64,000 nucleotides of DNA from an uncultured Sphingomonadales bacterium (GTDB lineage Bacteria > Pseudomonadota > Alphaproteobacteria > Sphingomonadales > Sphingomonadaceae). Numbering within the stretch: position 1 is the first letter of the stretch; each line of letters opens with the position of its first letter. Shown one piece after another: positions 1 through 64,000 of this stretch. The DNA lies in assembly GCA_903832325.1 (NCBI GenBank), contig CAILBC010000019.1, positions 1 through 64,000 of the forward strand. The letters run 5' to 3'. The notes beneath the pieces were generated by a model, which was not told where the DNA came from, made no database searches, and saw only the letters and a program-made list of their open reading frames with translations. A program made the translations under genes and the position numbers.

Positions 1-44
1 CCGAAAAGATGGGCCCAACGATCAGGCTCCGCACCCCCGCCAAG

Positions 45-136
45 GTGGCCGGGAATTTCTCGGAATGGTGGCCGGGATCAATTCGGAATCCCGGCCGGGA
101 TCAAATCGGAATGGTGGCCGGCATCACCTCGGAATC
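45..136. mobile_element. Four 23-bp tandem repeats, probable end of an IS21-like element
   Basis: Four consecutive 23-bp units start at 45, 68, 91 and 114. Each has the form GTGGCCGGGATCA(N)4CGGAAT with small changes. Multiple internal terminal repeats of this kind are known at the ends of IS21-family elements. The array stops exactly where integrase homology on the minus strand begins, so it probably marks the junction of an insertion whose transposase genes lie to the left of the window. The repeats are seen directly. The IS21 assignment is inference from the repeat style, because no istA/istB sequence is visible. Confidence 0.5.
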
Positions 137-554
137 CGCAGTCGTCCCAGAAGCGCGGTGCGTAGTCGCAAAACAGCATTCCGCCGCCCTTGCCCTTTGC
201 ACTGACCTTCGGAGCGGCGGGTAGTCCGTCGAGCGCAGCCTTCGCAAGCTGTGCGCGTGCCAAAGCTCTCGCCTTCTCCGCGCGCATTTCAGGGGGTCTG
301 CCGAGGGTTACTCGCTTCTGCTTACCGCGCTGGCGGAACTGGACGAACCAGCACTTCGCGCCGCTGGCAAAGACCCGCAAGCCGAACCCCGGCAACTCGG
401 TATCCCACCAGAAGAACTGCTGCCCGACAACCTTGCGGCGGGCGATGTTCCCGTTGAGCCTGACCTTCTCGCTTGTACTCTTGCCCCCACGCCACCGAGT
501 CGATCCGGGCTTCCTGCCCGCCTCTGACGTTACCACATGGCCATTCGTTGACAT
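137..554 (-). pseudogene. Tyrosine-recombinase integrase, N-terminal fragment
   Basis: The reading frame opens at 554 and encodes about 139 residues of the N-terminal arm-type DNA-binding domain of phage or island integrases (DUF4102-like). Recognisable segments are WWDTELPGFGLRV, CWFVQFRQRGKQKRVTLGR, and the start of the core-binding domain, FCDYAPRFWDD. Homology ends at the 23-bp repeat array, and the frame then reads into about 20 unrelated residues before a stop at 78. The catalytic domain (Arg-His-Arg-Tyr) is missing. Its start lies 300 bp from the 3' end of tRNA-Tyr, the usual layout of a tRNA-integrated element. It should be inactive. Confidence 0.8.
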
Positions 555-860
555 CGATCTTGCTCCTGCATAGAAGGAACAAATTCACTCTATCCCAATG
601 GTTTATTGCCCATTGCTGCGACGCTGTCGCGTACGGTGTGCCAATATTTTTTAGCTTCATTCGTCGCGCCTGCTCCGGCGCGCGCATTGCATTCTACCTC
701 ATGCCCAAACTCACCGGCGGGGACCGACCCGGCAGAAATTTATCCCGCCTTGTCCAGCCTTATCCATGCCAAGCGGGCACGCAATGTGGGGGCAATTGTG
801 GGGACAGAACCAAGGCCCTTTTCAAAAAGGGCTATTTTTCAACACTATGCAATGATCTGA
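555..860. other. Integrase-to-tRNA gap with one hairpin
   Basis: No convincing gene is seen. At 815-832 a short GC hairpin (GCCCTTT / AAAGGGC, 4-nt loop) is followed on the plus strand by TATTTTT. It could be a weak plus-strand terminator left from the integrated element. An attachment core would be expected next to position 861, but no second copy of the tRNA end is visible in the window. Confidence 0.4.
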
Positions 861-946
861 TGGTGGACAGGGCTAGATTCGAACTAGCGTACGCTCTCGC
901 GGGCAGATTTACAGTCTGCTGCCATTAACCACTCGGCCACCTGTCC
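861..946 (-). tRNA. tRNA-Tyr (GTA)
   Basis: This is an 86-nt class II tRNA with an encoded CCA (TGG on the plus strand at 861-863). The acceptor arm GGACAGG pairs with CCTGTCC. The anticodon GTA reads from 912 to 910, within the loop CTGTAAA. A long variable arm and a GTTCGAATC T-loop are present. Its 3' end faces the integrase fragment, so it is the likely integration site of the remnant element. Confidence 0.95.
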
Positions 947-1123
947 ACACCAGATCTGCCGGTGCCGGGCCATTTGAAAGGGCCTGGCTTGTGCCATTTT
1001 GCCGGGGCAAAACCGCATAACCAGCCGAGTGAGGCGCCCCTTTGGCGAAGCGGGGCTTGCCTGTCAATGGGGGGGGTGGCAATGGGCGCAGGAATTTTTG
1101 CCCCCAAATGAAAGCGCCCTGCC

Positions 1124-1972
1124 ATGGCCCCGCCACAACGCCCGACCGATGCACGTTCCAGCGAGGGCCGTGCCAATTCCGCTTTGCGCGGCCGCGCCGG
1201 TCGCATGAAGACCGGCGGACGCGGATCGGGGCGCGGCAGCGGCGGTGCGGTGCGGCTGTGGGGCCGCCATGCGGTCGAGGCGGCGCTGACCAATCCCGAA
1301 CGCGATTGCAAAAAGCTGTGGGGCACGCGCGAAGCGATTGCCGAAATGCTGAACGATCACGAGGCCGAACTGCCCGCGTCGTTGCCGGTGGAATATGCCC
1401 AGGCCGCCGATCTGGGCCGGCTGGTGGCGCGCGATGCGCCGCACCAGGGCCTGGTGCTCGATTGCCTGCCGCTGGACGATCTGGCGCTCGACGACGTGCT
1501 GGATGAAGCCGAAGGGCGCACGATCGTCGTGCTGGACCAGGTGACCGACCCCCACAATGTCGGCGCGATCCTGCGCAGTTGTGCCGCATTCGATGTTGCC
1601 GCGCTGATTACGCAAGACCGGCACGCCCCGCCCGAATCCGGCACTCTGGCCAAATCGGCCTCGGGCGCGCTGGAAACCGTGCCCTGGGTGCGCGTGGTCA
1701 ATCTGTCACGCGCGCTCGATTTGCTGTCGGAAGCGGGCTATTGGCGCATTGCTCTCGATGGCGCGGGCAAGCAGGCCTTTCCCGGGGCGCTGCCCAGCGG
1801 CCCGGTGGCGCTGGTGCTCGGTGCCGAAGGCGACGGGATCCGCCAGAACGTGATGCAGCATTGCGATGCCGTGGCGCGGCTGCCCATTTCGGGCCGGATC
1901 GAAAGCCTGAATGTCTCGACGGCGGCATCGGTTGCGCTTTATGCTGCGGCGATCCGCGAATCGGCGGACTGA
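1124..1972 (+). CDS. rlmB: 23S rRNA 2'-O-ribose methyltransferase, RlmB/TrmH family
   Basis: A SPOUT-class SAM-dependent methyltransferase, probably modifying the conserved Gm2251 of 23S rRNA in the cytoplasm. The N-terminal substrate-binding domain opens with LWGRHAVEAAL (about residues 46-56). The catalytic knot carries the three SPOUT motifs: LDQVTDPHNVGAILRSC, LVLGAEGDGI and PISGRIESLNVSTAASVAL. Total length is 282 residues. The first 45 residues are low-complexity and basic (Arg/Gly-rich), so translation may begin at the internal ATG at 1205. It is followed 19 bp downstream by a lipoprotein gene on the same strand. RlmB is preferred over other TrmH paralogues because of the typical N-terminal domain. 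Confidence 0.9.
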   Translation: MAPPQRPTDARSSEGRANSALRGRAGRMKTGGRGSGRGSGGAVRLWGRHAVEAALTNPERDCKKLWGTREAIAEMLNDHEAELPASLPVEYAQAADLGRLVARDAPHQGLVLDCLPLDDLALDDVLDEAEGRTIVVLDQVTDPHNVGAILRSCAAFDVAALITQDRHAPPESGTLAKSASGALETVPWVRVVNLSRALDLLSEAGYWRIALDGAGKQAFPGALPSGPVALVLGAEGDGIRQNVMQHCDAVARLPISGRIESLNVSTAASVALYAAAIRESAD

Positions 1973-1991
1973 CATCGCAAAGGCCCCTTTG

Positions 1992-2966
1992 ATGACCCGT
2001 TTGCGCGCGATCCTGGTGGTGGTGGTGTCATTCGCGCTGGCGGGGTGCCTGCTGATGCCGGGGCGGTTCGACAGCACGCTTGATCTGCGCCGCGACGGTA
2101 CGTTCCAGTTCCATTATGCGGGCGAACTGGTGTTCCTGCCGTTGACCGATGCGGCACGATCGCAAATGGCCAAAGGCGCGGTGAACAAGCCGGCAGAGGC
2201 CGATGGCGGCCCCACCGCCGATCAGGCCCCCAACGCCGATCAGGCAGAAGTGTTTACCGAGGAAACCTGCACCCGCACCGACACCGGCGAGGCGCGCGCC
2301 TGCACCGCCGAAGACATTGCCGCGCAACGCCGCGCGTATGAAGCACGCAAGCGCGCGCCTGCGCCGTCTTCGCAGCTGGCCGGCGCGAATGCCAGATCGG
2401 CTGCTAATGCCAGATCGAATGCTAATGCCAGATCGACTGCTAATGGAGGCGCCGATGCCATGCTGTCGATGCTCGGCGGCATGAACGCCAGCGACCCGCG
2501 TGCGCCGGCGGTGCTGGCCGAGGCGCTGCGCCGCCAGGCCGGCTGGCGCAAAGTGGAATACCGCGGCAATGGTGTGTTCATGGTCGAATATGACGCGGCC
2601 GGGCGGCTGGACCACGATTTCACGTTTCCCACGATCGAGCACATGCCGATGATCATGCCCCTGGTCACGGTGATGCGCCACGCCGATGGCGCAGTACGCA
2701 TCGATGCCCCCGGATTTGCCCCGGGCCTGGCCAACCTGGGCGCACTGGGCGCGATGATCCCGGGGCAGGCCAGGAATAGTGCGGGAGGCGCGCCGATGAA
2801 GGGCATGCCGCCGATGGACGGCACGTTGACCGTGACCACCGACGGCACGATCCTGGCCAACAACACCGAAGACGGCCCGGGCGGCACCGGCCCCGCGCGC
2901 ACCCTGACCTGGCACGTATCGACCGGCCATGCCGTGGCGCCCACCGCGCTGATCCGCGCAAACTGA
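1992..2966 (+). CDS. Putative lipoprotein with internal NARS repeats
   Basis: The ATG at 1992 was chosen because it gives a lipoprotein signal: a basic start, a VVVVSFALAGC hydrophobic stretch and a lipobox (LAGC). The mature protein (about 305 residues) has a central Ala/Asn/Arg/Ser-rich linker built from 18-bp repeats, and a C-terminal domain with beta-rich text such as VFMVEYDAAGRLDHDFTFP. I do not recognise the family. It probably sits in the inner or outer membrane facing the periplasm. It lies 19 bp after rlmB and may be co-transcribed with it. Confidence 0.7.
   Translation: MTRLRAILVVVVSFALAGCLLMPGRFDSTLDLRRDGTFQFHYAGELVFLPLTDAARSQMAKGAVNKPAEADGGPTADQAPNADQAEVFTEETCTRTDTGEARACTAEDIAAQRRAYEARKRAPAPSSQLAGANARSAANARSNANARSTANGGADAMLSMLGGMNASDPRAPAVLAEALRRQAGWRKVEYRGNGVFMVEYDAAGRLDHDFTFPTIEHMPMIMPLVTVMRHADGAVRIDAPGFAPGLANLGALGAMIPGQARNSAGGAPMKGMPPMDGTLTVTTDGTILANNTEDGPGGTGPARTLTWHVSTGHAVAPTALIRAN
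2385..2445 (+). repeat. 18-bp in-frame tandem repeat
   Basis: Three and a partial copy of an 18-bp unit (GCTAATGCCAGATCGRMT) encode the residue pattern ANARS(A/N/T) inside the lipoprotein gene. Units start at 2385, 2403, 2421 and 2439 (partial). Because the unit is a multiple of three, slippage would change linker length without breaking the frame. Confidence 0.8.
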
Positions 2967-3033
2967 AGCCCAAGACAAACCGCGCCCCGGCCCAAAAAAC
3001 CGCGCCCCCCCAAAAAACTGCGCCGCGCCCCCC

Positions 3034-3077
3034 CCAAAAAAAACCGCGCCGCGGCGGGGCCGGGCGCGGTTCTTTTT
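3034..3077. terminator. Bidirectional rho-independent terminator
   Basis: The stem AACCGCGCC (3042-3050) pairs with GGCGCGGTT (3063-3071). On the plus strand it is followed by CTTTTT, serving the lipoprotein gene. On the minus strand it is followed by a run of eight T, serving the HU gene. The flank 2985-3041 is a run of alternating poly-C and poly-A blocks. Confidence 0.8.
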
Positions 3078-3115
3078 CTGTCGGCCGGTTGCCCGGCCGC
3101 ACGGACGCGGGCGTC

Positions 3116-3388
3116 TTAGTTGACGGCGTCCTTGAGGCCCTTGCCGGCCTTGAACTTCGGCTGAGCCGAAGCCTTGATCGACATCGGTTCGCCGGTGCGC
3201 GGATTGCGGCCGGTCGAGGCCTTGCGCTTGGCAACCGAGAAAGTGCCGAACCCAACCAGACGCACTTCGTCGCCCTTGGCCAGCGCAGCGGTGATCACAT
3301 CAAACACGGCTTCCACCGCCTTGGTCGTGTCACCCTTGGTCAGGCCGCTTGCATCGGCAACAGCGCTGATCAGATCGTTCTTGTTCAT
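3116..3388 (-). CDS. hupB: Nucleoid protein HU, beta-type
   Basis: Ninety residues, full family length. It contains the HU signature region GRNPRTGEPMSIKAS, the DNA-intercalating arm, and the terminal FKAGKGLKDAVN. HU is a homodimeric or heterodimeric DNA-bending protein of the nucleoid. It is monocistronic between the shared terminator at 3034-3077 and a 370-bp upstream region. The lon gene lies upstream on the same strand, an arrangement (lon-hup) common in proteobacteria. Confidence 0.95.
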   Translation of the reverse strand: MNKNDLISAVADASGLTKGDTTKAVEAVFDVITAALAKGDEVRLVGFGTFSVAKRKASTGRNPRTGEPMSIKASAQPKFKAGKGLKDAVN

Positions 3389-3657
3389 ACCGGGAACCCC
3401 CTACTTTAGGTATTGTGCAGGTCAACTTTGCATCGGAATCAATGTGACGGGTTGGCGGACATGAACGGGAAACCCCGTCACTGTCAAAGGCAAATACGCG
3501 CCTTGTGGCGGATTTATCCCCGGATTCCGGGGGGTTTTTTCCAGGCAAACGGTTGCCGCAGGGTCAAGGCGCCCTGAAATCGCGCCTGATCGTGGCCATA
3601 CCGGCAGAATTTTTGCCGCAAAGCGCCCCGGCGCCGAAGAAAATCAAGCCAAAACAA

Positions 3658-3695
3658 GACGCCCCCGGGCCACAATCAGCGGACCCGGGGGCGTC
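3658..3695 (-). terminator. Terminator of lon
   Basis: A perfect 12-bp stem, GACGCCCCCGGG / CCCGGGGGCGTC, with a short loop. On the minus strand it is followed by TTGTTTTGG, about 60 bp after the lon stop codon. The stretch 3389-3657 between HU and this hairpin holds no convincing gene and should contain the hup promoter. Confidence 0.75.
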
Positions 3696-3756
3696 TGCAT
3701 TCACCTTGTGCCACTGATCGACAAACCAGATCGGTGGCAACGTTATCAAGCGCGCG

Positions 3757-6162
3757 TCAGTGTGCCGTGGGCGGAGGCACCACGGCGGGGCCCACGGTGG
3801 CCGGCTGGCTGGCCAGATCGTCGGCTTCGGTCCATTCGATCGGTTCGGGCCGCGATACCAGCGCCAGCGCCAGCACTTCATCGACATGGCTGACCGGAAT
3901 GATATCCAGCCCGTCAAGCACATTGGCAGGGATTTCGGCCAGATCCTTGCGGTTTTCCTCGGGGATCAGCACTGTCTTGATGCCACCGCGCAGCGCCGCC
4001 AGCAGCTTTTCCTTCAGGCCGCCAATCGCCAGCACGCGCCCGCGCAACGTCACTTCGCCGGTCATCGCCACATCGGCCCGCACCGCGATCCCGGTCAGCG
4101 TGGAAACCATCGCGGTGACCATGCCGATCCCGGCGCTGGGCCCATCCTTGGGCACGGCGCCTTCGGGCAAGTGGATGTGCAGATCCTTGCGCTGAAAGAT
4201 CGAGGGCTTGATGCCATAGACCGGCCCGCGCGACTTGACGAAGCTGAACGCCATCTGGACGCTTTCGCTCATCACTTCGCCCAGTTTGCCGGTGGTCTTG
4301 ACCGTGCCTTTGCCCGGCACTGTCACGCCTTCGATGGTCAGCAGTTCGCCGCCAACTTCGGTCCAGGCGAGCCCGGTGACCGCACCGACCTGGTTTTCTT
4401 CGTCGGAAACGCCGTGGCGGAATTTGCGCACCCCGGCAAAATCGGCCAGGTTTTCGGGCGTGATGGTGACCGCGCTGTCCTTGCCTTCCAGAATGCGGCG
4501 CAGCGATTTGCGCGCCAGCCGCGCAATTTCACGCTCCAGCGTGCGCACCCCGGCTTCGCGCGTGTAATAGCGGATCAGATCGCGCAGGGCATCGTGCGTC
4601 AGCGTGAATTCGCCGGCTTTCAGCCCGTGCGCCTCGATCTGCTTGGCCACCAGATGGCGCTCGGCAATTTCGACCTTTTCGTCCTCGGTATAGCCTTCCA
4701 GCCGGATGATCTCCATCCGGTCAAGCAGCGGTTGAGGCAGATTGAGGCTGTTGGCCGTGCACACAAACATCACGTCCGACAGATCGACGTCGATTTCCAG
4801 ATAGTGATCCTGGAATTTCGCATTCTGTTCGGGATCGAGCACTTCGAGCAGGGCAGAGGCCGGATCGCCGCGGAAATCCTGCCCCAGCTTGTCGATTTCA
4901 TCGAGCAGGAACAGCGGGTTCATCGTTTCCGCCTTGCGCAGGTTGGTCACGATCTTGCCCGGCAGCGAACCGATATAGGTGCGGCGATGGCCGCGGATTT
5001 CCGCTTCGTCGCGCACGCCGCCCAGCGATTGGCGGATGAATTGCCGCCCGGTCGCCTTGGCCAGCGATTTGCCCAGGCTGGTCTTGCCCACGCCCGGCGG
5101 GCCGACCAGGCACAGAATCGGGCCCTTCAGCTTGTTGGTCCGCGCCTGCACGGCCAGATATTCGATGATCCGGTCCTTGACCTTGTCCAGCGCATAGTGA
5201 TCGGCATCGAGCACGGCCTGCGCCGCGCCGATATCCTTTTTCAGCTTGCTGCGCTTGCCCCAGGGCAGACCCAGCAGCACATCGAGATAATTGCGGATGA
5301 CAGTCGCCTCGGCGCTCATCGGCTGCATCGATTTCAGCTTCTTGAGCTCGGCCGTGGCCTTCGCGCGGGCATCCTTCGACAGCTTCAGCTTGTCGATCTT
5401 GTCCTGCAGTTCGTCCAGTTCATTGGCCGCGCCATCGTCGCCGCCACCCAGTTCCGACTGGATCGCCTTCAGCTGCTCGTTCAGATAATATTCGCGCTGG
5501 GTCTTTTCCATCTGGCGCTTCACGCGGCCACGGATCTTGCGTTCGACCTGCAGCACGCCGAGCTCGCCCTCCATGAACGACAGGACCATTTCCAGCCGTT
5601 TCAGCGCATCGCCTTCGGACAGCACGGCCTGCTTGTCGGCCACTTTGGCGGCCAGGTTTGCGGCAACGGCATCGGCCAGTTTGCCCGCATCCTCGATTTC
5701 GCCGAGCTGCGCCCCGGCATCCTGCGGCAGCTTTTTCGACAGCTTGGCATATTCGCCAAACTGTTCGACCACCTGGCGCATCATCGCCGAAACTTCCGCG
5801 CCGGTAATCGGCACCGGCTCCACCGGTTCCACCCCGGCAACCAGCATCGCGCCATGCGCACCGGATTCGGCGGCCAGATCGCTCAACCGCGCGCGCTGGT
5901 GGCCTTCGACCAGCACACGCACCGTGCCATCGGGCAATTTGAGCAATTGCAGCACCTTGGCAATCACGCCGGTGTCGTAGAGATCGTCCTGATCGGGATC
6001 ATCAATTCCCGGATCAAGCTGCGCGAGCAGGAAAATGTCCTTGGCGCCGCCCATCGCCGCCTCAAGCGCGGCAACCGACTTTTCGCGCCCGACGAACAGC
6101 GGCACGACCATCCCGGGAAAGACGACGATATCGCGCAGCGGCAGGAGAGGATAATGTTGCAT
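3757..6162 (-). CDS. lon: ATP-dependent protease Lon
   Basis: 801 residues from the ATG at 6162, which begins the usual Lon N-terminal domain (MQHYPLLPLRDIVVFPGM); the open frame extends further upstream without similarity. The AAA+ domain has Walker A GPPGVGKTS and Walker B LFLLDEIDKLG. The C-terminal protease domain has the catalytic Ser in KDGPSAGIGM and Lys in GGLKEKLLAALRGG. Lon is a cytoplasmic hexamer that degrades misfolded and regulatory proteins. The C-terminus is slightly extended and Pro/Ala-rich. The gene is followed by a strong terminator. Confidence 0.97.
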   Translation of the reverse strand: MQHYPLLPLRDIVVFPGMVVPLFVGREKSVAALEAAMGGAKDIFLLAQLDPGIDDPDQDDLYDTGVIAKVLQLLKLPDGTVRVLVEGHQRARLSDLAAESGAHGAMLVAGVEPVEPVPITGAEVSAMMRQVVEQFGEYAKLSKKLPQDAGAQLGEIEDAGKLADAVAANLAAKVADKQAVLSEGDALKRLEMVLSFMEGELGVLQVERKIRGRVKRQMEKTQREYYLNEQLKAIQSELGGGDDGAANELDELQDKIDKLKLSKDARAKATAELKKLKSMQPMSAEATVIRNYLDVLLGLPWGKRSKLKKDIGAAQAVLDADHYALDKVKDRIIEYLAVQARTNKLKGPILCLVGPPGVGKTSLGKSLAKATGRQFIRQSLGGVRDEAEIRGHRRTYIGSLPGKIVTNLRKAETMNPLFLLDEIDKLGQDFRGDPASALLEVLDPEQNAKFQDHYLEIDVDLSDVMFVCTANSLNLPQPLLDRMEIIRLEGYTEDEKVEIAERHLVAKQIEAHGLKAGEFTLTHDALRDLIRYYTREAGVRTLEREIARLARKSLRRILEGKDSAVTITPENLADFAGVRKFRHGVSDEENQVGAVTGLAWTEVGGELLTIEGVTVPGKGTVKTTGKLGEVMSESVQMAFSFVKSRGPVYGIKPSIFQRKDLHIHLPEGAVPKDGPSAGIGMVTAMVSTLTGIAVRADVAMTGEVTLRGRVLAIGGLKEKLLAALRGGIKTVLIPEENRKDLAEIPANVLDGLDIIPVSHVDEVLALALVSRPEPIEWTEADDLASQPATVGPAVVPPPTAH

Positions 6163-6373
6163 CGGTGTTCCGGTTCCTTTTCCCCCGCATCCGGCGGCCC
6201 GCCGGCACGATCGGGATCGCGCAAGGGGCCATCGCGCAGCGGGGCACGCCGCAGATATGGGATGACCACCGGCCCGCCGCAATGCCCTTTACCCAAAGAC
6301 GGTTGAGAACCGCGCCGTTTCACCCCGCAGGGCAAAATGAGGCCCGCGCGGGCCATCGTTCACGGGCCATCGC

Positions 6374-7600
6374 TCAGTTGCCGGCGGGGAGCGGCTGCAC
6401 CACCGGATGCGACACGAAAACGGGCGGCAGCGGCGCAGCGGGCGCTGGCGGCACAGGCGGCCCGGGATCGGCGGCCACAGGCATAGACGGCCCGGCCCCG
6501 GCGGGTGGTGTGCCGGCGGGTGGAGCAAGGGTGGGAGGCGCGATCTGCGCCGGATCGGCATCGGGATAGAGCGGGGTGACAAACGGCGGCTGGCCCACTT
6601 CGCCCCTGGCCAGCGGACCGCGCCCGTGCAGCCCTTCGATCTGATCGAAGCGCGATTTGAAATAGAGCTGGCGATAGGACGCATAGGGGCTGCTGGTCTT
6701 GCGCACCCGTTCCACGCCTTCATCGATGTCCACGCGATAATCGAGCTCGGTAATAAGCCCCGCCGCAGTGACGTAATAGTAATTTTTCAGCGGCTTGAAC
6801 ACCAACGGCAGCGCCGCCTGATCAAGCAGCGAGCCGATCAGATCGCGCAACGAAGTCGGCCCCACCAGCGGCAGGAACAAAAAAGGCCCCGGCCCGATCC
6901 CCCAATAGCCAAACGTGTTGCCAAAGCCGTTGGGGCGATAATGGATGTTGAACGGCTTTTTCTTGGCCACGTCGAGCAAGCCGCCGATGCCGGCCGTGGA
7001 ATTGATGCCAAACCGCGCCATGGTCTTGAACGCGCGGCCCGGATGCAATTGCAGCACATGGTTCAGCGCGTTGACCGGCTCGGTCAGGTTGAAAAAGAAA
7101 TTGTGCAGCCCCTGGCGGATCGGACCGGGCACGCCATCGCGATAGCCATGTGCGATCGGGCCGACGAGCGCCTTGTCGACCGATTCGAGCGCGGCGAAAG
7201 TGGTCTTGTTGACCCCCGCCAGCGGATCGATCTTTTCCATCTTGTGTTCGCCCGACACGACGATTTCGGGCGGGGTGGCGGCAGTGGCAGGCGCAGTGGC
7301 AGGAGCAGGCGCAGCGTCGGCGCGGGCCTGGCTCGCGGGTAATGGCGCTGCAGGTAACGGCGCTGGGGGCACGCCCTGGCCCGACACGGCGGTATCGGCA
7401 TCAAACCCGGCAAGCGGAACCAGGCGCAGTGCAGTCATCGGGGCCGGGCCGGTGTGCCCCGGTGCAATCCATGCCGGCGGCGGCGTCGCCCCGGCGATCG
7501 TTGCCGCAACTGCGGCCGTCAACACGAACAAACCAGTTCCTTTCGTCGCGCACAATCTGCGCAGATCGGGCAGAAAGAATAGTCCCGGCGCCCGAGGCAA
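6374..7600 (-). CDS. mlaA: MlaA (VacJ)-family outer-membrane lipid asymmetry protein
   Basis: The central 230 residues match MlaA: IDPLAGVNKTTFAALESVD, then LTEPVNALNHVLQ, RFGINSTAGIGGLLDVA, and FGYWGIGPGPFLFLPLVGPTSLRD. MlaA removes mislocalised phospholipids from the outer leaflet of the outer membrane and passes them to the Mla pathway. No clear lipobox cysteine is visible. The N-terminus has a hydrophobic segment (LFVLTAAVAATIAGA) that is probably a signal peptide. The frame starts at a TTG at 7600; an internal TTG at 7531 (after AAAGGA) or GTG at 7525 are alternatives. The last 60 residues are Pro/Ala-rich and unlike E. coli MlaA. No other mla genes are nearby. Confidence 0.85.
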   Translation of the reverse strand: MPRAPGLFFLPDLRRLCATKGTGLFVLTAAVAATIAGATPPPAWIAPGHTGPAPMTALRLVPLAGFDADTAVSGQGVPPAPLPAAPLPASQARADAAPAPATAPATAATPPEIVVSGEHKMEKIDPLAGVNKTTFAALESVDKALVGPIAHGYRDGVPGPIRQGLHNFFFNLTEPVNALNHVLQLHPGRAFKTMARFGINSTAGIGGLLDVAKKKPFNIHYRPNGFGNTFGYWGIGPGPFLFLPLVGPTSLRDLIGSLLDQAALPLVFKPLKNYYYVTAAGLITELDYRVDIDEGVERVRKTSSPYASYRQLYFKSRFDQIEGLHGRGPLARGEVGQPPFVTPLYPDADPAQIAPPTLAPPAGTPPAGAGPSMPVAADPGPPVPPAPAAPLPPVFVSHPVVQPLPAGN

Positions 7601-7745
7601 ACGGCCGGGCCCGGCAAAACCCTTCGCACTTGCGATCTTAGGCGATTACCACGCAATCGTCAAAAACCGGCTCCATTTGCGTCAAAGAGTGCACGCCATG
7701 CGGTGCAAGGCCCGCCCGGCTTTGTGCACAGCAGCAAGCGCCGGC

Positions 7746-8081
7746 TCAGAACGGCAGCTTGAACCCCGGCGGAATGCCTGCGGCCATCTGCACTTTCTGC
7801 ATTTCCGCAGCAGCGGTCGCATCGGCGCGGGCGCGTGCATCGTTGAACGCGGCCGCGACGAGATCTTCCAGAATGCCCTTTTCCGACGCGACGAGCAGGC
7901 TGTCATCGATAGCCACGCCGATCACGCGCCCTTTGGCAGAGGCGCGGATGCGCACCAGACCGCCGCCGGCAAGGCCTTCGACTTCGATCGCGTCAAGCCG
8001 GCCCTGCGCGTCTTCCATCTGCTTCTGGATCGTTTCGGCGGCCTTTTGCGCGGCCTGGATCATGTCTTCCATCGATTTCAT
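7746..8081 (-). CDS. ybaB: YbaB/EbfC-family nucleoid-associated protein
   Basis: 111 residues, the typical size. It has the N-terminal helix IQAAQKAAETIQKQMED and the conserved core GGLVRIRASAKGRVIGVAIDD. The family forms DNA-binding dimers. Its ATG overlaps the dnaX stop codon by four bases (8078-8081), the classical dnaX-ybaB operon arrangement, so the two are co-translated. Confidence 0.93.
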   Translation of the reverse strand: MKSMEDMIQAAQKAAETIQKQMEDAQGRLDAIEVEGLAGGGLVRIRASAKGRVIGVAIDDSLLVASEKGILEDLVAAAFNDARARADATAAAEMQKVQMAAGIPPGFKLPF

Positions 8082-9940
8082 GCGCGCCTGCTCCAGGGTT
8101 TGGACCCGGGCTCTGCCTGGTCCGTCTCGTTGACTATACGGGCTTCGGGAAAGGCTGCGAACACGGCCTTTACCAGCGGATTTTCGTGCATCGCCGCCTC
8201 ATCGGCAGCCGCTTGCGCCACGCGCGCCTCTTCCAGGCTGGGCGCGGCATCGCCGGTGGTGCGCTCCACCCGCCACGGCACGCCGGTCGCCGCTTCAAGC
8301 GCGCGGCGGATTTCCGTCGAAGGATCGCCGGGCAGCCCGGGCGCGAGTTCATAGCGCAAGGTGCCATGGACCAGCTCGATCACCCGCACCGCCAGCCGCA
8401 TGGTCGATCCGATCAGCGGCGAAGACGCCTCCACCTGTTCGACCAGCGTGGCCCAGTCGGCACCGCGCACCCGCGCCACAGGCATTTCTGCCGCACCACC
8501 GCTGGCGGCCGGGGCGGCACTGGTAGCCGGGATTGCGCTGGCGGCCGGAACTGCGCTGGCGGCCGGAACTGCGCTGGCTGCATCGCGCAGCATGCCCTCG
8601 ATCTGGCGCACCAGCCCGCCCGGATCGGGCATGTCGGCCGCGTGCATCACGCGCAGCAGCGCCATCTGCGCCGATGCCAGCGGATCAGGCGCGGTCCGCA
8701 CTTCGTCATGGCCCTTCAGCAGCAATTGCCACAGGCGATGCAACGGCCCTGCACCCAGCGCGCGCGCCCACTGGTCAATCGCCGCGCGTTCGTCGGCGCC
8801 CGGGGCATCGCTGCTGCCGGCCACTTGTGCCAGCGTGATTTTATGCACCAGGTCCATTTGCGCGCGCATCAGCGCGACCGGTTCGATGCCCAGCGCATAT
8901 TGCCCGGCAATTTCATCGATCAGCGCGCGCCCGTCACCCGCCAGCAGCGCGGCAAACAGCCGCCGCTGCATCGCGCGGTCAGCCAGGCCGAGCATTTCGC
9001 GCACTTGCGCCGCGCTGACATGGGTCTGCCCGCCTTCGCCGCCGGTGGCGAGATCGGCATGGCTGATCGCCTGATCGAGAATCGACAGCCCGTCGCGCAC
9101 CGAGCCTTCGGCCGCGGCCGCAATCAGCGCCAGCGCCTCGTCATCGATGGCCACTGCTTCCTTGCCGCAGATCATTGCGAAATGCGCGGCCAGCACCGGC
9201 GCCTCGATCCGTTTCAGATCGAACCGCTGGCACCGTGACAGCACGGTAACCGGCAGCTTTTCCACTTCGGTGGTGGCAAACAGGAATTTCACATGCGCCG
9301 GCGGTTCTTCCAGCGTCTTGAGCAGCGCGTTGAACGCGTTTTTGCTCAGCATGTGAATTTCGTCGATGATATAGATCTTGTAGCGCGCCGAAACAGCGGC
9401 ATAGCGCACCGCTTCAATGATTTCGCGCACATCGTCGACGCCGGTGTTGCTGGCGGCGTCCATTTCGATCACGTCGATATGGCGCCCTTCGGCAATCGCG
9501 CGGCACGGTTCGCACAGCCCGCACGGATCGATCGTCGGGCCGCCCTGCCCGTCGGGGCCAATGCAGTTCAGCGCCTTGGCAATCAGCCGTGCGGTGGATG
9601 TCTTGCCCACGCCGCGGATGCCGGTCATCAAAAAGGCATGCGCCAGCCGCCCGCGCCGGATCGCATTGGCCAGCGTCTGCACCATCGCATCCTGGCCGAT
9701 CAGTTCGGCAAAAGTCTGCGACCGGTATTTGCGCGCCAGCACGCGATAGGGCTGCGGCGGAGCGGCGGCAGGAACCGGCGGCGGGCCAGATGCAGGCGCA
9801 GATGCAGGCGCAGGCGCAGATGCAGCGGGCGCCGGATCGCCAAACAGCGCCGACTGGCCCGCCGCCTCAAGTTCGGCGGCGGTTGGCGTGTCATCGCCGG
9901 CATCCGGCGCATCGCCGAACATGTCGTTGGAATCGTCCAT
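8078..9940 (-). CDS. dnaX: DNA polymerase III subunits gamma/tau
   Basis: The ATG at 9940 was chosen (MDDSNDMFGD) because upstream frame text is unlike the family. After a Pro/Ala linker the AAA+ clamp-loader module begins (YRVLARKYRSQTFAELIGQ), with Walker A GIRGVGKTSTARL, a four-Cys zinc motif (CIGP...CGLCEPC), DEIHMLS and the SRC motif. It loads the sliding clamp in the replisome. Two short repeat regions are present: Ala/Pro repeats near the N-terminus (plus strand 9786-9825) and tandem PAASA repeats before the C-terminal domain (8520-8580). I saw no convincing slippery heptamer for programmed gamma production. Confidence 0.95.
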   Translation of the reverse strand: MDDSNDMFGDAPDAGDDTPTAAELEAAGQSALFGDPAPAASAPAPASAPASGPPPVPAAAPPQPYRVLARKYRSQTFAELIGQDAMVQTLANAIRRGRLAHAFLMTGIRGVGKTSTARLIAKALNCIGPDGQGGPTIDPCGLCEPCRAIAEGRHIDVIEMDAASNTGVDDVREIIEAVRYAAVSARYKIYIIDEIHMLSKNAFNALLKTLEEPPAHVKFLFATTEVEKLPVTVLSRCQRFDLKRIEAPVLAAHFAMICGKEAVAIDDEALALIAAAAEGSVRDGLSILDQAISHADLATGGEGGQTHVSAAQVREMLGLADRAMQRRLFAALLAGDGRALIDEIAGQYALGIEPVALMRAQMDLVHKITLAQVAGSSDAPGADERAAIDQWARALGAGPLHRLWQLLLKGHDEVRTAPDPLASAQMALLRVMHAADMPDPGGLVRQIEGMLRDAASAVPAASAVPAASAIPATSAAPAASGGAAEMPVARVRGADWATLVEQVEASSPLIGSTMRLAVRVIELVHGTLRYELAPGLPGDPSTEIRRALEAATGVPWRVERTTGDAAPSLEEARVAQAAADEAAMHENPLVKAVFAAFPEARIVNETDQAEPGSKPWSRRA

Positions 9941-10020
9941 CACGGTGCTAAGTACCGGCTTGCCCCGCGAAAGTCGAATGGGGCGCATGCGTTCGTCCAC
10001 ATGCCAGCAGGGACCGGCCA

Positions 10021-10518
10021 ATGACCAAAGTGCAAGCAGGGCGGTTTTCCGCCAATCATGACGGGCCGCTGGTGGTGTTCCTGATCGGGATGCGGATCAA
10101 TCATTTTCACAAACCGGCAAAATGGCTGCCCGTGATACGCGCGATGGGGCCGATGCTGAACGAACTGCACCGCGATGCGGAAAGCGGCTTTCTGGGGGCC
10201 GAAACGCTGTTCCAGCCGTGGCGGACGGTGCTGCTGGTGCAATACTGGCGCGATTTCGACAGCCTGGAACGCTATGCCCGGGCGCGTGAACGGCAGCACT
10301 GGCCGGCCTGGACAGCGTTCAACCGCGCGGTGGGCAATGACGGCACGGTGGGCATCTATCACGAAACCTACAGCGTGCCGCACCACGGGCTGGAAACGAT
10401 CTATGCCAACATGGTGCCGTTTGGCCTGGGCAAAGTGGCCGGCACCGTGCCCTCAACCGGTTCGCGCAAGACCGCGCGGACACGGATGACCGGCCAGGCC
10501 GACGAAACCGCGCCCTGA
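10021..10518 (+). CDS. DUF4188 / monooxygenase-like protein
   Basis: 165 residues containing the DUF4188 pattern: a beta strand FLIGMRINHFHKPAKWLPV, then GAETLFQPWRTVLLVQYWRDFDSLERYA, and HETYSVPHHGLETIYANMP-like text near the end. The fold is expected to be a ferredoxin-like dimeric alpha/beta barrel, as in antibiotic-monooxygenase relatives, but the substrate is unknown. It starts 80 bp from dnaX on the opposite strand, so the two genes share a divergent promoter region. Its last 25 residues are basic and low in complexity. Confidence 0.8.
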   Translation: MTKVQAGRFSANHDGPLVVFLIGMRINHFHKPAKWLPVIRAMGPMLNELHRDAESGFLGAETLFQPWRTVLLVQYWRDFDSLERYARARERQHWPAWTAFNRAVGNDGTVGIYHETYSVPHHGLETIYANMVPFGLGKVAGTVPSTGSRKTARTRMTGQADETAP

Positions 10519-10544
10519 ACGAAAGTGCCCTGAACCAAACCCCA

Positions 10545-10604
10545 GAGGACGGGGGATAAGAGGACGGGGGATAAGCGGATGGGGGATATGGGGATGGGGG
10601 ATAA
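10545..10604. repeat. Four 15-bp tandem repeats abutting the SRP RNA gene
   Basis: Units at 10545, 10560, 10575 and 10590 follow the pattern G(A/C/G)GGA(C/T)GGGGGATAA. They lie between the DUF4188 stop codon and the 3' end of the SRP RNA, with the last unit merging into the RNA's A/T-rich tail region. They are G-rich on the plus strand. Confidence 0.85.
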
Positions 10605-10605
10605 A

Positions 10606-10698
10606 AGGAGCCGGGCGACCCGCCGCTGATCGTTGTGGCTGCTTCCTTCCGGACCTGACCAGGTTGGCGAACGCAAACGTCCACCCGACTCCCGGCGC
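10606..10698 (-). ncRNA. ffs: Signal recognition particle 4.5S RNA
   Basis: The minus strand carries the invariant SRP domain IV core: CAGGTCAGGTCCGGAAGGAA followed by GCAGCC, which binds Ffh. The ends GCCGGG (10691-10696) and CCCGGC (10610-10615) pair to close the hairpin, giving a small bacterial 4.5S RNA of about 90 nt. A CCTTTT tract follows at the 3' end. Exact ends are estimated from the closing stem. Confidence 0.92.
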
Positions 10699-10753
10699 GG
10701 CCTATGACGGGGATGGACGCAAAATGCAAGCCGGTGCCGGAACGCCGACGGCT

Positions 10754-11032
10754 TCAGCGGAAGTTGTCGGCGTAGCTTTGCAGTTTCAGCCGGCGCGGCG
10801 GGGTGGGGGTGACATGGGCGGCGATGCCGTATTTGTCCGCATAGGCGCGCGCTTCGGCCTCGCTGCCGAATTTCAGCACGACCTGGACTTGCGTATCGCC
10901 CGAACCGGACCAGCCCATCAGCGGGTCAGCCTGGCGCGCCTCTGCCGGGGCGAATTCGAGAATCCATTCGCCGGTGCGGGCCTTGCCCGACTGCATGGCG
11001 TTTTTGGGGCGTTGATAGATGCGTGCGGCCAT
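10754..11032 (-). CDS. NDUFS4-like complex I accessory subunit
   Basis: 92 residues from the ATG at 11032 (MAARIYQRPKNAMQSGKART). It matches the ETC complex I subunit family related to mitochondrial NDUFS4 (18 kDa). Conserved pieces are WILEFAPAEAR, PLMGWSGSGDTQVQV and LKFGSEAEARAYADKYG. The family is an alphaproteobacterial accessory subunit of NADH:ubiquinone oxidoreductase on the cytoplasmic side. It is encoded away from the nuo operon here, as is usual. Confidence 0.92.
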   Translation of the reverse strand: MAARIYQRPKNAMQSGKARTGEWILEFAPAEARQADPLMGWSGSGDTQVQVVLKFGSEAEARAYADKYGIAAHVTPTPPRRLKLQSYADNFR

Positions 11033-11131
11033 GGCGCGCGCTTGCAACCGAATCGCGGTGCAAATCAAGTCCGTCTTTGCACGTGGGGTAAAATAGGTGG
11101 CGGGCAGGCGCTTTTTCGGCCGCCCGCTGCG

Positions 11132-13648
11132 TCAATCGCGGCGTTGCGCCTCGAAAGCGTTGCGCGTTTTCAGGCTGGGCGCCTCGGTCCAGGGCGTGTC
11201 GGGCCAGCGGTGCCTGGGATATCGGCCCTTCATGTCTTTCACCACATCGCGCCACGATCCGCGCCAGAATCCGGGCAAGTCGGCAGTCGTCTGAATCGGT
11301 TTGCCGCCCGGGCTGGTCAGCGACAGCAGCAGCGGGCGCGGCGGCTGGCCGATCATCGGGTGCACATCAAGGCCAAACAGCGCCTGCACGCGCAATTCCA
11401 CCGCCGGGCCGCCATCGTGATCATAATCGATCGCGTGGCTGGTGCCTGCCGGGGTAACAAAGCTGGCCGGCGCCAGCCGGTCCAGCCTTTGCCGCTGATC
11501 CCAATCCAGCCGCGCCAGCAGCGCATCGTGCAGCCGCGCGGCCGCCACATCGCAATCGCGCCGCCCATCGAGCAGCGGCGCCAGCCAGTCCTCCGCCGTG
11601 GCCAGCAGCGCCGCCTCACCCAGGCAATCCAGCCCGGCATGGCGCGCGCGATCCAGCAGCGCCAGGCTCGCCCGGCCCAGCGGCAGCAGCGCCAGCCCGA
11701 CTTCGCGCACCGCCGCGATCAGCCGGCCGGTCACTGCGGCCGCATCGGGCGCGGGATCGGGCACGCGCGCCAGCACGATCGCGCCCAGCCGGCGTTCCAG
11801 CCGCGCCTCCACCCGCCGATCGGCCGCATTCCAGTCCAGCGTGGTGCGCCGGGTCAACCGGTGTGGCAGAAACCGCGTCAGATCATCTTCATCGAGCATC
11901 AGCGCCGCGGTGATCCGGCTGCCGCGCGCAGCACCTTGCGCTTCGCCGATCACCAGCCAGCGTGCCGTGATCAGCGGCGATGCCGGGTCCAGCCGATAGC
12001 CGCGCCCGCCCGCCGCCAGCCAGTCTTCACCATTGGCCGACCGCGCGCGGGCAATGCGATCGGGAAAGGCCTCGGCCAGCAGCACCGCGGGCGGAATTTC
12101 GGCATCACCCGATGCACGGGGTGCCAGATCGATCGCTGATCTGGCCCAGCGCTGCGCCAGATCGCGCGCGGCCCCCGCCCGCGCCGACCGGTCGGCATTC
12201 CACGCATCCAGCCGCCGCGCCAGATCCTCGCTGCGCCCGCCCAGCCCGCGTTCCTGCAGCAGCAGCGCCAGCCGCGCCGCCGTGGTGCAGGCCGTGGCGC
12301 CATGGCCGGCCGCAAACAGCAGCATGTGCGCCAGCGCCGGCTCCATCGGCAGGCGGGCGCAGGCACGGCCATGCGCGGTGATGCGCCCATGATCATCGAT
12401 CGCGCCCAGCGCCATCAGCGTGGCGCGCGCCGCCGCCATTGCCGGCTCTGGCGGGGGATCGATCCAGGCCAGCGCGCCGGCATCGGCGGTGCCCCATTGC
12501 GCCAGGGTCAGCGCCAGCGGGGCCAGATCCTGGGTCAACACTTCGGGCAGGGCATAGGCCGGGCGCCCGGCATGTGCCGCCTCTTCCCACAGGCGCCAGA
12601 CAATGCCCGGCCCCTGCCGCGCGGCGCGGCCGGCGCGCTGCGCCGCGGCGGCCTGGCTGGCGCGCGTGGTGACCAGCCGGGTGACGCCGGCGGCGCGATC
12701 GAATTCGGCCTGGCGCGACAGCCCGGCATCAACCACCACCGACACGCCATCCAGCGTCAGCGAGGTTTCGGCAATGCTGGTGGCCAGCACCACGCGCCGC
12801 CGCCCGGCGGGATCGCGGCGGATCGCGGCGCGCTGGCCGGCAGGTTCGATCTGCCCGTGCAGCGGCAGCACCAGCGCCTGTGGCAGCCGCGTCGCCAGCA
12901 TTTCGGCGGTGCGGTCGATTTCGCGCACTCCGGGCAGGAACACCAGGATATCGTTCCCGGCTGCGGCCCCGGGTTCGTTCCACGCCTGCACGATTGCGCC
13001 GGCGGCTTGCGCCTCCACCGGCAGATCGCCGCGCCAGCCGATCCAGCGCACGGTCAGCGGGTGCGCGCGGCCTGCGCTTTCCACCACCGGCACCGGGCCG
13101 GGCATATTGCGGCCCAGCAGATCGGCAAAGCGCGCGCCGTCGAGCGTGGCCGACATCACCAGCAGGCGCAGATCGGGGCGCAGCACGGCCTGCGCCTCGA
13201 TCGCCAGCGCCAGCCCCAGATCGGCATCAAGGTGGCGTTCGTGCGCTTCATCAAACAGCACCGCCGACACCCCGGCCAATTCGGGATCGTTGAGGATCGC
13301 GGCGACAAAGATCGCCTCGGTCATCACCAGGATGCGCGTGGCGGCAGTGCGCCTGCTGTCCAGCCGGGTGACATAGCCCACGGTCTGCCCCGCCGCCTCT
13401 CCCAGCAGTTCAGCCATGCGTTCGGCCGCAGCGCGCGCGGCAACGCGCCGCGGGCTGAGCACGATCACCCGCCCGCCGCACCACGGCTGGCCGATCAGCG
13501 CAGGGGCGACGGCGGTGGTCTTGCCCGCACCGGGCGGTGCGATCAGCACTGCCGAGGGCCCTTGCGCCAGCACGGCAATCAGATCGCCCAGCACGGCATG
13601 AATGGGCAGAACAGGCTGATCAACAGGGGCAGTCACGCGGGCGGCCAT
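11132..13648 (-). CDS. hrpB: ATP-dependent helicase HrpB
   Basis: 838 residues from the ATG at 13648; an in-frame TTG at 13672 is an alternative, and neither has a strong ribosome-binding site. DEAH-box helicase motifs are complete: Walker A APPGAGKTT, FDEAHERHLD, SATLDG, TSIAETSLT and QRAGRAAR. The HrpB-specific C-terminal domain follows, ending in the conserved GFWRGSWRDVVKDMKGRYP region and HPWPD-like text. It is a cytoplasmic RNA-dependent helicase of unknown substrate. Confidence 0.95.
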   Translation of the reverse strand: MAARVTAPVDQPVLPIHAVLGDLIAVLAQGPSAVLIAPPGAGKTTAVAPALIGQPWCGGRVIVLSPRRVAARAAAERMAELLGEAAGQTVGYVTRLDSRRTAATRILVMTEAIFVAAILNDPELAGVSAVLFDEAHERHLDADLGLALAIEAQAVLRPDLRLLVMSATLDGARFADLLGRNMPGPVPVVESAGRAHPLTVRWIGWRGDLPVEAQAAGAIVQAWNEPGAAAGNDILVFLPGVREIDRTAEMLATRLPQALVLPLHGQIEPAGQRAAIRRDPAGRRRVVLATSIAETSLTLDGVSVVVDAGLSRQAEFDRAAGVTRLVTTRASQAAAAQRAGRAARQGPGIVWRLWEEAAHAGRPAYALPEVLTQDLAPLALTLAQWGTADAGALAWIDPPPEPAMAAARATLMALGAIDDHGRITAHGRACARLPMEPALAHMLLFAAGHGATACTTAARLALLLQERGLGGRSEDLARRLDAWNADRSARAGAARDLAQRWARSAIDLAPRASGDAEIPPAVLLAEAFPDRIARARSANGEDWLAAGGRGYRLDPASPLITARWLVIGEAQGAARGSRITAALMLDEDDLTRFLPHRLTRRTTLDWNAADRRVEARLERRLGAIVLARVPDPAPDAAAVTGRLIAAVREVGLALLPLGRASLALLDRARHAGLDCLGEAALLATAEDWLAPLLDGRRDCDVAAARLHDALLARLDWDQRQRLDRLAPASFVTPAGTSHAIDYDHDGGPAVELRVQALFGLDVHPMIGQPPRPLLLSLTSPGGKPIQTTADLPGFWRGSWRDVVKDMKGRYPRHRWPDTPWTEAPSLKTRNAFEAQRRD

Positions 13649-13975
13649 AGCCGGTTCGGCTGCAAACGGCAAAATTCATGCAAATTCCGAACAATCCGGT
13701 GCGCAAGCCATCGCATCGGGCATTTACCCTGCGAATCCGTGTGTTACTCTACGAAGACAATGCGTTGAATCGCATCGGGAGTCAGACCGGAACGCCGCGC
13801 TGCGCGGCCAAACCGGCAGGATGTTTGAACACCGGGGATTGCATGTCGGGGGTTCTGGCCCCTGGCCGAGCCAGCTCGACGCGCCCCCTGGCAATTGGCC
13901 CCGAACGGGCCGCGTGCGAAGGGCAGACAAAACGGCCGCCAAAGAGCGCCGGAATACGGAAAAGGAGTCGCCGCG
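13649..13975. other. Intergenic region upstream of the small membrane protein gene
   Basis: No convincing gene. It must contain the hrpB promoter (minus strand) and the promoter of the small membrane protein gene (plus strand). An AAGGAG ribosome-binding site stands at 13962-13967, eight bases before the ATG at 13976. Confidence 0.5.
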
Positions 13976-14182
13976 ATGTTTCTGGATCTGCGTGATCAAT
14001 GGCCGCCGGTGCCGCCGCCTGCACCGCTGCCCGCATCGGGCGAGCCGCATCGGGGCACGCGCGGCGAACGCCTTGTCGGGCTGATTGTCGCGTGCAACCT
14101 GCTGCTGCTGTTTCTTGCGCCAATCGCCGGCAGCTCCGTGGCCCAGGCCATTGCCGCGCTGATCGCCGCGCTGCATCGCTGA
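13976..14182 (+). CDS. Small single-pass membrane protein
   Basis: 68 residues. The start is fixed by a strong AAGGAG site with 8-nt spacing. The N-terminal half is Pro-rich and soluble (RDQWPPVPPPAPLPASGEP). One hydrophobic helix follows (LVGLIVACNLLLLFLAPIAG) and the protein ends with a short amphipathic tail. I do not recognise the family. The ribosome-binding site and clean membrane segment support a real gene. Confidence 0.6.
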   Translation: MFLDLRDQWPPVPPPAPLPASGEPHRGTRGERLVGLIVACNLLLLFLAPIAGSSVAQAIAALIAALHR

Positions 14183-14211
14183 GGCGTTCCACCGCTTGGG
14201 CGTTCCACCGT

Positions 14212-14251
14212 CAAGGTTGGGCAACGTCAAGGCCGGGCAACGTTAAGGTCG
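14212..14251. repeat. 16-bp tandem repeats
   Basis: CAAGG(T/C)(T/C)GGGCAACGT occurs at 14212 and 14228, followed by a partial third copy at 14244. A shorter direct repeat, GGCGTTCCACCG, precedes it at 14183 and 14199. It lies between two genes on the plus strand. No function is evident. Confidence 0.7.
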
Positions 14252-14341
14252 GGGGTTTTTCGGCAAGCGCGTGAATACGGGTTCGTCGGCAGGTTTACGT
14301 CTTTCTGCACAGTGGTTCTGCACAGTGGAGGAACGAAAACC

Positions 14342-14716
14342 ATGAAGCCGACTTTGTATGCGACATCGATTGCGCTTGCTGCGATCACTCCGATGGCCGC
14401 GCAGGCGCATGCGGGCGCAGGCCCCGGCGTGTTTCGTGGCCCGGTCATGGGCCATGGTCCGGTCATTGGCCATGGTCCGGCAAGCGGTCCAATCAGGGGC
14501 CCGATCAATGGCACGATCATCAATCCGGGCACAGTGCATGGCACGATCATCAGCCCGGGCACGATCCACGGCACCGTGATCAACCCCGGCCCCGTGAACG
14601 GCACCGTGCTCAACCCCGGCCCCGTGAACGGTACCGTGCTCAACCCCGGCCCGGTGAAGGGTACCGTGATCGACCCCGGCACCGTCAACGGCACCGTGGT
14701 GCAGCCGCAGAGCTGA
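14342..14716 (+). CDS. Exported decapeptide-repeat protein
   Basis: 124 residues from a GGAGG-preceded ATG. A signal peptide (LYATSIALAAITPMAAQAHA) is followed by a mature part made almost wholly of about ten 10-residue repeats of the form (I/L)(N/S/D)PG(T/P)(V/I)(H/N/K)GT(V/I). The 30-bp units are more alike at 14580-14670 than elsewhere, which suggests recent expansion. The regular spacing suggests a beta-solenoid or other extended surface structure. There is no known domain and no cysteine. The next gene, a JmjC-type oxygenase, starts 29 bp downstream and is probably co-transcribed. Confidence 0.75.
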   Translation: MKPTLYATSIALAAITPMAAQAHAGAGPGVFRGPVMGHGPVIGHGPASGPIRGPINGTIINPGTVHGTIISPGTIHGTVINPGPVNGTVLNPGPVNGTVLNPGPVKGTVIDPGTVNGTVVQPQS

Positions 14717-14745
14717 TCCGGACCGATGCAGCAGGGAGGGCGATC

Positions 14746-15897
14746 ATTTTCAGCCCGGCAGATCTGATCGCCCCCCTGCCCTGGCAGGATTTTGTCGATC
14801 ACCATTGCGACCGGCAGGTGCTGCACGCGCCGGCCGGGCCCGATGCCGCGCGCACCGGGCTGTTCACCATGGCCGATTTCGACGCGCTGCTATCGCGCCC
14901 GGCGCTGCCGGCGAACACGCTGTTTGCGATCGATGCGCGGCGCAAACTGGGCCCGGCGGATTACAGCCTGGCCAATGGCGCGACAGACGTGCTGCGCGTG
15001 CTCGACTTGTTCGACGAAGGCGCAACCGTCGTCTTTCGTGAGGCCGACCGCCATCATCCGGGGCTGTGGCGGCTGACCCGCGCGTTTGAACGCGCGCTGG
15101 AGGCGCCAGCCTTTGCCAATATCTATTACGCCCCGGCGCAGGGCCAGTCGTTTCCGGCGCATTACGACGCGCTTGACGTGTTTGCGGTGCAATTGCTGGG
15201 GCACAAGACCTGGACGCTGTATCCGCGCATTGCGGCGCGGCCGCTGCGCCACGAACATTGCTATGGCGAAGCCGGCTTTGCCGCGGCCGATGCGGCCGAA
15301 CCGCCACAGGCGATCACGCTGGGGCCTGGCGATCTGCTCTATGTGCCGCGCGGCGTGCCACATCTGGTGGCGGCGGGCAGCGAACCATCGCTGCACATCA
15401 GCATTTCGGTCACCCCGTTTACCCGCCACGATCTGCTGCGCAGCCAGCTTGATGCGCTGGCCGCGCAAGCTGGCGATCACCGCCTGCCGATCCCGCCCGC
15501 GGGCGCGGCGGCTGACCCCACCCCGGCCACCCCGCTGACCCTGCCGGCCGGCGCCGATCTGGCGCGGCTGCGCCACACTGCGCTGCTGGCGCAAGTGCCC
15601 GTTGCCATCGATCAGCCGCTGCACGCGCGCGCGGCCGCCCGCACGCTCACCCCTGCCAGCCGGCTGATTGCCGACCGCACCGCGCCGTGGTTTCTCGACC
15701 GCGCGGGCGATCACTTGCGGCTGCTGGGCAACGGCCGCGCGCTGGGCTTTGCCCCCCAGGCCGCCGCCGCGCTGGATCTCGCGCTGTCGGGCACGGCCTT
15801 TCGTGTGGGCGATCTGCCCGGTCTGGATGACGATGAGGCGCGCCGCGACCTGGCCGGAACGCTGATGGCCAACGGGTTTGCAAAGACGGCGCCATAA
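14746..15897 (+). CDS. JmjC/cupin-8 domain protein (ribosomal-oxygenase-like hydroxylase)
   Basis: A 2-oxoglutarate/Fe(II) oxygenase related to YcfD/RoxA and MINA/NO66. The metal triad is visible: His and Asp in FPAHYDALDVFAVQL and the distal His in YVPRGVPHLVAAG. The core strand LLGHKTWTLYP is typical. The C-terminal half resembles the winged-helix or dimerisation region of these enzymes. Family-like text (FSPADLIAPLPWQDFVDHH) extends upstream of the first GTG at 14818, and a GGGAGG site at 14734-14739 lies before ATC/ATT codons at 14743/14746. I therefore place the start at 14746, a rare codon choice. The gene lies just after an Asn/Pro/His-rich repeat protein. Confidence 0.8.
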   Translation: MFSPADLIAPLPWQDFVDHHCDRQVLHAPAGPDAARTGLFTMADFDALLSRPALPANTLFAIDARRKLGPADYSLANGATDVLRVLDLFDEGATVVFREADRHHPGLWRLTRAFERALEAPAFANIYYAPAQGQSFPAHYDALDVFAVQLLGHKTWTLYPRIAARPLRHEHCYGEAGFAAADAAEPPQAITLGPGDLLYVPRGVPHLVAAGSEPSLHISISVTPFTRHDLLRSQLDALAAQAGDHRLPIPPAGAAADPTPATPLTLPAGADLARLRHTALLAQVPVAIDQPLHARAAARTLTPASRLIADRTAPWFLDRAGDHLRLLGNGRALGFAPQAAAALDLALSGTAFRVGDLPGLDDDEARRDLAGTLMANGFAKTAP

Positions 15898-16012
15898 ATC
15901 CCGCCGCGAACGGCCCCGGCGGCGCTGCAGCGGCCCTGCAAAAAGCCCCATCCCGAAGGAATTCCATAGTCCCGACTTGACGAAACCGGCCCCACCCCCA
16001 GAAGGATAGGCG

Positions 16013-17566
16013 ATGTTTACCCGCCTCCGCACACAAGTTCGCGATTATGTCGCGATTCTGGCGCTTCCCTTTGCCGTTTTGACCGGTTCCACCGGCCTTG
16101 GCTTTGCCATCAGCCCGTGGCACCACGAAGGCTATGCCGCGCTGATCTTTGTGGCGGGCATGACCGTGATCGGCGCCACCTCCGGCCTGTTCATCGCGGT
16201 GATCTGCGCCTCGACGGGCGCGCTGGCCTTCAACTATTTCATTGCCGAACCGGCGTTCGAGTTCAATTTCAACCGCCCGATCGATTTCATCCCGCCGATG
16301 GTGTTTCTGCTCTGCTCGGTGACATCGGGGCTGATTGCCGGAAACGCGCGCGACCAGGCGCAGGCGGCGCGGGTGGCCAAGGCGCAACTCGATGATCTGC
16401 TGGAAATCAGTCGCCGTTTTCAATCGATCGACAATACGGCGGAAATCCGCGACTCGCTGACTGCCGAGATCAAACGGCAGGGGCCGGATTGCGCGCTGCA
16501 CTGGCGCGATGATGCGCTGCTGGGCAGATTGGCAGGCAATCCTGATGACAGCCGCCGGGCCGCCGCGCTGCGTGCCGCACTGGCCGCCGAATTGCCATGG
16601 CTGGCCGATCAGACCGTGGTGTTTCAGGCGATCGGTGATGGAGAAGCGCTGTTTGGTGCGCTGACCTGCCGCGCACCGCGCGCCATGGCGTTCCCGCGCG
16701 AAGTCGATCGGCGAGACTTTGTCGAAGGGCTGGGGCGCCTTGCCAATCTGGCGCTCACGCGGGTGCGGCTGGCCGAAACGCTGGCCGAACAGCGCACACG
16801 ATCGCGCATCGATCAATTGCAATCGGCGCTGCTGATGTCGTTCAGCCACGATTTGCGCACGCCCTTGACCACGATCAGCACCGCCGCCGCCAGCCTGCGC
16901 CAGTTTGCCGATGCGATTGCCCCGGCCGACCGCGCCGACCTGCTGGAAAGCATCGAACACGAATGCGCCCGGCTAAACCGTCTGACCGAAAACCTGATGC
17001 AGTTGACCCGGCTGGAATCGGGCAGTGCGGCATTGCATTTCAGCGCCATCGCGGTGGATGACATGCTGCGCCATTGCCTGCGCCGCAACGCACCCGAAGC
17101 CGCCGGGCGCAACGTGGTGGCGCGGCTGAATGCCGGAACGGCGCTGGTCCGGGCGGATACCGCGCTGTTCGAACTGGCTGTCTCCAACGTGCTGCAAAAT
17201 GCGATCAAGTTCAGCCCCGAAGGCAGCATGATCACCATGACCAGTGCGATCATCGATGATCGCTGCGTGATCACGATCAGCGATCAGGGCATCGGGGTGC
17301 CGGCCAGGGACCAGGACCGGGTGTTCCTGCGGTTCGTTCGCGGGGCCCAGAATCAGGCAGGGGCGCAGCAGGGAATGCCGGGGGGCACGGGCCTGGGGCT
17401 TGCCATCGCACGCGGCTTTGTCGAAGCGGCAGGCGGCAGCATTGCCCTGGCCTCGCCCGGCCACGACGGCAACGCCACCACGGTTACGATCGCGCTGCCC
17501 CATATCGTCGATGAACCCGTCGCGGGGCCCGTCGCGGGGCCCGTCGCGTGGGATGTGGCACAGTGA
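16013..17566 (+). CDS. KdpD-like sensor histidine kinase (DUF4118)
   Basis: 517 residues. Four hydrophobic segments in the first 115 residues form a DUF4118 (KdpD-type) membrane module, including FNYFIAEPAFEFNF. A GAF-like region and a HisKA domain follow, with the phospho-acceptor His in MSFSHDLRTPLTTIS. The ATPase motifs are intact: N box NVLQNAIKF, G1 DQGIGVPA, G2 GGTGLGLAIARGF. The KdpD universal-stress domain at the N-terminus is absent. The C-terminus ends in a short VAGP repeat. The stop codon overlaps the start of the response regulator gene, so the two form one unit. No kdpFABC genes are present nearby. Confidence 0.9.
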   Translation: MFTRLRTQVRDYVAILALPFAVLTGSTGLGFAISPWHHEGYAALIFVAGMTVIGATSGLFIAVICASTGALAFNYFIAEPAFEFNFNRPIDFIPPMVFLLCSVTSGLIAGNARDQAQAARVAKAQLDDLLEISRRFQSIDNTAEIRDSLTAEIKRQGPDCALHWRDDALLGRLAGNPDDSRRAAALRAALAAELPWLADQTVVFQAIGDGEALFGALTCRAPRAMAFPREVDRRDFVEGLGRLANLALTRVRLAETLAEQRTRSRIDQLQSALLMSFSHDLRTPLTTISTAAASLRQFADAIAPADRADLLESIEHECARLNRLTENLMQLTRLESGSAALHFSAIAVDDMLRHCLRRNAPEAAGRNVVARLNAGTALVRADTALFELAVSNVLQNAIKFSPEGSMITMTSAIIDDRCVITISDQGIGVPARDQDRVFLRFVRGAQNQAGAQQGMPGGTGLGLAIARGFVEAAGGSIALASPGHDGNATTVTIALPHIVDEPVAGPVAGPVAWDVAQ

Positions 17567-18255
17567 ACAAGGGCCATGTGCTGCTGGTCGATGATGAACC
17601 GGGCATTATCAGTTCGCTGCGCACCGCGCTGACCGCGGCAGGTTACAGCGTGTCGGTCGCGCGCAATGGCACCGAAGCGATCGCGCTGGCGCCCAATGCC
17701 GAAAACGATGTGATCCTGCTCGATCTCGGGCTGCCCGACATGGATGGCAAGGACGTGATCATGGCTGTGCGCGGCCGCACCCCGGTGCCGATCATCGTGC
17801 TGTCGGCGCGGCACCAGGAACACGAAAAGATCGCCTCGCTCGATTGCGGCGCCAACGACTATATCGACAAGCCGTTTGCCCTGGGCGAATTGCTGGCCCG
17901 CATCCGCGCGGCCTTGCGCACGCGCCGGCGCGATCCGGCCGAAGCCGCGCCGGGCGATTTGCGCATCGGATTGCTGCATATCGACCATGGCCTGCGCAAG
18001 GTCGCGCTCGACGGGCAGACCGTGCACTTGTCGCCAAAGGAATACAGCCTGCTCGTTGCGTTGGCGGAAAATGCCGGGCGCGTGGTCACGCATCGCCGGC
18101 TGCTGGCGGCGGGCTGGGGTCGGGCCGATACCGACCCGCAGTATTTGCGCACCTATATGGGCATGCTGCGGCAAAAACTGATCGGTGAAACCGGCCGCGC
18201 CGATCTGATCCATAACGAGCCGGGGGTGGGCTATCGGCTGGTGGTCGCCGATTGA
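17563..18255 (+). CDS. KdpE-like response regulator, OmpR family
   Basis: 230 residues from a GTG at 17563 that overlaps the kinase stop codon (GTGA). The receiver domain has acidic residues in VDDE, the phospho-Asp in ILLDLGLPDMDG, and the conserved Lys in YIDKPFALGELL. The C-terminal winged helix ends in LRTYMGMLRQKLIGE and GVGYRLV. It is cytoplasmic and DNA-binding, paired with the upstream kinase. Confidence 0.92.
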   Translation: MNKGHVLLVDDEPGIISSLRTALTAAGYSVSVARNGTEAIALAPNAENDVILLDLGLPDMDGKDVIMAVRGRTPVPIIVLSARHQEHEKIASLDCGANDYIDKPFALGELLARIRAALRTRRRDPAEAAPGDLRIGLLHIDHGLRKVALDGQTVHLSPKEYSLLVALAENAGRVVTHRRLLAAGWGRADTDPQYLRTYMGMLRQKLIGETGRADLIHNEPGVGYRLVVAD

Positions 18256-18402
18256 GGCCCGCCGCGATTGGCCGATCCGCGCAGTTTATATGGAATTTCT
18301 CTGCGGGCTCCTATGGCATTTATATGGCGGGTTGCCCGCGCATTAACCGCCCCGCTCTAATCCGGCAGCATGCCTTCGGGACAACCGGATTGGAGATGTG
18401 CC

Positions 18403-18585
18403 GTGAATTTGATCAACCGCCTGCTGCACGATGAAACCGCCGCCACTGCGATCGAATATGGCCTGCTTGCCGCGCTGGTCAGCGTGTCGGCCATTGCCGC
18501 GATGGGATCGCTGGGCAACGCCCTGTCCAACACGTTCAACCGCGTATCGAACCAGATGGCCAGCGCGCAAAGCGGCAAGCTTTAA
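18403..18585 (+). CDS. Flp/Fap-type pilin
   Basis: 60 residues from a GTG with GGAG upstream. The Flp-type IVb prepilin signature is visible: a short basic leader, then DETAATAIEYGLLAALVSVS with the conserved Glu-Tyr pair, and a hydrophobic helix. The usual Gly at the cleavage site before ATAIEY is replaced by Ala. No tad or cpa assembly genes are adjacent, so this is an orphan pilin copy. It is followed at once by a double hairpin. Confidence 0.85.
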   Translation: MNLINRLLHDETAATAIEYGLLAALVSVSAIAAMGSLGNALSNTFNRVSNQMASAQSGKL

Positions 18586-18590
18586 AGCGA

Positions 18591-18692
18591 GATGACTTTG
18601 GGTTGAAGCAAGCTTCAACAAAGTCATCAGCAACGCTCAAGCGCCGCGCGGGCTTATCGCCTGATGGCATGATTCAATATCATGTCATCAGG
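18591..18692. repeat. Bipartite palindromic element, variant copy (REP-like G)
   Basis: Hairpin 1 (18591-18628) pairs GATGACTTT with AAAGTCATC and GTTGAAGC with GCTTCAAC. Hairpin 2 (18660-18692) pairs CCTGATG with CATCAGG and CATGAT with ATCATG. The linker between them (ACGCTCAAGCGCCGCGCGGG then CTTAT) is nearly the same as the linker of the copies at 43.5 and 54.8 kb, but both hairpins have unrelated sequences. It may also act as a terminator for the pilin gene. Confidence 0.7.
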
Positions 18693-18716
18693 CTCTAGGC
18701 GCAAGGCCAGGATCGC

Positions 18717-19757
18717 TCAGTTTGAATCAAGCCGGTTGTATTCCTTGACGATGCCCTTTGGCACGTCTTCGAAATCGTCCCAGGGCAGTTCCTTGTTGAG
18801 CGTCAGCGACCAGCGTTCCAGCCATTCCACGCCGTCCTTGCCGCTATAGGCATCCGGGGTCTGATAGGCCGGGTCCTGCAGCGCCTGTTCCAGCGTGATC
18901 GTGGTCATGTTCTGCCGTTTCAGGATCGCGGCAAGGCCATCGAGGCTGTCGGCATTAAGCCGGGTATCGTGCAACAGCATGACATAGGCGATATCGCGGC
19001 CGAACAGCGCGCGCGAGGCGCGGCGATACCAGGCGATGGTGCGCTCGGTATAGCCAAGGTAAATGTCGCGAATCCGCTCTGCCTCGGCCTTTTTGCCGGT
19101 CATCACCGCGTTGTCATAGGGTTCGGCAAATTCCCAGTCATCGGCATCGATGGTCACCGGCGCCACGCGATAGCCGTGCGTGGCCAGCCAGTGATCGATT
19201 TCAGCCTTCACTGTCGCCGGGCTGCCGGTTTCCAGATAGGGGTGGCGAAACCATTGCAGCGTGCGATGCGCGCGCACCATCATTGGGCGGATCACGCGTT
19301 CGCCTTCGGCAATGTCGGTAATATAGGCGCGCTCGCCGATTTCGTTGGGGGTGGAATGCGACAGGGTGTGGTTGCCCAGATCGAACCCTGCCCTGATCCA
19401 CGCGTGCAGCACCGCGATCTGGCGCTTGCGCACGATATCGTCCAGCTTGCCCTCGTTCACAAAGCCGATCGCGGAAAAATGATGCCGCTTCAGCCCGCGC
19501 AACAGCATGTGGTTGGTGCGGTCGACATAATCCTGTTCAGGCTTCAGCACGATCGACGGCAGATCGTCGAAAGTGAGCGCAACAGTGGCCGGCGGCGGCA
19601 GATCCGCGCCAGACAATGCGGGGGCCGCAGGAACTGCCGGCTGGGCATTAGACTGGGCCTGGGCAGTCGTGGACAGGACCAGCGCCAGCGCGGTGGCCAG
19701 AATTGCCGTCAACGGGTTCGAACAAGCGTGCAATCTGCCGGACGTACGGATGTTCAC
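18717..19757 (-). CDS. Exported polysaccharide deacetylase family protein
   Basis: 346 residues. A signal peptide (ILATALALVLSTTAQAQ) is followed by a NodB-homology domain with the catalytic TFDDLPS and metal-binding HTLSHSTPNE motifs, and a late LLHDTRLN motif. It is predicted to remove N-acetyl groups from a cell-wall or surface polysaccharide in the periplasm; the substrate is unknown. It is monocistronic, converging on the pilin gene across the double hairpin. Confidence 0.88.
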   Translation of the reverse strand: MNIRTSGRLHACSNPLTAILATALALVLSTTAQAQSNAQPAVPAAPALSGADLPPPATVALTFDDLPSIVLKPEQDYVDRTNHMLLRGLKRHHFSAIGFVNEGKLDDIVRKRQIAVLHAWIRAGFDLGNHTLSHSTPNEIGERAYITDIAEGERVIRPMMVRAHRTLQWFRHPYLETGSPATVKAEIDHWLATHGYRVAPVTIDADDWEFAEPYDNAVMTGKKAEAERIRDIYLGYTERTIAWYRRASRALFGRDIAYVMLLHDTRLNADSLDGLAAILKRQNMTTITLEQALQDPAYQTPDAYSGKDGVEWLERWSLTLNKELPWDDFEDVPKGIVKEYNRLDSN

Positions 19758-20018
19758 GAAGTTTCCCGATACAAAAGTTGGACCCGAAAGCCTGAAAATG
19801 CTGCCACCACCGCACAGCGCGCGATGAACCGGTCTGGTTTGTTGCGTTCATCGGGTGATCATTGGCCGCCCCCACCCGCAATTTTTGTCCTATAGCCATG
19901 GCAAACCGAACAATGCATCGACAATTTGGCCCGTTGTGACAAAAAGTTCGGGAAAACCCGCGCCAGACCGGCCATAGCCGCATCATGGACTTTTCAGGAC
20001 CATGGACGTGGCAGCACA

Positions 20019-20171
20019 ATGAAGACCGCAATCACCGTGCTGGCCGATCTGGTGCGATCACTGGTGCTCAGCGGGCTGGCCGCTGCCAGCCTGGCACTGG
20101 CGATCGGGATCGGCCTGGCCGCGGCGGCCATCGGCGTGTGGCGGCTGTGCCGCGCCGGGTGGCGGCGATGA
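20019..20171 (+). CDS. Small hydrophobic membrane protein
   Basis: 50 residues from the ATG at 20019. One long hydrophobic segment (LVLSGLAAASLALAIGIGL) is followed by a basic tail (WRLCRAGWRR). No family is recognised and the ribosome-binding site is weak. The amino acid pattern fits a single-pass inner-membrane micro-protein, but it may be a chance frame. Confidence 0.4.
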   Translation: MKTAITVLADLVRSLVLSGLAAASLALAIGIGLAAAAIGVWRLCRAGWRR

Positions 20172-20295
20172 TTGCCAACGCAGTACTGCGGAGCGCTTGA
20201 CCACAGGGGCCGATGTCGGGCACTTACGTTGCAGGACGCAACCTGACCGGGCCCGATCACGGCCATCCATCGAACCACCCGCGGAGATTTTCCCG

Positions 20296-21312
20296 ATGCA
20301 ACATCGCCGTCTTGGCACGTCGCCCATTGTCGTGTCCGACATCTGCATGGGCACCATGACCTTTGGCAGCCAGGCCGACGAGGCCACCGCGCTGCGCGTG
20401 CTCGATCGCAGCTTTGACGCGGGGATCAATTTCTTCGACACGGCCGAAGGCTATCCCGTGCCGCCCGATGTGAAATGGGTCGGCCGCACCGAAGACATCG
20501 TGGGCAAGTGGCTGAAGACAAAGCCGCGCGATGCGATCATCCTGGCCACAAAAGTTTCGGGCCCCAGCCATGTCTGGTTCAAAAGCCCAAAGCGCAGCGG
20601 GATGACCGCGCTCGACCGGCGCAACATCATTGTCGCGGTCGAAGAAAGCCTGACCCGGCTGGGCACCGATTACATCGATCTGTACCAGACCCACTGGCCC
20701 GACCACGACACCGGCTATGATGAAACCATGGAAACGCTGGACGAGCTGGTCCGCGCCGGAAAAGTGCGCATCCTGGGCTGTTCCAACGAAACGTCGTGGG
20801 GCCTGATGAAATCGATCGCCGCATCGGAAAAGCTGGGCGCGGCGCGGTACCAGACGATCCAGAACAATTTCAGCCTGAACAACCGCCGGTTCGAAGACGA
20901 GCTGGCGCAAGTCTGCCGCAAGGAAGGGGTCAGCCTGATCCCCTATTCGCCGATCGGCGGCGGCGTGCTGGCAACCAAGTACAGCGGGGGCGCGCGGCCC
21001 GAAGGCGCGCGGTTTTCCAACTATCTGGCGATGGGCGGGCGGCAGGAAGCGATGGCGCGCCGCTTCGTGAACGAAAAGTCGATCACCTCGGCCGAACGCT
21101 TTGCCGCGATTGCCGCCGAACATGAAATGGACCCGGTGACTTTCGCCGTGGCCTGGTCAAAACAGCACGATTTTGTGGCATCGACGATTGTCGGGGTCAG
21201 CCGCGAAGACCAGCTCGACCCGATTCTGGCCGCAATCGACCTGGTTCTGCCCGAATCGGCGATGAAAGCGGTGAACCGCGTAAGCCGCGAAATCATGTAC
21301 CCGATGGGGTAA
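20296..21312 (+). CDS. Aldo/keto reductase
   Basis: 338 residues. This is a TIM-barrel NADP(H)-dependent oxidoreductase of the Tas/YajO type. The catalytic tetrad is visible: Asp and Tyr in NFFDTAEGYPV, Lys in ILATKVSG, and His in YQTHWPD. The cofactor-binding segment ending STIVGVS is present. The ATG at 20296 was chosen because upstream residues are unlike the family. The substrate cannot be read from sequence. Its stop codon overlaps the first base of a palindromic repeat element. Confidence 0.92.
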   Translation: MQHRRLGTSPIVVSDICMGTMTFGSQADEATALRVLDRSFDAGINFFDTAEGYPVPPDVKWVGRTEDIVGKWLKTKPRDAIILATKVSGPSHVWFKSPKRSGMTALDRRNIIVAVEESLTRLGTDYIDLYQTHWPDHDTGYDETMETLDELVRAGKVRILGCSNETSWGLMKSIAASEKLGAARYQTIQNNFSLNNRRFEDELAQVCRKEGVSLIPYSPIGGGVLATKYSGGARPEGARFSNYLAMGGRQEAMARRFVNEKSITSAERFAAIAAEHEMDPVTFAVAWSKQHDFVASTIVGVSREDQLDPILAAIDLVLPESAMKAVNRVSREIMYPMG

Positions 21313-21411
21313 TACCAACGTGCAGTGCGCTTCACTCGCGGCACGCTGGCATAAGCCCGCGCGGCGCCTGGGCGTAACGATGTGCGATGCGTTCCACTCA
21401 TCGCACACCGT
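21312..21411. repeat. Bipartite palindromic element, copy A (inverted)
   Basis: Read on the minus strand this is hairpin I (TGTGCGATG / CATCGCACA, 21378-21410), a GC-rich linker (GGCGCCGCGCGGGCTT) and hairpin II (21312-21352, a degraded CCAACGTGC / GCACGCTGG stem). It begins on the last base of the reductase stop codon. It shows the same architecture as copies B, D and E. Confidence 0.85.
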
Positions 21412-21432
21412 ACAAGCGCACTCGGCTGAAAA

Positions 21433-21479
21433 TCCTCCCCGGAACGGGGAGGGGGACCAGCGAAGCTGGTGGAGGGGTG
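21433..21479. repeat. CCTCCCCGG intergenic palindrome
   Basis: Two adjacent small hairpins, CCTCCCC/GGGGAGG and CCAGC/GCTGG, followed by a GGAGGGG end. Similar intergenic palindromes recur in many sphingomonad and caulobacter genomes. Only one copy is seen in this window, 20 bp after copy A of the other repeat family. Confidence 0.6.
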
Positions 21480-21567
21480 TCGCCCCGCACGCGAACCCCT
21501 GCGCCAAAATGCCCATCCCCTCCGCCGCGCCCCTCCGCCGCCAGCAACCCGGCGGATCAGGAGCGGG

Positions 21568-22581
21568 TCAGAACCGGCGGGCCACGGCGAATTCGGCGGC
21601 TTCGGTCATCGCCGCCTTCGCGTCGCCGCCGGGAAAGGCGGCAATCGCGTCGATCGCGCGCTGGGCATAGTGGCGCGCGCGTTCGCGGGTGGCGTGGACG
21701 GCATCGTGCTTGCGGATCAGCGCGGTCGCATGGGCAAGGTCATCATCGCTGTTGCGATCGCCGGCAATCGCCTCACGCCAAAAGGCGCGTTCCGCCTCGG
21801 TGCCGCGCGCGTAGGCCAGGATCACCGGCAGCGTCATCTTGCCTTCGCGGAAATCGTCGCCCGCGGCCTTGCCCATTTCGGCCGCGTCCGAATCGTAATC
21901 GATGGCATCGTCGGCCAATTGAAACGCGATGCCCAGATTGCGGCCATAGGCATCGAGTGCCAGTTCCTCGGCATCGGGGCGTTCGGCCACGACCGCGGCA
22001 ACACGACAGGCCGCGGCGAACAGCGCGGCCGTCTTGCCATTGATGATCGACAGATAGCGTTCTTCGGTGGTTTCGATCTGGCGCTGTGCGACCAGCTGAT
22101 CGACTTCGCCTTCGGTGATCACCGCCGCAGCATTCGACAGGATGCGCAGCACCTTGATCGATCCGTCCTCGACCATCAGTTCGAAACTGCGGCTGAACAG
22201 AAAATCGCCCACCAGCACCGTGGCCGGATTGCCATAGATGATGTTGGCGGTCTGCTTGCCGCGCCGCATGTCTGACCCATCGACCACATCGTCGTGCAGC
22301 AATGTGGCGGTGTGGATGAATTCCACCGCCGCGGCGAGCTGGTAATGGCGGCTGCCGCCATAGCCCACCAGCGATGCCCCCGCGAGCGTGAGCATCGGGC
22401 GCATGCGCTTGCCCCCGCCGGCGATCAGGTGCCCGGCCAGCGCCGGGATCAGCGGAATGCGCGACTGCATCCGGTCAAGGATTACCGCATTGACACTGTT
22501 CATGCCTTCGGCAACCAGCGCCATCAGCGGCTGAAGCGAGGGTTCGGCCCGGCGGGGCAGCGAGTGGATCGTTGCTGACAT
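21568..22581 (-). CDS. ispB: Long-chain polyprenyl diphosphate synthase
   Basis: 337 residues from the ATG at 22581. A trans-isoprenyl synthase with both Asp-rich motifs: LLHDDVVDGSD (first) and LADDAIDYDSD (second), plus GGGKRMRP for substrate binding. It elongates farnesyl diphosphate to the side chain of ubiquinone; in sphingomonads this is normally the decaprenyl chain of Q10, but chain length cannot be read here. It is transcribed divergently from the chorismate mutase gene, with about 110 bp between. Confidence 0.9.
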   Translation of the reverse strand: MSATIHSLPRRAEPSLQPLMALVAEGMNSVNAVILDRMQSRIPLIPALAGHLIAGGGKRMRPMLTLAGASLVGYGGSRHYQLAAAVEFIHTATLLHDDVVDGSDMRRGKQTANIIYGNPATVLVGDFLFSRSFELMVEDGSIKVLRILSNAAAVITEGEVDQLVAQRQIETTEERYLSIINGKTAALFAAACRVAAVVAERPDAEELALDAYGRNLGIAFQLADDAIDYDSDAAEMGKAAGDDFREGKMTLPVILAYARGTEAERAFWREAIAGDRNSDDDLAHATALIRKHDAVHATRERARHYAQRAIDAIAAFPGGDAKAAMTEAAEFAVARRF

Positions 22582-22690
22582 CGTGCAATCGCTTGGCGCG
22601 ATGGTCGGCGCTTGGCAAGTCGAAGTTTGCGCGGGTATGGCGATGCGACCGCAAAGGGCAATCGCCCCGGCGCGGCGGGATGGAGAGTCT

Positions 22691-22975
22691 ATGAGCAAGG
22701 ACGCGGTGCTGGACGGCTATCGCCAGAGCATCGACAACATCGATGCGGCGATGATTCACATCCTGGCCGAACGGTTCCGGATCACCCAGGCGGTGGGCGC
22801 ATACAAGGCCGAACACGGCCTGCCCGCCAGCGACCCGGGGCGCGAACAGCGCCAGATCAGCCGCCTGCGCAAACTGGCCGAAGATGCACGGCTGGACCCG
22901 GAATTTTCGGAAAAATTCCTGCGTTTCGTGATTCAGGAAGTCATTCGCCACCACGAAAAGGCGCAAGGGAAATAA
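22691..22975 (+). CDS. Chorismate mutase, AroQ type
   Basis: 94 residues from the ATG at 22691 after GGAGAG. All-helical AroQ fold: YRQSIDNIDAAMIHILAERF, ITQAVGAYKAEHGLP with the catalytic Lys, and FLRFVIQEVIRHHE at the end. It converts chorismate to prephenate for phenylalanine and tyrosine synthesis in the cytoplasm. It is monofunctional and convergent with the next operon, with only 1 bp between the stop codons. Confidence 0.93.
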   Translation: MSKDAVLDGYRQSIDNIDAAMIHILAERFRITQAVGAYKAEHGLPASDPGREQRQISRLRKLAEDARLDPEFSEKFLRFVIQEVIRHHEKAQGK

Positions 22976-22976
22976 A

Positions 22977-23336
22977 TCAGCCCAAGGCCACCACAAACGC
23001 GCCCCGGCCGGTCCGCCACTGCTGCACCCGCAATCGCTCCTCTCGGGCAAGACCGTGCAGGATCAAGGCCTTGTCCCAGGCGACCAGCGCCAGCACGGGT
23101 TTGCCCCCGGCCACCCGGTCGCGCAGCCCCGATCGCCATTGCCGTACCAGATCCCGCTCGATCGGCACCCGCTGCGCAGCCGCAACCTGCAGCCGCGCCA
23201 GCCAGCGTTCGGCACGCGGGACAGCCGGATCGACCAGCACCAGCCCGGCCTGCGCCATCGCGGCAAGGCCGGAGGGCAGCATCAGCGTGCCCAGACCCAC
23301 CGCGCCCGCCTTCAGCACGCCGCGCCGCGCGATCAT
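22977..23336 (-). CDS. Small Tat-type exported protein of the phenol-oxidase operon
   Basis: 119 residues. The N-terminus (MIARRGVLKAGAVGLGTLML) looks like a twin-arginine signal ending near AMAQA. The rest is a short alpha/beta domain (LALVAWDKALILHGLAREERLRV) that I do not recognise. Its ATG overlaps the cytochrome c stop by four bases, and it is the last gene of the operon. Position suggests an accessory or maturation partner of the flavocytochrome. Confidence 0.7.
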   Translation of the reverse strand: MIARRGVLKAGAVGLGTLMLPSGLAAMAQAGLVLVDPAVPRAERWLARLQVAAAQRVPIERDLVRQWRSGLRDRVAGGKPVLALVAWDKALILHGLAREERLRVQQWRTGRGAFVVALG

Positions 23337-23704
23337 GGCCGGCGCTTTGCCAGATAGCCGGCGATTTGCGCCAGTTGCGCATCGCTGACTTCGCCGCGCT
23401 GGATTCGCGGCATGTTGCCCAGGCCCTGCCGCGCGGCGGCGGTGACGAATTCGGGCACAAGGTCGGTGCGCGACTCAAGCATGGCCAGCGCCGGGTCCAT
23501 GCGCCGCGCGAGAATCACCGTGCCCATGCCCATCTGACGGTGGCACATGCCGCATTTTTCAACAAACAGCGCCTCGGCCGGGGAATGCGAAGACCGGTCC
23601 TGAATGCCGCCACGCGTCGCATTCCGGATCTGCGTGCCGCCGGGCGCCTGCGCCAGGGCCGTGCCGCCCGCAATCACCAGCGCGATCATCAGATAGACCT
23701 TCAT
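23333..23704 (-). CDS. Periplasmic cytochrome c subunit
   Basis: 123 residues. A signal peptide (VYLMIALVIAGGTALAQA) is followed by a single haem-binding CGMCH in FVEKCGMCHRQMG, and a Met axial ligand is possible in LGNMPRIQ. Size and position match the small cytochrome subunit of p-cresol methylhydroxylase or eugenol hydroxylase, which passes electrons from the flavoprotein. It overlaps the flavoprotein gene by four bases. Confidence 0.85.
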   Translation of the reverse strand: MKVYLMIALVIAGGTALAQAPGGTQIRNATRGGIQDRSSHSPAEALFVEKCGMCHRQMGMGTVILARRMDPALAMLESRTDLVPEFVTAAARQGLGNMPRIQRGEVSDAQLAQIAGYLAKRRP

Positions 23705-25236
23705 GCCCCATGCTCCCGCCAGCGCGCCGGCCAGATACCGCTTTTGCCCGGGGCAAGAATGCCGCCGGGATCAAGCGCGTCCTTCACTTTCTGGTTCAGG
23801 TGTCGCAGCGCCCCGCCGTTGAAATCATAAGTGCCGGCAACCAGGTCCATATATTCGATATGGGTGCGGTATTCGCCATAGCCGTGGGCATGGGCATCGG
23901 CGACCAGCGCGCGAAACATCTGATCAACCCGCTGCATCATTGCCGGATTATCGCGATCGAACAGCACCTGGTTGACATTGGTCAGGCTGCGTTCGCCCAT
24001 GGCAAAGCTGGCGTGGTAATCCATGGCGAATTTTTCATAGAGCGCGTGCGTGCGCCGGAACTGGGCCATCGCCAGATCGCCGCGCGGCGGCAGCACCGGG
24101 GAATAGCCGATATGGCCGCCGCGCCCGCCGTGCCAATTGGCATTGGCCAGCGGAAAGCTGACCGGAACCCCGCTGAACGGTGATCCTTCGGGCGGATCGC
24201 CCTGTTTCCAGCGCACCGGTTTCATCGCCAGCACCGGTTTTTTGTCAAACGCACGCGCCAGGATCGCCATAGAGGCCTCGGTCAATTCGGCCGGGCCATA
24301 GAACCGGACCTGGACGCTCCACCAGCCGATATTGAACTGTTTGCGGATCGCGCTGATCACCGCGTCGTTCATCGGCGCGGGATCGCTGGTCCAGTGTTCG
24401 CGCCGGGTCATCACCGCAGCAGACCGCAGCCAGTTGCCCATGGATGGCGCCTGCTGGATGATCCCGGCGCGGCGCAGCGGCGCCAGGGTATCGACCGCCC
24501 AGCCAAGATCATCGGGCTGGTCGAATTCGAAATCGATCCCGGCCACGGTTTCGGGTTCGGGCATCAGCCACAGGCCCAGCTTTGTCACCACGCCGAAATT
24601 CGACTGGCAGAACATCGCGTCCCAGCCCGGGCCAAACCCGCCGCGATAGAGTTGCCAGGTTGGCGATCCGGCCATCGCCCCCATCCCGGTGCGCACCAGC
24701 GCGCCATCGGGCAGCACGACCTCAAGCCCGCAGATACGCGCGGCATGATCGCCATAACTGGTATAGCCCACCCCGCGATCCAGCGCGTTGCCGGCGACCG
24801 ATCCCCAGCTGTTGCCCGGAACCGACAGCCACAGCGGGATCTTGTGCGCCTGAAGATAATCGTAGAGATCGAAAAACCCGACACCCGGTTCAACCAGCAC
24901 AGTGCCGTTTTCGGCATCGACCTCGATCCGCTTCATCCGGCTGAGATCGAGAACCACCGAGCCCTTGACCACCGGCGCGGCCCCGCCATAGCCGAAATTC
25001 TTGCCCCGGCTGATCGGCCAGAGCGGCACGCCATGCCGGTTGGCAATGCGCAGCACTGCCTGCACGTCGTCCACGGTGGCGGGCGCCAGCGCGGCCCCGG
25101 GCCGGTGCCGCGTTTCATCGGGGGCGAAATGGTCGGAATAGGCGATGCGATCTGCATCATCGTCAAACACGTTGTCGGCGCCGATTGCCGCGCGAAATTC
25201 GCGCAGCGCGGCCGCAAGCCTTGCCGGATCGATCAT
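23701..25236 (-). CDS. FAD-linked alkylphenol oxidoreductase (VAO/PCMH family)
   Basis: 511 residues from the ATG at 25236. The FAD-binding domain carries WPISRGKNFGYGGAAP and NALDRGVGYTSYGDH, both typical of vanillyl-alcohol oxidase and p-cresol methylhydroxylase. The C-terminal substrate-cap region has GEYRTHIEYMD, whose Tyr-Arg pair binds the phenolate in this family, and a closing DALDPGGILAPGKSGIWP. With a cytochrome c gene beside it, the product is more likely a dehydrogenase or hydroxylase (4-cresol, eugenol or other 4-alkylphenol type) than an oxidase. No signal peptide is seen, so export, if any, would be with a partner. Confidence 0.88.
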   Translation of the reverse strand: MIDPARLAAALREFRAAIGADNVFDDDADRIAYSDHFAPDETRHRPGAALAPATVDDVQAVLRIANRHGVPLWPISRGKNFGYGGAAPVVKGSVVLDLSRMKRIEVDAENGTVLVEPGVGFFDLYDYLQAHKIPLWLSVPGNSWGSVAGNALDRGVGYTSYGDHAARICGLEVVLPDGALVRTGMGAMAGSPTWQLYRGGFGPGWDAMFCQSNFGVVTKLGLWLMPEPETVAGIDFEFDQPDDLGWAVDTLAPLRRAGIIQQAPSMGNWLRSAAVMTRREHWTSDPAPMNDAVISAIRKQFNIGWWSVQVRFYGPAELTEASMAILARAFDKKPVLAMKPVRWKQGDPPEGSPFSGVPVSFPLANANWHGGRGGHIGYSPVLPPRGDLAMAQFRRTHALYEKFAMDYHASFAMGERSLTNVNQVLFDRDNPAMMQRVDQMFRALVADAHAHGYGEYRTHIEYMDLVAGTYDFNGGALRHLNQKVKDALDPGGILAPGKSGIWPARWREHGA

Positions 25237-26471
25237 GCGCGTGCCCCCTTCACTTCGCGATCCCGCAGGCCCACCACCTGCAGGCCGATCGCAACCGCCA
25301 CAAGCGCAAGCGCAGCGCCGGCGTAATACGGCCAGTCTTGCCCGGCCATGGCATAGATCGCGCCGAACAGCGGCGGCACCGCAATCCGCCCCAGCGCATT
25401 GCTGGCCATCAGCAGGCCATTGACACTGCCCTGCACTTCGCCGCCGATCGATCGCGAAATCAGGGCGCCTGCGCTGGGAAAGGCGATGCTGTGCCCGGCC
25501 ATCAGCGCCGACATCAACACCACCGCCGCCACGGGATTGCGCAGCACCGGTTGCAGCGCCATGGCCAGCACCAGCACGCACAGCCCGCCGACAATCACCC
25601 GCGCTTCACCAAACCGCCGCGTGGCCCGCCCGATCAGCGCGATCTGCACCGCAAACCCGGTGCAGCCGACGGCAATGAACGTCAGCCCGACCGCATGCGT
25701 GGACCAGCCGAAATTGCGCGCGGTCCACAGCCCGAAGACCGCCTCCATCGAGGCGAACGCGCCGATACCGATAAAGGCGATGGCAAACAGCCGTGCCAGC
25801 AGCGCATGGCCGGCGACAAGCCGCATCGCCTCACCCCATTTCGGCAGCGCGCGCGCCGTGCCGGGCGGATGGCTTTCCACCAGCACCAATACGCTCCACA
25901 ACGAGGCCGCCGCCGCCGCGGCGGCAGAAACCAGAATCGGCAGGCGATACCCGGCCAGCCCCGCCTGGGGCGAAGCAAGCAGCCCGCCGATCGCCGGCCC
26001 CACGGCAAAACCCAGATTGAGCGCAGCCCCCAGCAGGCCGATGTTGCGCGCGCGCGCCTCTGGCGGGGTGACATCGGCGATATAGCTTTGGCAGACACCG
26101 ACCGTGCCGCTGAAAAACCCGGTTACCACGCGCACCACCAGCGCCAGCGCCAGATTGGGGACAAAGGCAAAGGCCACATAGCTGAGCGCGGTGGCCGCCG
26201 TCGCACCGATCAGCACCGGCCGCCGCCCCACCCGGTCAGACAGGCGCCCCCACCCGATTTCACCAAAAATCCCGCCGAACGAATAGGCGGCGAACAGCAG
26301 GGTGATCGCAACCGGCCCGGCATGGAGATCACGCCCGTAAAACGGCAGCAGCGGGATGATCAGGCTGAATCCGGCGAAATTGATGAACACGATCACCAGG
26401 ATCAGCGCCAGCCTTGGCTTGGCCAGCCTGGGCGGGGCCAGCCTGGGTGTCGGGCGCGCCTCAGCCGGCAT
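25233..26471 (-). CDS. MFS transporter
   Basis: 412 residues from the ATG at 26471. Twelve hydrophobic segments with the MFS loop 2-3 signature GRLSDRVGRRPVLI, and PPEARARNIGLLGAA in the TetA/drug-carrier style. It overlaps the flavoprotein gene by four bases and the lactonase gene by eleven. It may move aromatic substrates or products across the inner membrane. The TetA-like signature also allows an efflux role. Confidence 0.85.
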   Translation of the reverse strand: MPAEARPTPRLAPPRLAKPRLALILVIVFINFAGFSLIIPLLPFYGRDLHAGPVAITLLFAAYSFGGIFGEIGWGRLSDRVGRRPVLIGATAATALSYVAFAFVPNLALALVVRVVTGFFSGTVGVCQSYIADVTPPEARARNIGLLGAALNLGFAVGPAIGGLLASPQAGLAGYRLPILVSAAAAAAASLWSVLVLVESHPPGTARALPKWGEAMRLVAGHALLARLFAIAFIGIGAFASMEAVFGLWTARNFGWSTHAVGLTFIAVGCTGFAVQIALIGRATRRFGEARVIVGGLCVLVLAMALQPVLRNPVAAVVLMSALMAGHSIAFPSAGALISRSIGGEVQGSVNGLLMASNALGRIAVPPLFGAIYAMAGQDWPYYAGAALALVAVAIGLQVVGLRDREVKGARA

Positions 26472-27330
26472 AGCGCGGCTCTGCAATGCCGCGGGTGCCA
26501 AGCCCGGTGATCACGAACGTGGCGCCGCCGCCATCGCCCGCGCGCCCCAGCAAGGCGGGATCGATCGAGGTGACATAAAGCTCGTCCAGGCCCGGCCCGC
26601 CGAACATCACGCTGGCCGGCAGCGACACGGGCATATCGATCACGCGTTCGATCGTGCCATCGGGGCGAAACGCGACCACTTTGGCGCCTTCGCAGATCGC
26701 CATCCACAGCAACCCGTCGGCATCGACCGTTGCGCCATCGGGAATGCCGCCCAGATCGCGCGTATCGGCAAACAGGCGCCGATTGGTCGCAGCGCCGGTG
26801 GCGATGTCATAATCGTAGGCATGGATGTGACAGGGCAAGCTGTCGGAAAAATAGAGCGTGGCATTGTCGGGCGACCAGCATGGCCCGTTGGCAATGGCGA
26901 TGCCGTGATCAAGTTCGTGCAGCGCATGATCGGCATCCAGCCGGTAAAGCGAGCCATAAGGCTGGCAATCGCGGATGTCCGAATCGCCCGATCCCACCAC
27001 AAACCGCCCGCGCCTGTCGACTTTGCCATCGTTCATCTGTGCGCGCGGGTGGCGGTGCGGCGCAGGCGCCAGCAGATCGAGCGCGCCGCTGTCGAAATCG
27101 AGCGCGAAGATCCCGTCTTTCAGCGCGACAATCGCCCCGCCGCCGGCGCGCAGCGCCATCGAGCCCACCACCTGGCCCACATCCCACGACCGGGTCAGGC
27201 CGGATTGCGGATCGAACCGGTGCACCGCCTTGCCAACGATATCGACGAAATAGAGCGCCTGTTCGGCCACATCCCAGACCGGCCCTTCGCCGACCAGACA
27301 ATGCCGGGTCTCGACACGTGTGATCTTCAT
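26461..27330 (-). CDS. SMP-30/gluconolactonase-family lactonase
   Basis: 289 residues from the ATG at 27330. Six-bladed beta-propeller with the metal-site signature residues: Glu in VGEGPVWD, Asn in QMNDGKVD, Asn in IANGPCWSPD and Asp in GGIPDGATVDADG. The family hydrolyses lactones with a divalent metal. It is the first gene of the five-gene operon, divergent from a TetR-type regulator. Whether it acts on a sugar or an aromatic-derived lactone cannot be told. Confidence 0.88.
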   Translation of the reverse strand: MKITRVETRHCLVGEGPVWDVAEQALYFVDIVGKAVHRFDPQSGLTRSWDVGQVVGSMALRAGGGAIVALKDGIFALDFDSGALDLLAPAPHRHPRAQMNDGKVDRRGRFVVGSGDSDIRDCQPYGSLYRLDADHALHELDHGIAIANGPCWSPDNATLYFSDSLPCHIHAYDYDIATGAATNRRLFADTRDLGGIPDGATVDADGLLWMAICEGAKVVAFRPDGTIERVIDMPVSLPASVMFGGPGLDELYVTSIDPALLGRAGDGGGATFVITGLGTRGIAEPRYAG

Positions 27331-27354
27331 GCGCCATCCTCTGCTGCGCGCGGC

Positions 27355-27402
27355 TTGCAACCGCTTCCTTAGCAGTGATAAGGAGCGCGCGACCGGTGTC
27401 AA
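27355..27402. promoter_or_regulatory. Divergent promoters with a palindromic operator candidate
   Basis: Plus strand: TTGCAA, 17-bp spacer, ATAAGG (27355-27383), directing the TetR gene. Minus strand: TTGACA (27402-27397), 16-bp spacer, TATCAC, directing the lactonase operon. Both -10 regions overlap the inverted repeat CCTTA-N7-TAAGG at 27367-27383, a plausible TetR operator repressing both directions. An AAGGAG site for the regulator follows at 27401. Confidence 0.45.
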
Positions 27403-27412
27403 GGAGCAAACC

Positions 27413-27991
27413 ATGAGCGAATTGCCGCGCCCTTCTGCCGTGCCGCTTGATCAGGCGCGAATCGTGCGCGCCGCATGGGATCTGGTCGAGGCGCAGGGCG
27501 TGGCGGCGCTATCCACGCGCACGCTGGCGGCGGCGCTCGCGGTGAAGGGCCCTGCGCTTTATTGGCATGTGCGCAGCAAGCAGGATCTGCTCAGCCTGAT
27601 GCTGGAACACGTGCTGGTGGACAGCATTGCCGCCCCCCCGCCGGGGCTGACCTGGACCGACTGGCTGCGCTTTGTCGGGCAACGCCAGCGTCAGGCGCTG
27701 CTGGCACATCGCGACAGCGGGCTGATCGCATCAACCGCCCCGCCGACCGAACGCCTGAAAACCGAAGTCTTTCCGCAAATCACCGCACCGCTGCGTGCCG
27801 CCGGCCTGTCCGACCAAAATGCCAGCATCGCCGCCGGCGCGCTGGCCAGTTTTGTCCTGGGCTGGACGGTTTACGAACAGCGCCCCGAAACCCGCGAATT
27901 CATGCGCGCGTTCCACGATCCGGATACGGGGTTCGATTATGCGCTCGATGCGCTGGTGCGCGGGATCGAGGCCAGGGAAAGCGGGGTCTAA
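27413..27991 (+). CDS. TetR-family regulator (TetR_C type)
   Basis: 192 residues; start fixed by AAGGAG six bases upstream of the ATG. The N-terminal helix-turn-helix is visible in LSTRTLAAALAVKGPALYWHVRSK, the form found in regulators with the tetracycline-repressor-type C-terminal domain. The C-terminal ligand domain includes GALASFVLGWTVYEQ. It probably represses the divergent lactonase/MFS/flavoprotein operon, perhaps sensing an aromatic ligand. Confidence 0.9.
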   Translation: MSELPRPSAVPLDQARIVRAAWDLVEAQGVAALSTRTLAAALAVKGPALYWHVRSKQDLLSLMLEHVLVDSIAAPPPGLTWTDWLRFVGQRQRQALLAHRDSGLIASTAPPTERLKTEVFPQITAPLRAAGLSDQNASIAAGALASFVLGWTVYEQRPETREFMRAFHDPDTGFDYALDALVRGIEARESGV

Positions 27992-28461
27992 CCCAGATCT
28001 TCCAGCGGCACGCCGGGCAATTGCTTGGCAGTGCGGATGGTCAGCGAGGTTTTGACGCTGGCCACGTTGGGCGCCGGGGTCAGTTTGCTGGTCAGGAATT
28101 CCTGAAAGCTTTGCAGATCGCGCGAAACGATCTTGATGATGAAATCGATCTCGCCATTCAGCATGTGGCATTCGCGCACTTCGGGCAGGCCGCGCATGTG
28201 ATCTTCAAACTGGCGCAGCGCCTCTTCGGCCTGGCTTTTCAGGCTGACGAGCGCAAACACGGTGATTGCAAAGCCCAGTTTCGAGGCATCGAGTTCGGCG
28301 TGATAGCCGCGAATCACTCCGGCATCTTCAAGCGCACGCACCCGGCGCAGGCACGGTGGCGCAGTCAGCCCCACCCGCTGGGCCAGTTCGACATTGGTGA
28401 CCCGGCCTTCGTCCTGCAGTTCGGCAAGCAGCTGCCGGTCAATTGCATCCAGTGTCGCCAT
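27988..28461 (-). CDS. Lrp/AsnC-family regulator
   Basis: 157 residues from the ATG at 28461. The winged helix is ATLDAIDRQLLAELQDEGRV then LAQRVGLTAPPCLRRV. The C-terminal RAM (ligand-binding) domain includes VRECHMLNGEIDFIIKIV. It is cytoplasmic and usually responds to an amino acid. Its stop codon overlaps the convergent TetR gene end. Confidence 0.93.
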   Translation of the reverse strand: MATLDAIDRQLLAELQDEGRVTNVELAQRVGLTAPPCLRRVRALEDAGVIRGYHAELDASKLGFAITVFALVSLKSQAEEALRQFEDHMRGLPEVRECHMLNGEIDFIIKIVSRDLQSFQEFLTSKLTPAPNVASVKTSLTIRTAKQLPGVPLEDLG

Positions 28462-29002
28462 GGTCCTCGTTGCCACCAGGTCAGCTTTTTGAAAACATGC
28501 GCGCAGGATCGAAGGGGCCAGCCGCACCCGGTTTGCACGGCCAGGCTGGCAAGATTCGTAATCCAGACGCCGTCTCTCTATAATTTTATTTTCCGTTTCC
28601 GCAATGGTCCCGCGTTCCGGCGCAATCCTGATCCTGCGATCCGCATGGTGGCGCCGGGCGTCTACGTTTTGTTAGGGTTAACCCTGCACAGGGAACAACC
28701 CGATGACAACACAGCGTAAACGGGGCGCAACCGGATCGCGGCCTGTGGGGCAATGGACGCACAAACTGATACCTGGCCAATGCGCGGCCGATACGCAGAT
28801 CGAACCGTTTCGGGACGACCCGGAACAAGACAGGTGACAGGACGGGGCACCCTGTGACAGGTCGCAATCTGGCATGCTCCGCCCGGGGCAGGCCGGCCTG
28901 TCCGATACCGTCGGGCAGGGCGGCGCGGGTTCGGCAGAGCAAGCCGGATCGCGTTGGAATGGATAGATTTTTGGCCCTGAATTGCAGCAAGGCGGAGCAT
29001 GA
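28462..29002. other. Long intergenic region
   Basis: No convincing gene in 541 bp. It holds an A/T-rich block (CTCTATAATTTTATTTTCC, 28575-28595), a perfect 12-bp palindrome AGGGTTAACCCT at 28674-28685, and repeated CCTGTGACAGG-like pieces around 28830-28862. A 44-codon frame at 28703-28837 has only a weak ribosome-binding site. The palindrome may be a regulator site for the kinase-like gene at 29003. Confidence 0.4.
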
Positions 29003-30838
29003 ATGATCGTTGATGACCGCCTTGACACCGTTCTGCGCACGCAGACGGCTGGCCGGGCGGGCCTCAACACGCAGTTGCGCCAGCTGGTGGACCTTCTCGG
29101 GCGCATTCCCGATGCGCAATGGGGCCCGCGTGCCGCGCCCGCGCTCGAACGGCTGGACCAGTTGCACGGCGCGCTGGGTGATCGCGCGGCGGCCGTGCTG
29201 ATCGGGCTGTGCACGCTGCGATCCCCCCGGCTGGTCGGGCACCTGGCACGCAGCGGGCCGCGCACTGCGCTGGCGGCAATCGGCCAGGCCCGGCTGAGCG
29301 AGGCCGAATGGCTGGCGCTGATCCCCACCCTGCCGATTCACGCACGCGGCGCGCTGCGCCACCGCCGCGATCTGGGCCCGGCCGTGACCGTGCTGCTTGA
29401 CCGGCTGGGCATCGACGATTTCGCGCTGCCCGCACCGCAGGAAAGTGCGGCGCAAACAGACGAATCGCCAGCCCCTGCCCCTGCCCCTGCCCCTGCCCCC
29501 GCTCCTGCTCCTGCCCCCGGCGGCGTGCTGGTGTCGCTGCCGATAGAGCCCGCCCGTCGCGGCGATTCCGCCGAACGAGAAGCGAATGGCCCGCGCGAAG
29601 GCATCGGCGCAATCGTGCGCCGGATCGAGGCGTTTCGCCGCAACCGCGCCGGCTATGATCCGGCCCTGGCCGGCCAGACCCGCCTGCCCTTTGCCGAAGA
29701 GGCCGGCAGCGAGCCGCAGGCGACGCGGCTTGACCTGCTGATCGATGCAGCGGGCATGATCACCGCGGCCGAAGGCGCCGATCCGGCGATGCTGGTCGGC
29801 CATCACCCGTTTGTTGCGCATACGCAGGCGGCAACGGCCTCGGTCGATGGCGCCACGCTGGCGGCGTTTCGCGCGCGGCGGCCGATCACCGCGGGCAGCC
29901 TGTGGCTGGATGGCGCGGCGCGCATTTCCGGAACCTGGCGGATCGATGCGGTGCCGCTGTTTGGCGCCGAAGGCGGCCACTATGCCGGCTATTGCGCGCG
30001 GCTGCGTCGCCCGCCTGCCGATGATGCCGCCGCGGCGGAGGCCGGGCGAGAGGCGCGGCGCGGCCCCGAAACACTGCACCAGCTGCTGCACGAACTGCGC
30101 ACGCCGATCAACGCGATCCAGGGCTTTGCCGAATTGATCCAGCAGCAGCTGCTGGGCCCGACGCCACACCATTACCGCAGCCTGGCCGCCTCGATTGCGG
30201 CCGATGCAGCGCGCATGCTGGCCGGGTTTGAAGATGTGGAGCGGCTGATCCGGCTGGAAACCGGCCGGATCGATGCGCCCAACCCTGTTTCAACCCGTCC
30301 CGACCTGGCGCCCGATGACACGGGCGCGGCACCAACCGATCTTGCCGCGATCGTCACGCGGGTGGTGGCGCAGCTTGATCCGCTGATCACGCAGCGCGAA
30401 ATCCGGCTGGCCAAAGTGTTGCGCGCCCAGGTGCTGCCGGTCGCCATGCCCGAGGCAGAGGCGGAACGCACCGTGTGGCGGCTGCTGTCCACGCTGATCG
30501 GGGCGGCAGCGCCCGGCGAACGGATGTCGCTGGTGCTGGACAATACGGCATCGGACATGGCGAAGCCCTGTTCCGTTGCGCGCCTGTCGGTCACTTTGCC
30601 CGCCGCCCTGGCGCAGCGCGATGACCAGGCGCTGTTTGCCCCCGAAATCGCCCGCGCCAGCGCCGCGCCGGGCGCGGGGATGCTGGGCACCGGGTTTGCG
30701 CTGCGGCTTGCGGTGGCCGAAATCCGCGCTGCGGGCGGGCGACTGGAACGGCCGGATGGCAATCATCGGTCCGTTCTTGACCTGACCTTGCCATTGTTGA
30801 CACCACAGGCGCTTGACCGCAACGCCGTGGCTTCCTAG
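29003..30838 (+). CDS. Histidine-kinase-like protein with degenerate ATPase domain
   Basis: 611 residues, no membrane segment. The N-terminal helical region (1-150) is followed by an (Ala-Pro) repeat linker near residue 155 and a PAS-like region. The dimerisation domain has the phospho-acceptor His in HQLLHELRTPINAIQGFAEL. The catalytic domain is poor: the N box reads RLLSTLIGAAAPGE with no Asn, a G1 DxGxG motif is not found, and only a weak G2-like AGMLGTGFALRLA remains. It may be a phosphotransfer or scaffold protein rather than an active kinase. It is followed by a deacetylase gene. Confidence 0.75.
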   Translation: MIVDDRLDTVLRTQTAGRAGLNTQLRQLVDLLGRIPDAQWGPRAAPALERLDQLHGALGDRAAAVLIGLCTLRSPRLVGHLARSGPRTALAAIGQARLSEAEWLALIPTLPIHARGALRHRRDLGPAVTVLLDRLGIDDFALPAPQESAAQTDESPAPAPAPAPAPAPAPAPGGVLVSLPIEPARRGDSAEREANGPREGIGAIVRRIEAFRRNRAGYDPALAGQTRLPFAEEAGSEPQATRLDLLIDAAGMITAAEGADPAMLVGHHPFVAHTQAATASVDGATLAAFRARRPITAGSLWLDGAARISGTWRIDAVPLFGAEGGHYAGYCARLRRPPADDAAAAEAGREARRGPETLHQLLHELRTPINAIQGFAELIQQQLLGPTPHHYRSLAASIAADAARMLAGFEDVERLIRLETGRIDAPNPVSTRPDLAPDDTGAAPTDLAAIVTRVVAQLDPLITQREIRLAKVLRAQVLPVAMPEAEAERTVWRLLSTLIGAAAPGERMSLVLDNTASDMAKPCSVARLSVTLPAALAQRDDQALFAPEIARASAAPGAGMLGTGFALRLAVAEIRAAGGRLERPDGNHRSVLDLTLPLLTPQALDRNAVAS

Positions 30839-30881
30839 CCCATGATACTGGCTGGCACAGGTCGGCACACAGGGGATCGAA

Positions 30882-31910
30882 TTGGCTGAAACAGGCCATC
30901 TGCCGGACATTCGCCGCAGTCCGGGTCAGGGTGACTTCGTGCAGTTTGCCACGGGCTTTGGCCCGCGCTTTGTCGTAACTGTTGATACCGAAGAGGAATT
31001 CGACTGGACAAAGCCGTTCGATCGCTATGGCCACGGGCTGAAACATGTGCCGTGGATCGGCCGGTTTCAGGAATTTTGCGAAAACTGCGGCGTGGCGCCG
31101 ATCTATCTGCTGGATTACCCGGTGGCCTGCGATCCGCGGGTGATCGATACGCTGGGTGCGGCGGTGGCGGCAGGGCGCGCGGAAATCGGGGTGCAGCTGC
31201 ATCCCTGGGTAAGCCCGCCGCACGATGAGGATCTGAACGTCCACAACAGCTATGCCGGCAATCTGCCCCCGGCGCTGGAACGCGCCAAGTTCGACAGTTT
31301 GCGCCGCACGATCGAGCAGGCCTTTGGCCGCGCGCCGCTGATCTATCGCGCCGGCCGTTATGGCGTGGGGCCGCAGACCGCGCGGATTCTGGCCGATGGC
31401 GGCATTCTGGTCGATACATCGGTGCGCGCGCAATTCGATTATACCGATCAGGGCGGGCCCGGTTTTCGCGACGCACCGGTGCTGCCCTGGTGGATCGAAC
31501 AGCCCGGCCCGGAAAACCCCGCCGGTCTGATGGAATTGCCGCTGACCGCGGTCTACTGCGGGGTACTGCGGCGCCATGGATCGCTGATCTATCACGCGCT
31601 GGCACGCACCCCGCGGCTGCGCGGTGTTCTGGCGCGGCTGGGCCTGCTGGAGCGGGTGCCGCTGACCCCGGAAGGGGTGGACGCGCGCGCGGCGCTGCGC
31701 GGGATCGATGCGGCGATAAACGATGGCCTGCCGGTGCTGGTGTTTTCGTTTCACAGCCCGTCGCTGCTGCCCGGGCACACCCCCTATGTGCGCGATGGCG
31801 ATGCGCTGGACCGGATGTATGATTGGTGGCGCATCATTTTTGCCCATCTGCACCAGCGCGGCGTCACCCCGGCCAGCCTGGCCGACATCACCGCCGCCGC
31901 GCGCCCCTGA
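30882..31910 (+). CDS. Cytoplasmic polysaccharide deacetylase-like protein
   Basis: 342 residues from a TTG at 30882, preceded by AGGGGA. NodB-like fold with VVTVDTEEEFDW near the start, VQLHPWVSP as the metal His motif, and FSFHSPSLLPGHTPY near the end. It belongs to the branch often found beside surface-polysaccharide or kinase genes. It has no signal peptide. It starts 43 bp after the kinase-like gene and may share its transcript. Confidence 0.8.
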   Translation: MAETGHLPDIRRSPGQGDFVQFATGFGPRFVVTVDTEEEFDWTKPFDRYGHGLKHVPWIGRFQEFCENCGVAPIYLLDYPVACDPRVIDTLGAAVAAGRAEIGVQLHPWVSPPHDEDLNVHNSYAGNLPPALERAKFDSLRRTIEQAFGRAPLIYRAGRYGVGPQTARILADGGILVDTSVRAQFDYTDQGGPGFRDAPVLPWWIEQPGPENPAGLMELPLTAVYCGVLRRHGSLIYHALARTPRLRGVLARLGLLERVPLTPEGVDARAALRGIDAAINDGLPVLVFSFHSPSLLPGHTPYVRDGDALDRMYDWWRIIFAHLHQRGVTPASLADITAAARP

Positions 31911-31979
31911 TCGGGCACAGCAAGGCACGCGCCACCGGCTTGCCAACTTTCGCGCGGGGCCTTACCTGCGTGCGGGCGT

Positions 31980-32055
31980 GGGCCTGTAGCTCAGCGGTTA
32001 GAGCTGGCCGCTCATAACGGCTAGGTCGCGGGTTCAAATCCTGCCGGGCCCACCA
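31980..32055 (+). tRNA. tRNA-Ile2 (CAT, lysidine type)
   Basis: 76 nt with an encoded CCA. Acceptor GGGCCTG pairs with CGGGCCC (one G-T pair). The anticodon CAT is at 32013-32015 in the loop CTCATAA. The overall sequence is like bacterial tRNA-Ile2, whose C34 is changed to lysidine to read AUA, and unlike the elongator or initiator tRNA-Met of alphaproteobacteria. Assignment to Ile2 rather than Met is inference. Confidence 0.88.
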
Positions 32056-32097
32056 CGGCCATCCGCGCAAAGTCCGACACGGGGCCGAATTCCCGCC

Positions 32098-32110
32098 TTG
32101 ATATTATCAA
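32098..32110. promoter_or_regulatory. Perfect palindrome upstream of metY
   Basis: TTGATATTATCAA is a perfect 13-bp inverted repeat 72 bp before the metY ATG, in an A/T-rich patch (CAACCAAATAAGTAGACAAAGG) that stands out from the GC-rich surroundings. It could be an operator or part of the promoter. I did not find a SAM-II or other SAM riboswitch fold here. Confidence 0.35.
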
Positions 32111-32181
32111 CCAAATAAGTAGACAAAGGACCGCGGCGGATCAGCCAGACGGGTCCGGCCAGCAGAGGATTTGCCACCACC

Positions 32182-33477
32182 ATGACCGACTTTGCCAAAG
32201 CCCATCCCGAAACCCTGGCCCTGCACGCCGGCTGGCGCGCCGATCCGACCACCGGGTCGGTCGCGGTGCCGATTCACCAGACCACATCGTACCAGTTCCA
32301 CGATACCGGCCACGCAGCGAACCTGTTTGCGCTGAAGGAACTGGGCAATATCTATACCCGGCTTGGCAATCCGACGACCGCAGTGCTGGAAGACCGCATT
32401 GCCGCAATCGAAGGCGGCGTGGCCGCGCTGGCGGTGGCATCGGGCCAGGCGGCATCGACCTATGCCGTGCTCAATCTGGCGCGCGCGGGCGACAACATCG
32501 TGGCCTCGACCGATTTGTATGGCGGAACGTGGAACCTGTTTGCCAATACGCTGAAGGATCTGGGCATTGCGGTGCGCTTTGTCGATCCGGCCGATCCGCA
32601 GGCCTTTGCCCGCGCCACCGATGATCGCACCCGCGCCTATTACGCCGAAGCGCTGCCCAATCCCAAACTGATCCCCTTTCCCATTGCCGAAGTCGCCGCG
32701 ATCGGCCGTCCGCTGGGCATCCCGCTGATTGTCGACAACACCGCCGCACCGCTGCTGATCCGCCCGTTCGACCATGGCGCGGCAATCGTGGTGCATTCGG
32801 CCACCAAATATATCGGCGGCCATGGCACCTCGATCGGCGGGCTGATTGTCGATGGCGGCAATTTCGACTGGGAGGCCAATCCCGCACGCCAGCCGCTGCT
32901 CAACACCCCCGATGCCAGCTATCACGGCGCGGTCTGGGCGCGCGATATCAAGCCGCTGGGCCCGATTGCCTATATCATCCGGGCGCGCGTGATCCTGCTG
33001 CGCGACATGGGCGCGGCGCTGTCGCCGTTCAACGCGTTCCAGCTGATCCAGGGGCTGGAAACGCTGGCGCTGCGGATCGAACGGCACAGCGAAAACGCGG
33101 TGAAAGTGGCCGCATTCCTGGCCGACCATCCCAAAGTCGCCAATGTGATCCACCCGTCGCGCGCCACCGGCCGCGCCGCCGCCCTGTCCGAAGCCTATCT
33201 GCCGCGCGGCAAGGGCGGTCTGGTCGGGTTTGAACTCGCCGGCGGGCTGGAATCGGGTCAGGCGTTCATCAACGCGCTGAAACTGTTTTATCACGTCGCC
33301 AATATCGGCGATGCGCGCAGCCTGGCGATCCATCCGGCGTCAACCACGCATTCGCAGCTGTCCGCCGAAGACCAGGCCGCCACCGGTGTCACCCCCGGCT
33401 ATGTCCGCCTGTCGATCGGCATCGAACATATCGACGATATCCTGGCCGATCTGGCGCAGGCGCTCGACGCCGCCTGA
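32182..33477 (+). CDS. metY: O-acetylhomoserine sulfhydrylase
   Basis: 431 residues, the full length of MetY. A PLP enzyme of the Cys/Met metabolism family: IHQTTSYQFHDTGHAANLF at the N-terminus, YTRLGNPTTAVLE, and the PLP-binding Lys in VVHSATKYIGGHGT. The insertion with DYHG-like text (TPDASYHGAVWARD) is typical of MetY rather than MetB or MetZ. It makes homocysteine from O-acetylhomoserine and sulfide in the cytoplasm. It is monocistronic with a strong terminator. Confidence 0.95.
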   Translation: MTDFAKAHPETLALHAGWRADPTTGSVAVPIHQTTSYQFHDTGHAANLFALKELGNIYTRLGNPTTAVLEDRIAAIEGGVAALAVASGQAASTYAVLNLARAGDNIVASTDLYGGTWNLFANTLKDLGIAVRFVDPADPQAFARATDDRTRAYYAEALPNPKLIPFPIAEVAAIGRPLGIPLIVDNTAAPLLIRPFDHGAAIVVHSATKYIGGHGTSIGGLIVDGGNFDWEANPARQPLLNTPDASYHGAVWARDIKPLGPIAYIIRARVILLRDMGAALSPFNAFQLIQGLETLALRIERHSENAVKVAAFLADHPKVANVIHPSRATGRAAALSEAYLPRGKGGLVGFELAGGLESGQAFINALKLFYHVANIGDARSLAIHPASTTHSQLSAEDQAATGVTPGYVRLSIGIEHIDDILADLAQALDAA

Positions 33478-33484
33478 ACGTGCC

Positions 33485-33514
33485 ACCCCCGGCCACCGCG
33501 CGGTGGCCGGGGGT
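33485..33514. terminator. Bidirectional terminator between metY and the OmpA-like gene
   Basis: A perfect palindrome, ACCCCCGGCCACCG/CGGTGGCCGGGGGT, between two convergent genes. T-tracts are poor on both sides, so termination may be partial. Confidence 0.65.
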
Positions 33515-33519
33515 TAAGG

Positions 33520-34401
33520 TCAAAGGCCGTCAAGCCCTTTGCTGACCAGGATATTCACCGAAACGCGGCGGTTCTGCGCCTTGCCTTCCGGCGTGTCGTT
33601 GCTGGCCAGCGGATCGGCCTTGGCCATGCCGGTCGGGGTGAGCATGCGATAGGGTTTCCAGTGGCAGGCCTGCTGCAGGAAATTGATCACCGACCCGGCG
33701 CGCTTTTCGCTGAGAGTCTGGTTGTAGTCGTCGCTGCCCACCGAATCGGTATAGCCGACCACCAGCATCAGCGCGTTGCTGGTGTTTTCGGCCGCGGCCG
33801 CCGCGGCGCAAAGATCATCGCGCGCCTTGGCCGACAGCGCCGCCTTGCCCGTGTCGAAAAACACGTTGGTCGTGCTCTTGATATTGTACTTGTCGATATC
33901 ACCCATGCGCCCGCGCAGCGCCTCGGTCGCGGCGGCCTGTTCGTCGAACCGCTGCGCCGTGCCGTGGCGGATCATCGTCGCAGTTTTGAAATCGTTGTTT
34001 TTGAACGTCACCTGGCTGGCCACCAGGCCGCCATCGGCCTGCACCGTGCGCACCGTGACAGGCAGGCCGTTGAGCAGCGCGTCGGCCGAATAGGCACCGC
34101 CACTGCCGCCAAACAGGCCGCCGCCGGCCTTGATCCGGGTGGTATCGCTGATCGCGATCACCGTGCCGTTGCCATCGGCGGTGATCACCTTGATCCGGTT
34201 GCCGCTGCGCGCGGCGATGACGCCCTTGATTTCGGGGCCCGGCACCAGCGCGGCGGTGTCGGCCGCGCGTTCACCATTGACGACAATGTTGGGATCAGCC
34301 GGCGCCTGTTGCGCATGGGCACCGGCAGAGCCCAGCGCGGCGATCAGGGCCATTGCAGAGATCCGGGCCAGCCCAGCCGGTCTGTGGAAATTGACACGCA
34401 T
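33520..34401 (-). CDS. OmpA-family outer-membrane protein
   Basis: 293 residues. A signal peptide ends at GSAGAHAQ. A middle domain follows with IKVITADGNGTVIAISDTTRI (OB-like, beta-rich). The C-terminal OmpA peptidoglycan-binding domain has VFFDTGKAALS, LVVGYTDSVGSDDYNQTLSEKRA and NRRVSVNIL. It is anchored to peptidoglycan from the outer membrane or periplasm. It lacks an N-terminal beta-barrel. Confidence 0.88.
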   Translation of the reverse strand: MRVNFHRPAGLARISAMALIAALGSAGAHAQQAPADPNIVVNGERAADTAALVPGPEIKGVIAARSGNRIKVITADGNGTVIAISDTTRIKAGGGLFGGSGGAYSADALLNGLPVTVRTVQADGGLVASQVTFKNNDFKTATMIRHGTAQRFDEQAAATEALRGRMGDIDKYNIKSTTNVFFDTGKAALSAKARDDLCAAAAAAENTSNALMLVVGYTDSVGSDDYNQTLSEKRAGSVINFLQQACHWKPYRMLTPTGMAKADPLASNDTPEGKAQNRRVSVNILVSKGLDGL

Positions 34402-34543
34402 CGTGGTGCTCCTTCAGCCTCTATCAACCGGGGCAGCCTGTTCAAGGCGGGCTTGCTGGCCGATTAACAGACGGGTGCACCCCCATACATATACGGCTGG
34501 TGCGCGCGCGCCTTGCGGCGAACCGAGCGCGGTGCTGTGCGAA

Positions 34544-35392
34544 TCAGTGCAGCGGTTCGCCCTCGATCGTGATGCGGTGCAATTCGCGGCGATGGCCGTG
34601 ATAATCGTTGTGGGCATAGTGCCAGGTGGAACGGTTGTCCCACAGCGCGACCGATCCCGGCTGCCAATGGAACACCTCCTGAAACTCCGGGCTCAGCGCA
34701 TGGGTATAAAGCGCATCGAGCAGCGCGCGCGATTCGTCCGCATCCAGCCCGACAATCGCGGTGGTGAAAGCGGGATTGACATAAAGCGCGCGTTTTCCGC
34801 TGAGCGGATGGGTAATCACCACCGGGTGCGTCACATCGTCGAGCACATCGGCGGCCGCCGCATTGCCGATCCGCCCGTCATCGCCTTCTTCGCGCAAGGC
34901 GGCATAGGCGCTGTTGCGGCTGCCGAAAATGTGGCGCGCCGAATGGACCGCGCGCGCGCCATCGGCCAGGGCGCGCAGATCGGCGGGCAGCGCGTCATAG
35001 GCCGCATACATCGAGGCAAAGGCGGTCGCCCCGCCCTGCGGTGGCAATTCGCGCGCCACCAGCACCGACCCCAGCGCCGGTTCCACATCATAGGAATGAT
35101 CGGTGTGCCAGCCGCCACCGATATTGGTCGTCTGCTCGGGCTCTTTCAGCACCAGCGCGATTTCGGGATAGCGCGGGTGCGCGGCGAAAAAGCGGTTGAT
35201 GTTGATCGTGCCCAGCCGGCGGCAAAACGCGATATGCGCGTCTTCGTCGATCGTCTGGTCGCGAAAGAACACCACGCCGTGGTCGGCAAAGGCGGCGCGG
35301 ATGCCCGCCAGATCGGCCTCGGCCAGATTGCCCAGATCAACACCCAGAATTTCCGCGCCGACTTTGCCGTGGGGCCGTATTTCCATGACCAT
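34544..35392 (-). CDS. TauD/TfdA-family 2-oxoglutarate dioxygenase
   Basis: 282 residues from the ATG at 35392, preceded by GGAGAG. The Fe(II) facial triad is visible: His and Asp in GGWHTDHSYD and the distal His in STWHYAHNDY. The 2-oxoglutarate-binding Arg is in HRRELHRITIEG. Members oxidise taurine, phenoxyacetates, alkyl sulfates or other small acids; the substrate here is not evident. It sits 88 bp downstream of a B12-controlled TonB receptor on the same strand. Confidence 0.87.
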   Translation of the reverse strand: MVMEIRPHGKVGAEILGVDLGNLAEADLAGIRAAFADHGVVFFRDQTIDEDAHIAFCRRLGTININRFFAAHPRYPEIALVLKEPEQTTNIGGGWHTDHSYDVEPALGSVLVARELPPQGGATAFASMYAAYDALPADLRALADGARAVHSARHIFGSRNSAYAALREEGDDGRIGNAAAADVLDDVTHPVVITHPLSGKRALYVNPAFTTAIVGLDADESRALLDALYTHALSPEFQEVFHWQPGSVALWDNRSTWHYAHNDYHGHRRELHRITIEGEPLH

Positions 35393-35480
35393 CTGTACCT
35401 CTCCTGCATCGTCGCGACTCCGGCCGCGTATCGATGGCTTGCACCACTTCGCCACCAAACCGCGCGCCGTGCAAGTGTGG

Positions 35481-37412
35481 TCAGAAGTGGCCGCGCAGGC
35501 CGAACATCGCGGTACGGCCCAGGCTGTTGTACCCCGCCACGGTCTGATAATGCCGGTCGGCAATGTTTTCGACCCGGCCAAACAGCGTCAGCCCGCCGCC
35601 CGTCTTCCATTCCGCGCGCAGATCGACCACGGCATAGCCCGGCAGCACCAGCGGGCTGGCTGCATTGTCGAAACTGGCCCCCACCCAGCGCAGCGCCGCG
35701 CTCGCCGTTACCCCCGCCGGCAGGTCATAGCCCAGCGTGGCATTCAACAGGTGGCGCGGCACGCGCGGCAATTGCACGCCATACGTGGCCGCGCCCGGGG
35801 TGCGATCCTCGTTGACCACGATGGTGTAATTGCCATCGGCAAACACGTGCCCGGCGCGCGCCTTTGCGGTCAGTTCCAGCCCGCGCCCGCTCGCCGCGGC
35901 GACATTGGCGTAATAGCCGAAGCCGTTGATGAAACAGGCCGGCGGCGCCGAAGGCGGAGTGGGATAGGGGCAATAGGCAAAGCCGATCAGATTGGCGCTG
36001 CGGCGTTGCCACCAGACCGCGCCCAATCGCAGCGCCTGGCCAAACAGGCTGCGTTCGGCGCCGGCCTCCCAGCCGTGGGCGCGTTCGGGGCGCAGCGTGG
36101 CCGATCCGTAATCGCTGTATAGCTGATAGAGCGAGGGCGCCTTGAACCCTTCGTCATAGCTGGCGCGCAGCAGCGTAATGCCGTGATCGGGGGTATAGAC
36201 CGCGCCCGCGCTGAACACGGTGTTGCCGCCGAATTGCGAATGGTGATCATGGCGCACCCCGCCGTTGAGCGTCAGGCCCGTGGCCGGGGTGATCCGCGCC
36301 TCGGCATAAATGCTGTTGATCGCGGCGGTCCGGGCGAACAGTTCATAGGGCTGGATCGCGTCATAGGGGCTGCCCACGCGCATGTGCTGTTCTTCGCGTT
36401 CGGCGCCAAACACCAGATCGACGCCCCGCGCCGCAGCCAGCACCCCCTGGTATTCATAGCGCGTGGTGCGCCCGTGGCCGACAAAGCTGAGCGCCGGGGT
36501 CTGCAAGGGATAGAGATCCTCGTTGTCGGTCTGATCGCGCTGCACCGAAATGCGGTTGCGCAAGCGGCCGCCAAACAGCGCAAAATTCAGCCCGGCATAG
36601 GCCGACCATTGTTTGTTGAGCGCATAATCGTCGGAATAGATCCCGGCAGGCAGGCTGAATGTGTCGGAAAAGCCGGTGCGCGAACCGGTCCAGTATCCGC
36701 GCAGATCGAGCGTTACTTCGGGCGCGAGATGAAACCGCACCATGCCGCTGGCCGCCTGGCGGGTATAGCCATTGGGCACGGTGCCGCCGATCAGCGTGGG
36801 AATGCCCTCGGTGGCAAACACCGTCCCCGAAATGCGCCAATCCGCCAGCGCCGAAGTGCCGCCCAGCCCGGCATGGGCATCGACCGTCTGATGCGAACCG
36901 GCTTCGACCGACAGATCGGCCTGCAGCTTTGCAGTCGGCGCCACGGTAGTGACATTGACAATGCCACCCAGCGCATTCGACCCCCACAGGATTGATTGCG
37001 GCCCGCGCAACACTTCCACCCGCGCAACATCATCGGCAAACAGATGGGTGAAATCGAACCCGCCGGCAATCGCGGTGGGGTCGGTCAGGCGCATCCCGTC
37101 AATCACCATCACGGTTTCGGCCGGGTCTGCGCCGCGGATGCGCAAACTGGTAACCTGGCCATAGCCGCCGGTGCGCGCCAGGCTGATCGAAGGCGTGCGG
37201 TCCAGCACATCGCTGAGCGCGAGCGGTTGCGCGCGATCGAGCGCCTGGCTGTCGAGCACGGTCACGCTGGAGGAAACCTGCGTTTCGTCCACCGGGGTGC
37301 GCAGCGCGGTGACAATGATGGTGCCATCATCGGCGGCGGCATGGGCAGGCGTGGTGGTGAAAAGCGCCGGCGCGGCGCACAGCGCCAGCGCGGTCATGGT
37401 CTTGAAAGTCAT
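35481..37412 (-). CDS. btuB: TonB-dependent vitamin B12 receptor
   Basis: 643 residues. The signal peptide ends at TTPAHA. A BtuB-like plug domain follows (IIVTALRTPVDETQVSSSV, RIRGADPAETVMVIDGMRL, VEVLRGPQSILWGSNALGG). The TonB C-terminal repeat is LFGRVENIADRHYQTVAGYN, with a terminal Phe (FGLRGHF) for the barrel assembly machinery. It takes up cobalamin across the outer membrane. A cobalamin riboswitch directly upstream on the same strand supports the assignment. It has no btuCDF neighbours. Confidence 0.93.
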   Translation of the reverse strand: MTFKTMTALALCAAPALFTTTPAHAAADDGTIIVTALRTPVDETQVSSSVTVLDSQALDRAQPLALSDVLDRTPSISLARTGGYGQVTSLRIRGADPAETVMVIDGMRLTDPTAIAGGFDFTHLFADDVARVEVLRGPQSILWGSNALGGIVNVTTVAPTAKLQADLSVEAGSHQTVDAHAGLGGTSALADWRISGTVFATEGIPTLIGGTVPNGYTRQAASGMVRFHLAPEVTLDLRGYWTGSRTGFSDTFSLPAGIYSDDYALNKQWSAYAGLNFALFGGRLRNRISVQRDQTDNEDLYPLQTPALSFVGHGRTTRYEYQGVLAAARGVDLVFGAEREEQHMRVGSPYDAIQPYELFARTAAINSIYAEARITPATGLTLNGGVRHDHHSQFGGNTVFSAGAVYTPDHGITLLRASYDEGFKAPSLYQLYSDYGSATLRPERAHGWEAGAERSLFGQALRLGAVWWQRRSANLIGFAYCPYPTPPSAPPACFINGFGYYANVAAASGRGLELTAKARAGHVFADGNYTIVVNEDRTPGAATYGVQLPRVPRHLLNATLGYDLPAGVTASAALRWVGASFDNAASPLVLPGYAVVDLRAEWKTGGGLTLFGRVENIADRHYQTVAGYNSLGRTAMFGLRGHF

Positions 37413-37582
37413 GCATTATCCCCGTTACACAGTCAGACAGGGCCGCGCCGGGCATGACAGGCGAAGGGATGGATACGACCACGCGCACACAGCCCTTCGC
37501 AGGGCATGCCCCACGAAGCCAGGCTGTCGCTCATCAGGGAAACCCCGGTCGCGCCGAACACCCCTGTCGGCACGAAGAACGA

Positions 37583-37766
37583 CTGCGTCAGGCAGGTCTC
37601 CTGGCTCACGGGTCAGGGCCGTACCGGCCGCCTTCTCGGGCCCCGAAGGTCCCAATGGCGTGATGGCCGGATGGCTCGCCGCTTACAGTTGCAGGGGCAG
37701 CCCGGGATTTTCACCCGAATTCCCTTTTCATCCCCGCTGCCGGGGAACCTGTCGCAACCCCGGAAG
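37583..37766 (-). ncRNA. Cobalamin riboswitch
   Basis: The minus strand has the B12 box AGCCAGGAGACCTGCC (37606-37591), preceded by the usual elements: CCCGGGCTGCCCCTGCAACT and GTAAGCGGCGAGCC. The 5' end begins with the GGTTGCGACAGGTTCC helix. Length and order match the AdoCbl riboswitch. It lies 170 bp upstream of the btuB-like start codon and should shut off the receptor when adenosylcobalamin is present. Confidence 0.95.
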
Positions 37767-38244
37767 CTAATGCACCATTGGGCAATTGGCAACAGCCAAG
37801 ATCCCAAAAAACCTTGATAATCATGGGGCGAAAGCAGCATTGAAACACCCCGGCACCCAGGCAGCCAAAGGCGCGACCGCTGCACAGCCCGGATGGCCAT
37901 GGGCGTATACCCACGATCTGGCGGCATATTGGCACTGGCAGGCCACCGCACCAATCTGCGCGCTCCCCCCGATGGAAAGCCGCCTGATGGTGCCCGGGCA
38001 ACTGGCCCGAACACGCGATATGACCCGATGCGCTGCCAGATTGCGCTGTTTTCACACAGCCAAAGGATGCTATTATCCGGGCAAGGCCTGCGCCAGATGC
38101 GGTTTTCCGCCATCGTGCGGCAGGCAGCAGCGAGGATCGGATCGATATTGGCGGTTCGCCTCTCGGCCCCGTCGACCGCCAGTCGGAGCAAGGCGTTATG
38201 GAAGCTGGTTTTGAAGCGATCGGCGCTGCCGGAGTTCCCTTTGC
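37767..38244. other. Region without a convincing gene
   Basis: Several frames are open on both strands but none shows a domain, a signal peptide or a good ribosome-binding site. It should hold the btuB promoter (minus strand) and the promoter of the downstream binding-protein-like gene (plus strand). Confidence 0.4.
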
Positions 38245-38343
38245 ATGATCAAGCTGCCATCCGGTTTGTCCATCGCGGCCGGCATCGATGCTGCGCTGCC
38301 CGCACGTAAAACTGGTGCACACGCCGCCTGGTCTGCCAGGTGA
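38245..38343 (+). CDS. Possible short ORF overlapping the binding-protein gene
   Basis: A 32-codon frame (MIKLPSGLSIAAGIDAALPA...) starts at an ATG with GGAG about ten bases upstream. It ends in a TGA that overlaps the GTG of the next gene (GTGA at 38340-38343). Such overlap is typical of coupled translation. The peptide has no known match and may be chance, or the displaced 5' part of the next gene. Confidence 0.25.
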   Translation: MIKLPSGLSIAAGIDAALPARKTGAHAAWSAR

Positions 38344-39008
38344 ACGCGCCCCTGCATGGCGCCCTGCGCGAAATTGTGCAGGACGGCACAATCCGCGTTG
38401 CGATCAATGCCGGCAACCTGGCGACGGTCACGGTCGCGCCGTATGGAGCATTCACCGGGCCCAGCGTCGATGTGGCGCGCGCGCTCGGCAAAGCGGCCGG
38501 CCTGCGTGTTACGCTGCTTCCTTTTGCGTCGGCAGGCGCGTTGCTGGCGGGTGAAGCAGACGGTGCCGACTGGGATATCGCCTGCCTCGCGATTGATCCA
38601 TCACGGCGTGAACGGTTTCATTTTTCCAGGCCATACCTGACTTTTGATGCAAGTTACGCCGTGCACGCAAAGTCATCGTTTGCCACGCCGGACGATCTGG
38701 ATGGCCGCGGTGTGCGCATCGCCTCCGTGACGGGTGCGGCCTATGATGCGTATCTTCAGCGCACACTCCATAATGCTGAATGCGTTGCGCTTGATGGTCC
38801 GCGAAACGCTCTGGCCGCTTTCAATTCCGGCAGATTTGATGCCTTGGCCGGGGTGCGAGCCGTGCTCGAAAGAACCTTTCTCGATAATCCGGACGTGCGC
38901 ATTCTGGGCGGCAGCTTCATGGTTGTCGAACATGCCCTTGCCGTGCCTTTGAAACATGCCCGGGCAGCAAGCGGAATTGATGCATTCGTGGCGCAATATC
39001 AGGCCTGA
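38340..39008 (+). CDS. Family-3 solute-binding-like protein without signal peptide
   Basis: 222 residues from a GTG. Clear SBP_bac_3 pattern: GTIRVAINAGNLATVTV, GPSVDVARALGKAAGLRVTLLP, and ADWDIACLAIDPSRRERFHFSRPYL in the ligand cleft, then RGVRIASVTGAAYDAYL. Periplasmic members start with a signal peptide; here none is seen, and no ABC permease or ATPase genes are nearby. It may be a cytoplasmic sensor-like protein or have a misplaced start. It lies upstream of a TonB receptor and a methyltransferase on the same strand. Confidence 0.8.
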   Translation: MNAPLHGALREIVQDGTIRVAINAGNLATVTVAPYGAFTGPSVDVARALGKAAGLRVTLLPFASAGALLAGEADGADWDIACLAIDPSRRERFHFSRPYLTFDASYAVHAKSSFATPDDLDGRGVRIASVTGAAYDAYLQRTLHNAECVALDGPRNALAAFNSGRFDALAGVRAVLERTFLDNPDVRILGGSFMVVEHALAVPLKHARAASGIDAFVAQYQA

Positions 39009-39017
39009 CCGCAGTTT

Positions 39018-39117
39018 GTACCGACGTGCCGTGCGCTTGACTTGACGCACGTCGGGACAAGCCCGCGCGGCGCCTGATCGCCACGATGCGCGATGCATTC
39101 CCTTCATCGCATATCCG
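39018..39117. repeat. Bipartite palindromic element, copy B (inverted)
   Basis: Hairpin II (39018-39058) keeps a perfect CCGACGTGC / GCACGTCGG core; compared with copy A, both arms have changed together at the fourth position. A GC linker follows (AAGCCCGCGCGGCGCCTGAT), then hairpin I near 39083-39116 (ATGCGCGATG / CATCGCATAT, imperfect). It starts 9 bp after the stop codon of the binding-protein-like gene. Confidence 0.8.
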
Positions 39118-39279
39118 CATTTTGGCCGGGGTATTATGGCTGCCCCCTGGCGGACACCCTAATCGCATTTCATGCCAGAGAAAATTCAGGTTGCGTTTAG
39201 ATTGGCTGTTCAGGCTCCCCGCACAAGCTCGCACGGCATTCAAGAATGGATGCGGGCGCCGAGTTTCGGGGGAGTATGC

Positions 39280-42252
39280 ATGAGAAAAATGTCATCCGTC
39301 ATCGTGCGCCTGTTGGTGTCAACCACGATCGCAGGCTTTTCGCTCAACACGGCCGCGGCGCAAGGCGTGCCCAATGCGGCACCATCAACAAAGGATGCTG
39401 CAGCCCAGGAAGGCGCAGCAGCACCTGCCATCGTTGTGACCGGTTCGCGCATCGCACGCAGCGATTACAAATCCGAAAGCCCGATTTCCACGATCAGCAG
39501 CAGCGCAATCGCTGCGGCCGGTCAGCCTTCGCTCGACCGGGTGATCGGCCAGATGCCCCAGTTCGAAGCTGCGCAGGGCGCCGCCGAAGTCGGTGACGTG
39601 CAGGGCAGTGTCGGTTTTGGCGGCGGCGCTTCGTACAGCGATTTGCGCGGGATCGGCCGGAACCGGTCGCTGGTGCTGATGGATGGCCGCCGCCTGATGC
39701 CGTCGACGCCGGATGGATCGATCGATCTGAACACAATTCCGATGGCGATGATCGACAGTGTCGAGATCATCACCGGCGGTGCATCGGCAGCCTATGGGTC
39801 TGATGCGGTGGCCGGGGTTGCCAATTTCAAGCTGAAGCAGAATTTTTCGGGTCTGGAACTCGATGTCGATCATGGCGCGTCCACGCACGGGGATGGCGCG
39901 ACCACGCAGATCAGCGGGTTGGTCGGCGGCAAGTTTGCCGACGGCCGCGGCCATATGCTGCTGTCGTTCGAATATTCAAATCGCGAGGCCGTTGCCGGAT
40001 CAGCGCGTTCATTTTTCACGCAGCCCACGGTCCGGTTCCTCGGTCGTCCGCCCGAAGGGATCATTTACAAGGGTGGCTGGGGGCCTGGGGCAACCGCGCC
40101 CAGCACGGCCGCGGTCAATGCCGTGCTGGCCGGTTATCCCGGCACAACCCCGATCAATGGATCGCCCTACACCGGTGCAATCGGCGTCAATACCGACGGC
40201 ACCCTCTTCACGTCGGCTGCCGGATCCAATTGCGCGCAAAACTACAAGGGTGTGGGTTCTGTAACCGGCGAAATCATCTCGCCCAGTTGCACGACCGCAG
40301 GCGCGGTACTGGGCAATTATTTTGCGGTGCAGGTGCCGCTGACCAAATACAACGTGTTCACCAAGGGTGATTACCAGATCAATGACCATATCACGGCATA
40401 TGGTCAGTTCAATTTCTCGGAATCGACCGCACTGGATCAGACCAGCCCCGGCAGTACAAAAACCAACAATGGTTCGGTTGAACTGCGCATTCCGGTCGCC
40501 AATCAATTTGTGCAATCGAACCCCGCGCTGCTGTCTTTGATAAATTCGGCTTATGGCGGAACCGCTCCGGCCAATGCGTATGTCAGCGAATCCAAATTGA
40601 TGTTCGGCTGGGGCAATCGCGTCCAGAATTTCAAGTACGATGTCTGGCAGGCACTCGCCGGTCTGAAGGGGGACATTCCCGGCACCAAGCTTACCTATGA
40701 TGTCTATGCTTCGCTGGGACGCAGCACGTATTCAAACCGCGCCACCGGTGATATCAGCCTGTCCGCGATCAACAACGTGCTGGCAAATGAAGGCGTCGGG
40801 GGCTGTACCTGGAACCCGTTCGGCCTGCAGGCGGTCAGCGCGGCGTGCCAGTCCTATGCCGGGCGCACTGACAACACCAGCAACGTCATGACGTCGAAAA
40901 ATGTCGAGGCGTCGTTGCAGGGCCCGCTGTTCAGGCTGCCGGCCGGCGATGCGAAATTCGCCGTGGGGGTCGAATACCGGTCCTCCAGCTACACGTATCA
41001 GCCGGACGCCACGCTGATTTCCGGCGATACCCTGTCCTATGGTCAGGATTCGCCATCGTCGGGTTCGCAGTCATCGAAAGAGGCCTTTGGGGAACTGCTG
41101 GTTCCGCTGGCAGAAGGATCAAGCTTTGCCAAGGATCTCTCGCTCGATCTTGGCTATCGCTATTCGAAATATAATACGTTTGCCGGAAAAAGTACGTGGA
41201 AGGCTGACTTGAGCTGGACGCCGATCGATGTGCTGCGTTTCAGGGGCGGTTATTCGGTTGCCATTCGCGCGCCAAGCCTGGCCGATCTTTATGTCGGCAA
41301 ATCGATCAGCAACATCGCGCTCAATGGCGGTGATCCGTGCAATTACAACAGCGGGTTCCGCACCGGTTCCAACGCGACGCAGGTGACTGCCATCTGCACC
41401 GCGCAATCGGCCGCCGCGGGGTCCGGTTCTTATGTTGGATCACCCACAGTGCCGGTGCAGTCGGGCGGGAACAGCCTATTGCAGCCAGAAACCGCCAAGA
41501 CCTGGACCGTTGGTGGCGTGCTTTCACCGATGCGCGGCCTGAACATTTCGGTCGATTACTACAACATCAAGGTTAGCGGGGCGATTTCCTCTCTTTCTTC
41601 AGGGGCGATCGTTGCAGACTGCTTCGGCGCTGTCGGCAATCCCGGATTTTCCGCCAGCAATGCCTATTGTCAGCGCATCCAGCGCGATTCTTCGAGCGGC
41701 AATATCCTTTTGCTGACGTCGGGTCTGTTCAACTTCAACCAGTTCAAGCTGGACGGAATTGATGCCCAGATCGATTACGAATTTGCGCTGGGTGCCACGC
41801 CTGCTGCCGGAAAGCTGCGGATCAGTTCAGTGGTCTCGTATCTCCACAATTATTCGGTGACCGCCGGCGATGGTACGGCATCGACGCAATACGCCGGTGG
41901 AATCAGCGATACCCTGGTCACGAGCGATGGTGAAAATCTCTATTCGCACCCGCATTGGAAGGCCAATTCGTCGTTGAATTACACGAACGGCAAACTGGCT
42001 GCTGCAGTCCACTGGCGCTATATCGGCGGGATGGCCAACCTGGATGACAAAACTCAATCAGTCCCGTCAGTAAGCTATTTTGATTTTGAAGCGCATTACA
42101 AATTCAACGACAATTACTCGATCGGGATCGGCGTCAACAACATCACCGACAAGAGCCCGCCGTTTATCGGCACGCTCGAACTGCGGACCGATGCCGCGAC
42201 GTATGACGTGATCGGACGTACCTGGCATGCCTCGATCAAGGCAAAGTTCTGA
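39280..42252 (+). CDS. TonB-dependent receptor (large, Ton-box type)
   Basis: 990 residues from the ATG at 39280 after GGGGGAG. The signal peptide ends at FSLNTAAAQG. The Ton box and plug are IVVTGSRIARSDYKSESPIS, LVLMDGRRLMPSTPDGSIDL and VEIITGGASAAYGSDAVAGV, a pattern common in sphingomonad and Xanthomonas receptors for plant- or peptide-derived substrates. The barrel ends in HASIKAKF with terminal Phe. The substrate is unknown. Base composition is lower in GC than the flanking core genes, hinting at acquisition. Confidence 0.92.
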   Translation: MRKMSSVIVRLLVSTTIAGFSLNTAAAQGVPNAAPSTKDAAAQEGAAAPAIVVTGSRIARSDYKSESPISTISSSAIAAAGQPSLDRVIGQMPQFEAAQGAAEVGDVQGSVGFGGGASYSDLRGIGRNRSLVLMDGRRLMPSTPDGSIDLNTIPMAMIDSVEIITGGASAAYGSDAVAGVANFKLKQNFSGLELDVDHGASTHGDGATTQISGLVGGKFADGRGHMLLSFEYSNREAVAGSARSFFTQPTVRFLGRPPEGIIYKGGWGPGATAPSTAAVNAVLAGYPGTTPINGSPYTGAIGVNTDGTLFTSAAGSNCAQNYKGVGSVTGEIISPSCTTAGAVLGNYFAVQVPLTKYNVFTKGDYQINDHITAYGQFNFSESTALDQTSPGSTKTNNGSVELRIPVANQFVQSNPALLSLINSAYGGTAPANAYVSESKLMFGWGNRVQNFKYDVWQALAGLKGDIPGTKLTYDVYASLGRSTYSNRATGDISLSAINNVLANEGVGGCTWNPFGLQAVSAACQSYAGRTDNTSNVMTSKNVEASLQGPLFRLPAGDAKFAVGVEYRSSSYTYQPDATLISGDTLSYGQDSPSSGSQSSKEAFGELLVPLAEGSSFAKDLSLDLGYRYSKYNTFAGKSTWKADLSWTPIDVLRFRGGYSVAIRAPSLADLYVGKSISNIALNGGDPCNYNSGFRTGSNATQVTAICTAQSAAAGSGSYVGSPTVPVQSGGNSLLQPETAKTWTVGGVLSPMRGLNISVDYYNIKVSGAISSLSSGAIVADCFGAVGNPGFSASNAYCQRIQRDSSSGNILLLTSGLFNFNQFKLDGIDAQIDYEFALGATPAAGKLRISSVVSYLHNYSVTAGDGTASTQYAGGISDTLVTSDGENLYSHPHWKANSSLNYTNGKLAAAVHWRYIGGMANLDDKTQSVPSVSYFDFEAHYKFNDNYSIGIGVNNITDKSPPFIGTLELRTDAATYDVIGRTWHASIKAKF

Positions 42253-42257
42253 AGCTG

Positions 42258-42291
42258 TCGCGCGCACAACGGCAATCCGTTGTGCGCGCGA
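42258..42291. terminator. Perfect hairpin after the TonB receptor
   Basis: A 15-bp perfect stem TCGCGCGCACAACGG / CCGTTGTGCGCGCGA with a 4-nt CAAT loop, five bases after the stop codon. No T-tract follows. It may stabilise the 3' end or limit read-through into the methyltransferase gene. Confidence 0.65.
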
Positions 42292-42378
42292 TGCCGCAAA
42301 GGCATCATGATTGCCGGTCAAACCTATCAAAAGACCTGATATCTGGCGCAATTGAAGCAGGAAAGCGATGACGCCGGG

Positions 42379-43215
42379 ATGACCACGGACAAAGCACCCC
42401 CAGGCAAAGCACCCACAGGCAAACCGGCCACAGGCACGCTTTCGCGAGAATCCGGACGCGCAATTTTTGGCGTTGACGCGGCAGGCTATCACGCCGGTCG
42501 CATCGGCTATCCTGCAGATCTCTACGACGACATTTACGCAATGCTGCCAGGTGATCCCCGTGTTCTGGAAATCGGCGCCGGCACCGGGCTGGTGACCGAA
42601 GAACTGCTTTCCCGCCGGCTTGCATCCCTGGTGGTGGTCGAACCTGCCGAAGAATTGGTTGCATTTATCCGCGATCGGCTCCGTGATGACCGTCTTGCCC
42701 TGGTCACGTCAGGCTTTGTCGAAGCGCCCTTGCACGGTCCGTTCGATCTGATCGTCTGTGCAGCAGCGTTCCACTGGCTTGATCCGGAGGCGGCCCTCGC
42801 ACGGGTCCGGGCGTTGTTGCGGCCGGGCGGGATCTGGGCGATGTGGTGGAACTCATACCGCAATTACGGTGTGGGCGATCCGCTTGCCGATGCGATTACG
42901 CCGCTGTTGGAAAGCATTGCCCTGCCCCCGTCAGACAGCCTGACCGGGCACTATTCGCTTAACGCCGAACTGCACACGCGCACCTTGTCCGCCGCCGGTT
43001 TCCGGAACATTCGTCATCAGGTGTTCCGGCGCGAGCGCGTGCTGAATCGGGCCGAAGTCCGCAGCCTGTTTGACAGCTATTCCTATGTGCGCCTGTTGCC
43101 CCCGGCACAACGCGAAGACCTGCTTGACCGGATCGATGCGATTGTGGCCGACCAGTTTGGCGGACAAGCGCCAAACGTTGTGCTGACCGCATATTATTCA
43201 GCGCAAAGCGCCTGA
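42379..43215 (+). CDS. Class I SAM-dependent methyltransferase
   Basis: 278 residues from the ATG at 42379; a TTG at 42352 is possible. A short Lys/Pro/Gly/Thr repeat is followed by the Rossmann methyltransferase motifs: I, RVLEIGAGTGLVTEEL; II, VVVEPAEELV; post-I FDLIVCAAAFHWLDPEAAL; and LLRPGGIWAMWW. It belongs to the Methyltransf_11/25 group; the acceptor is unknown. It follows the TonB receptor by 126 bp. Confidence 0.88.
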   Translation: MTTDKAPPGKAPTGKPATGTLSRESGRAIFGVDAAGYHAGRIGYPADLYDDIYAMLPGDPRVLEIGAGTGLVTEELLSRRLASLVVVEPAEELVAFIRDRLRDDRLALVTSGFVEAPLHGPFDLIVCAAAFHWLDPEAALARVRALLRPGGIWAMWWNSYRNYGVGDPLADAITPLLESIALPPSDSLTGHYSLNAELHTRTLSAAGFRNIRHQVFRRERVLNRAEVRSLFDSYSYVRLLPPAQREDLLDRIDAIVADQFGGQAPNVVLTAYYSAQSA

Positions 43216-43352
43216 TACACGGTTGAAAATGGTGTGGTCGGGGTTTGCGCCATCGCCCCTGCCGATCCCGGCATTGATGTCCCATTTGCCGCAGCGCCAG
43301 CCTTCACTGCCCTTGAACTCTGCATTCCGGCGTTTGGTCCAATCGGTAAGTT

Positions 43353-43393
43353 ATACCAATGTGCAGTGAGCATGACTCACTGCACATTGGTAT
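43353..43393. repeat. Palindromic element, copy C (hairpin II only)
   Basis: A perfect 18-bp stem ATACCAATGTGCAGTGAG / CTCACTGCACATTGGTAT with loop CATGA. It is the same arm as in copies D and E but with T/A pairs where those have C/G. It lies in the 426-bp gap between the methyltransferase and cytochrome b561 genes; that gap otherwise holds copy D and no gene. Confidence 0.9.
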
Positions 43394-43516
43394 CAGGCTC
43401 TGGAATGCGCTGTCCGGAGCTGTGCAATCCATGTGATCCGGGCTTTTGCCCCTCTTTCGGTGCAGCATGGGCATTGGCGGTCATGGCCAGCAAGGTGGCG
43501 GCAGTACCTTATACGG

Positions 43517-43613
43517 ATGTGCGATGAGTGGAACTCATCGCACATCGTGACGCTCAGGCGCCGCGCTGGCTTATACCAACGCGCAGTGAGTCAAGCTCAC
43601 TGCGCGTTGGTAT
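43517..43613. repeat. Bipartite palindromic element, copy D (best-preserved)
   Basis: Hairpin I 43517-43545: ATGTGCGATGAG / CTCATCGCACAT, loop TGGAA, perfect. Linker: CGTGACGCTCAGGCGCCGCG then CTGGCTT. Hairpin II 43573-43613: ATACCAACGCGCAGTGAG / CTCACTGCGCGTTGGTAT, loop TCAAG, perfect. It lies 28 bp after the stop codon of the convergent cytochrome b561 gene. Confidence 0.92.
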
Positions 43614-43641
43614 AACGGCAATGCCTTGTTCCAACTTGCCG

Positions 43642-44187
43642 TCACAATTTCATCCTCTGCAAAACGCCATCCTTGAGCACAAAATGATGGAACAGCCCGA
43701 CAAGGGCATGTCCGCCCGCCACAATGAGAAGAATATTGCTCGCAGTTTCGTGCAGGCCAACAATCTGTTCGACAAACGCGTGGCGACCGACCGGGTCGTA
43801 GGCACCGAATTTCGGAATCGCGAAAATGCCGAACAGTGAATCGCCGCGCAACCAGGTGTTGAACAAACCAAGGCCCAGCACCGTCAGCAGCAGGGCATAA
43901 AGTGCAAAATGAACCGCGCTTGCCGTCGCTGTGATCAAGGACCCGCGTTCGCCCGGGAAGCGTGTGCCGGCGCGTATCCTCCAGACAATCCGGTATGCCA
44001 GGGCCACCGTCAGCAGCACGCCGCACAGGATATGCATCGACCGGGCATCGACCCGGTATGGCCCTTTCGGAAACCAGTCGATGGTATGCGCCCCTGCCCA
44101 TTGCGCAATGACCACCAGCGCAATGGCCCAGTGCAGCACGATCGTCGTGCGGTCGTATCGCTGGGGCGTGATCAGTCCATCAGACAT
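43642..44187 (-). CDS. Cytochrome b561 family protein
   Basis: 181 residues. Four transmembrane helices with haem-ligand histidines: IVLHWAIALVVI, SMHILCGVLLTVA, VGLHETASNILLI and GGHALVGLFHHF. It is the CybB-type di-haem quinol-linked electron carrier of the inner membrane. It is downstream of the 2-hydroxycarboxylate transporter on the same strand (85-bp gap containing a short GGCGGTTTTGGGG direct repeat at 44232-44264). Confidence 0.93.
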   Translation of the reverse strand: MSDGLITPQRYDRTTIVLHWAIALVVIAQWAGAHTIDWFPKGPYRVDARSMHILCGVLLTVALAYRIVWRIRAGTRFPGERGSLITATASAVHFALYALLLTVLGLGLFNTWLRGDSLFGIFAIPKFGAYDPVGRHAFVEQIVGLHETASNILLIVAGGHALVGLFHHFVLKDGVLQRMKL

Positions 44188-44272
44188 CGCAGGTGGTTCC
44201 TTTGGCGGTCAGTTTGTGCGGGCCTGAAGCGTCAGGCGGTTTTGGGGGGCGGTTTTGGGGGGCCGTTCCGGT

Positions 44273-45601
44273 TCAACCATATATCCGCATCATCGCCAGT
44301 GCCGCGATCACCGTCAGCGCACCGCCAATCCGCGTGGCAATTTGCGCGAACGGCATCAGCTGCAGCCGGTCGCATGCCGTCAGGATTGCAACATCGCCGG
44401 TTCCACCCTGGCTGGCGCGGCACCCGGTCACGATCGCCGCCTCAATCGGATACATGCGCAGCGCACGGCCGACATAATAGCCGGTGGCCATCAGCGTTGC
44501 CACAGTCGCAACGATGGTGATCACCATCGCCGGGGTGAATGCCGCGAGCAGCTTGTCCCACGGGGTCAGCGATACCCCGATCGCAAACAGCAGCGGATAC
44601 GTCACCGCGGTCGAAAAGAACTTGTAATAGGCAAAGGCGCCGCCCCGCATTGCAGGCGATACCCAGCGCAGCAAATTGAGCAGGATGGCCAGCAAAAGCA
44701 TCGTAATCGGGCCGGGAAAACCCGTCAGCCCCTGAATCAGAAGGCCCGTCAGATACAGCGACACTGCCGTGATCCCGGCTGTCGCCACTTCTGCGGCGCC
44801 AACGGCACGTTCCGGCTGCGCATTGAGCAGACCCATATCATCGTGTTCGTCGATCTGCAGCGTGCCATACCCGGTCAGCGCTGGCCGGGTTCTTCCGACA
44901 TGGTTCAGGATGCCGGAAAAGACGATCGCGGTCAGGCTTGAAAACATCACCGCCGGCAGAATGCGTGCCAGCAGCAAACCCTGATCCTGATGCAGCAAGC
45001 CGGCATACCCGATCGACAGCGGTATTGCGCCTTCGCCCACACCGCCACCCAGTGCAGGCATCAGCACAAAAAAGAACGTATCGTGCGCCCCGATCCCCAG
45101 CACGATGCCAAGCGCCATCCCCACGGCAATCGCTGCCAGCGTACCGGCGACGATCGGCGCAAATATGACGAGAAATCCCCGGATCAGCACTTGCCGATCC
45201 ATGCTCAGCACCGATCCGACAATGATCGCTGCGATATAGAGGAACAGGAACTGGGATTCCTTGGTGAATGTCTTGATCGCATCGATCAGGCCGACTGGCA
45301 GCACGTGCACATAAACCAGATAGGACGGGATGAATGTTGCAAAGATGGCCGCCGCGCCCAGGGTCCTGATCAAGGGAATGCGCTTGCCGATTTCGGCACA
45401 GGCAAATCCGCCGACGCCCAGAATGGCAATCATCAGCGAAATGTCGCTCGGCAATTTTCCCGACCGGATGAACCCGGCGATCACCACCAGCAGCACAATG
45501 AAAACGGGCCAGGGGATGACGCCCACGGCAGACCACGGCCGCGCGGGACGGTCTTGCGCTGACGCATTCGCCTGAGATGGCGGCGTCGCAGGATCGGTCA
45601 T
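44273..45601 (-). CDS. 2-hydroxycarboxylate (citrate/malate) transporter family protein
   Basis: 442 residues from the ATG at 45601, preceded by GGAGGGGG. About 11 hydrophobic segments. The two 2HCT family re-entrant-loop motifs are visible: MPALGGGVGEGAIPLS and GCRASQGGTGDVAILTA. CitS/CitN/MleP relatives carry citrate or malate with Na+ or by exchange. It sits downstream of a two-component system on the same strand. Three direct repeats lie just upstream of the gene. Confidence 0.9.
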   Translation of the reverse strand: MTDPATPPSQANASAQDRPARPWSAVGVIPWPVFIVLLVVIAGFIRSGKLPSDISLMIAILGVGGFACAEIGKRIPLIRTLGAAAIFATFIPSYLVYVHVLPVGLIDAIKTFTKESQFLFLYIAAIIVGSVLSMDRQVLIRGFLVIFAPIVAGTLAAIAVGMALGIVLGIGAHDTFFFVLMPALGGGVGEGAIPLSIGYAGLLHQDQGLLLARILPAVMFSSLTAIVFSGILNHVGRTRPALTGYGTLQIDEHDDMGLLNAQPERAVGAAEVATAGITAVSLYLTGLLIQGLTGFPGPITMLLLAILLNLLRWVSPAMRGGAFAYYKFFSTAVTYPLLFAIGVSLTPWDKLLAAFTPAMVITIVATVATLMATGYYVGRALRMYPIEAAIVTGCRASQGGTGDVAILTACDRLQLMPFAQIATRIGGALTVIAALAMMRIYG

Positions 45602-45630
45602 TGGTGTTTCCCCCTCCGCCAGTTCATGGC

Positions 45631-45676
45631 TGTTCGTGCAATGAACTGTCGTGCAATAAACTGTCGTGCAAAGAAC
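45631..45676. promoter_or_regulatory. Three 15-bp direct repeats upstream of the 2HCT transporter gene
   Basis: On the plus strand: TGTTCGTGCAATGAAC (45631), TGTCGTGCAATAAAC (45647), TGTCGTGCAAAGAAC (45662). They begin 30 bp upstream of the transporter ATG, in the 133-bp gap after the sensor kinase gene. The position suits a regulator binding site. A simple slippage product is possible. Confidence 0.5.
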
Positions 45677-45734
45677 TGGGCGGTCATTCTTAAACCAACC
45701 TGAATTCGCCAATGTTGGCGTCGCGGCGCAGCGG

Positions 45735-47093
45735 TCAAAGCGCTGGCAAAGAAACCGTTACGCGCAGCCCCGACCTGTCGGTGCGGTTGTGCGCCGTGAT
45801 CGATCCGCCGTGCAGGACGATGATGCTGCGCGAAATGGCCAGGCCCAGCCCGCTGCCCTGTCCGGATCGCGCCGACGCACCGAACTGCGTGAAGCGGTCA
45901 AATATGCGTGACAATTTATCGTCCTCCAGCCCCGGGCCTTCATCCTCGATCGTAACCAGCCACCGTCCCTCGGCAAACCGCGCATGCATGGTGATCAACG
46001 CGCCGGCCGGCGAGGCGCACAACGCGTTGGTCAGCAGGTTGAGCCAGACCTGCCGCAGCCACCGCTCTTCGAATGTCACGCGGCCCGCGCCGTGGCACTG
46101 GAGACGGAAGACCGACCGATTGTGTTCGGCCAGCACAATCGCATCCTGTTCGAAATTGCGCAGCATCTGTTCGGGTTCGGCCGCTTCCAGCGCCAGCGGG
46201 ATGGCATTGGCCTCGGCCCGCGACAGAAACAACATTTCATCGATGATCTGATTCAGTCGCGCGACTTCATCAAGCTGCACCAGCACCGCATCGACAATAC
46301 GCGGCGGCAAAGTTTCATCTTCGAGGACCCTTTCGCTGTGCAGCCGGATCAACGACAGCGGGGTCTTGAGCTCGTGCGAGGCCTCGGCGGCGAACCGCTT
46401 GATCTGGTTGAACGAATTTTCCAACCGGGCAAACATCTGGTTGAGCAACCGCGCCAGATCGGTCAATTCGTCGTTGTGGCCGGGCAGCGGGATGCGCTCG
46501 CTCAGGTTGTCCGAGCTGATGCGGTTGGCAGTTTCGCGGATGAACAGCAAGGGCCGCAGGATGACGCGGCTGAGCCACAGGCCAATCATCACACTGACGC
46601 ACAGCATGGTCAGCATCAGCGCCACGCACACCTCGATATAGCTGTGCATGCTGTTGCGCACCGGAGCCATCGGCGTGGCGATGGTCACGTCGAACGGAGG
46701 CAGAAGGAATTCGCCCGCGCGCACTTCGCCCACGTCGGCCATGGCGACGGTATAGTTGTGCAGGCCCTTGACGTCGGGGATCGACTGGTTGTGCAAATTG
46801 CGCGAATAGAACACCATGCCCGAACGGGGTTCATCGACGTTGATATAGAACAGGGCCGAGGCCGCATCCGCGCTGTCGCGAATGCGCTGATCGATGATTC
46901 TGGGTGTCAGGGTCCGGTAATCGCTTCCCAACCGGATTTTAAGCTGCTTGAATTCCGCAGCGTTCAGATCGTCGAGACCGGATACCAGTTGGCTGTCGAG
47001 CAGGATGTATCCGGTCATGAACAGGGTCGCCGCGCTGACAGTGGCGGCCGCGGCATAATAGAACGTCAGCCGGTTGCGGATCGATTGCATCAC
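45735..47093 (-). CDS. Sensor histidine kinase (HAMP type)
   Basis: 452 residues. Two membrane helices (near residues 8-30 and 155-180) flank a periplasmic sensor loop; a HAMP domain follows (ILRPLLFIRETANRISSDNL). The phospho-acceptor His is in AEASHELKTPLSLIRLH. N box NLLTNALCAS, G1 EDEGPGLED and G2 GQGSGLGLAIS are intact. It resembles the QseC/CusS/TctE group. Its GTG/ATG start overlaps the stop of the response regulator gene, so the two are translationally coupled. Confidence 0.92.
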   Translation of the reverse strand: MMQSIRNRLTFYYAAAATVSAATLFMTGYILLDSQLVSGLDDLNAAEFKQLKIRLGSDYRTLTPRIIDQRIRDSADAASALFYINVDEPRSGMVFYSRNLHNQSIPDVKGLHNYTVAMADVGEVRAGEFLLPPFDVTIATPMAPVRNSMHSYIEVCVALMLTMLCVSVMIGLWLSRVILRPLLFIRETANRISSDNLSERIPLPGHNDELTDLARLLNQMFARLENSFNQIKRFAAEASHELKTPLSLIRLHSERVLEDETLPPRIVDAVLVQLDEVARLNQIIDEMLFLSRAEANAIPLALEAAEPEQMLRNFEQDAIVLAEHNRSVFRLQCHGAGRVTFEERWLRQVWLNLLTNALCASPAGALITMHARFAEGRWLVTIEDEGPGLEDDKLSRIFDRFTQFGASARSGQGSGLGLAISRSIIVLHGGSITAHNRTDRSGLRVTVSLPAL

Positions 47094-47752
47094 AGCATCT
47101 GATACCCGATGCCACGCACGGTCTTGAACCGCGGCCGGCCGGGCCGATCAAGTTTGGCGCGCAGCCGGCTCATGTAGACATCGAGCAAATTGGTATCGAT
47201 CTCGTAATTCGATTCCCAGATCTTTTCGGTGATCAGCGTGCGCGTCAGCACCCGGCCGACATTCTGCATGAAGATTTCGAGCAGCGCAAATTCGCGGCTG
47301 GTCATGTCGATCTGCTGGTCGTCGATGTGCACGACATGGCCGATCAGGTCCATCCTCAACCCGTTGTGTTCGAGCATCGATTGCTTGACGGTCGCCTGGC
47401 GGCGGAGCAGCGCGCGGATATGCGCCAGCAATTCCTGCACGCTGAACGGCTTTGGCAGATAGTCATCGGCGCCCAGATCGAGGCCTTTGATCCGATCCTG
47501 CACCGTATCGCGCGCGCTCAGGATCAGCACCGGTTCCAGGAAACCGGCGCGGCGCCATTCCGACAACAGATCGAGCCCGTCACCATCCGGCAGATTGAGA
47601 TCGAGCACGACCACATCGAACGAGGTTTCGCTAATGGCGTCGTTGGCCGACGCGCAAGAGCCCACCGTGGTTACCGTATAGCTGCGTTCAACCAGGCTTT
47701 GCCGCAAAAATTCGGCCAGCCGCGCCTGATCTTCAACCACCAGTATTTTCAT
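47090..47752 (-). CDS. OmpR-family response regulator
   Basis: 220 residues. Receiver: VVEDQARLAEFLRQSL, phospho-Asp in VVVLDLNLPDGDG, Lys in YLPKPFSVQELLAHIRALL. The C-terminal winged helix ends with LLDVYMSRLRAKLD and TVRGIGYQML. It is first in the operon with its kinase. OmpR-family proteins bind direct repeats with about 11-bp spacing, and such repeats are found directly upstream (47838-47865) and at 49088. Confidence 0.94.
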   Translation of the reverse strand: MKILVVEDQARLAEFLRQSLVERSYTVTTVGSCASANDAISETSFDVVVLDLNLPDGDGLDLLSEWRRAGFLEPVLILSARDTVQDRIKGLDLGADDYLPKPFSVQELLAHIRALLRRQATVKQSMLEHNGLRMDLIGHVVHIDDQQIDMTSREFALLEIFMQNVGRVLTRTLITEKIWESNYEIDTNLLDVYMSRLRAKLDRPGRPRFKTVRGIGYQML

Positions 47753-47837
47753 AGCAATTTCCCCCGTCGGGTATCAGGAGGTGGAGGCAGGCTGTAAACC
47801 GGAATCGGTCCGCGCGCAGGCCGAACCTGAATTTTGT

Positions 47838-47865
47838 TTCAGGAATTTTTCAGGATGGGATCAGG
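47838..47865. promoter_or_regulatory. Three TTCAGG repeats in 11-bp phase (putative OmpR-type box)
   Basis: TTCAGG at 47838, TTCAGG at 47849 and ATCAGG at 47860, exactly 11 bp apart. They lie between the divergent response regulator and beta-propeller genes. The layout is the classical tandem site of OmpR/PhoB-type regulators. The same TTCAG-N6-TTCAG occurs upstream of the efflux operon. Confidence 0.6.
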
Positions 47866-47982
47866 CTCTGCCCATAACCCGGACGCTGGCACGGATTTTC
47901 CGACAGGTTGGACGGGTGATGCAGTTCAAGGTCAATATCAAATCGGCAACTGCACCCGTTGCCATGCGGATGGCGGGCTGAC

Positions 47983-49062
47983 ATGCGTGCGATCATCGCG
48001 GCATTGCTGATCACACTGGGCGTTCAGGCCAGCGCTGCGCCGGCCGACGACCAGGGCCGGGTGCCCGACGGGTTCTTTCGCTTGCGTTCGGCGGTCATGC
48101 TGAAGGGCCCGGCGCCAGACTGGGATTATCTGGCGTTTGATGGCGCCAGGCAGCATTTGTTCATTGCCCGCCGCGATGCCGGGCTGTGGGTATTCGACAC
48201 CGGATCGCAGCGCCTCATCCGCCGCATCGCCAACACCGCCGGGGCTGGCGCCGCCTTGCTCGTGCCGGCGCTCAATCGCGGCTATTCGACCAATGAAGAC
48301 GGATCGACCACCGTGTTCAATCTCGCCACGCTGGCAACGATCACGCGGATCAAATTCGCCGCCGATGCGGACGCGGCCAGCTATGATCCGGTCACCGGGC
48401 GGATCGCGTTTGTATCGGGCGACAGCCGGACGCTGACTTTGATCGATGCGCGCAGCCTGAAAATCACCGCCCGCATCACGCTGGAGGCGCACAAGGCCGA
48501 TGCCTCTGCCGCCGACGGCACTGGCGCCATCCTGCTCAATGAACGCGACCGCGACATGGTTGCGCGGTTCGACGCAACGACCGGCCGCATGACCGCAGAA
48601 TGGCCAACCACTGGCTGTTCGCAACCTACCGGAATGGCAGTCGACACGCAAAGCCATCGTGCCTTTGTGGGGTGCCGCGGCGCAAAGCCGGTCTTGCTGG
48701 TGATGAATTCCGACACCGGTGCGATTGTCGCAAGGATGGATCTTGGTCGTGGCAATGATGGCGTGGTCTATGATCCGTTGCGCCACCGCATCCTCACCAC
48801 CAATGGGGTGGACGGCAATCTGATTATTTTTCACCAGGACGATGCGGATCAATACCGGATGGAGCAGGCCATCACCACGCGCCCGAATGCCCGCACGATT
48901 GCCTATGACGCAGCCCGCCAGCGCGTGTTCACGGTCACGGCCGAAGGCGTGGTCGACCCCGCGCGACCGGTCAACACCGGCCCGGCAACGTTCTATCCCA
49001 ATGCCTATTACGATGAAAGTTTCGTCGTCCTGACTTACGCTCCGGCCAAAGCCCGGCGATAA
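47983..49062 (+). CDS. Periplasmic YncE-like beta-propeller protein
   Basis: 359 residues from the ATG at 47983. The signal peptide ends at GVQASAAP. Seven-bladed repeats with YVTN-like blades follow: DYLAFDGARQHLFIARRD, YDPVTGRIAFVSGDSRTLTLID, GMAVDTQSHRAFVGCRG, YDPLRHRILTTNGVDGNLIIF. The family acts in the periplasm, sometimes with metal or redox partners, but function is unknown. It is divergent from the two-component operon and precedes the efflux operon by 216 bp. Confidence 0.87.
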   Translation: MRAIIAALLITLGVQASAAPADDQGRVPDGFFRLRSAVMLKGPAPDWDYLAFDGARQHLFIARRDAGLWVFDTGSQRLIRRIANTAGAGAALLVPALNRGYSTNEDGSTTVFNLATLATITRIKFAADADAASYDPVTGRIAFVSGDSRTLTLIDARSLKITARITLEAHKADASAADGTGAILLNERDRDMVARFDATTGRMTAEWPTTGCSQPTGMAVDTQSHRAFVGCRGAKPVLLVMNSDTGAIVARMDLGRGNDGVVYDPLRHRILTTNGVDGNLIIFHQDDADQYRMEQAITTRPNARTIAYDAARQRVFTVTAEGVVDPARPVNTGPATFYPNAYYDESFVVLTYAPAKARR

Positions 49063-49087
49063 CCGGCTTGCAACCAATTTGACACAT

Positions 49088-49104
49088 TTCAGGCTTGCTT
49101 CAGC
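49088..49104. promoter_or_regulatory. TTCAG direct repeat in 11-bp phase upstream of the efflux operon
   Basis: TTCAGG at 49088 and TTCAGC at 49099, 11 bp apart, with the same sequence and spacing as at 47838. It lies about 180 bp upstream of the TolC-like start codon. A -10-like GATAAT stands near 49173. Probably recognised by the same OmpR-type regulator. Confidence 0.5.
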
Positions 49105-49278
49105 TTTTGCCGCGACCGTTCAACGCCTGGCTGATGAAAACCTGCATTGGAAAAAGCCAACTTGCCCGGCCCGATAATAAATGGCTGAGACTTGCGTGAC
49201 TGTGCAACTTTCAAGCGACCTGGTGCACAAGGTCATCCAGCGCTTACGTTTGGTGCCGAATTTGCCTCAGGAGCTACA

Positions 49279-50652
49279 TTGACACGTTTGCCATTCTTGC
49301 CGTCGGCCACGCGCAGGCAGCTGGCTGCCGCACCGCTTGCCTGTTGCCTGCTGGCCGGGTGCGTCGCTTATCATCCGCAACCGCTTGCGACGGAAGTGGC
49401 CCCGCCCGATGCCCAGCTATCATCGTTGGCCATGACGATCGATCGACCGTTTCTTGCGCCACAGCCGGTTGACCTGGCTGCAGAGCTGAACGGCAACGCG
49501 TTGGCGGTGATCGCGGTCCTTGAAAATCCTGACCTGAAGGCTTTGCGGAGCAAGGCGGGGGTTGTCGACGCGCAAGCGTTCGCGGCACAATTGTTGCCCG
49601 ATCCAACCGCTGCAATGGGTGCCGACAAACTGTTGTCCGGGCCCGATGCGTTTACCGCTTTGGCCGGCCAGTTGAGCGCCGACATTTCGATGTTGCGGAT
49701 GCGTGCGGCCCAGCGCGCAAAAAACCGGGCGTTGGGGGCGCAAGTACGCTTCGACATAGCCTGGGCCGAATGGCAAACCGCCTGTTACGCCCGGCTGCAG
49801 GGCGCGCGGATCGTAGCGCTGGACGCACAGGTACCGGTCGCACGGCAAACCGCCCTTGCGACGCAGGCGCTGTTTGACAGCGCGGCACGCGCCGCGGCGC
49901 GCGGTGACGTGGCGCGGACGGACCTGGATGGAAAACGACTGGCCGCGCTCGACGCTGCGACAACGCTGCGCGGCCTGGAACGCGATGCCGCGGTGGCCCG
50001 GCTTGAGCTCAACCGATTGCTCGGCCTTGCACCCGACACCACGCTGCGCCTTGCGCCGGCACAACCACCTTCATCGTATCCGACGGCCGAAACCCTGACG
50101 CGCCTGGCGCTGGTTCGCAGGTTCGATCTTGCGGCGTTGCGCAAAGGCTATGACGCCGCCGAAACAGATACGCGACTGGCGATCATCCAGCAATTTCCCA
50201 ATCTCAATCTGACCTTTGCAACCGCGCGTGATACGGCCAACAACATCACGGTCGGCGGGCAGATCGGCTTTACCCTGCCGCTGTGGAATCGCAATCGTGG
50301 CGGCATCGCCGTGGCGCAGGCCACCAGGGCCCAGCTTCGGGCCGAATACGATGCGCGACTTTTCCAGACACGCGCAGATATTGCTGCGGCGGTGTCGTCG
50401 CTGGCCACTGCGACCCGCCAAAGCGATCAACTTTCGGCACAGCTGCCCGCTTTGGAGCAGAATGCCGCTGCGGCAAGCAGCGCGGCGTCGCGCGGCGATA
50501 TTTCGAGTGCTGCGGCAGAGGCGAGCGAACAGACCTGGCGGGACCGCAAATTCGCCGCGCTCCAGCTGCAACAGGCGGTGAACGAGCAATTGATCGCGCT
50601 TGAATTGTTGACTGGCGGCCCACGCGCCGCCTGGTCCGAAGAACGGAACTGA
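49279..50652 (+). CDS. TolC-family outer-membrane efflux lipoprotein
   Basis: 457 residues from a TTG at 49279, chosen because AGGAG lies six bases upstream and a lipoprotein signal follows (PLACCLLAGC). Helical coiled-coil repeats of the OEP family: AQFDIAWAEWQTACYARL-like segments, GDVARTDLDGKRLAALD, and VGGQIGFTLPLWNRNRGGIAVAQ typical of the barrel edge. It forms the outer-membrane channel for the RND pump encoded two genes downstream. Confidence 0.87.
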   Translation: MTRLPFLPSATRRQLAAAPLACCLLAGCVAYHPQPLATEVAPPDAQLSSLAMTIDRPFLAPQPVDLAAELNGNALAVIAVLENPDLKALRSKAGVVDAQAFAAQLLPDPTAAMGADKLLSGPDAFTALAGQLSADISMLRMRAAQRAKNRALGAQVRFDIAWAEWQTACYARLQGARIVALDAQVPVARQTALATQALFDSAARAAARGDVARTDLDGKRLAALDAATTLRGLERDAAVARLELNRLLGLAPDTTLRLAPAQPPSSYPTAETLTRLALVRRFDLAALRKGYDAAETDTRLAIIQQFPNLNLTFATARDTANNITVGGQIGFTLPLWNRNRGGIAVAQATRAQLRAEYDARLFQTRADIAAAVSSLATATRQSDQLSAQLPALEQNAAAASSAASRGDISSAAAEASEQTWRDRKFAALQLQQAVNEQLIALELLTGGPRAAWSEERN

Positions 50653-50656
50653 CGCC

Positions 50657-51727
50657 ATGGTTTTGAAGATGCGCCTGTTGACCGCAACCTGTCTGGCCAT
50701 GCTTGCGGCTTCGCTCGCCGGATGCAGCAGCGACCCTGCGGACGAAAACGCCGCCAAGCCGGTTGCCTCGATCCAGACCGCGATCGCAGCTTCGGGCAGT
50801 GTCGCACAGACGGTACCGCTGTATGGCATCGCCGAACCGGCGAGCGGCGCTGAAACCGCGATTACCGTACCGGCAGAGGCCAGGCTCACGCATCTGTTGG
50901 TAACCAACGGAATGCATGTCGATGCAGGACAGACCATCGCCACCATGTCTGCCAGCCCGGCCAGCCAGTTGGAGGCGGCAAAGGCCGGTGTCGATGCTGC
51001 GACCAGCGCAGCGGCGCTGGCCCGTACCAAGCGGCTGCGCGCCGATGGCCTTGCCAGTGACGCCGATCTTGAGGCGGCCCAATCGGCCGCACATGCAGCA
51101 GCACTCACGCGCGACAATCTGGCTGCGCGGATTGGCAAGTTGACCTTGCGAGCACCGCTTCGCGGCAATGTCGAAGGGCTGACCGCACACGAAGGTGATC
51201 TGGTCCCGATGGGCACGACTTTGGCGCGCGTGGTTTCGGGCAATCGCCTGCGGGCCCGATTTGGCATCAGCCCGGCGCTCGCCCGGAGTCTGCACGCGGG
51301 CATGCCATTGGCGATCATGCAACGAACCCGCGATACGCGCCTGATGACGACCGTTCAAAGTGTAGATCCGGTTATCGATCCCGCGACCCGACAGGCGTCG
51401 CTGATCGCGCTTTTGCCTGCCGGCAATGCGGTTTCGCCGGGCGAGATCGTCGAGGCCAGTGTCGATATTGCCGGCGCCGACAGTGGCGTGACAGTGCCCT
51501 ATGCCGCCTTGATTGATGAGGGTGGCGAGAGCTTTGTCTATGTCATCGAAAATGGCGTCGCGCATCGCCGCCCGGTTACGGTTGCGCAAGCAACGGACAC
51601 CATGCTCGCCATCACCAAGGGGCTGAAATCGGGAGAACGCGTCGCGATCAGCGGTGGTACGGCTCTTGATGAAGGCATGAAAGTTCACGACACATCCCAC
51701 GACACGTCCAAGGACTCGCACAAGTGA
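50657..51727 (+). CDS. RND efflux membrane-fusion lipoprotein
   Basis: 356 residues. Lipobox in LAASLAGCSS. Barrel-sandwich hybrid halves: RLTHLLVTNGMHVDAGQTIA and GKLTLRAPLRGNVEGLTAHEGDLV, with a helical hairpin between; the beta-barrel and membrane-proximal domains follow. It links the inner-membrane pump to the TolC-like channel. Its stop codon overlaps the GTG start of the pump gene (GTGA), and it begins 4 bp after the TolC-like stop. Confidence 0.92.
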   Translation: MVLKMRLLTATCLAMLAASLAGCSSDPADENAAKPVASIQTAIAASGSVAQTVPLYGIAEPASGAETAITVPAEARLTHLLVTNGMHVDAGQTIATMSASPASQLEAAKAGVDAATSAAALARTKRLRADGLASDADLEAAQSAAHAAALTRDNLAARIGKLTLRAPLRGNVEGLTAHEGDLVPMGTTLARVVSGNRLRARFGISPALARSLHAGMPLAIMQRTRDTRLMTTVQSVDPVIDPATRQASLIALLPAGNAVSPGEIVEASVDIAGADSGVTVPYAALIDEGGESFVYVIENGVAHRRPVTVAQATDTMLAITKGLKSGERVAISGGTALDEGMKVHDTSHDTSKDSHK

Positions 51728-54700
51728 GCCCTGGACAAGTCGTCACAGCCCTTCAGCGCAACAGCAAAGCGATCTGGATGGCGGTCGTCATCGCCGTCAT
51801 CGCGGGCGTTTACGCAGCCCAGCATCTGCCGGTCGCGCTGTTTCCGCACATCGATTACCCGCGCGTGGTTGTCTCCATCGATGCGGGAGAGCGCGACGCC
51901 GCGCAGATGTCGGTAAGCATCACCCGCCCTGCAGAAACGGCTTTGCGCGCGATTCCCGGGGTGCGCACCGTTCGATCGACCACCAGCCGGGGCGCAGCAG
52001 AGCTGTCGCTGAGCTTTGACTGGGGCGAAGACATGGTTGCCGCAACGTTGGCGACACAAAGCGCGCTGGCGGTCATCCAACCGGATCTGCCGGCGGGCAC
52101 GCGCTTTGCCGTTCGCCGCTCTGATCCCACAATCTTTCCGGTCTTTGGCCTTTCGCTGACCAGCGCCACGCGCAGCCAGACCGCGCTGCGCCAGATTGCC
52201 CTGCTGAAATTGCGCCCCCTGCTGTCGTCTGTGCCCGGCGTAGCCGGCGTGGACGTGCTGGGTGGCACTGATCCGGAAATCGCAGTCGATGTCGACCCGG
52301 CGCGGATGCGCGCGCTCGGGCTGGGCCTTGGCGATGTCACAGCAGCGCTGACCGGTGCGAACAGCGTTGCCGCAATTGGCCGGATCGAGGATCGTCATCG
52401 CCTGTACCTGGCGCTGGTAGACAGCAGAATCACCACAGCCGCAGCACTGGGAGCAATTCCGGTCAAAGCAGCAGCAAGCCCTGGCGCGGGGCCGGGTGCC
52501 GGGGTGGTCACTCTTGGCCAGATTGCAACCATCAACCCAAGCACAGCGCCCCACTGGACCGCGGTTACCGCCAATGGCGCGCGTGCCGTTCTGGTCAATG
52601 TGCGCCAGACGCCGACCGCCGATGCCGTTGCTTTGGTCGCAGCGGTCAATGCCAGACTCAAGACGGCGAACCTGGGCAGCGATGTCGTCATCAGTCCGTT
52701 CTATGACCAATCTGAGTTGGTGACCGGTGCGGCCGACGCGGTGCGCGATGCCATCCTGCTTGGCGCGGTGCTGGCTGGTCTGGTGCTGTTCTTTTTCCTG
52801 CGCAGTGCGCGCCTGATGCTGATGACGGCCCTGCTGTTGCCGGCAGTGCTGGCGGCAACCTGCATTGTGCTGGCAACGCTGGGCATGAGCTTCAACATGA
52901 TGACGCTGGGCGGCATGGCAGCAGCTGTCGGCCTGGTGGTGGATGACGCGGTGGTCATGCTCGAACACCTCATGCGCCGTCTGGAAGAAGCGCACGACAA
53001 CGGCGTTCGTCCTTCCCTGTTCGACGCCGCGCGCGAAATGGCCATGCCGCTGCTGGGCTCGACGATGGCGACAATCGTGGTGTTCCTGCCACTGGCGCTG
53101 GTTAGCGGGGTAACCGGTGGTTTCTTCAAGGCGCTGGCCATCACGATTACGGCAACGCTGGCGATTTCGCTCGTCTATGCGCGGTATGTGCTGCCGCTGG
53201 TAGCAGATCGCTGGCTTACGCTGAAGGATGCCGAGGCCGCGGCGAAGGCGGGCCCCGCGATGCGGGTCATCGCGCGCCGCTTTGATGCTTTGGCGCGCGG
53301 GATGTTCGCCCGCCCGGCGCTTTGTGTCGGGCTGGTGGCATTGATACTGGTTGCTGCCGGGACTGCATCGCTGGTTGGTCTTCAATCCGGCTTCATGCCC
53401 AAAATGGACGAAGGCGGTTTCATTCTCGACTACAAGGCAAAGCCGGGAGCCGCTCTTTCCGATACGAATGCATTGCTCGGGCAAACCGAGGCGATCATCC
53501 GGGCCACGCCCGAAGTGGCCAGCTATTCGCGCCGCACCGGATACCAGTTGGGCGGCGGGTTGACGGAGGCCGACGAAGGCGATTTCTTCATCAGGCTCAA
53601 GGATGGCAGTCGGCGCAACATTGAAGATGTCATGAAGGACATCCGCGACCAGCTCAGTGCGCAAGTTCCAGGACTTACCATCGAAACCGCGCAATTGATG
53701 GAAGACCTTATCGGCGATCTGACCGCCGTGCCGCAACCGATCGAAGTCAAGCTGTTTGGCGATAACGACGCGGAGCTCGTGAGCTCTGCGCGCAAAGTGG
53801 CCGAGGCCCTGGCCGGCATAAAGGGGGTGGTCGAAGTGCAGGATGGGCTGCGCGTGGCAGGCGACGCGATCACCATCGATGTCGATCGCGGTGCTGCGGC
53901 GTTGGCCGGGCTGGGCCCCGATACGATTGCCCAGCAACTTTCGAACGCGGTTGACGGCACGGTTGCAACGACGATCTATCGCGGCGAAACGCAAATCGAC
54001 GTTCGGGTGCGTTTGCCCGCCACGCTGCGCGATCGCGCTGCTGCGCTGCAGAACTTGCCGCTGCGCACTCCCGATGGTCGGCTCGTGACCTTGGGTGAAG
54101 TCGCACATGTCGGCGTTGCCGCCGGGCAGCGCCAGATCACGCGCGAAAACCTCAGCCCGTTCATTCCTGTGACCGCGCGGCTGGAAGGGCTCGATCTGGG
54201 CAGCGGCATGAAGCAAGTCAGGGCGGCCGTGGCCGGTCTGGCTCTGCCCACCACCGTGAGGGTGGAATATGGCGGACTCTATGCGCAGCAGCAGCAATCG
54301 TTCCACGACCTGACTGCGGTGTTCCTGGCCGCGCTCTTGCTGGCGGCGTTGCTTTTGACATGGTTGTTCGGGCGATGGGCCTACACCATTGCCACTGTAT
54401 CCACCGTGTTGCTCGCTGCCGCCGCTGCCATGGCCGGACTTTGGGTAACGGGCACGGAGCTCGACATTTCGGCGCTGATGGGCCTGACCATGGCCGTCGG
54501 CATGATTACCGAACTGGCGGTGTTTCTGCTCGCAGAAATCGATCCCGCTGCCCGGCTGACAGGCGCAGCGCTGATGGACGCGGCACGGGCCAGGTTACGA
54601 CCAATCCTGATGTCCGCGCTGATCGCCATCCTGACGCTGATGCCGCTGGCGCTCGGCCTCAGCCGCGGGGCTGGACTCCAGCGCCCCCTCGCGACCGCGA

Positions 54701-54813
54701 TTATCGCAGGGTTGACCGTCGGTGCGCCATTGGTGCTGATTTTCCTGCCTGGATTGCTGTTTCTCCTGCGCGGGCGTGAAACGCCAGATGCGCCTGATAC
54801 TGACGTGCGATGA
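51724..54813 (+). CDS. RND-family efflux pump, inner-membrane subunit
   Basis: 1029 residues from a GTG. Twelve transmembrane helices in the two-fold RND plan. TM4 has GLVVDDAVVMLEHLMRR, where the adjacent Asp pair is the proton relay of hydrophobe/amphiphile-type pumps. Porter-domain text (GVRTVRSTTSRGAAELSLSF, RRSDPTIFPVFGLSLTS) is present. The lower similarity to AcrB and the DD motif argue against a CusA-type metal pump, but substrate cannot be read. The last codons and stop lie inside a palindromic element. Confidence 0.93.
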   Translation: MSPGQVVTALQRNSKAIWMAVVIAVIAGVYAAQHLPVALFPHIDYPRVVVSIDAGERDAAQMSVSITRPAETALRAIPGVRTVRSTTSRGAAELSLSFDWGEDMVAATLATQSALAVIQPDLPAGTRFAVRRSDPTIFPVFGLSLTSATRSQTALRQIALLKLRPLLSSVPGVAGVDVLGGTDPEIAVDVDPARMRALGLGLGDVTAALTGANSVAAIGRIEDRHRLYLALVDSRITTAAALGAIPVKAAASPGAGPGAGVVTLGQIATINPSTAPHWTAVTANGARAVLVNVRQTPTADAVALVAAVNARLKTANLGSDVVISPFYDQSELVTGAADAVRDAILLGAVLAGLVLFFFLRSARLMLMTALLLPAVLAATCIVLATLGMSFNMMTLGGMAAAVGLVVDDAVVMLEHLMRRLEEAHDNGVRPSLFDAAREMAMPLLGSTMATIVVFLPLALVSGVTGGFFKALAITITATLAISLVYARYVLPLVADRWLTLKDAEAAAKAGPAMRVIARRFDALARGMFARPALCVGLVALILVAAGTASLVGLQSGFMPKMDEGGFILDYKAKPGAALSDTNALLGQTEAIIRATPEVASYSRRTGYQLGGGLTEADEGDFFIRLKDGSRRNIEDVMKDIRDQLSAQVPGLTIETAQLMEDLIGDLTAVPQPIEVKLFGDNDAELVSSARKVAEALAGIKGVVEVQDGLRVAGDAITIDVDRGAAALAGLGPDTIAQQLSNAVDGTVATTIYRGETQIDVRVRLPATLRDRAAALQNLPLRTPDGRLVTLGEVAHVGVAAGQRQITRENLSPFIPVTARLEGLDLGSGMKQVRAAVAGLALPTTVRVEYGGLYAQQQQSFHDLTAVFLAALLLAALLLTWLFGRWAYTIATVSTVLLAAAAAMAGLWVTGTELDISALMGLTMAVGMITELAVFLLAEIDPAARLTGAALMDAARARLRPILMSALIAILTLMPLALGLSRGAGLQRPLATAIIAGLTVGAPLVLIFLPGLLFLLRGRETPDAPDTDVR

Positions 54814-54900
54814 GTGGGACTTATCGCACAACGTGACGCTCAGGCGCCGCGCGGCGCTTATACCAACGGTCAGTGAGTCAAGCTCACTGACCGTTGGTAT
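54803..54900. repeat. Bipartite palindromic element, copy E
   Basis: Hairpin I 54803-54834: GTGCGATGAG / CTTATCGCAC, with flanking ACGT pairs. The linker is the same as copy D apart from a few bases. Hairpin II 54860-54900: ATACCAACGGTCAGTGAG / CTCACTGACCGTTGGTAT, loop TCAAG, perfect. Compared with copy D, GCGC has become GGTC in one arm and GACC in the other, keeping all pairs. The RND pump stop codon (54811-54813) is inside hairpin I. Confidence 0.92.
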
Positions 54901-54908
54901 AACGCCGT

Positions 54909-56012
54909 CTAGCGTCGGCTCCCCGTTGCAAAAAGCGGGCCCATCGATACGACGCCGCCAGCGGTATCGCCTGCCCGGCGCAGATGCTCCTTGATCCCGA
55001 AGGCGTCCTCCATGGTCCGCAAAAGGGAATAATGATTGTAGGGAGTTGTGTCCCGCAAGCCGCGCGGGCCATGATTGGTGATGACGATCGTCGGGATGTG
55101 TCCACCGCCAAAATTCGACGGCGCATCGGGCGTGACACTGCAACACCCCCCCTTGGACCCGCCCGAACCTTCATCGAACGTGATGACGATCGCCATGTTT
55201 TCACGCGACCGCCACGCAGCCGTGCGCTGCAATTTGGCCACCAGTGCGCCGATCACGCGGTCACCGCGTCCGATCAGTTGCTCGATGGCGCCTCCACTGC
55301 AATCAGGCGGCACACCTTCGCCAGACAGGCCGTGCATCTCGTTGCACTGGTTGGGCACGACCAGGGAAAATGATGGCAGCTTTTCGGCCTTGATGTCGGC
55401 GTCAAGCTGCTCGAAACCGACGAGCAGTGATGCTCGCGCGGGGTCGTCCTGGACGTCGCGAAAGTTGACAAAGCCGGAATGCTTGCTCGCATACAAAGCC
55501 GACAAGCCGGCTCCAACACCCACCCGGCTGTCGCCTGAGACTATCGCCAGGGATCCTGGCTGAGGGATGCTTTCATAATAGCCCTTCCAGGTCAGCCCCT
55601 TCGCCCGAAGCTGGTCTCCCAGATGCGGCGCTTCGACGGTGTGCGCGACATAACCGGGCTGGTTTGCGTGATCGCAATGGTCGGCCATCGACCCCGGGGT
55701 GCAATAAAATGCGTCATCGTCGTGGATACCGAACGTGTCCCCACCCAATAATGCGAGATAGTTGGCCTCGCTGGGATGCACTTCCCCGAAAAAGGTCTCT
55801 GCGCTGCCGTTCTCACTCGCCAATTTCGCAATGTTGGGTGCAATGGCCGGGTTCATCACCTGGCTGAAATCCTTGTTTTCCTCCACGATCACAACAATAT
55901 GACTGTACGCAGGCACCGTGCGGGTGCCGTCGTGCCGATCCCTTGCCGATGCGGATACCGCAACGCTCAACGCGATGCAGCTGATCCCGGCCATCTTGAT
56001 TATCGATGCCAT
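54909..56012 (-). CDS. Secreted phosphoesterase (acid phosphatase/phospholipase C-like)
   Basis: 367 residues from the ATG at 56012, preceded by GGGGGA. The signal peptide ends at AVSASARD. Phosphoesterase-family core: HIVVIVEENKDFSQVM, then GEVHPSEANYLALLGG, NQCNEMHG, and MAIVITFDEGSGGS with GGGHIPTIVITNHGP for the metal site. It hydrolyses phosphate esters outside the cytoplasm. It is monocistronic and convergent with the RND gene across copy E. Confidence 0.88.
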   Translation of the reverse strand: MASIIKMAGISCIALSVAVSASARDRHDGTRTVPAYSHIVVIVEENKDFSQVMNPAIAPNIAKLASENGSAETFFGEVHPSEANYLALLGGDTFGIHDDDAFYCTPGSMADHCDHANQPGYVAHTVEAPHLGDQLRAKGLTWKGYYESIPQPGSLAIVSGDSRVGVGAGLSALYASKHSGFVNFRDVQDDPARASLLVGFEQLDADIKAEKLPSFSLVVPNQCNEMHGLSGEGVPPDCSGGAIEQLIGRGDRVIGALVAKLQRTAAWRSRENMAIVITFDEGSGGSKGGCCSVTPDAPSNFGGGHIPTIVITNHGPRGLRDTTPYNHYSLLRTMEDAFGIKEHLRRAGDTAGGVVSMGPLFATGSRR

Positions 56013-56048
56013 TTCGAAATCCCCCGGATTGATAGTCGGTTGATACGG

Positions 56049-56095
56049 CTGTGCGATGAATGGAACGCATCGCACAGCGTGACGCGCAGGCGCCA
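56049..56095. repeat. Palindromic element, copy F (truncated)
   Basis: Hairpin I only (56049-56077): CTGTGCGATG / CATCGCACAG, loop region AATGGAACG, followed by the start of the linker (CGTGACGCGCAGGCGCC). The outer pair C-G replaces A-T of copy D in both arms. It lies 37 bp upstream of the phosphoesterase start codon. Confidence 0.85.
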
Positions 56096-56363
56096 TCGTC
56101 CTTGAAGTGGGTAGCCAGTCCAGCGAGGATGCCTGCGGTGGTTTGCGCGAGTCCGCCGTATAGCGGCTGGCTGATGATGCGTTGCGGCGCTCCGGGAAAC
56201 AAGGCCTGTTGCGCGAGCCGGGCATGGTCCTGATCATGCCGGCAGGTTCGGCACTATTTCGGGCCCCTGCGCACCCGTTCCCGCCTTGTTCTGCCATATT
56301 TTGCCACGAACGCACTTTCGTGCTTGCTTAAAAACCCCGGGAAACCTACGGGCTGCGACCAGT
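56096..56363 (-). other. Gap with a possible C-terminal gene fragment
   Basis: On the minus strand, about 56236-56092 reads without stops as ARLAQQALFPGAPQRI, then SQPLYGGLAQTTAGILAGLA, then THFKDDG, and runs into copy F. The text looks protein-like but has no start and no recognised family. It may be the tail of a gene cut by the repeat. Nothing else is seen before tRNA-Pro. Confidence 0.3.
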
Positions 56364-56440
<77 letters not shown>

Positions 56441-56489
56441 ATCTTTCAATACCTTAGAAACAAGCCTGTTTGGGGTTTTTACAGCCCTT

Positions 56490-57575
56490 TTACAGATCAC
56501 CTCCATTCAGGCGGGCTGCGATCGCGGCCGCCACTCGGTCCTGGGCGACATAGCGACGCCGAATTCGGGACACCGAGTCGGTCTCCCATCCGACTATATC
56601 GGCGATCTGGTCATCGGTCAGACCCCGCATGGCGCAGTAGGTGACGAAGGTTCCGCGCAAGTCGTGCACATGGCGATCGATCCCAACCTCGCTGCACACC
56701 TTCGCGATGGCGTCGCCGAGCCCGCTGGCCGTCCACGGCGTCCAACGTGAACTGGCGAGCACAGTTTCCGGCAACGGCTTTCTGCGCTTGGGGCGCCTTG
56801 CAGCCATCTCTTGGGCATATCGGCGCCGGATGGCGCCAAGCACATCGGTGACCTCTGGCAGGATCGGAATGGTTGCCCGCGTTCGCTGTCGCGACTTGCT
56901 GGTATCCCAGACGATAACCCCCTGATCGAGATTGACGGCATCCCACCGCAGGCTGACCAGATCACCAAGCCTCAGGCCCGTCCACGCCGCCAGAGTCACA
57001 GCTTCGAGCGCATACGGAGGCGCATGCTTTGCGAACCGGTCGAAATGTTCCTGTTCCCAGATCAGTTCCGAGCGGTTCACCGTGTAGAGGCGCTTGATCC
57101 CCTTTGCATGGTTGTGATCCAGCATCCCCAAATCCGTCGCGTAGGACAGCAGCCGGCACAGCACTTCGATCGCGACGTCCGCACTGCGCGGCTTGTCCGC
57201 CCAGCGATTGCGCCACTTGTTGATGTCAGACCTGATCTTCCGGTCGTTGAACACCGCCACGGGCGCCTTGCCGAACTCATCGTCAATGCGGCGAAACCAG
57301 GTGTGCATCGTCGGCTTGGTTGTCTTCGACAGCTTCTGAAACTCGGGGCTGGCGGTGAAAGAGACGATCAGCGAACCGATCGTCTCCTTCAGGTTGCCTT
57401 TGCCCTTGCGCTCCTGACGCGCCTTGGCGATGCGGTCCAGCAGTTCAGCGGTCAGCTTGGGCTTGGCTGCACCCGTGGTTTGGAGAACCTTGGGCCCTCC
57501 GCGCCAGGCGTAAACGTACCAACCGACAACGAAGCCGTCTTTGCGATAGGGGACGATGTGCGATCCCCCCGTCAC
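56490..57575 (-). CDS. Tyrosine-recombinase integrase of the tRNA-Pro island
   Basis: 361 residues from a GTG that overlaps the stop of the upstream gene. The catalytic residues are present: Arg in [15 protein letters not shown], His-Arg in [13 protein letters not shown], and Tyr in [11 protein letters not shown] near the C-terminus. It integrates and excises a mobile island at tRNA-Pro. It is encoded toward the tRNA, as in many phage-like elements. It appears intact. Confidence 0.92.
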
Positions 57576-57862
57576 GCCTCACCCCGCGACTTCTTCCACG
57601 CGTCGTATGCCGACAGCGCAGGCTCATTGACGGAAAGGTCCGCCAACTGCCCTGCCGCAAGGACCAGCACGGTCCCGTCGGGCCGGCAGGCGATGCCCCC
57701 GATCTGCATGCCCGCATCGCTTGCGACGACGATCATGCGCTTGAGGGTCGCCTTGGTGAGCTGCGACTTGATTTCACGAGTGCGAACCCGGCTTTTGACG
57801 GCCGGAGCAGCGACAGGTTCAGGCGCCGGCACCTTGCCGGCTTTCACGATTTTCAGAGCCAT
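57572..57862 (-). CDS. Small protein upstream of the integrase
   Basis: 96 residues from the ATG at 57862. The basic N-terminal half (VKSRVRTREIKSQLTKATLK) precedes a compact beta-rich half (RMIVVASDAGMQIGGIACRP, VLVLAAGQLADLS). Its stop overlaps the integrase GTG by four bases (GTGA), so they are co-translated. It could be an excisionase-like or control protein by position, but no DNA-binding motif is clear. Confidence 0.65.
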   Translation of the reverse strand: MALKIVKAGKVPAPEPVAAPAVKSRVRTREIKSQLTKATLKRMIVVASDAGMQIGGIACRPDGTVLVLAAGQLADLSVNEPALSAYDAWKKSRGEA

Positions 57863-58136
57863 AGAGTCCTCGACGTTGTTAAACGCCCAACCGAGGAACC
57901 GCACTCAGCCGTACACTGGGGTCGCTCTGCGACGGTCCAGTCGGCTGCCTTTTAACCGCCAACCCTCCTGGGACGGACGACTACCTTGGTGCATTGGGCA
58001 TCACGCGTTATACCTGATATTTGCATAATTGCAATTAATTGATAAGGAAAATTTGAAAATTATGCTGCTTTTACGGGTTTTTCCACAAGACGATTGAAAC
58101 ATACCCCTTCCCCCTCGTATTGCAAGATCGACCCAA
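57863..58136. other. A/T-rich region inside the island
   Basis: The stretch 58010-58085 is strongly A/T-rich (for example TTGCATAATTGCAATTAATT, which contains the TTGCA-TAAT-TGCAA palindrome) against a GC-rich background. It is a likely promoter for the integrase pair or a control site. No gene seen. Confidence 0.45.
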
Positions 58137-58913
58137 TTATTGCTCTTCGCCATCCATCGGAACCGGCTTCAATGCCGAGTCGCGTGCGGCACGAAACCGG
58201 GCGATCTGGATTTCGAAAGCGCTGACCAGGTCCTGCAAGCTGTCGCGCTCCGCCCGAACCTTGGCGAGGACCTTCAGCAGCCGCTCCAGACGATCCTCCA
58301 GCGTCGCCGTGACCTTCCGTTCGACCCACGCTGACTCGGCATCCAGATTGATGAAATCAATCTTCTCGTCGCCTTCCTCGTCCTTGATCGGAAAACCTTC
58401 GAGCTGCTGCTGGACGAACCAGGCCATGTCCATCAGCGCGGCTTCCTGGTTGGCGACGCCCCCCTCGGTCTCGACGGCCCCAAAGCTGAGCAGGACGGTG
58501 TTCAACATGCCCCGCTCGTCCTCACGAAGGCGAAACGTCACCGACAAATGGAGATCGGCCGGCGCCTCGCCACGCAGGATCGGCCCCAACGCGGCCTCGT
58601 CGTGCATCTCGGCCTGCTTGAGCAAGGCCGGGTAGTTCTCCTTGCTGATATAGGGTGCCAGGGCTGCGAGCTTGATCCAGCCGATCCTCTTCAGCCGTGC
58701 AGCCGGAACCGGCAAGGTGGCGAAGGCCCGATCGATCCGGACCAGATCGGTCGCGACTAGCGTCGGCAGGCAGCAATAGCGGACGGCGGCAAGGTACGCG
58801 GCTTCGTCCTTATCCTGCAGCTGCCGCAAAATCTGCCCCAGTCGTATGAAGCTGGCATCCACGTCTCCGGCCAGAGTCATCGCCTCGGACGTCAGTTTTT
58901 CGGTGTCACGCAA
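58137..58913 (-). CDS. Island protein of unknown function
   Basis: 258 residues from a TTG at 58913, chosen because AAGGAGG lies five bases upstream; the frame stays open further 5' but that part is repeated elsewhere as non-coding DNA. A helical N-terminal part (VDASFIRLGQILRQLQDKDE), a middle region (LKRIGWIKLAALAPYISKEN), and a C-terminal coiled coil (LEDRLERLLKVLAKVRAERD) are seen. No cysteine-rich or catalytic motif. I do not recognise the family. The end has acidic residues. Confidence 0.7.
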   Translation of the reverse strand: MRDTEKLTSEAMTLAGDVDASFIRLGQILRQLQDKDEAAYLAAVRYCCLPTLVATDLVRIDRAFATLPVPAARLKRIGWIKLAALAPYISKENYPALLKQAEMHDEAALGPILRGEAPADLHLSVTFRLREDERGMLNTVLLSFGAVETEGGVANQEAALMDMAWFVQQQLEGFPIKDEEGDEKIDFINLDAESAWVERKVTATLEDRLERLLKVLAKVRAERDSLQDLVSAFEIQIARFRAARDSALKPVPMDGEEQ

Positions 58914-59095
58914 AGGTCCCTCCTTGGATTGGTGTTCCTTTGGACGTAACTTTGAGGCGACCGGGGGCAATTAGAAAACGACGTTAAACCAATAATTTGA
59001 CTGATTTTCCGGCGAAATTTCGGCGAAATTCGGCCCGTTCCGACAAGGGGGTGACTTCAGCAGATGCAGATCGGGCCAGGGTTTCCCGGGCGGGC
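58891..59095. repeat. Island direct repeat, copy 1 (promoter and start region)
   Basis: About 205 bp that match 62448-62636 in the same orientation with scattered changes and small indels. It covers the first codons, TTG start and AAGGAGG site of the 58137-58913 gene plus its upstream DNA, with a tandem TTCGGCGAAAT motif at 59009-59031. Shared landmarks: GTCAGTTTTTCGGTGTCACG, CCTCCTTGGATTGGTG and GATGCAGATCGGGCCA (copy 1 spelling; the last reads AATGCAGATCGGGCCA in copy 2). Confidence 0.85.
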
Positions 59096-59114
59096 CTCGA
59101 GCTATGAAGTCGGC

Positions 59115-59918
59115 TTACCGACAAGGGACAGACAAACGATCCGCCGCTGTACTGATACGTTCCCGCACCTCGGGGCTGGCCGGAAACACCATGTAGCCGT
59201 CGGCAACAGTGCCAAGCATCATCGACTCCTCGCGCGCGGCAAAGCGCCACATCATGGCGACGAGCAGGCAGAGCATCGCATCAAGTTGATCCTGGTCTGC
59301 CTTCTTCGGCTTGGTGCAGGCAGCCCGCTCTGCGCACCATGTGGCAGCCTCATCGCAACCGAAGCCTGTGAACCGGTCAGCAGCAACCTGGGCAACCAAC
59401 TGCCAGTCGGGGAGGCGATAGGTCTTGCGCCTTGCTGGGTTGTATTTTGGCGCTGAATGGCGCCCGAAGAAACCTGTATGTAATGATGGCAGGGCCAAGG
59501 CGGGAAATACCTCCATCACGTGCAGCCCCGCCGTCGCGGTCCGCGCTGCCTCAGGGTCCACCGCCGCGTTGATCCCGTCGAGGAACGGCCAGATCGGCGC
59601 TGCATCGCAGAACATGCCCACCTTGCCACGGTTGGCCGGTTGCACCCCGCCGCCGAGCCAACTGACGAGGGTAGCTGCAACCCGTTCAACGGGGCGCATG
59701 CTGGTCGGGTTTTTCACGACGGTAGGCTGGTCGAGGGCAAGAATGGTAACGCCGTCTGGCGACCGGACCTGCTCGATGAAGCCAGCTGCATCGTCGAAAT
59801 GTGCGAGCCGAGGCGCCTCGAACGAGACCGCTGTCTTTCCGTCGAATGCGGCCGCGCAAATCGCGCCGGGAGTCCGGTCGGTCCACGCGGAGTCGAAGCC
59901 GATGAGAACATCCACCAT
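59115..59918 (-). CDS. DUF429-family protein
   Basis: 267 residues from the ATG at 59918. It begins VLIGFDSAWTDRTPGAICAA, an RNase H-like fold start with the first acidic residue, and continues with VTILALDQPTVVKNPTSMRP and VMEVFPALALP. The second half contains AACTKPKKADQDQLDAMLCLLVAM with an Asp-Asp-Asp-like set. DUF429 proteins are predicted nucleases. It is in a run of minus-strand island genes. Confidence 0.82.
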   Translation of the reverse strand: MVDVLIGFDSAWTDRTPGAICAAAFDGKTAVSFEAPRLAHFDDAAGFIEQVRSPDGVTILALDQPTVVKNPTSMRPVERVAATLVSWLGGGVQPANRGKVGMFCDAAPIWPFLDGINAAVDPEAARTATAGLHVMEVFPALALPSLHTGFFGRHSAPKYNPARRKTYRLPDWQLVAQVAADRFTGFGCDEAATWCAERAACTKPKKADQDQLDAMLCLLVAMMWRFAAREESMMLGTVADGYMVFPASPEVRERISTAADRLSVPCR

Positions 59919-59974
59919 GTGCCGCTTAACCCCCACTGTGACGAATGACGACCTGATCCGGCACCGGCTTCCTC

Positions 59975-60817
59975 TTAGTTGCGGTTAAGCCCCATTTCGC
60001 GGCTCTGCAGCTTCTGCTTCCACAGGTCTTCCAGCTTGATGATCTCCTCCGGCGTGGCCGCAGAGCCGGCCACTTCGAGGATGCTGACCTGGTAATCCGA
60101 GGGGTCCCGGCTTCTGAGTGCGGCATTGCCTCCATGTCCGGTTGCAACATAGGATTGCCAGCGACCCCAGAAACCGTCGGCGCCGTATGCTGAACCCACA
60201 TACTGTTCATGGGTTCGCGGGCAGGTGAGCAGGTAGACGCCCCGGGCTGCAGAAAGAGTAACGGCCCAGCTCCGCGGGATGCCATGCAGATCACCAAGGC
60301 TGCGGATGAAGCGGGTATAGCCGGGGAAGTCGGGCTCCCGAAACTCCCGCACAAGTTCAACGATCACCTTGTTGCCACTTTTGCCCGCAGCCCGCTGAAC
60401 CCACTGGCGTGCACCGCCGCCCCATTCGACCTTCAATCTCGCCGCAAGCGGCTCGAACTCCGACAGACGCTCGAACCGGTAAATATTGAGGTCTTTGCCG
60501 ATCTGGGCCGAGGTCTGGCGGGCCAGCGGATCGACCCAATCAGCCGCGACGGGTTCGTACCCGCTGATCTTGTAGAGCCCTGCAAAAAGCGTGCTGCCAT
60601 CAGGCGGCACGACGAAACTCGCCCAGTAGGGTGAGTTGAAATAGGCTTTGCGGCCGACCGGCTGCGAGCTTTGGTACCGCTCAAATTCGGGACGATCATC
60701 CCGCCAGAGCGAATAGGGCGTGCGGCCGCCCTGGTAGACCTTGTGGTGCCGAAGCAACCTGACATCCGCCGGATCGATCCCGGCCTGTTCCAGCAGGGTG
60801 TTGAAGTAGAGCTTCAT
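59975..60817 (-). CDS. GIY-YIG nuclease-domain protein
   Basis: 280 residues from the ATG at 60817; a GTG at 60826 is possible. The N-terminal 170 residues form an unknown domain (GGRTPYSLWRDDRPEFERYQ). The C-terminal GIY-YIG nuclease is clear: RGVYLLTCPRTHEQYVGSAY, then GFWGRWQSYVATGHGGN and the catalytic Glu in IIKLEDLWKQKL. It is the type found in phage and island proteins with a DNA- or RNA-binding N-terminal part. Confidence 0.85.
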   Translation of the reverse strand: MKLYFNTLLEQAGIDPADVRLLRHHKVYQGGRTPYSLWRDDRPEFERYQSSQPVGRKAYFNSPYWASFVVPPDGSTLFAGLYKISGYEPVAADWVDPLARQTSAQIGKDLNIYRFERLSEFEPLAARLKVEWGGGARQWVQRAAGKSGNKVIVELVREFREPDFPGYTRFIRSLGDLHGIPRSWAVTLSAARGVYLLTCPRTHEQYVGSAYGADGFWGRWQSYVATGHGGNAALRSRDPSDYQVSILEVAGSAATPEEIIKLEDLWKQKLQSREMGLNRN

Positions 60818-60939
60818 TTCCTTCACCTTTTCATCAGGTCAGTCGGTCAGCCAGCCGGGCGGAGCGGCGATGACGTTGATGACGATTGTTCCGACTTTTA
60901 AGGGCCAAGCCTGCAAGTGCGGGGGCATGCGCTCGGCCC

Positions 60940-61803
60940 TCACCCGACGCCCGGCGTGCCGGAGGGCGAAGCGAACAGTGCGGCGAGCGTGGGCACCATT
61001 ACCCATTCGAACTCGCGTGGGGCCTGGGGGGTCGAATGTGGCGTCCAGCCTTCGGCGACGATGCTCATCCAGATCGGGCTGCCATCATCGCGTCGATCCG
61101 GGTCCCAGGCAAGGTGCTCGCACAGGCGGCGTGCAAGGCGACCATAGGCCAGGTTGGCCGTGGTGGGCCGGTCGGTGTTCAGCACAGCCCTGGCGACGGC
61201 GCGCATGGTGACGCTGCGGTGCCGGGCGGCGGCGTGAAAGCGCAGGATCGCTTCCTCCTTGGGTGACACGCCGATGGAGGATAGCGCGGCACGAAATGTG
61301 TCTGCGTCTGGCCGGGGGCGGAGCGGACGGGGCCTTGCCCATGCGGCGATCAGCGACTCCGGGTCCAGCGACAGGTCTCGCCACCACGCGGGGCCGTCTG
61401 GACGCGGGCGGATCGCGGGCAGATCGACAGGAAGGCCCGCGGCGATCGCTTCGCCCATGCGCTTGCGTGCTGGTGCCGCATAGAGCCCGGTGAACTCGCG
61501 TCCATAGCCACCCGCATCGACATGGCGGCAGAACAGCTCCCACTCGCCTGCGGGTGCCTTGAACCGCTTGTGGATGCGGCCGTGGCAGGCGTTGCAAAGG
61601 GGGTAGGTCTGGGGAGGCGCGATCGTGACCGGGAGCGAGTAATCCTCGGAGTGCCATTGGGTGGGGGGGCGATCAGGGTCCCCGCACAATGCACATGGAT
61701 GCGGCGGCGCGGTGGGATCGAGCGAGGCGAAATAGGCGCGGGCGGGCTTCGCTGTCGAGTTGCGCTGCTTCCCGCTGTAGCCGTTGTAGAACGTTTCAAC
61801 CAT
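60940..61803 (-). CDS. HNH-like zinc-motif protein
   Basis: 287 residues from the ATG at 61803. The N-terminal zinc module has HPCALCGDPDRPPTQWHSEDY and YPLCNACHGRIHKRFKAP, an HNH-endonuclease-like pattern with two CxxC pairs and His residues. The C-terminal half has a conserved-looking segment TDRPTTANLAYGRLARRLCE and may bind nucleic acid. It is in the same strand run as the GIY-YIG gene, with 122 bp between. Confidence 0.75.
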   Translation of the reverse strand: MVETFYNGYSGKQRNSTAKPARAYFASLDPTAPPHPCALCGDPDRPPTQWHSEDYSLPVTIAPPQTYPLCNACHGRIHKRFKAPAGEWELFCRHVDAGGYGREFTGLYAAPARKRMGEAIAAGLPVDLPAIRPRPDGPAWWRDLSLDPESLIAAWARPRPLRPRPDADTFRAALSSIGVSPKEEAILRFHAAARHRSVTMRAVARAVLNTDRPTTANLAYGRLARRLCEHLAWDPDRRDDGSPIWMSIVAEGWTPHSTPQAPREFEWVMVPTLAALFASPSGTPGVG

Positions 61804-61921
61804 ATCAGCGTGTTAGCGGCAAAACCTTAATGGTGCGTCAGCCTTCGGCATCCATTTGGTTCGGGAATACAGGAAAGGGCACAGAGCACGCGTCCTGAGA
61901 GCGGCAGGGGATCAATCTCGC

Positions 61922-62353
61922 CTAATCACATGCCGGCGAATGGGGCGACGCCTTGATGGTCCGGAAGTCGCGGCCAGTCCATTCGAAGTACGCGAACCCG
62001 CGGCAGTCTGCCGGGGTGCCGGAGTAATCCTTCGCGGCCCCCTTCCAAGCGGCCTTAAGCAGGCGGCTTTCTACGTGGTATTCAACATCCAAATCCGAAT
62101 TGGCCTCACCGCCCACAGGCAGCGGAACAACGCGACCGTCCTTCAGGTCAATCGCGTAGCCCATCGAACAATCCGTGCCGCAGCCGAATTGCGTTATTGC
62201 CACACTGCCGGCGAAGACGGGTCCCTGCTTCGCACCATCAGAGATCATGGTGCGGTACATGCGATAATCTCTCTGCGGGCCTGCAAAGTTTGGCCGCACC
62301 CATGGGCCGCTATATGGCATGCTCGGGAAATCCTGGAACTTGTAATCGGTCAA
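61922..62353 (-). CDS. Probable 5'-truncated periplasmic protein
   Basis: 143 residues from a TTG at 62353. The pattern FAGSVAITQFGCGTDCSMGYAI and ADCRGFAYFEW with paired cysteines matches small periplasmic proteins of sphingomonads that normally begin with a signal peptide. Here the frame upstream stops within 60 bp and no signal peptide is visible; the upstream DNA is copy 2 of the island repeat. I infer that a duplication or deletion joined the gene body to foreign 5' DNA. It may be a pseudogene. Confidence 0.6.
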   Translation of the reverse strand: MTDYKFQDFPSMPYSGPWVRPNFAGPQRDYRMYRTMISDGAKQGPVFAGSVAITQFGCGTDCSMGYAIDLKDGRVVPLPVGGEANSDLDVEYHVESRLLKAAWKGAAKDYSGTPADCRGFAYFEWTGRDFRTIKASPHSPACD

Positions 62354-62447
62354 GCTGGCCGCGGTTGGAAAGCTGTCATCACCCCCGGAAGCCGGCTTCT
62401 ACAACGCGGCGGCGCCAGCCTGGGGCTCGGCAGCAAGCGGTTCGGCC

Positions 62448-62636
62448 GTCAGTTTTTCGGTGTCACGCGAAGGTCCCTCCTTGGATTGGTGATCCTTTGG
62501 ACGAAACTTTGAGGCGACCGGGGCAATTCAAAAAAGGCTTTAAAACAATAATTTAACTGATTTTCTGGCGAAATTCAGCGCGTTCCGACATGGGGGTGCC
62601 GTCTGCAAATGCAGATCGGGCCAAGGTTTCCCGGCG
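62448..62636. repeat. Island direct repeat, copy 2 (start codon lost)
   Basis: About 189 bp similar to 58891-59095, same orientation. The AAGGAGG site is kept, but the TTG start of copy 1 is TCG here, and the reading frame ends 25 codons later in TAG at about 62398. One G is missing in the G-run upstream. It is a relic of the same gene start, not a working gene. Confidence 0.85.
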
Positions 62637-62708
62637 CTAGCTTGTGAAACCAATGCCGCATGCTCCAACATTTACATTTTTGTATCATGAGGCTGACGGT
62701 GGCTGCGC

Positions 62709-63278
62709 TTAGTCGTCGCTACTGCGCCCTTCAGATTTGCCCCACCAAGGCCTGAAGAGCCAGTTCGGCATCTGGTCGCTTGGAAGCGCTTTCTCTCCGC
62801 CTACGCGAGCCCTGGTGCCAGCGAGGGTCTTCGCTTCGATGACTATCCGATTGCGGCCATAAAGCGAGCCTGCCCAATTTCCTAACCTGCCAACCTTGTT
62901 TACCTCCCTGACCAAGTCCGCGCCTTCAAGCATGAACGACCTAATGGCTCCCGGTGCTATGCCGCATGGAAACGGTAGTTCAGCAGGGTCATCGTAGGCC
63001 AGAACGGTTGTCTGTGATCCATGCTGTCTGAAAATGCCGTGCCGGGCAATGACATCCACGATGAAGACTGTTCGCTGGGTAAGGTTTTGGACCACTAAAT
63101 GGGGTGCAACAAAGGGCGGATAATCATGGCCTCCGGCCTCAAACCATTCAATGTGGACGGCGATTTTATCTCGTTCGCCCATCCTCGTAATGGTTAAAGT
63201 AGTAAGTGCCGCCAAAACTGGTGATGCGACGACTGTGATCAGGGTTTGCCAAATTGGTGCCACGCCGGGATCAGTCAT
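62709..63278 (-). CDS. Membrane-anchored island protein of unknown function
   Basis: 189 residues. An N-terminal membrane anchor (IWQTLITVVASPVLAALTTL) is followed by a beta-rich domain (HLVVQNLTQRTVFIVDVIAR, PFPCGIAPGAIRSFML). No known motif. The start codon lies 13 bp after the stop of the gene at 63292-63606, so the two are probably co-transcribed. Confidence 0.65.
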   Translation of the reverse strand: MTDPGVAPIWQTLITVVASPVLAALTTLTITRMGERDKIAVHIEWFEAGGHDYPPFVAPHLVVQNLTQRTVFIVDVIARHGIFRQHGSQTTVLAYDDPAELPFPCGIAPGAIRSFMLEGADLVREVNKVGRLGNWAGSLYGRNRIVIEAKTLAGTRARVGGEKALPSDQMPNWLFRPWWGKSEGRSSDD

Positions 63279-63291
63279 TAGGATGCTCCAT

Positions 63292-63606
63292 TTAGCGCCT
63301 CGCTGCCAAGCTCACCAACAACGCGAAGGCCGAAACGATCAGGGCCAAGACTGAAACCCAAAATGCCCGCTTGGCATACGCTGCCTGCAAAACCGTTGCT
63401 GCGGATGCTGCAACTGTCGCTTCGTGTAAGCGGGCTTCTTTAGCTTCGCGTTCCGATCGTGCGCGCTGATCATGACGAGCCAGCCATTCTTCGGCATCGC
63501 GTTGTATATCATGTGGATAGCCGTGGCGTGCTACCAACATGCGGACCACATCCACACCTTGCTCCTCGAAACGCGCCTGAAATTCGGTTTGAAACGGTCC
63601 CGGCAA
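63292..63606 (-). CDS. Small C-terminal-anchored island protein
   Basis: 104 residues from a TTG, chosen because AGGAGG lies eight bases upstream. A charged helical N-terminal part (REAKEARLHEATVAASAATV) ends in a membrane helix (AFWVSVLALIVSAFALLVSL). It resembles small phage or island proteins with a tail anchor but I do not recognise a family. Its partner is the next membrane protein gene downstream. Confidence 0.65.
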   Translation of the reverse strand: MPGPFQTEFQARFEEQGVDVVRMLVARHGYPHDIQRDAEEWLARHDQRARSEREAKEARLHEATVAASAATVLQAAYAKRAFWVSVLALIVSAFALLVSLAARR

Positions 63607-64000
63607 CGGGATTTCCTCCTACATCGACATTTGGTACTACCATTTCCGAACCCGTGACGTTTCTCAAGTTTTTATGCCTGCGGCTTCGTTGCCCGCTTAT
63701 TTTACGCAGGGCCGGCAACAGGTTGCCTATGAGTCAAACTGTCATTGAAATATTATTTCAAAACACCGCAATCATCTCATCTCCAAGCGTTTCAATGCCG
63801 ATGTCTCGTGCGACGTCGATATTGTGTGCAGCGACATCATCATGGGCCCCCCAATCTGATCCCGACGCTGGCCTGCTGTCATAGATCGCACGTGACATTG
63901 GGATCATGTGATCCGACACTTAGGATCATCGTGCCGGTCATGGCTGGCAGCCACCGGTGATGTCCCACAAAATGACCAAATCTCTCCGCTGGTTCCCCAC
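63607..64000. other. Island interior at the window edge
   Basis: No gene is convincing. A 71-codon plus-strand frame at 63745-63960 lacks a ribosome-binding site and shows no domain. Base composition is lower in GC than the core. No attachment-site copy of tRNA-Pro is seen, so the island extends beyond the window. Confidence 0.4.

Follow-up and report, generated by a model that had tools for sequence, protein, structure and literature searches.

An exported decapeptide-repeat protein as a candidate substrate of an adjacent JmjC oxygenase in a Sphingomonadaceae bacterium

Introduction

JmjC enzymes hydroxylate Asp, Asn, His, Arg and Lys residues. To our knowledge, the substrates of most bacterial JmjC_2 proteins other than YcfD are not known.

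In the available part of its description, YcfD (RoxA) is a bacterial JmjC arginyl hydroxylase of ribosomal protein L16 (PMC4295552). The factor inhibiting HIF (FIH) hydroxylates residues of ankyrin repeats and, according to the available part of that report, accepts Asn, Asp and His (PMC4543633). There are also precedents in which enzyme and target are encoded together. BipG, from biphenomycin biosynthesis, is a JmjC enzyme that hydroxylates a peptide precursor encoded in the same cluster as itself, as stated in the available part of PMC12707348. In the bufferins and related MNIO-modified precursors, the gene of a precursor with a Sec signal lies before the oxygenase gene and modification precedes export, according to the corresponding part of PMC12452194. 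Finally, JmjC_2 (PF08007) proteins with RRE-like domains are presented as bacterial homologues (about 30% identity) of eukaryotic proteins in RiPP-like contexts, and in the available part of that account neither repeat proteins nor Tat substrates nor porins are mentioned as neighbours of JmjC genes (PMC12710340).

Here we describe a gene pair in a stretch of 64,000 nucleotides, below called the window, from an uncultured Sphingomonadales bacterium (assembly GCA_903832325.1, contig CAILBC010000019.1). The first gene encodes P0001, an exported decapeptide-repeat protein, and the second P0002, a JmjC_2 oxygenase. P0002 shares its HxD...H motif and Lys with the histidyl hydroxylases NO66 and MINA53 (RIOX1/2), its best matches by profile and by fold; those enzymes act on ribosomal proteins, whereas P0002 is accessory and lies beside an exported repeat protein. 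YcfD is likewise a bacterial JmjC protein, but its sequence match to P0002 is much weaker than that of NO66 and MINA. FIH resembles the proposed enzyme in acting on repeat proteins, but its fold is only distantly similar to P0002 (TM 0.37-0.39) and exported bacterial proteins are not among its targets. The biphenomycin pathway differs in being a RiPP system with many other maturases and in its target, ornithine. The bufferin arrangement is like the present one in that P0001 has a Sec signal peptide (by eye) and is encoded before an oxygenase; it differs in using an MNIO with a partner protein and Cys-containing precursors, whereas P0002 is a JmjC_2 protein and P0001 has no Cys.

A pairing of a JmjC gene with a Tat-exported repeat protein or with a porin is not described among the literature matches listed, a search with subscription papers outside its scope, nor in the available parts of PMC6006756, PMC4295552, PMC12707348, PMC12710340, PMC4543633 and PMC12452194. 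The pairing points to a little-known chemical modification of proteins before export, and for two JmjC clades, as well as for P0002, a singleton, likely substrates can be read from the gene neighbourhood.

The repeat protein P0001

The coordinates of the features are collected in Table 1. The earlier note had proposed an exported signal-peptide protein, and the 124-residue reading frame agrees with this, having a Sec-type signal peptide by eye (MKPTLYATSIALAAITPMAAQA) and the sequence GGAGGA 9 nt upstream. The note had also counted about ten decapeptide repeats. The repeats are there, but we find seven, preceded by a short GP-rich stretch that follows the signal peptide. In order, the units are PINGTIINPG, TVHGTIISPG, TIHGTVINPG, PVNGTVLNPG (twice), PVKGTVIDPG and TVNGTVVQPQ.

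Table 1. Positions of the features of the locus in the window.
Feature	Position	Strand	Basis
Shine-Dalgarno-like GGAGGA, 9 nt 5' of P0001	14327..14332	+	direct sequence reading
P0001, exported decapeptide-repeat protein, 124 aa	14342..14716	+	translation
Sec-type signal peptide of P0001, 22 aa	14342..14407	+	cleavage after AQA judged by eye
Seven 30-bp units of P0001, [TP][VI][NHK]GT[VI][ILV][NSDQ]P then G (last unit: Q)	14501..14710	+	
Shine-Dalgarno-like GGGAGGG, 5 nt before the ATT of P0002	14734..14740	+	sequence reading
P0002, JmjC_2 2-oxoglutarate oxygenase, NO66/MINA-like, 383 aa, probable ATT start	14746..15897	+	
JmjC_2 domain of P0002, residues 103-229, with H139, D141, H206 and K154	15052..15432	+	
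Sensor histidine kinase (DUF4118, HisKA, HATPase_c), common accessory segment with P0001-P0002	16013..17566	+	
Response regulator (Response_reg, Trans_reg_C), common accessory segment with P0001-P0002	17548..18255	+	

The repeat part scores 0.54 in period-10 self-identity, far above chance (2000 shuffles reach at most 0.30), and a degenerate two-unit pattern has six matches in the window, all within the P0001 gene (expected 0.00). Differences between units fall on codon positions 1, 2 and 3 as 73, 12 and 106, a spread that fits a protein-coding repeat in the P0001 frame, while the codon-position pattern of the units alone does not fix the strand, since one antisense frame is similar (synonymous 54 vs 50).

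Each unit has two polar places. The first is occupied, in order, by N, H, H, N, N, K and N, and the second by N, S, N, N, N, D and Q. The claim that every unit offers an Asn or His at a fixed place thus holds for most units at the first place, but one unit has Lys there. The mature part of 102 residues contains a single Asp (1%), 8 Asn and 5 His, and the two fixed places hold all eight Asn and two of the five His.

No family matched P0001 among the Pfam, NCBIfam, PADLOC and PHROG models. A predicted single-sequence model shows a regular strand pattern, but with a mean pLDDT of 47 it says little.

The oxygenase P0002

The neighbouring gene had been assigned to the JmjC protein-hydroxylase class, and this assignment is confirmed. 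P0002 matches JmjC_2 (PF08007) with an E-value of 2.9e-25 and 88.7 bits, against a curated cut-off of 22. The iron triad H139-x-D141...H206 and K154, which we take to be the Lys of the 2OG site, are invariant in an alignment of 14 proteins and align to the NO66 residues. In a profile search with these 14 proteins the top matches are human NO66 and MINA53 (E about 1e-47; 4ccn E 4.7e-48), and YcfD is matched weakly, at about 1e-4 to 1e-5. The same ranking is obtained with P0002 alone as the query.

The predicted model of P0002 has a mean pLDDT of 76 and a pTM of 0.60. Its best fold match is NO66 (4ccn, E 4.6e-24, TM 0.56), and its identity to NO66/MINA is 19-24%. All 50 fold matches listed are JmjC-type entries, namely ribosomal-protein hydroxylases, FIH, JMJD5, JMJD7, a putative asparaginyl hydroxylase and YxbC. 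NO66/MINA-type enzymes have a helical dimerization domain and then a winged helix. In the P0002 model, residues 301-383 are strands followed by helices with block-mean pLDDT of 77-95, and most of residues 226-293 are below 50. P0002 has no match in PADLOC and matches four families of unknown function in PHROGs.

The earliest ATG, GTG or TTG in the frame of P0002 is the GTG at 14818. This start is disfavoured because it would remove conserved sequence, for instance the invariant F16. The best reading of the sequence is that translation most likely begins at the ATT at 14746, behind GGGAGGG. ATT start codons are rare, and such a start could keep P0002 scarce relative to its proposed substrate. 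The gap of 29 bp between the two genes given in the earlier note stands with the ATT start and not with the first usual start. Both genes are real.

Distribution of the pair and of its segment

P0001 has hardly any relatives. In 195 genomes of the genus three matches were found, its own genome and two weak low-complexity ones (an adhesin-like ORF and an Arg-rich ORF). Own genome aside, there were two weak matches in 296 genomes of the order and three in the plasmid search. The unit pattern was not found in the viral contigs searched. The candidates rejected as relatives, all of them weak, are giant adhesin-like ORFs, the Arg-rich ORF, a short stretch in genome G880, two autotransporters and a pentapeptide-repeat protein. 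The four genome loci with weak matches, each about 3.2 kb long, contain no JmjC gene.

At 1e-12, P0002 has matches in 6 of the 195 genus genomes including its own. The other five, at 28-35% identity, are not among the genomes with P0001 matches. The best-scoring JmjC relatives in 298 genomes of the family are also 28-35% identical, over long alignments, and a scan of genome contigs with P0002 alone confirmed no relative.

The exact pair is therefore an orphan, found in one genome only. The expectation that it would be conserved in other sphingomonads fails if taken literally, as among the 195 genus genomes a credible repeat protein is present only in its own. With a single genome, co-occurrence neither supports nor refutes the pair as such.

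The surroundings of the pair were compared with those of relatives. In the nearest relative examined (genome G332, locus L261) the upstream helicase gene, presumably HrpB, is 80% identical. There, the polysaccharide deacetylase gene directly follows or precedes orf68, a small gene (window 13976-14182), with 23 bases between the match ends, and P0001, P0002, the kinase and the regulator are all missing between them. The four genes are absent from the stretches (7-15 kb) of six out of six relatives, where gene order varies and only L261 gives a clean junction. Of 41 relatives, the genome itself counted among them, 3 have the kinase at 1e-60 and 29 the helicase at 1e-100. Judged by this gene content, the segment with P0001, P0002, the kinase and the regulator is accessory.

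Related JmjC genes beside Tat-exported repeat proteins

Directly upstream of the best JmjC relatives in the family we find small proteins with a Tat signal and tandem repeats of 16-25 residues, for instance TDSDTGAYADPVGQGRG. The JmjC clade beside such Tat-exported, Asp-rich repeat proteins is below called TD. Searching contigs of named genomes with alignment A1 gave 127 relatives, of which the best 80 (L164-L243) were scanned for a protein with a twin-arginine motif, a hydrophobic stretch and a mature part rich in Asp and in Gly or Ser, at most 1 kb from the JmjC gene. Such a protein is present at 69 of these best 80 loci and at 22 of the 25 TD-clade loci in the tree, two sets that are not independent, since they share contigs (e.g. 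L205 and L035) and A1 is mostly TD-clade. The same scan was negative at 40 porin-linked, 12 ROX-like and 15 other JmjC loci (0/67 together) and at 300 random places of the window (0/300). In 58 of the 69 positive loci, among the best 80 of 127, the repeat gene is upstream on the same strand, and the median gap is 51 bp.

The 69 loci from the best 80 of 127 include Hyphomonadaceae, Maricaulis, Brevundimonas, Erythrobacter-like bacteria, Nioella and Gammaproteobacteria. The gammaproteobacterial repeats differ, with units of 11 residues (GGEGTDASDQS) or 13 residues (ATDSDSSDQSGRS). From these sequences, the repeat unit appears to vary while the partnership persists. In the tree, the loci with a repeat-protein neighbour are L035-L038, L040-L044, L046-L048, L106-L111, L114, L117 and L121, from Alpha- and Gammaproteobacteria. 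Twelve of the repeat proteins were compared with Pfam and no model matched.

The eleven scan negatives among the 80 are L177, L185, L194, L196, L197, L210, L211, L215, L232, L233 and L238. In five of them (L177, L197, L210, L233, L238) fewer than 600 bases precede the JmjC gene, and repeats of the TD type are nonetheless visible at L185, L194, L197, L210 and L233.

A profile of the Asp-rich repeats matches 14 of the 298 family genomes, the same 14 that carry a TD-clade JmjC gene and no others, where 14 is the number among those placed, since weaker JmjC matches of the family are mostly outside the trees, and the 14 are not independent events, since they belong to only four genera. In two of the 14 (G186, G297) the repeat gene is elsewhere in the genome and not adjacent. 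In two of these four, genera g15 and g43, other species have no match to the repeat profile and only weak, unplaced JmjC matches (1.6e-4 to 4.5e-8). The profile has no match in the genome of the window.

Asp, Gly, Ser and Ala are present in the mature parts of all 69 proteins, and the median Asp content is 14%, with Asp content being itself a selection rule. The other residues considered are each absent from some proteins, His from 39, Lys from 57, Asn from 9, Pro from 10 and Arg from one. Among the residues that JmjC enzymes hydroxylate, the target in every one of these proteins could by composition be Asp or, nearly as well, Arg. The leader motif L-S/T-D-x-D-I before the Tat signal was considered as a general recognition sequence and rejected, as it is present in only 7 of the 69.

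The pair in the window resembles these pairs in having an adjacent exported tandem-repeat protein, in its case with a period of 10. However, the TD proteins carry a twin-arginine signal and are Asp-rich, whereas P0001 has a Sec-type signal and 1% Asp, and the Tat scan beside P0002 is empty. The analogy is thus one of architecture and not of sequence, and the P0001 pair is a variant of the TD type and not a member of it.

Some further genes were seen at these loci. In L101, from the same genus, the genes of a Tat repeat protein of the TD type and of a JmjC protein are divergently oriented, and the assembly shows the JmjC gene broken into several frames. A PepSY_TM-like gene is present in 10 of the best 80 of 127 loci, mostly gammaproteobacterial (L173, L181, L209, L212, L214, L219, L227, L234, L241, L242), and TonB-receptor-like genes in 4 of the same 80. 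A link of these neighbours to iron handling is possible.

A second clade beside porin genes

In a second large clade, 21 of 40 loci have a porin gene at most 1 kb from the JmjC gene (L115, L122, L123, L126, L128, L130-L132, L134-L137, L139, L140, L142, L143, L145-L147, L151 and L153). The profile used was built from eight of these porins, which were confirmed as Porin_4. Near the other JmjC sets no porin was found (0/132), with none in the sets of 12, 15, 25 and 80 loci, the last being the best of 127. Sulfotransferase-type genes are near 7 of the 40 JmjC genes of this clade, and it is possible that the porins are both hydroxylated and sulfated.

Placement of P0002 among JmjC proteins

Two trees were calculated, one of 60 rows, which were our own selection, and one of 93 rows that omits L065, L102 and L120, each of more than 520 residues. 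"ROX-like" is our own label. In the 60-row tree the TD clade has branch support of 93/88, the porin-linked clade 96/96 and the ROX-like group 100/100. P0002 groups with L045, L049 and L054 (94/89), and these four rows are sister to TD (90/95), outside the ROX-like group. Neither a repeat-protein gene nor a porin gene lies beside the JmjC gene in L045, L049 or L054.

The branch of P0002 is long, and the quick tree of 93 rows does not resolve its position. A clade that joins P0002 to TD is not rejected by the AU test (p-AU 0.421), and the same is true of one that joins it to the porin-linked rows (p-AU 0.183). The placement of P0002 is not firm.

Proposed mechanism and alternatives

We consider it probable that P0002 hydroxylates the adjacent P0001 before export, with Asn or His as the likely target. 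P0002 would work in the cytoplasm as an Fe(II)/2-oxoglutarate JmjC hydroxylase. Its dedicated substrate would be P0001, whose gene lies immediately before that of P0002 on the same strand. The enzyme would bind the P0001 precursor ahead of secretion or while it is under way, possibly by a putative winged-helix-like domain at the C-terminus of P0002, and hydroxylate the polar places that recur in the units, the beta-carbon of Asn or His being the likeliest site. The hydroxylated protein would then be exported by Sec. Beta-hydroxylation of Asn or His is the most economical guess given the composition of P0001 and the acceptance of Asn, Asp and His by FIH. What the modified P0001 does can be guessed at, metal binding or a cell-surface structure being candidates.

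We infer the activity of P0002, its substrate, the modified residue and the timing before export from several lines. The genes are adjacent on the same strand, 29 bp apart if the start is ATT, the catalytic residues of P0002 are kept, and the whole segment is absent from L261. The TD and porin-linked clades are associated with exported proteins, and P0002 stands beside TD in the 60-row tree. The published precedents, in the parts available, point the same way (PMC12452194, PMC12707348). The idea of a substrate and its modifier as neighbours, raised in the earlier note, gains strong support at the level of the enzyme group (69 of the best 80 of 127 loci, 14 of 14 genomes, and porins at 21 of 40 loci) but not from the exact pair. 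The mechanism is well supported for the group and plausible for the orphan pair.

The two genes might instead be unrelated passengers of the accessory segment, with P0002 acting on another exported protein, for instance a porin whose gene lies at another locus. The existence of a porin-linked clade hints that enzymes of this kind can modify other exported proteins, the AU test does not reject a grouping of P0002 with that clade, and in two of the 14 genomes with a TD enzyme the repeat gene is not adjacent. We nevertheless regard this as unlikely, as P0002 directly adjoins the gene of an exported tandem-repeat protein, which is the usual arrangement in TD.

It is rather improbable that P0002 hydroxylates a ribosomal protein like YcfD, NO66 or MINA53 and that P0001 is a mere neighbour. 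Its closest solved structures are indeed the ribosomal histidyl hydroxylases NO66 and MINA, and no second JmjC_2 protein was found in the genome, so that another cellular substrate is possible. A ribosomal one is made less likely by the position of P0002 in a segment missing from relatives and outside the ROX-like group. Moreover, matches in only 6 of 195 genus genomes would be odd for a core function, and the related clades adjoin genes of exported proteins.

Cupin folds include small-molecule enzymes, and the strand pattern of the P0001 model, uninformative as that model is, would suit an ordinary low-complexity surface or beta-solenoid protein needing no modification, but that P0002 is such an enzyme is very improbable given its uniformly JmjC-type fold matches, protein hydroxylases included, and the link of its relatives to exported proteins.

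Returning to hydroxylation of P0001 by P0002, a wider proposal can be made tentatively, with somewhat less than even confidence. Bacterial NO66/MINA-like JmjC proteins may be a broad machinery that hydroxylates export-bound proteins, namely Tat-exported Asp-rich repeats and porins, the latter sometimes with sulfotransferases that perhaps act on the new hydroxyls. A Sec-exported decapeptide repeat with Asn and His would be a third type, reached by swapping the repeat. If so, a modification that is widespread in Proteobacteria, the hydroxylation of secreted repeat proteins and porins, would so far have gone unrecognised, and arrays of hydroxylated residues could equip envelope proteins for metal binding or for some other special task. 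The repeat proteins, which are small and exported, lend themselves to expression, and PVNGTVLNPG would, if the reading is true, be a convenient test substrate.

Other features of the segment

A scan for promoters and terminators gave no signal above chance. Just 5' of the P0001 gene there are short direct repeats, with units of 16 bp and 13 bp, at 14209-14253 and 14303-14328. Between the regulator and deacetylase genes the window contains a Flp/Fap pilin gene (Pfam Flp_Fap, 18403-18585). At L248 a similar short ORF lies upstream of a related kinase.
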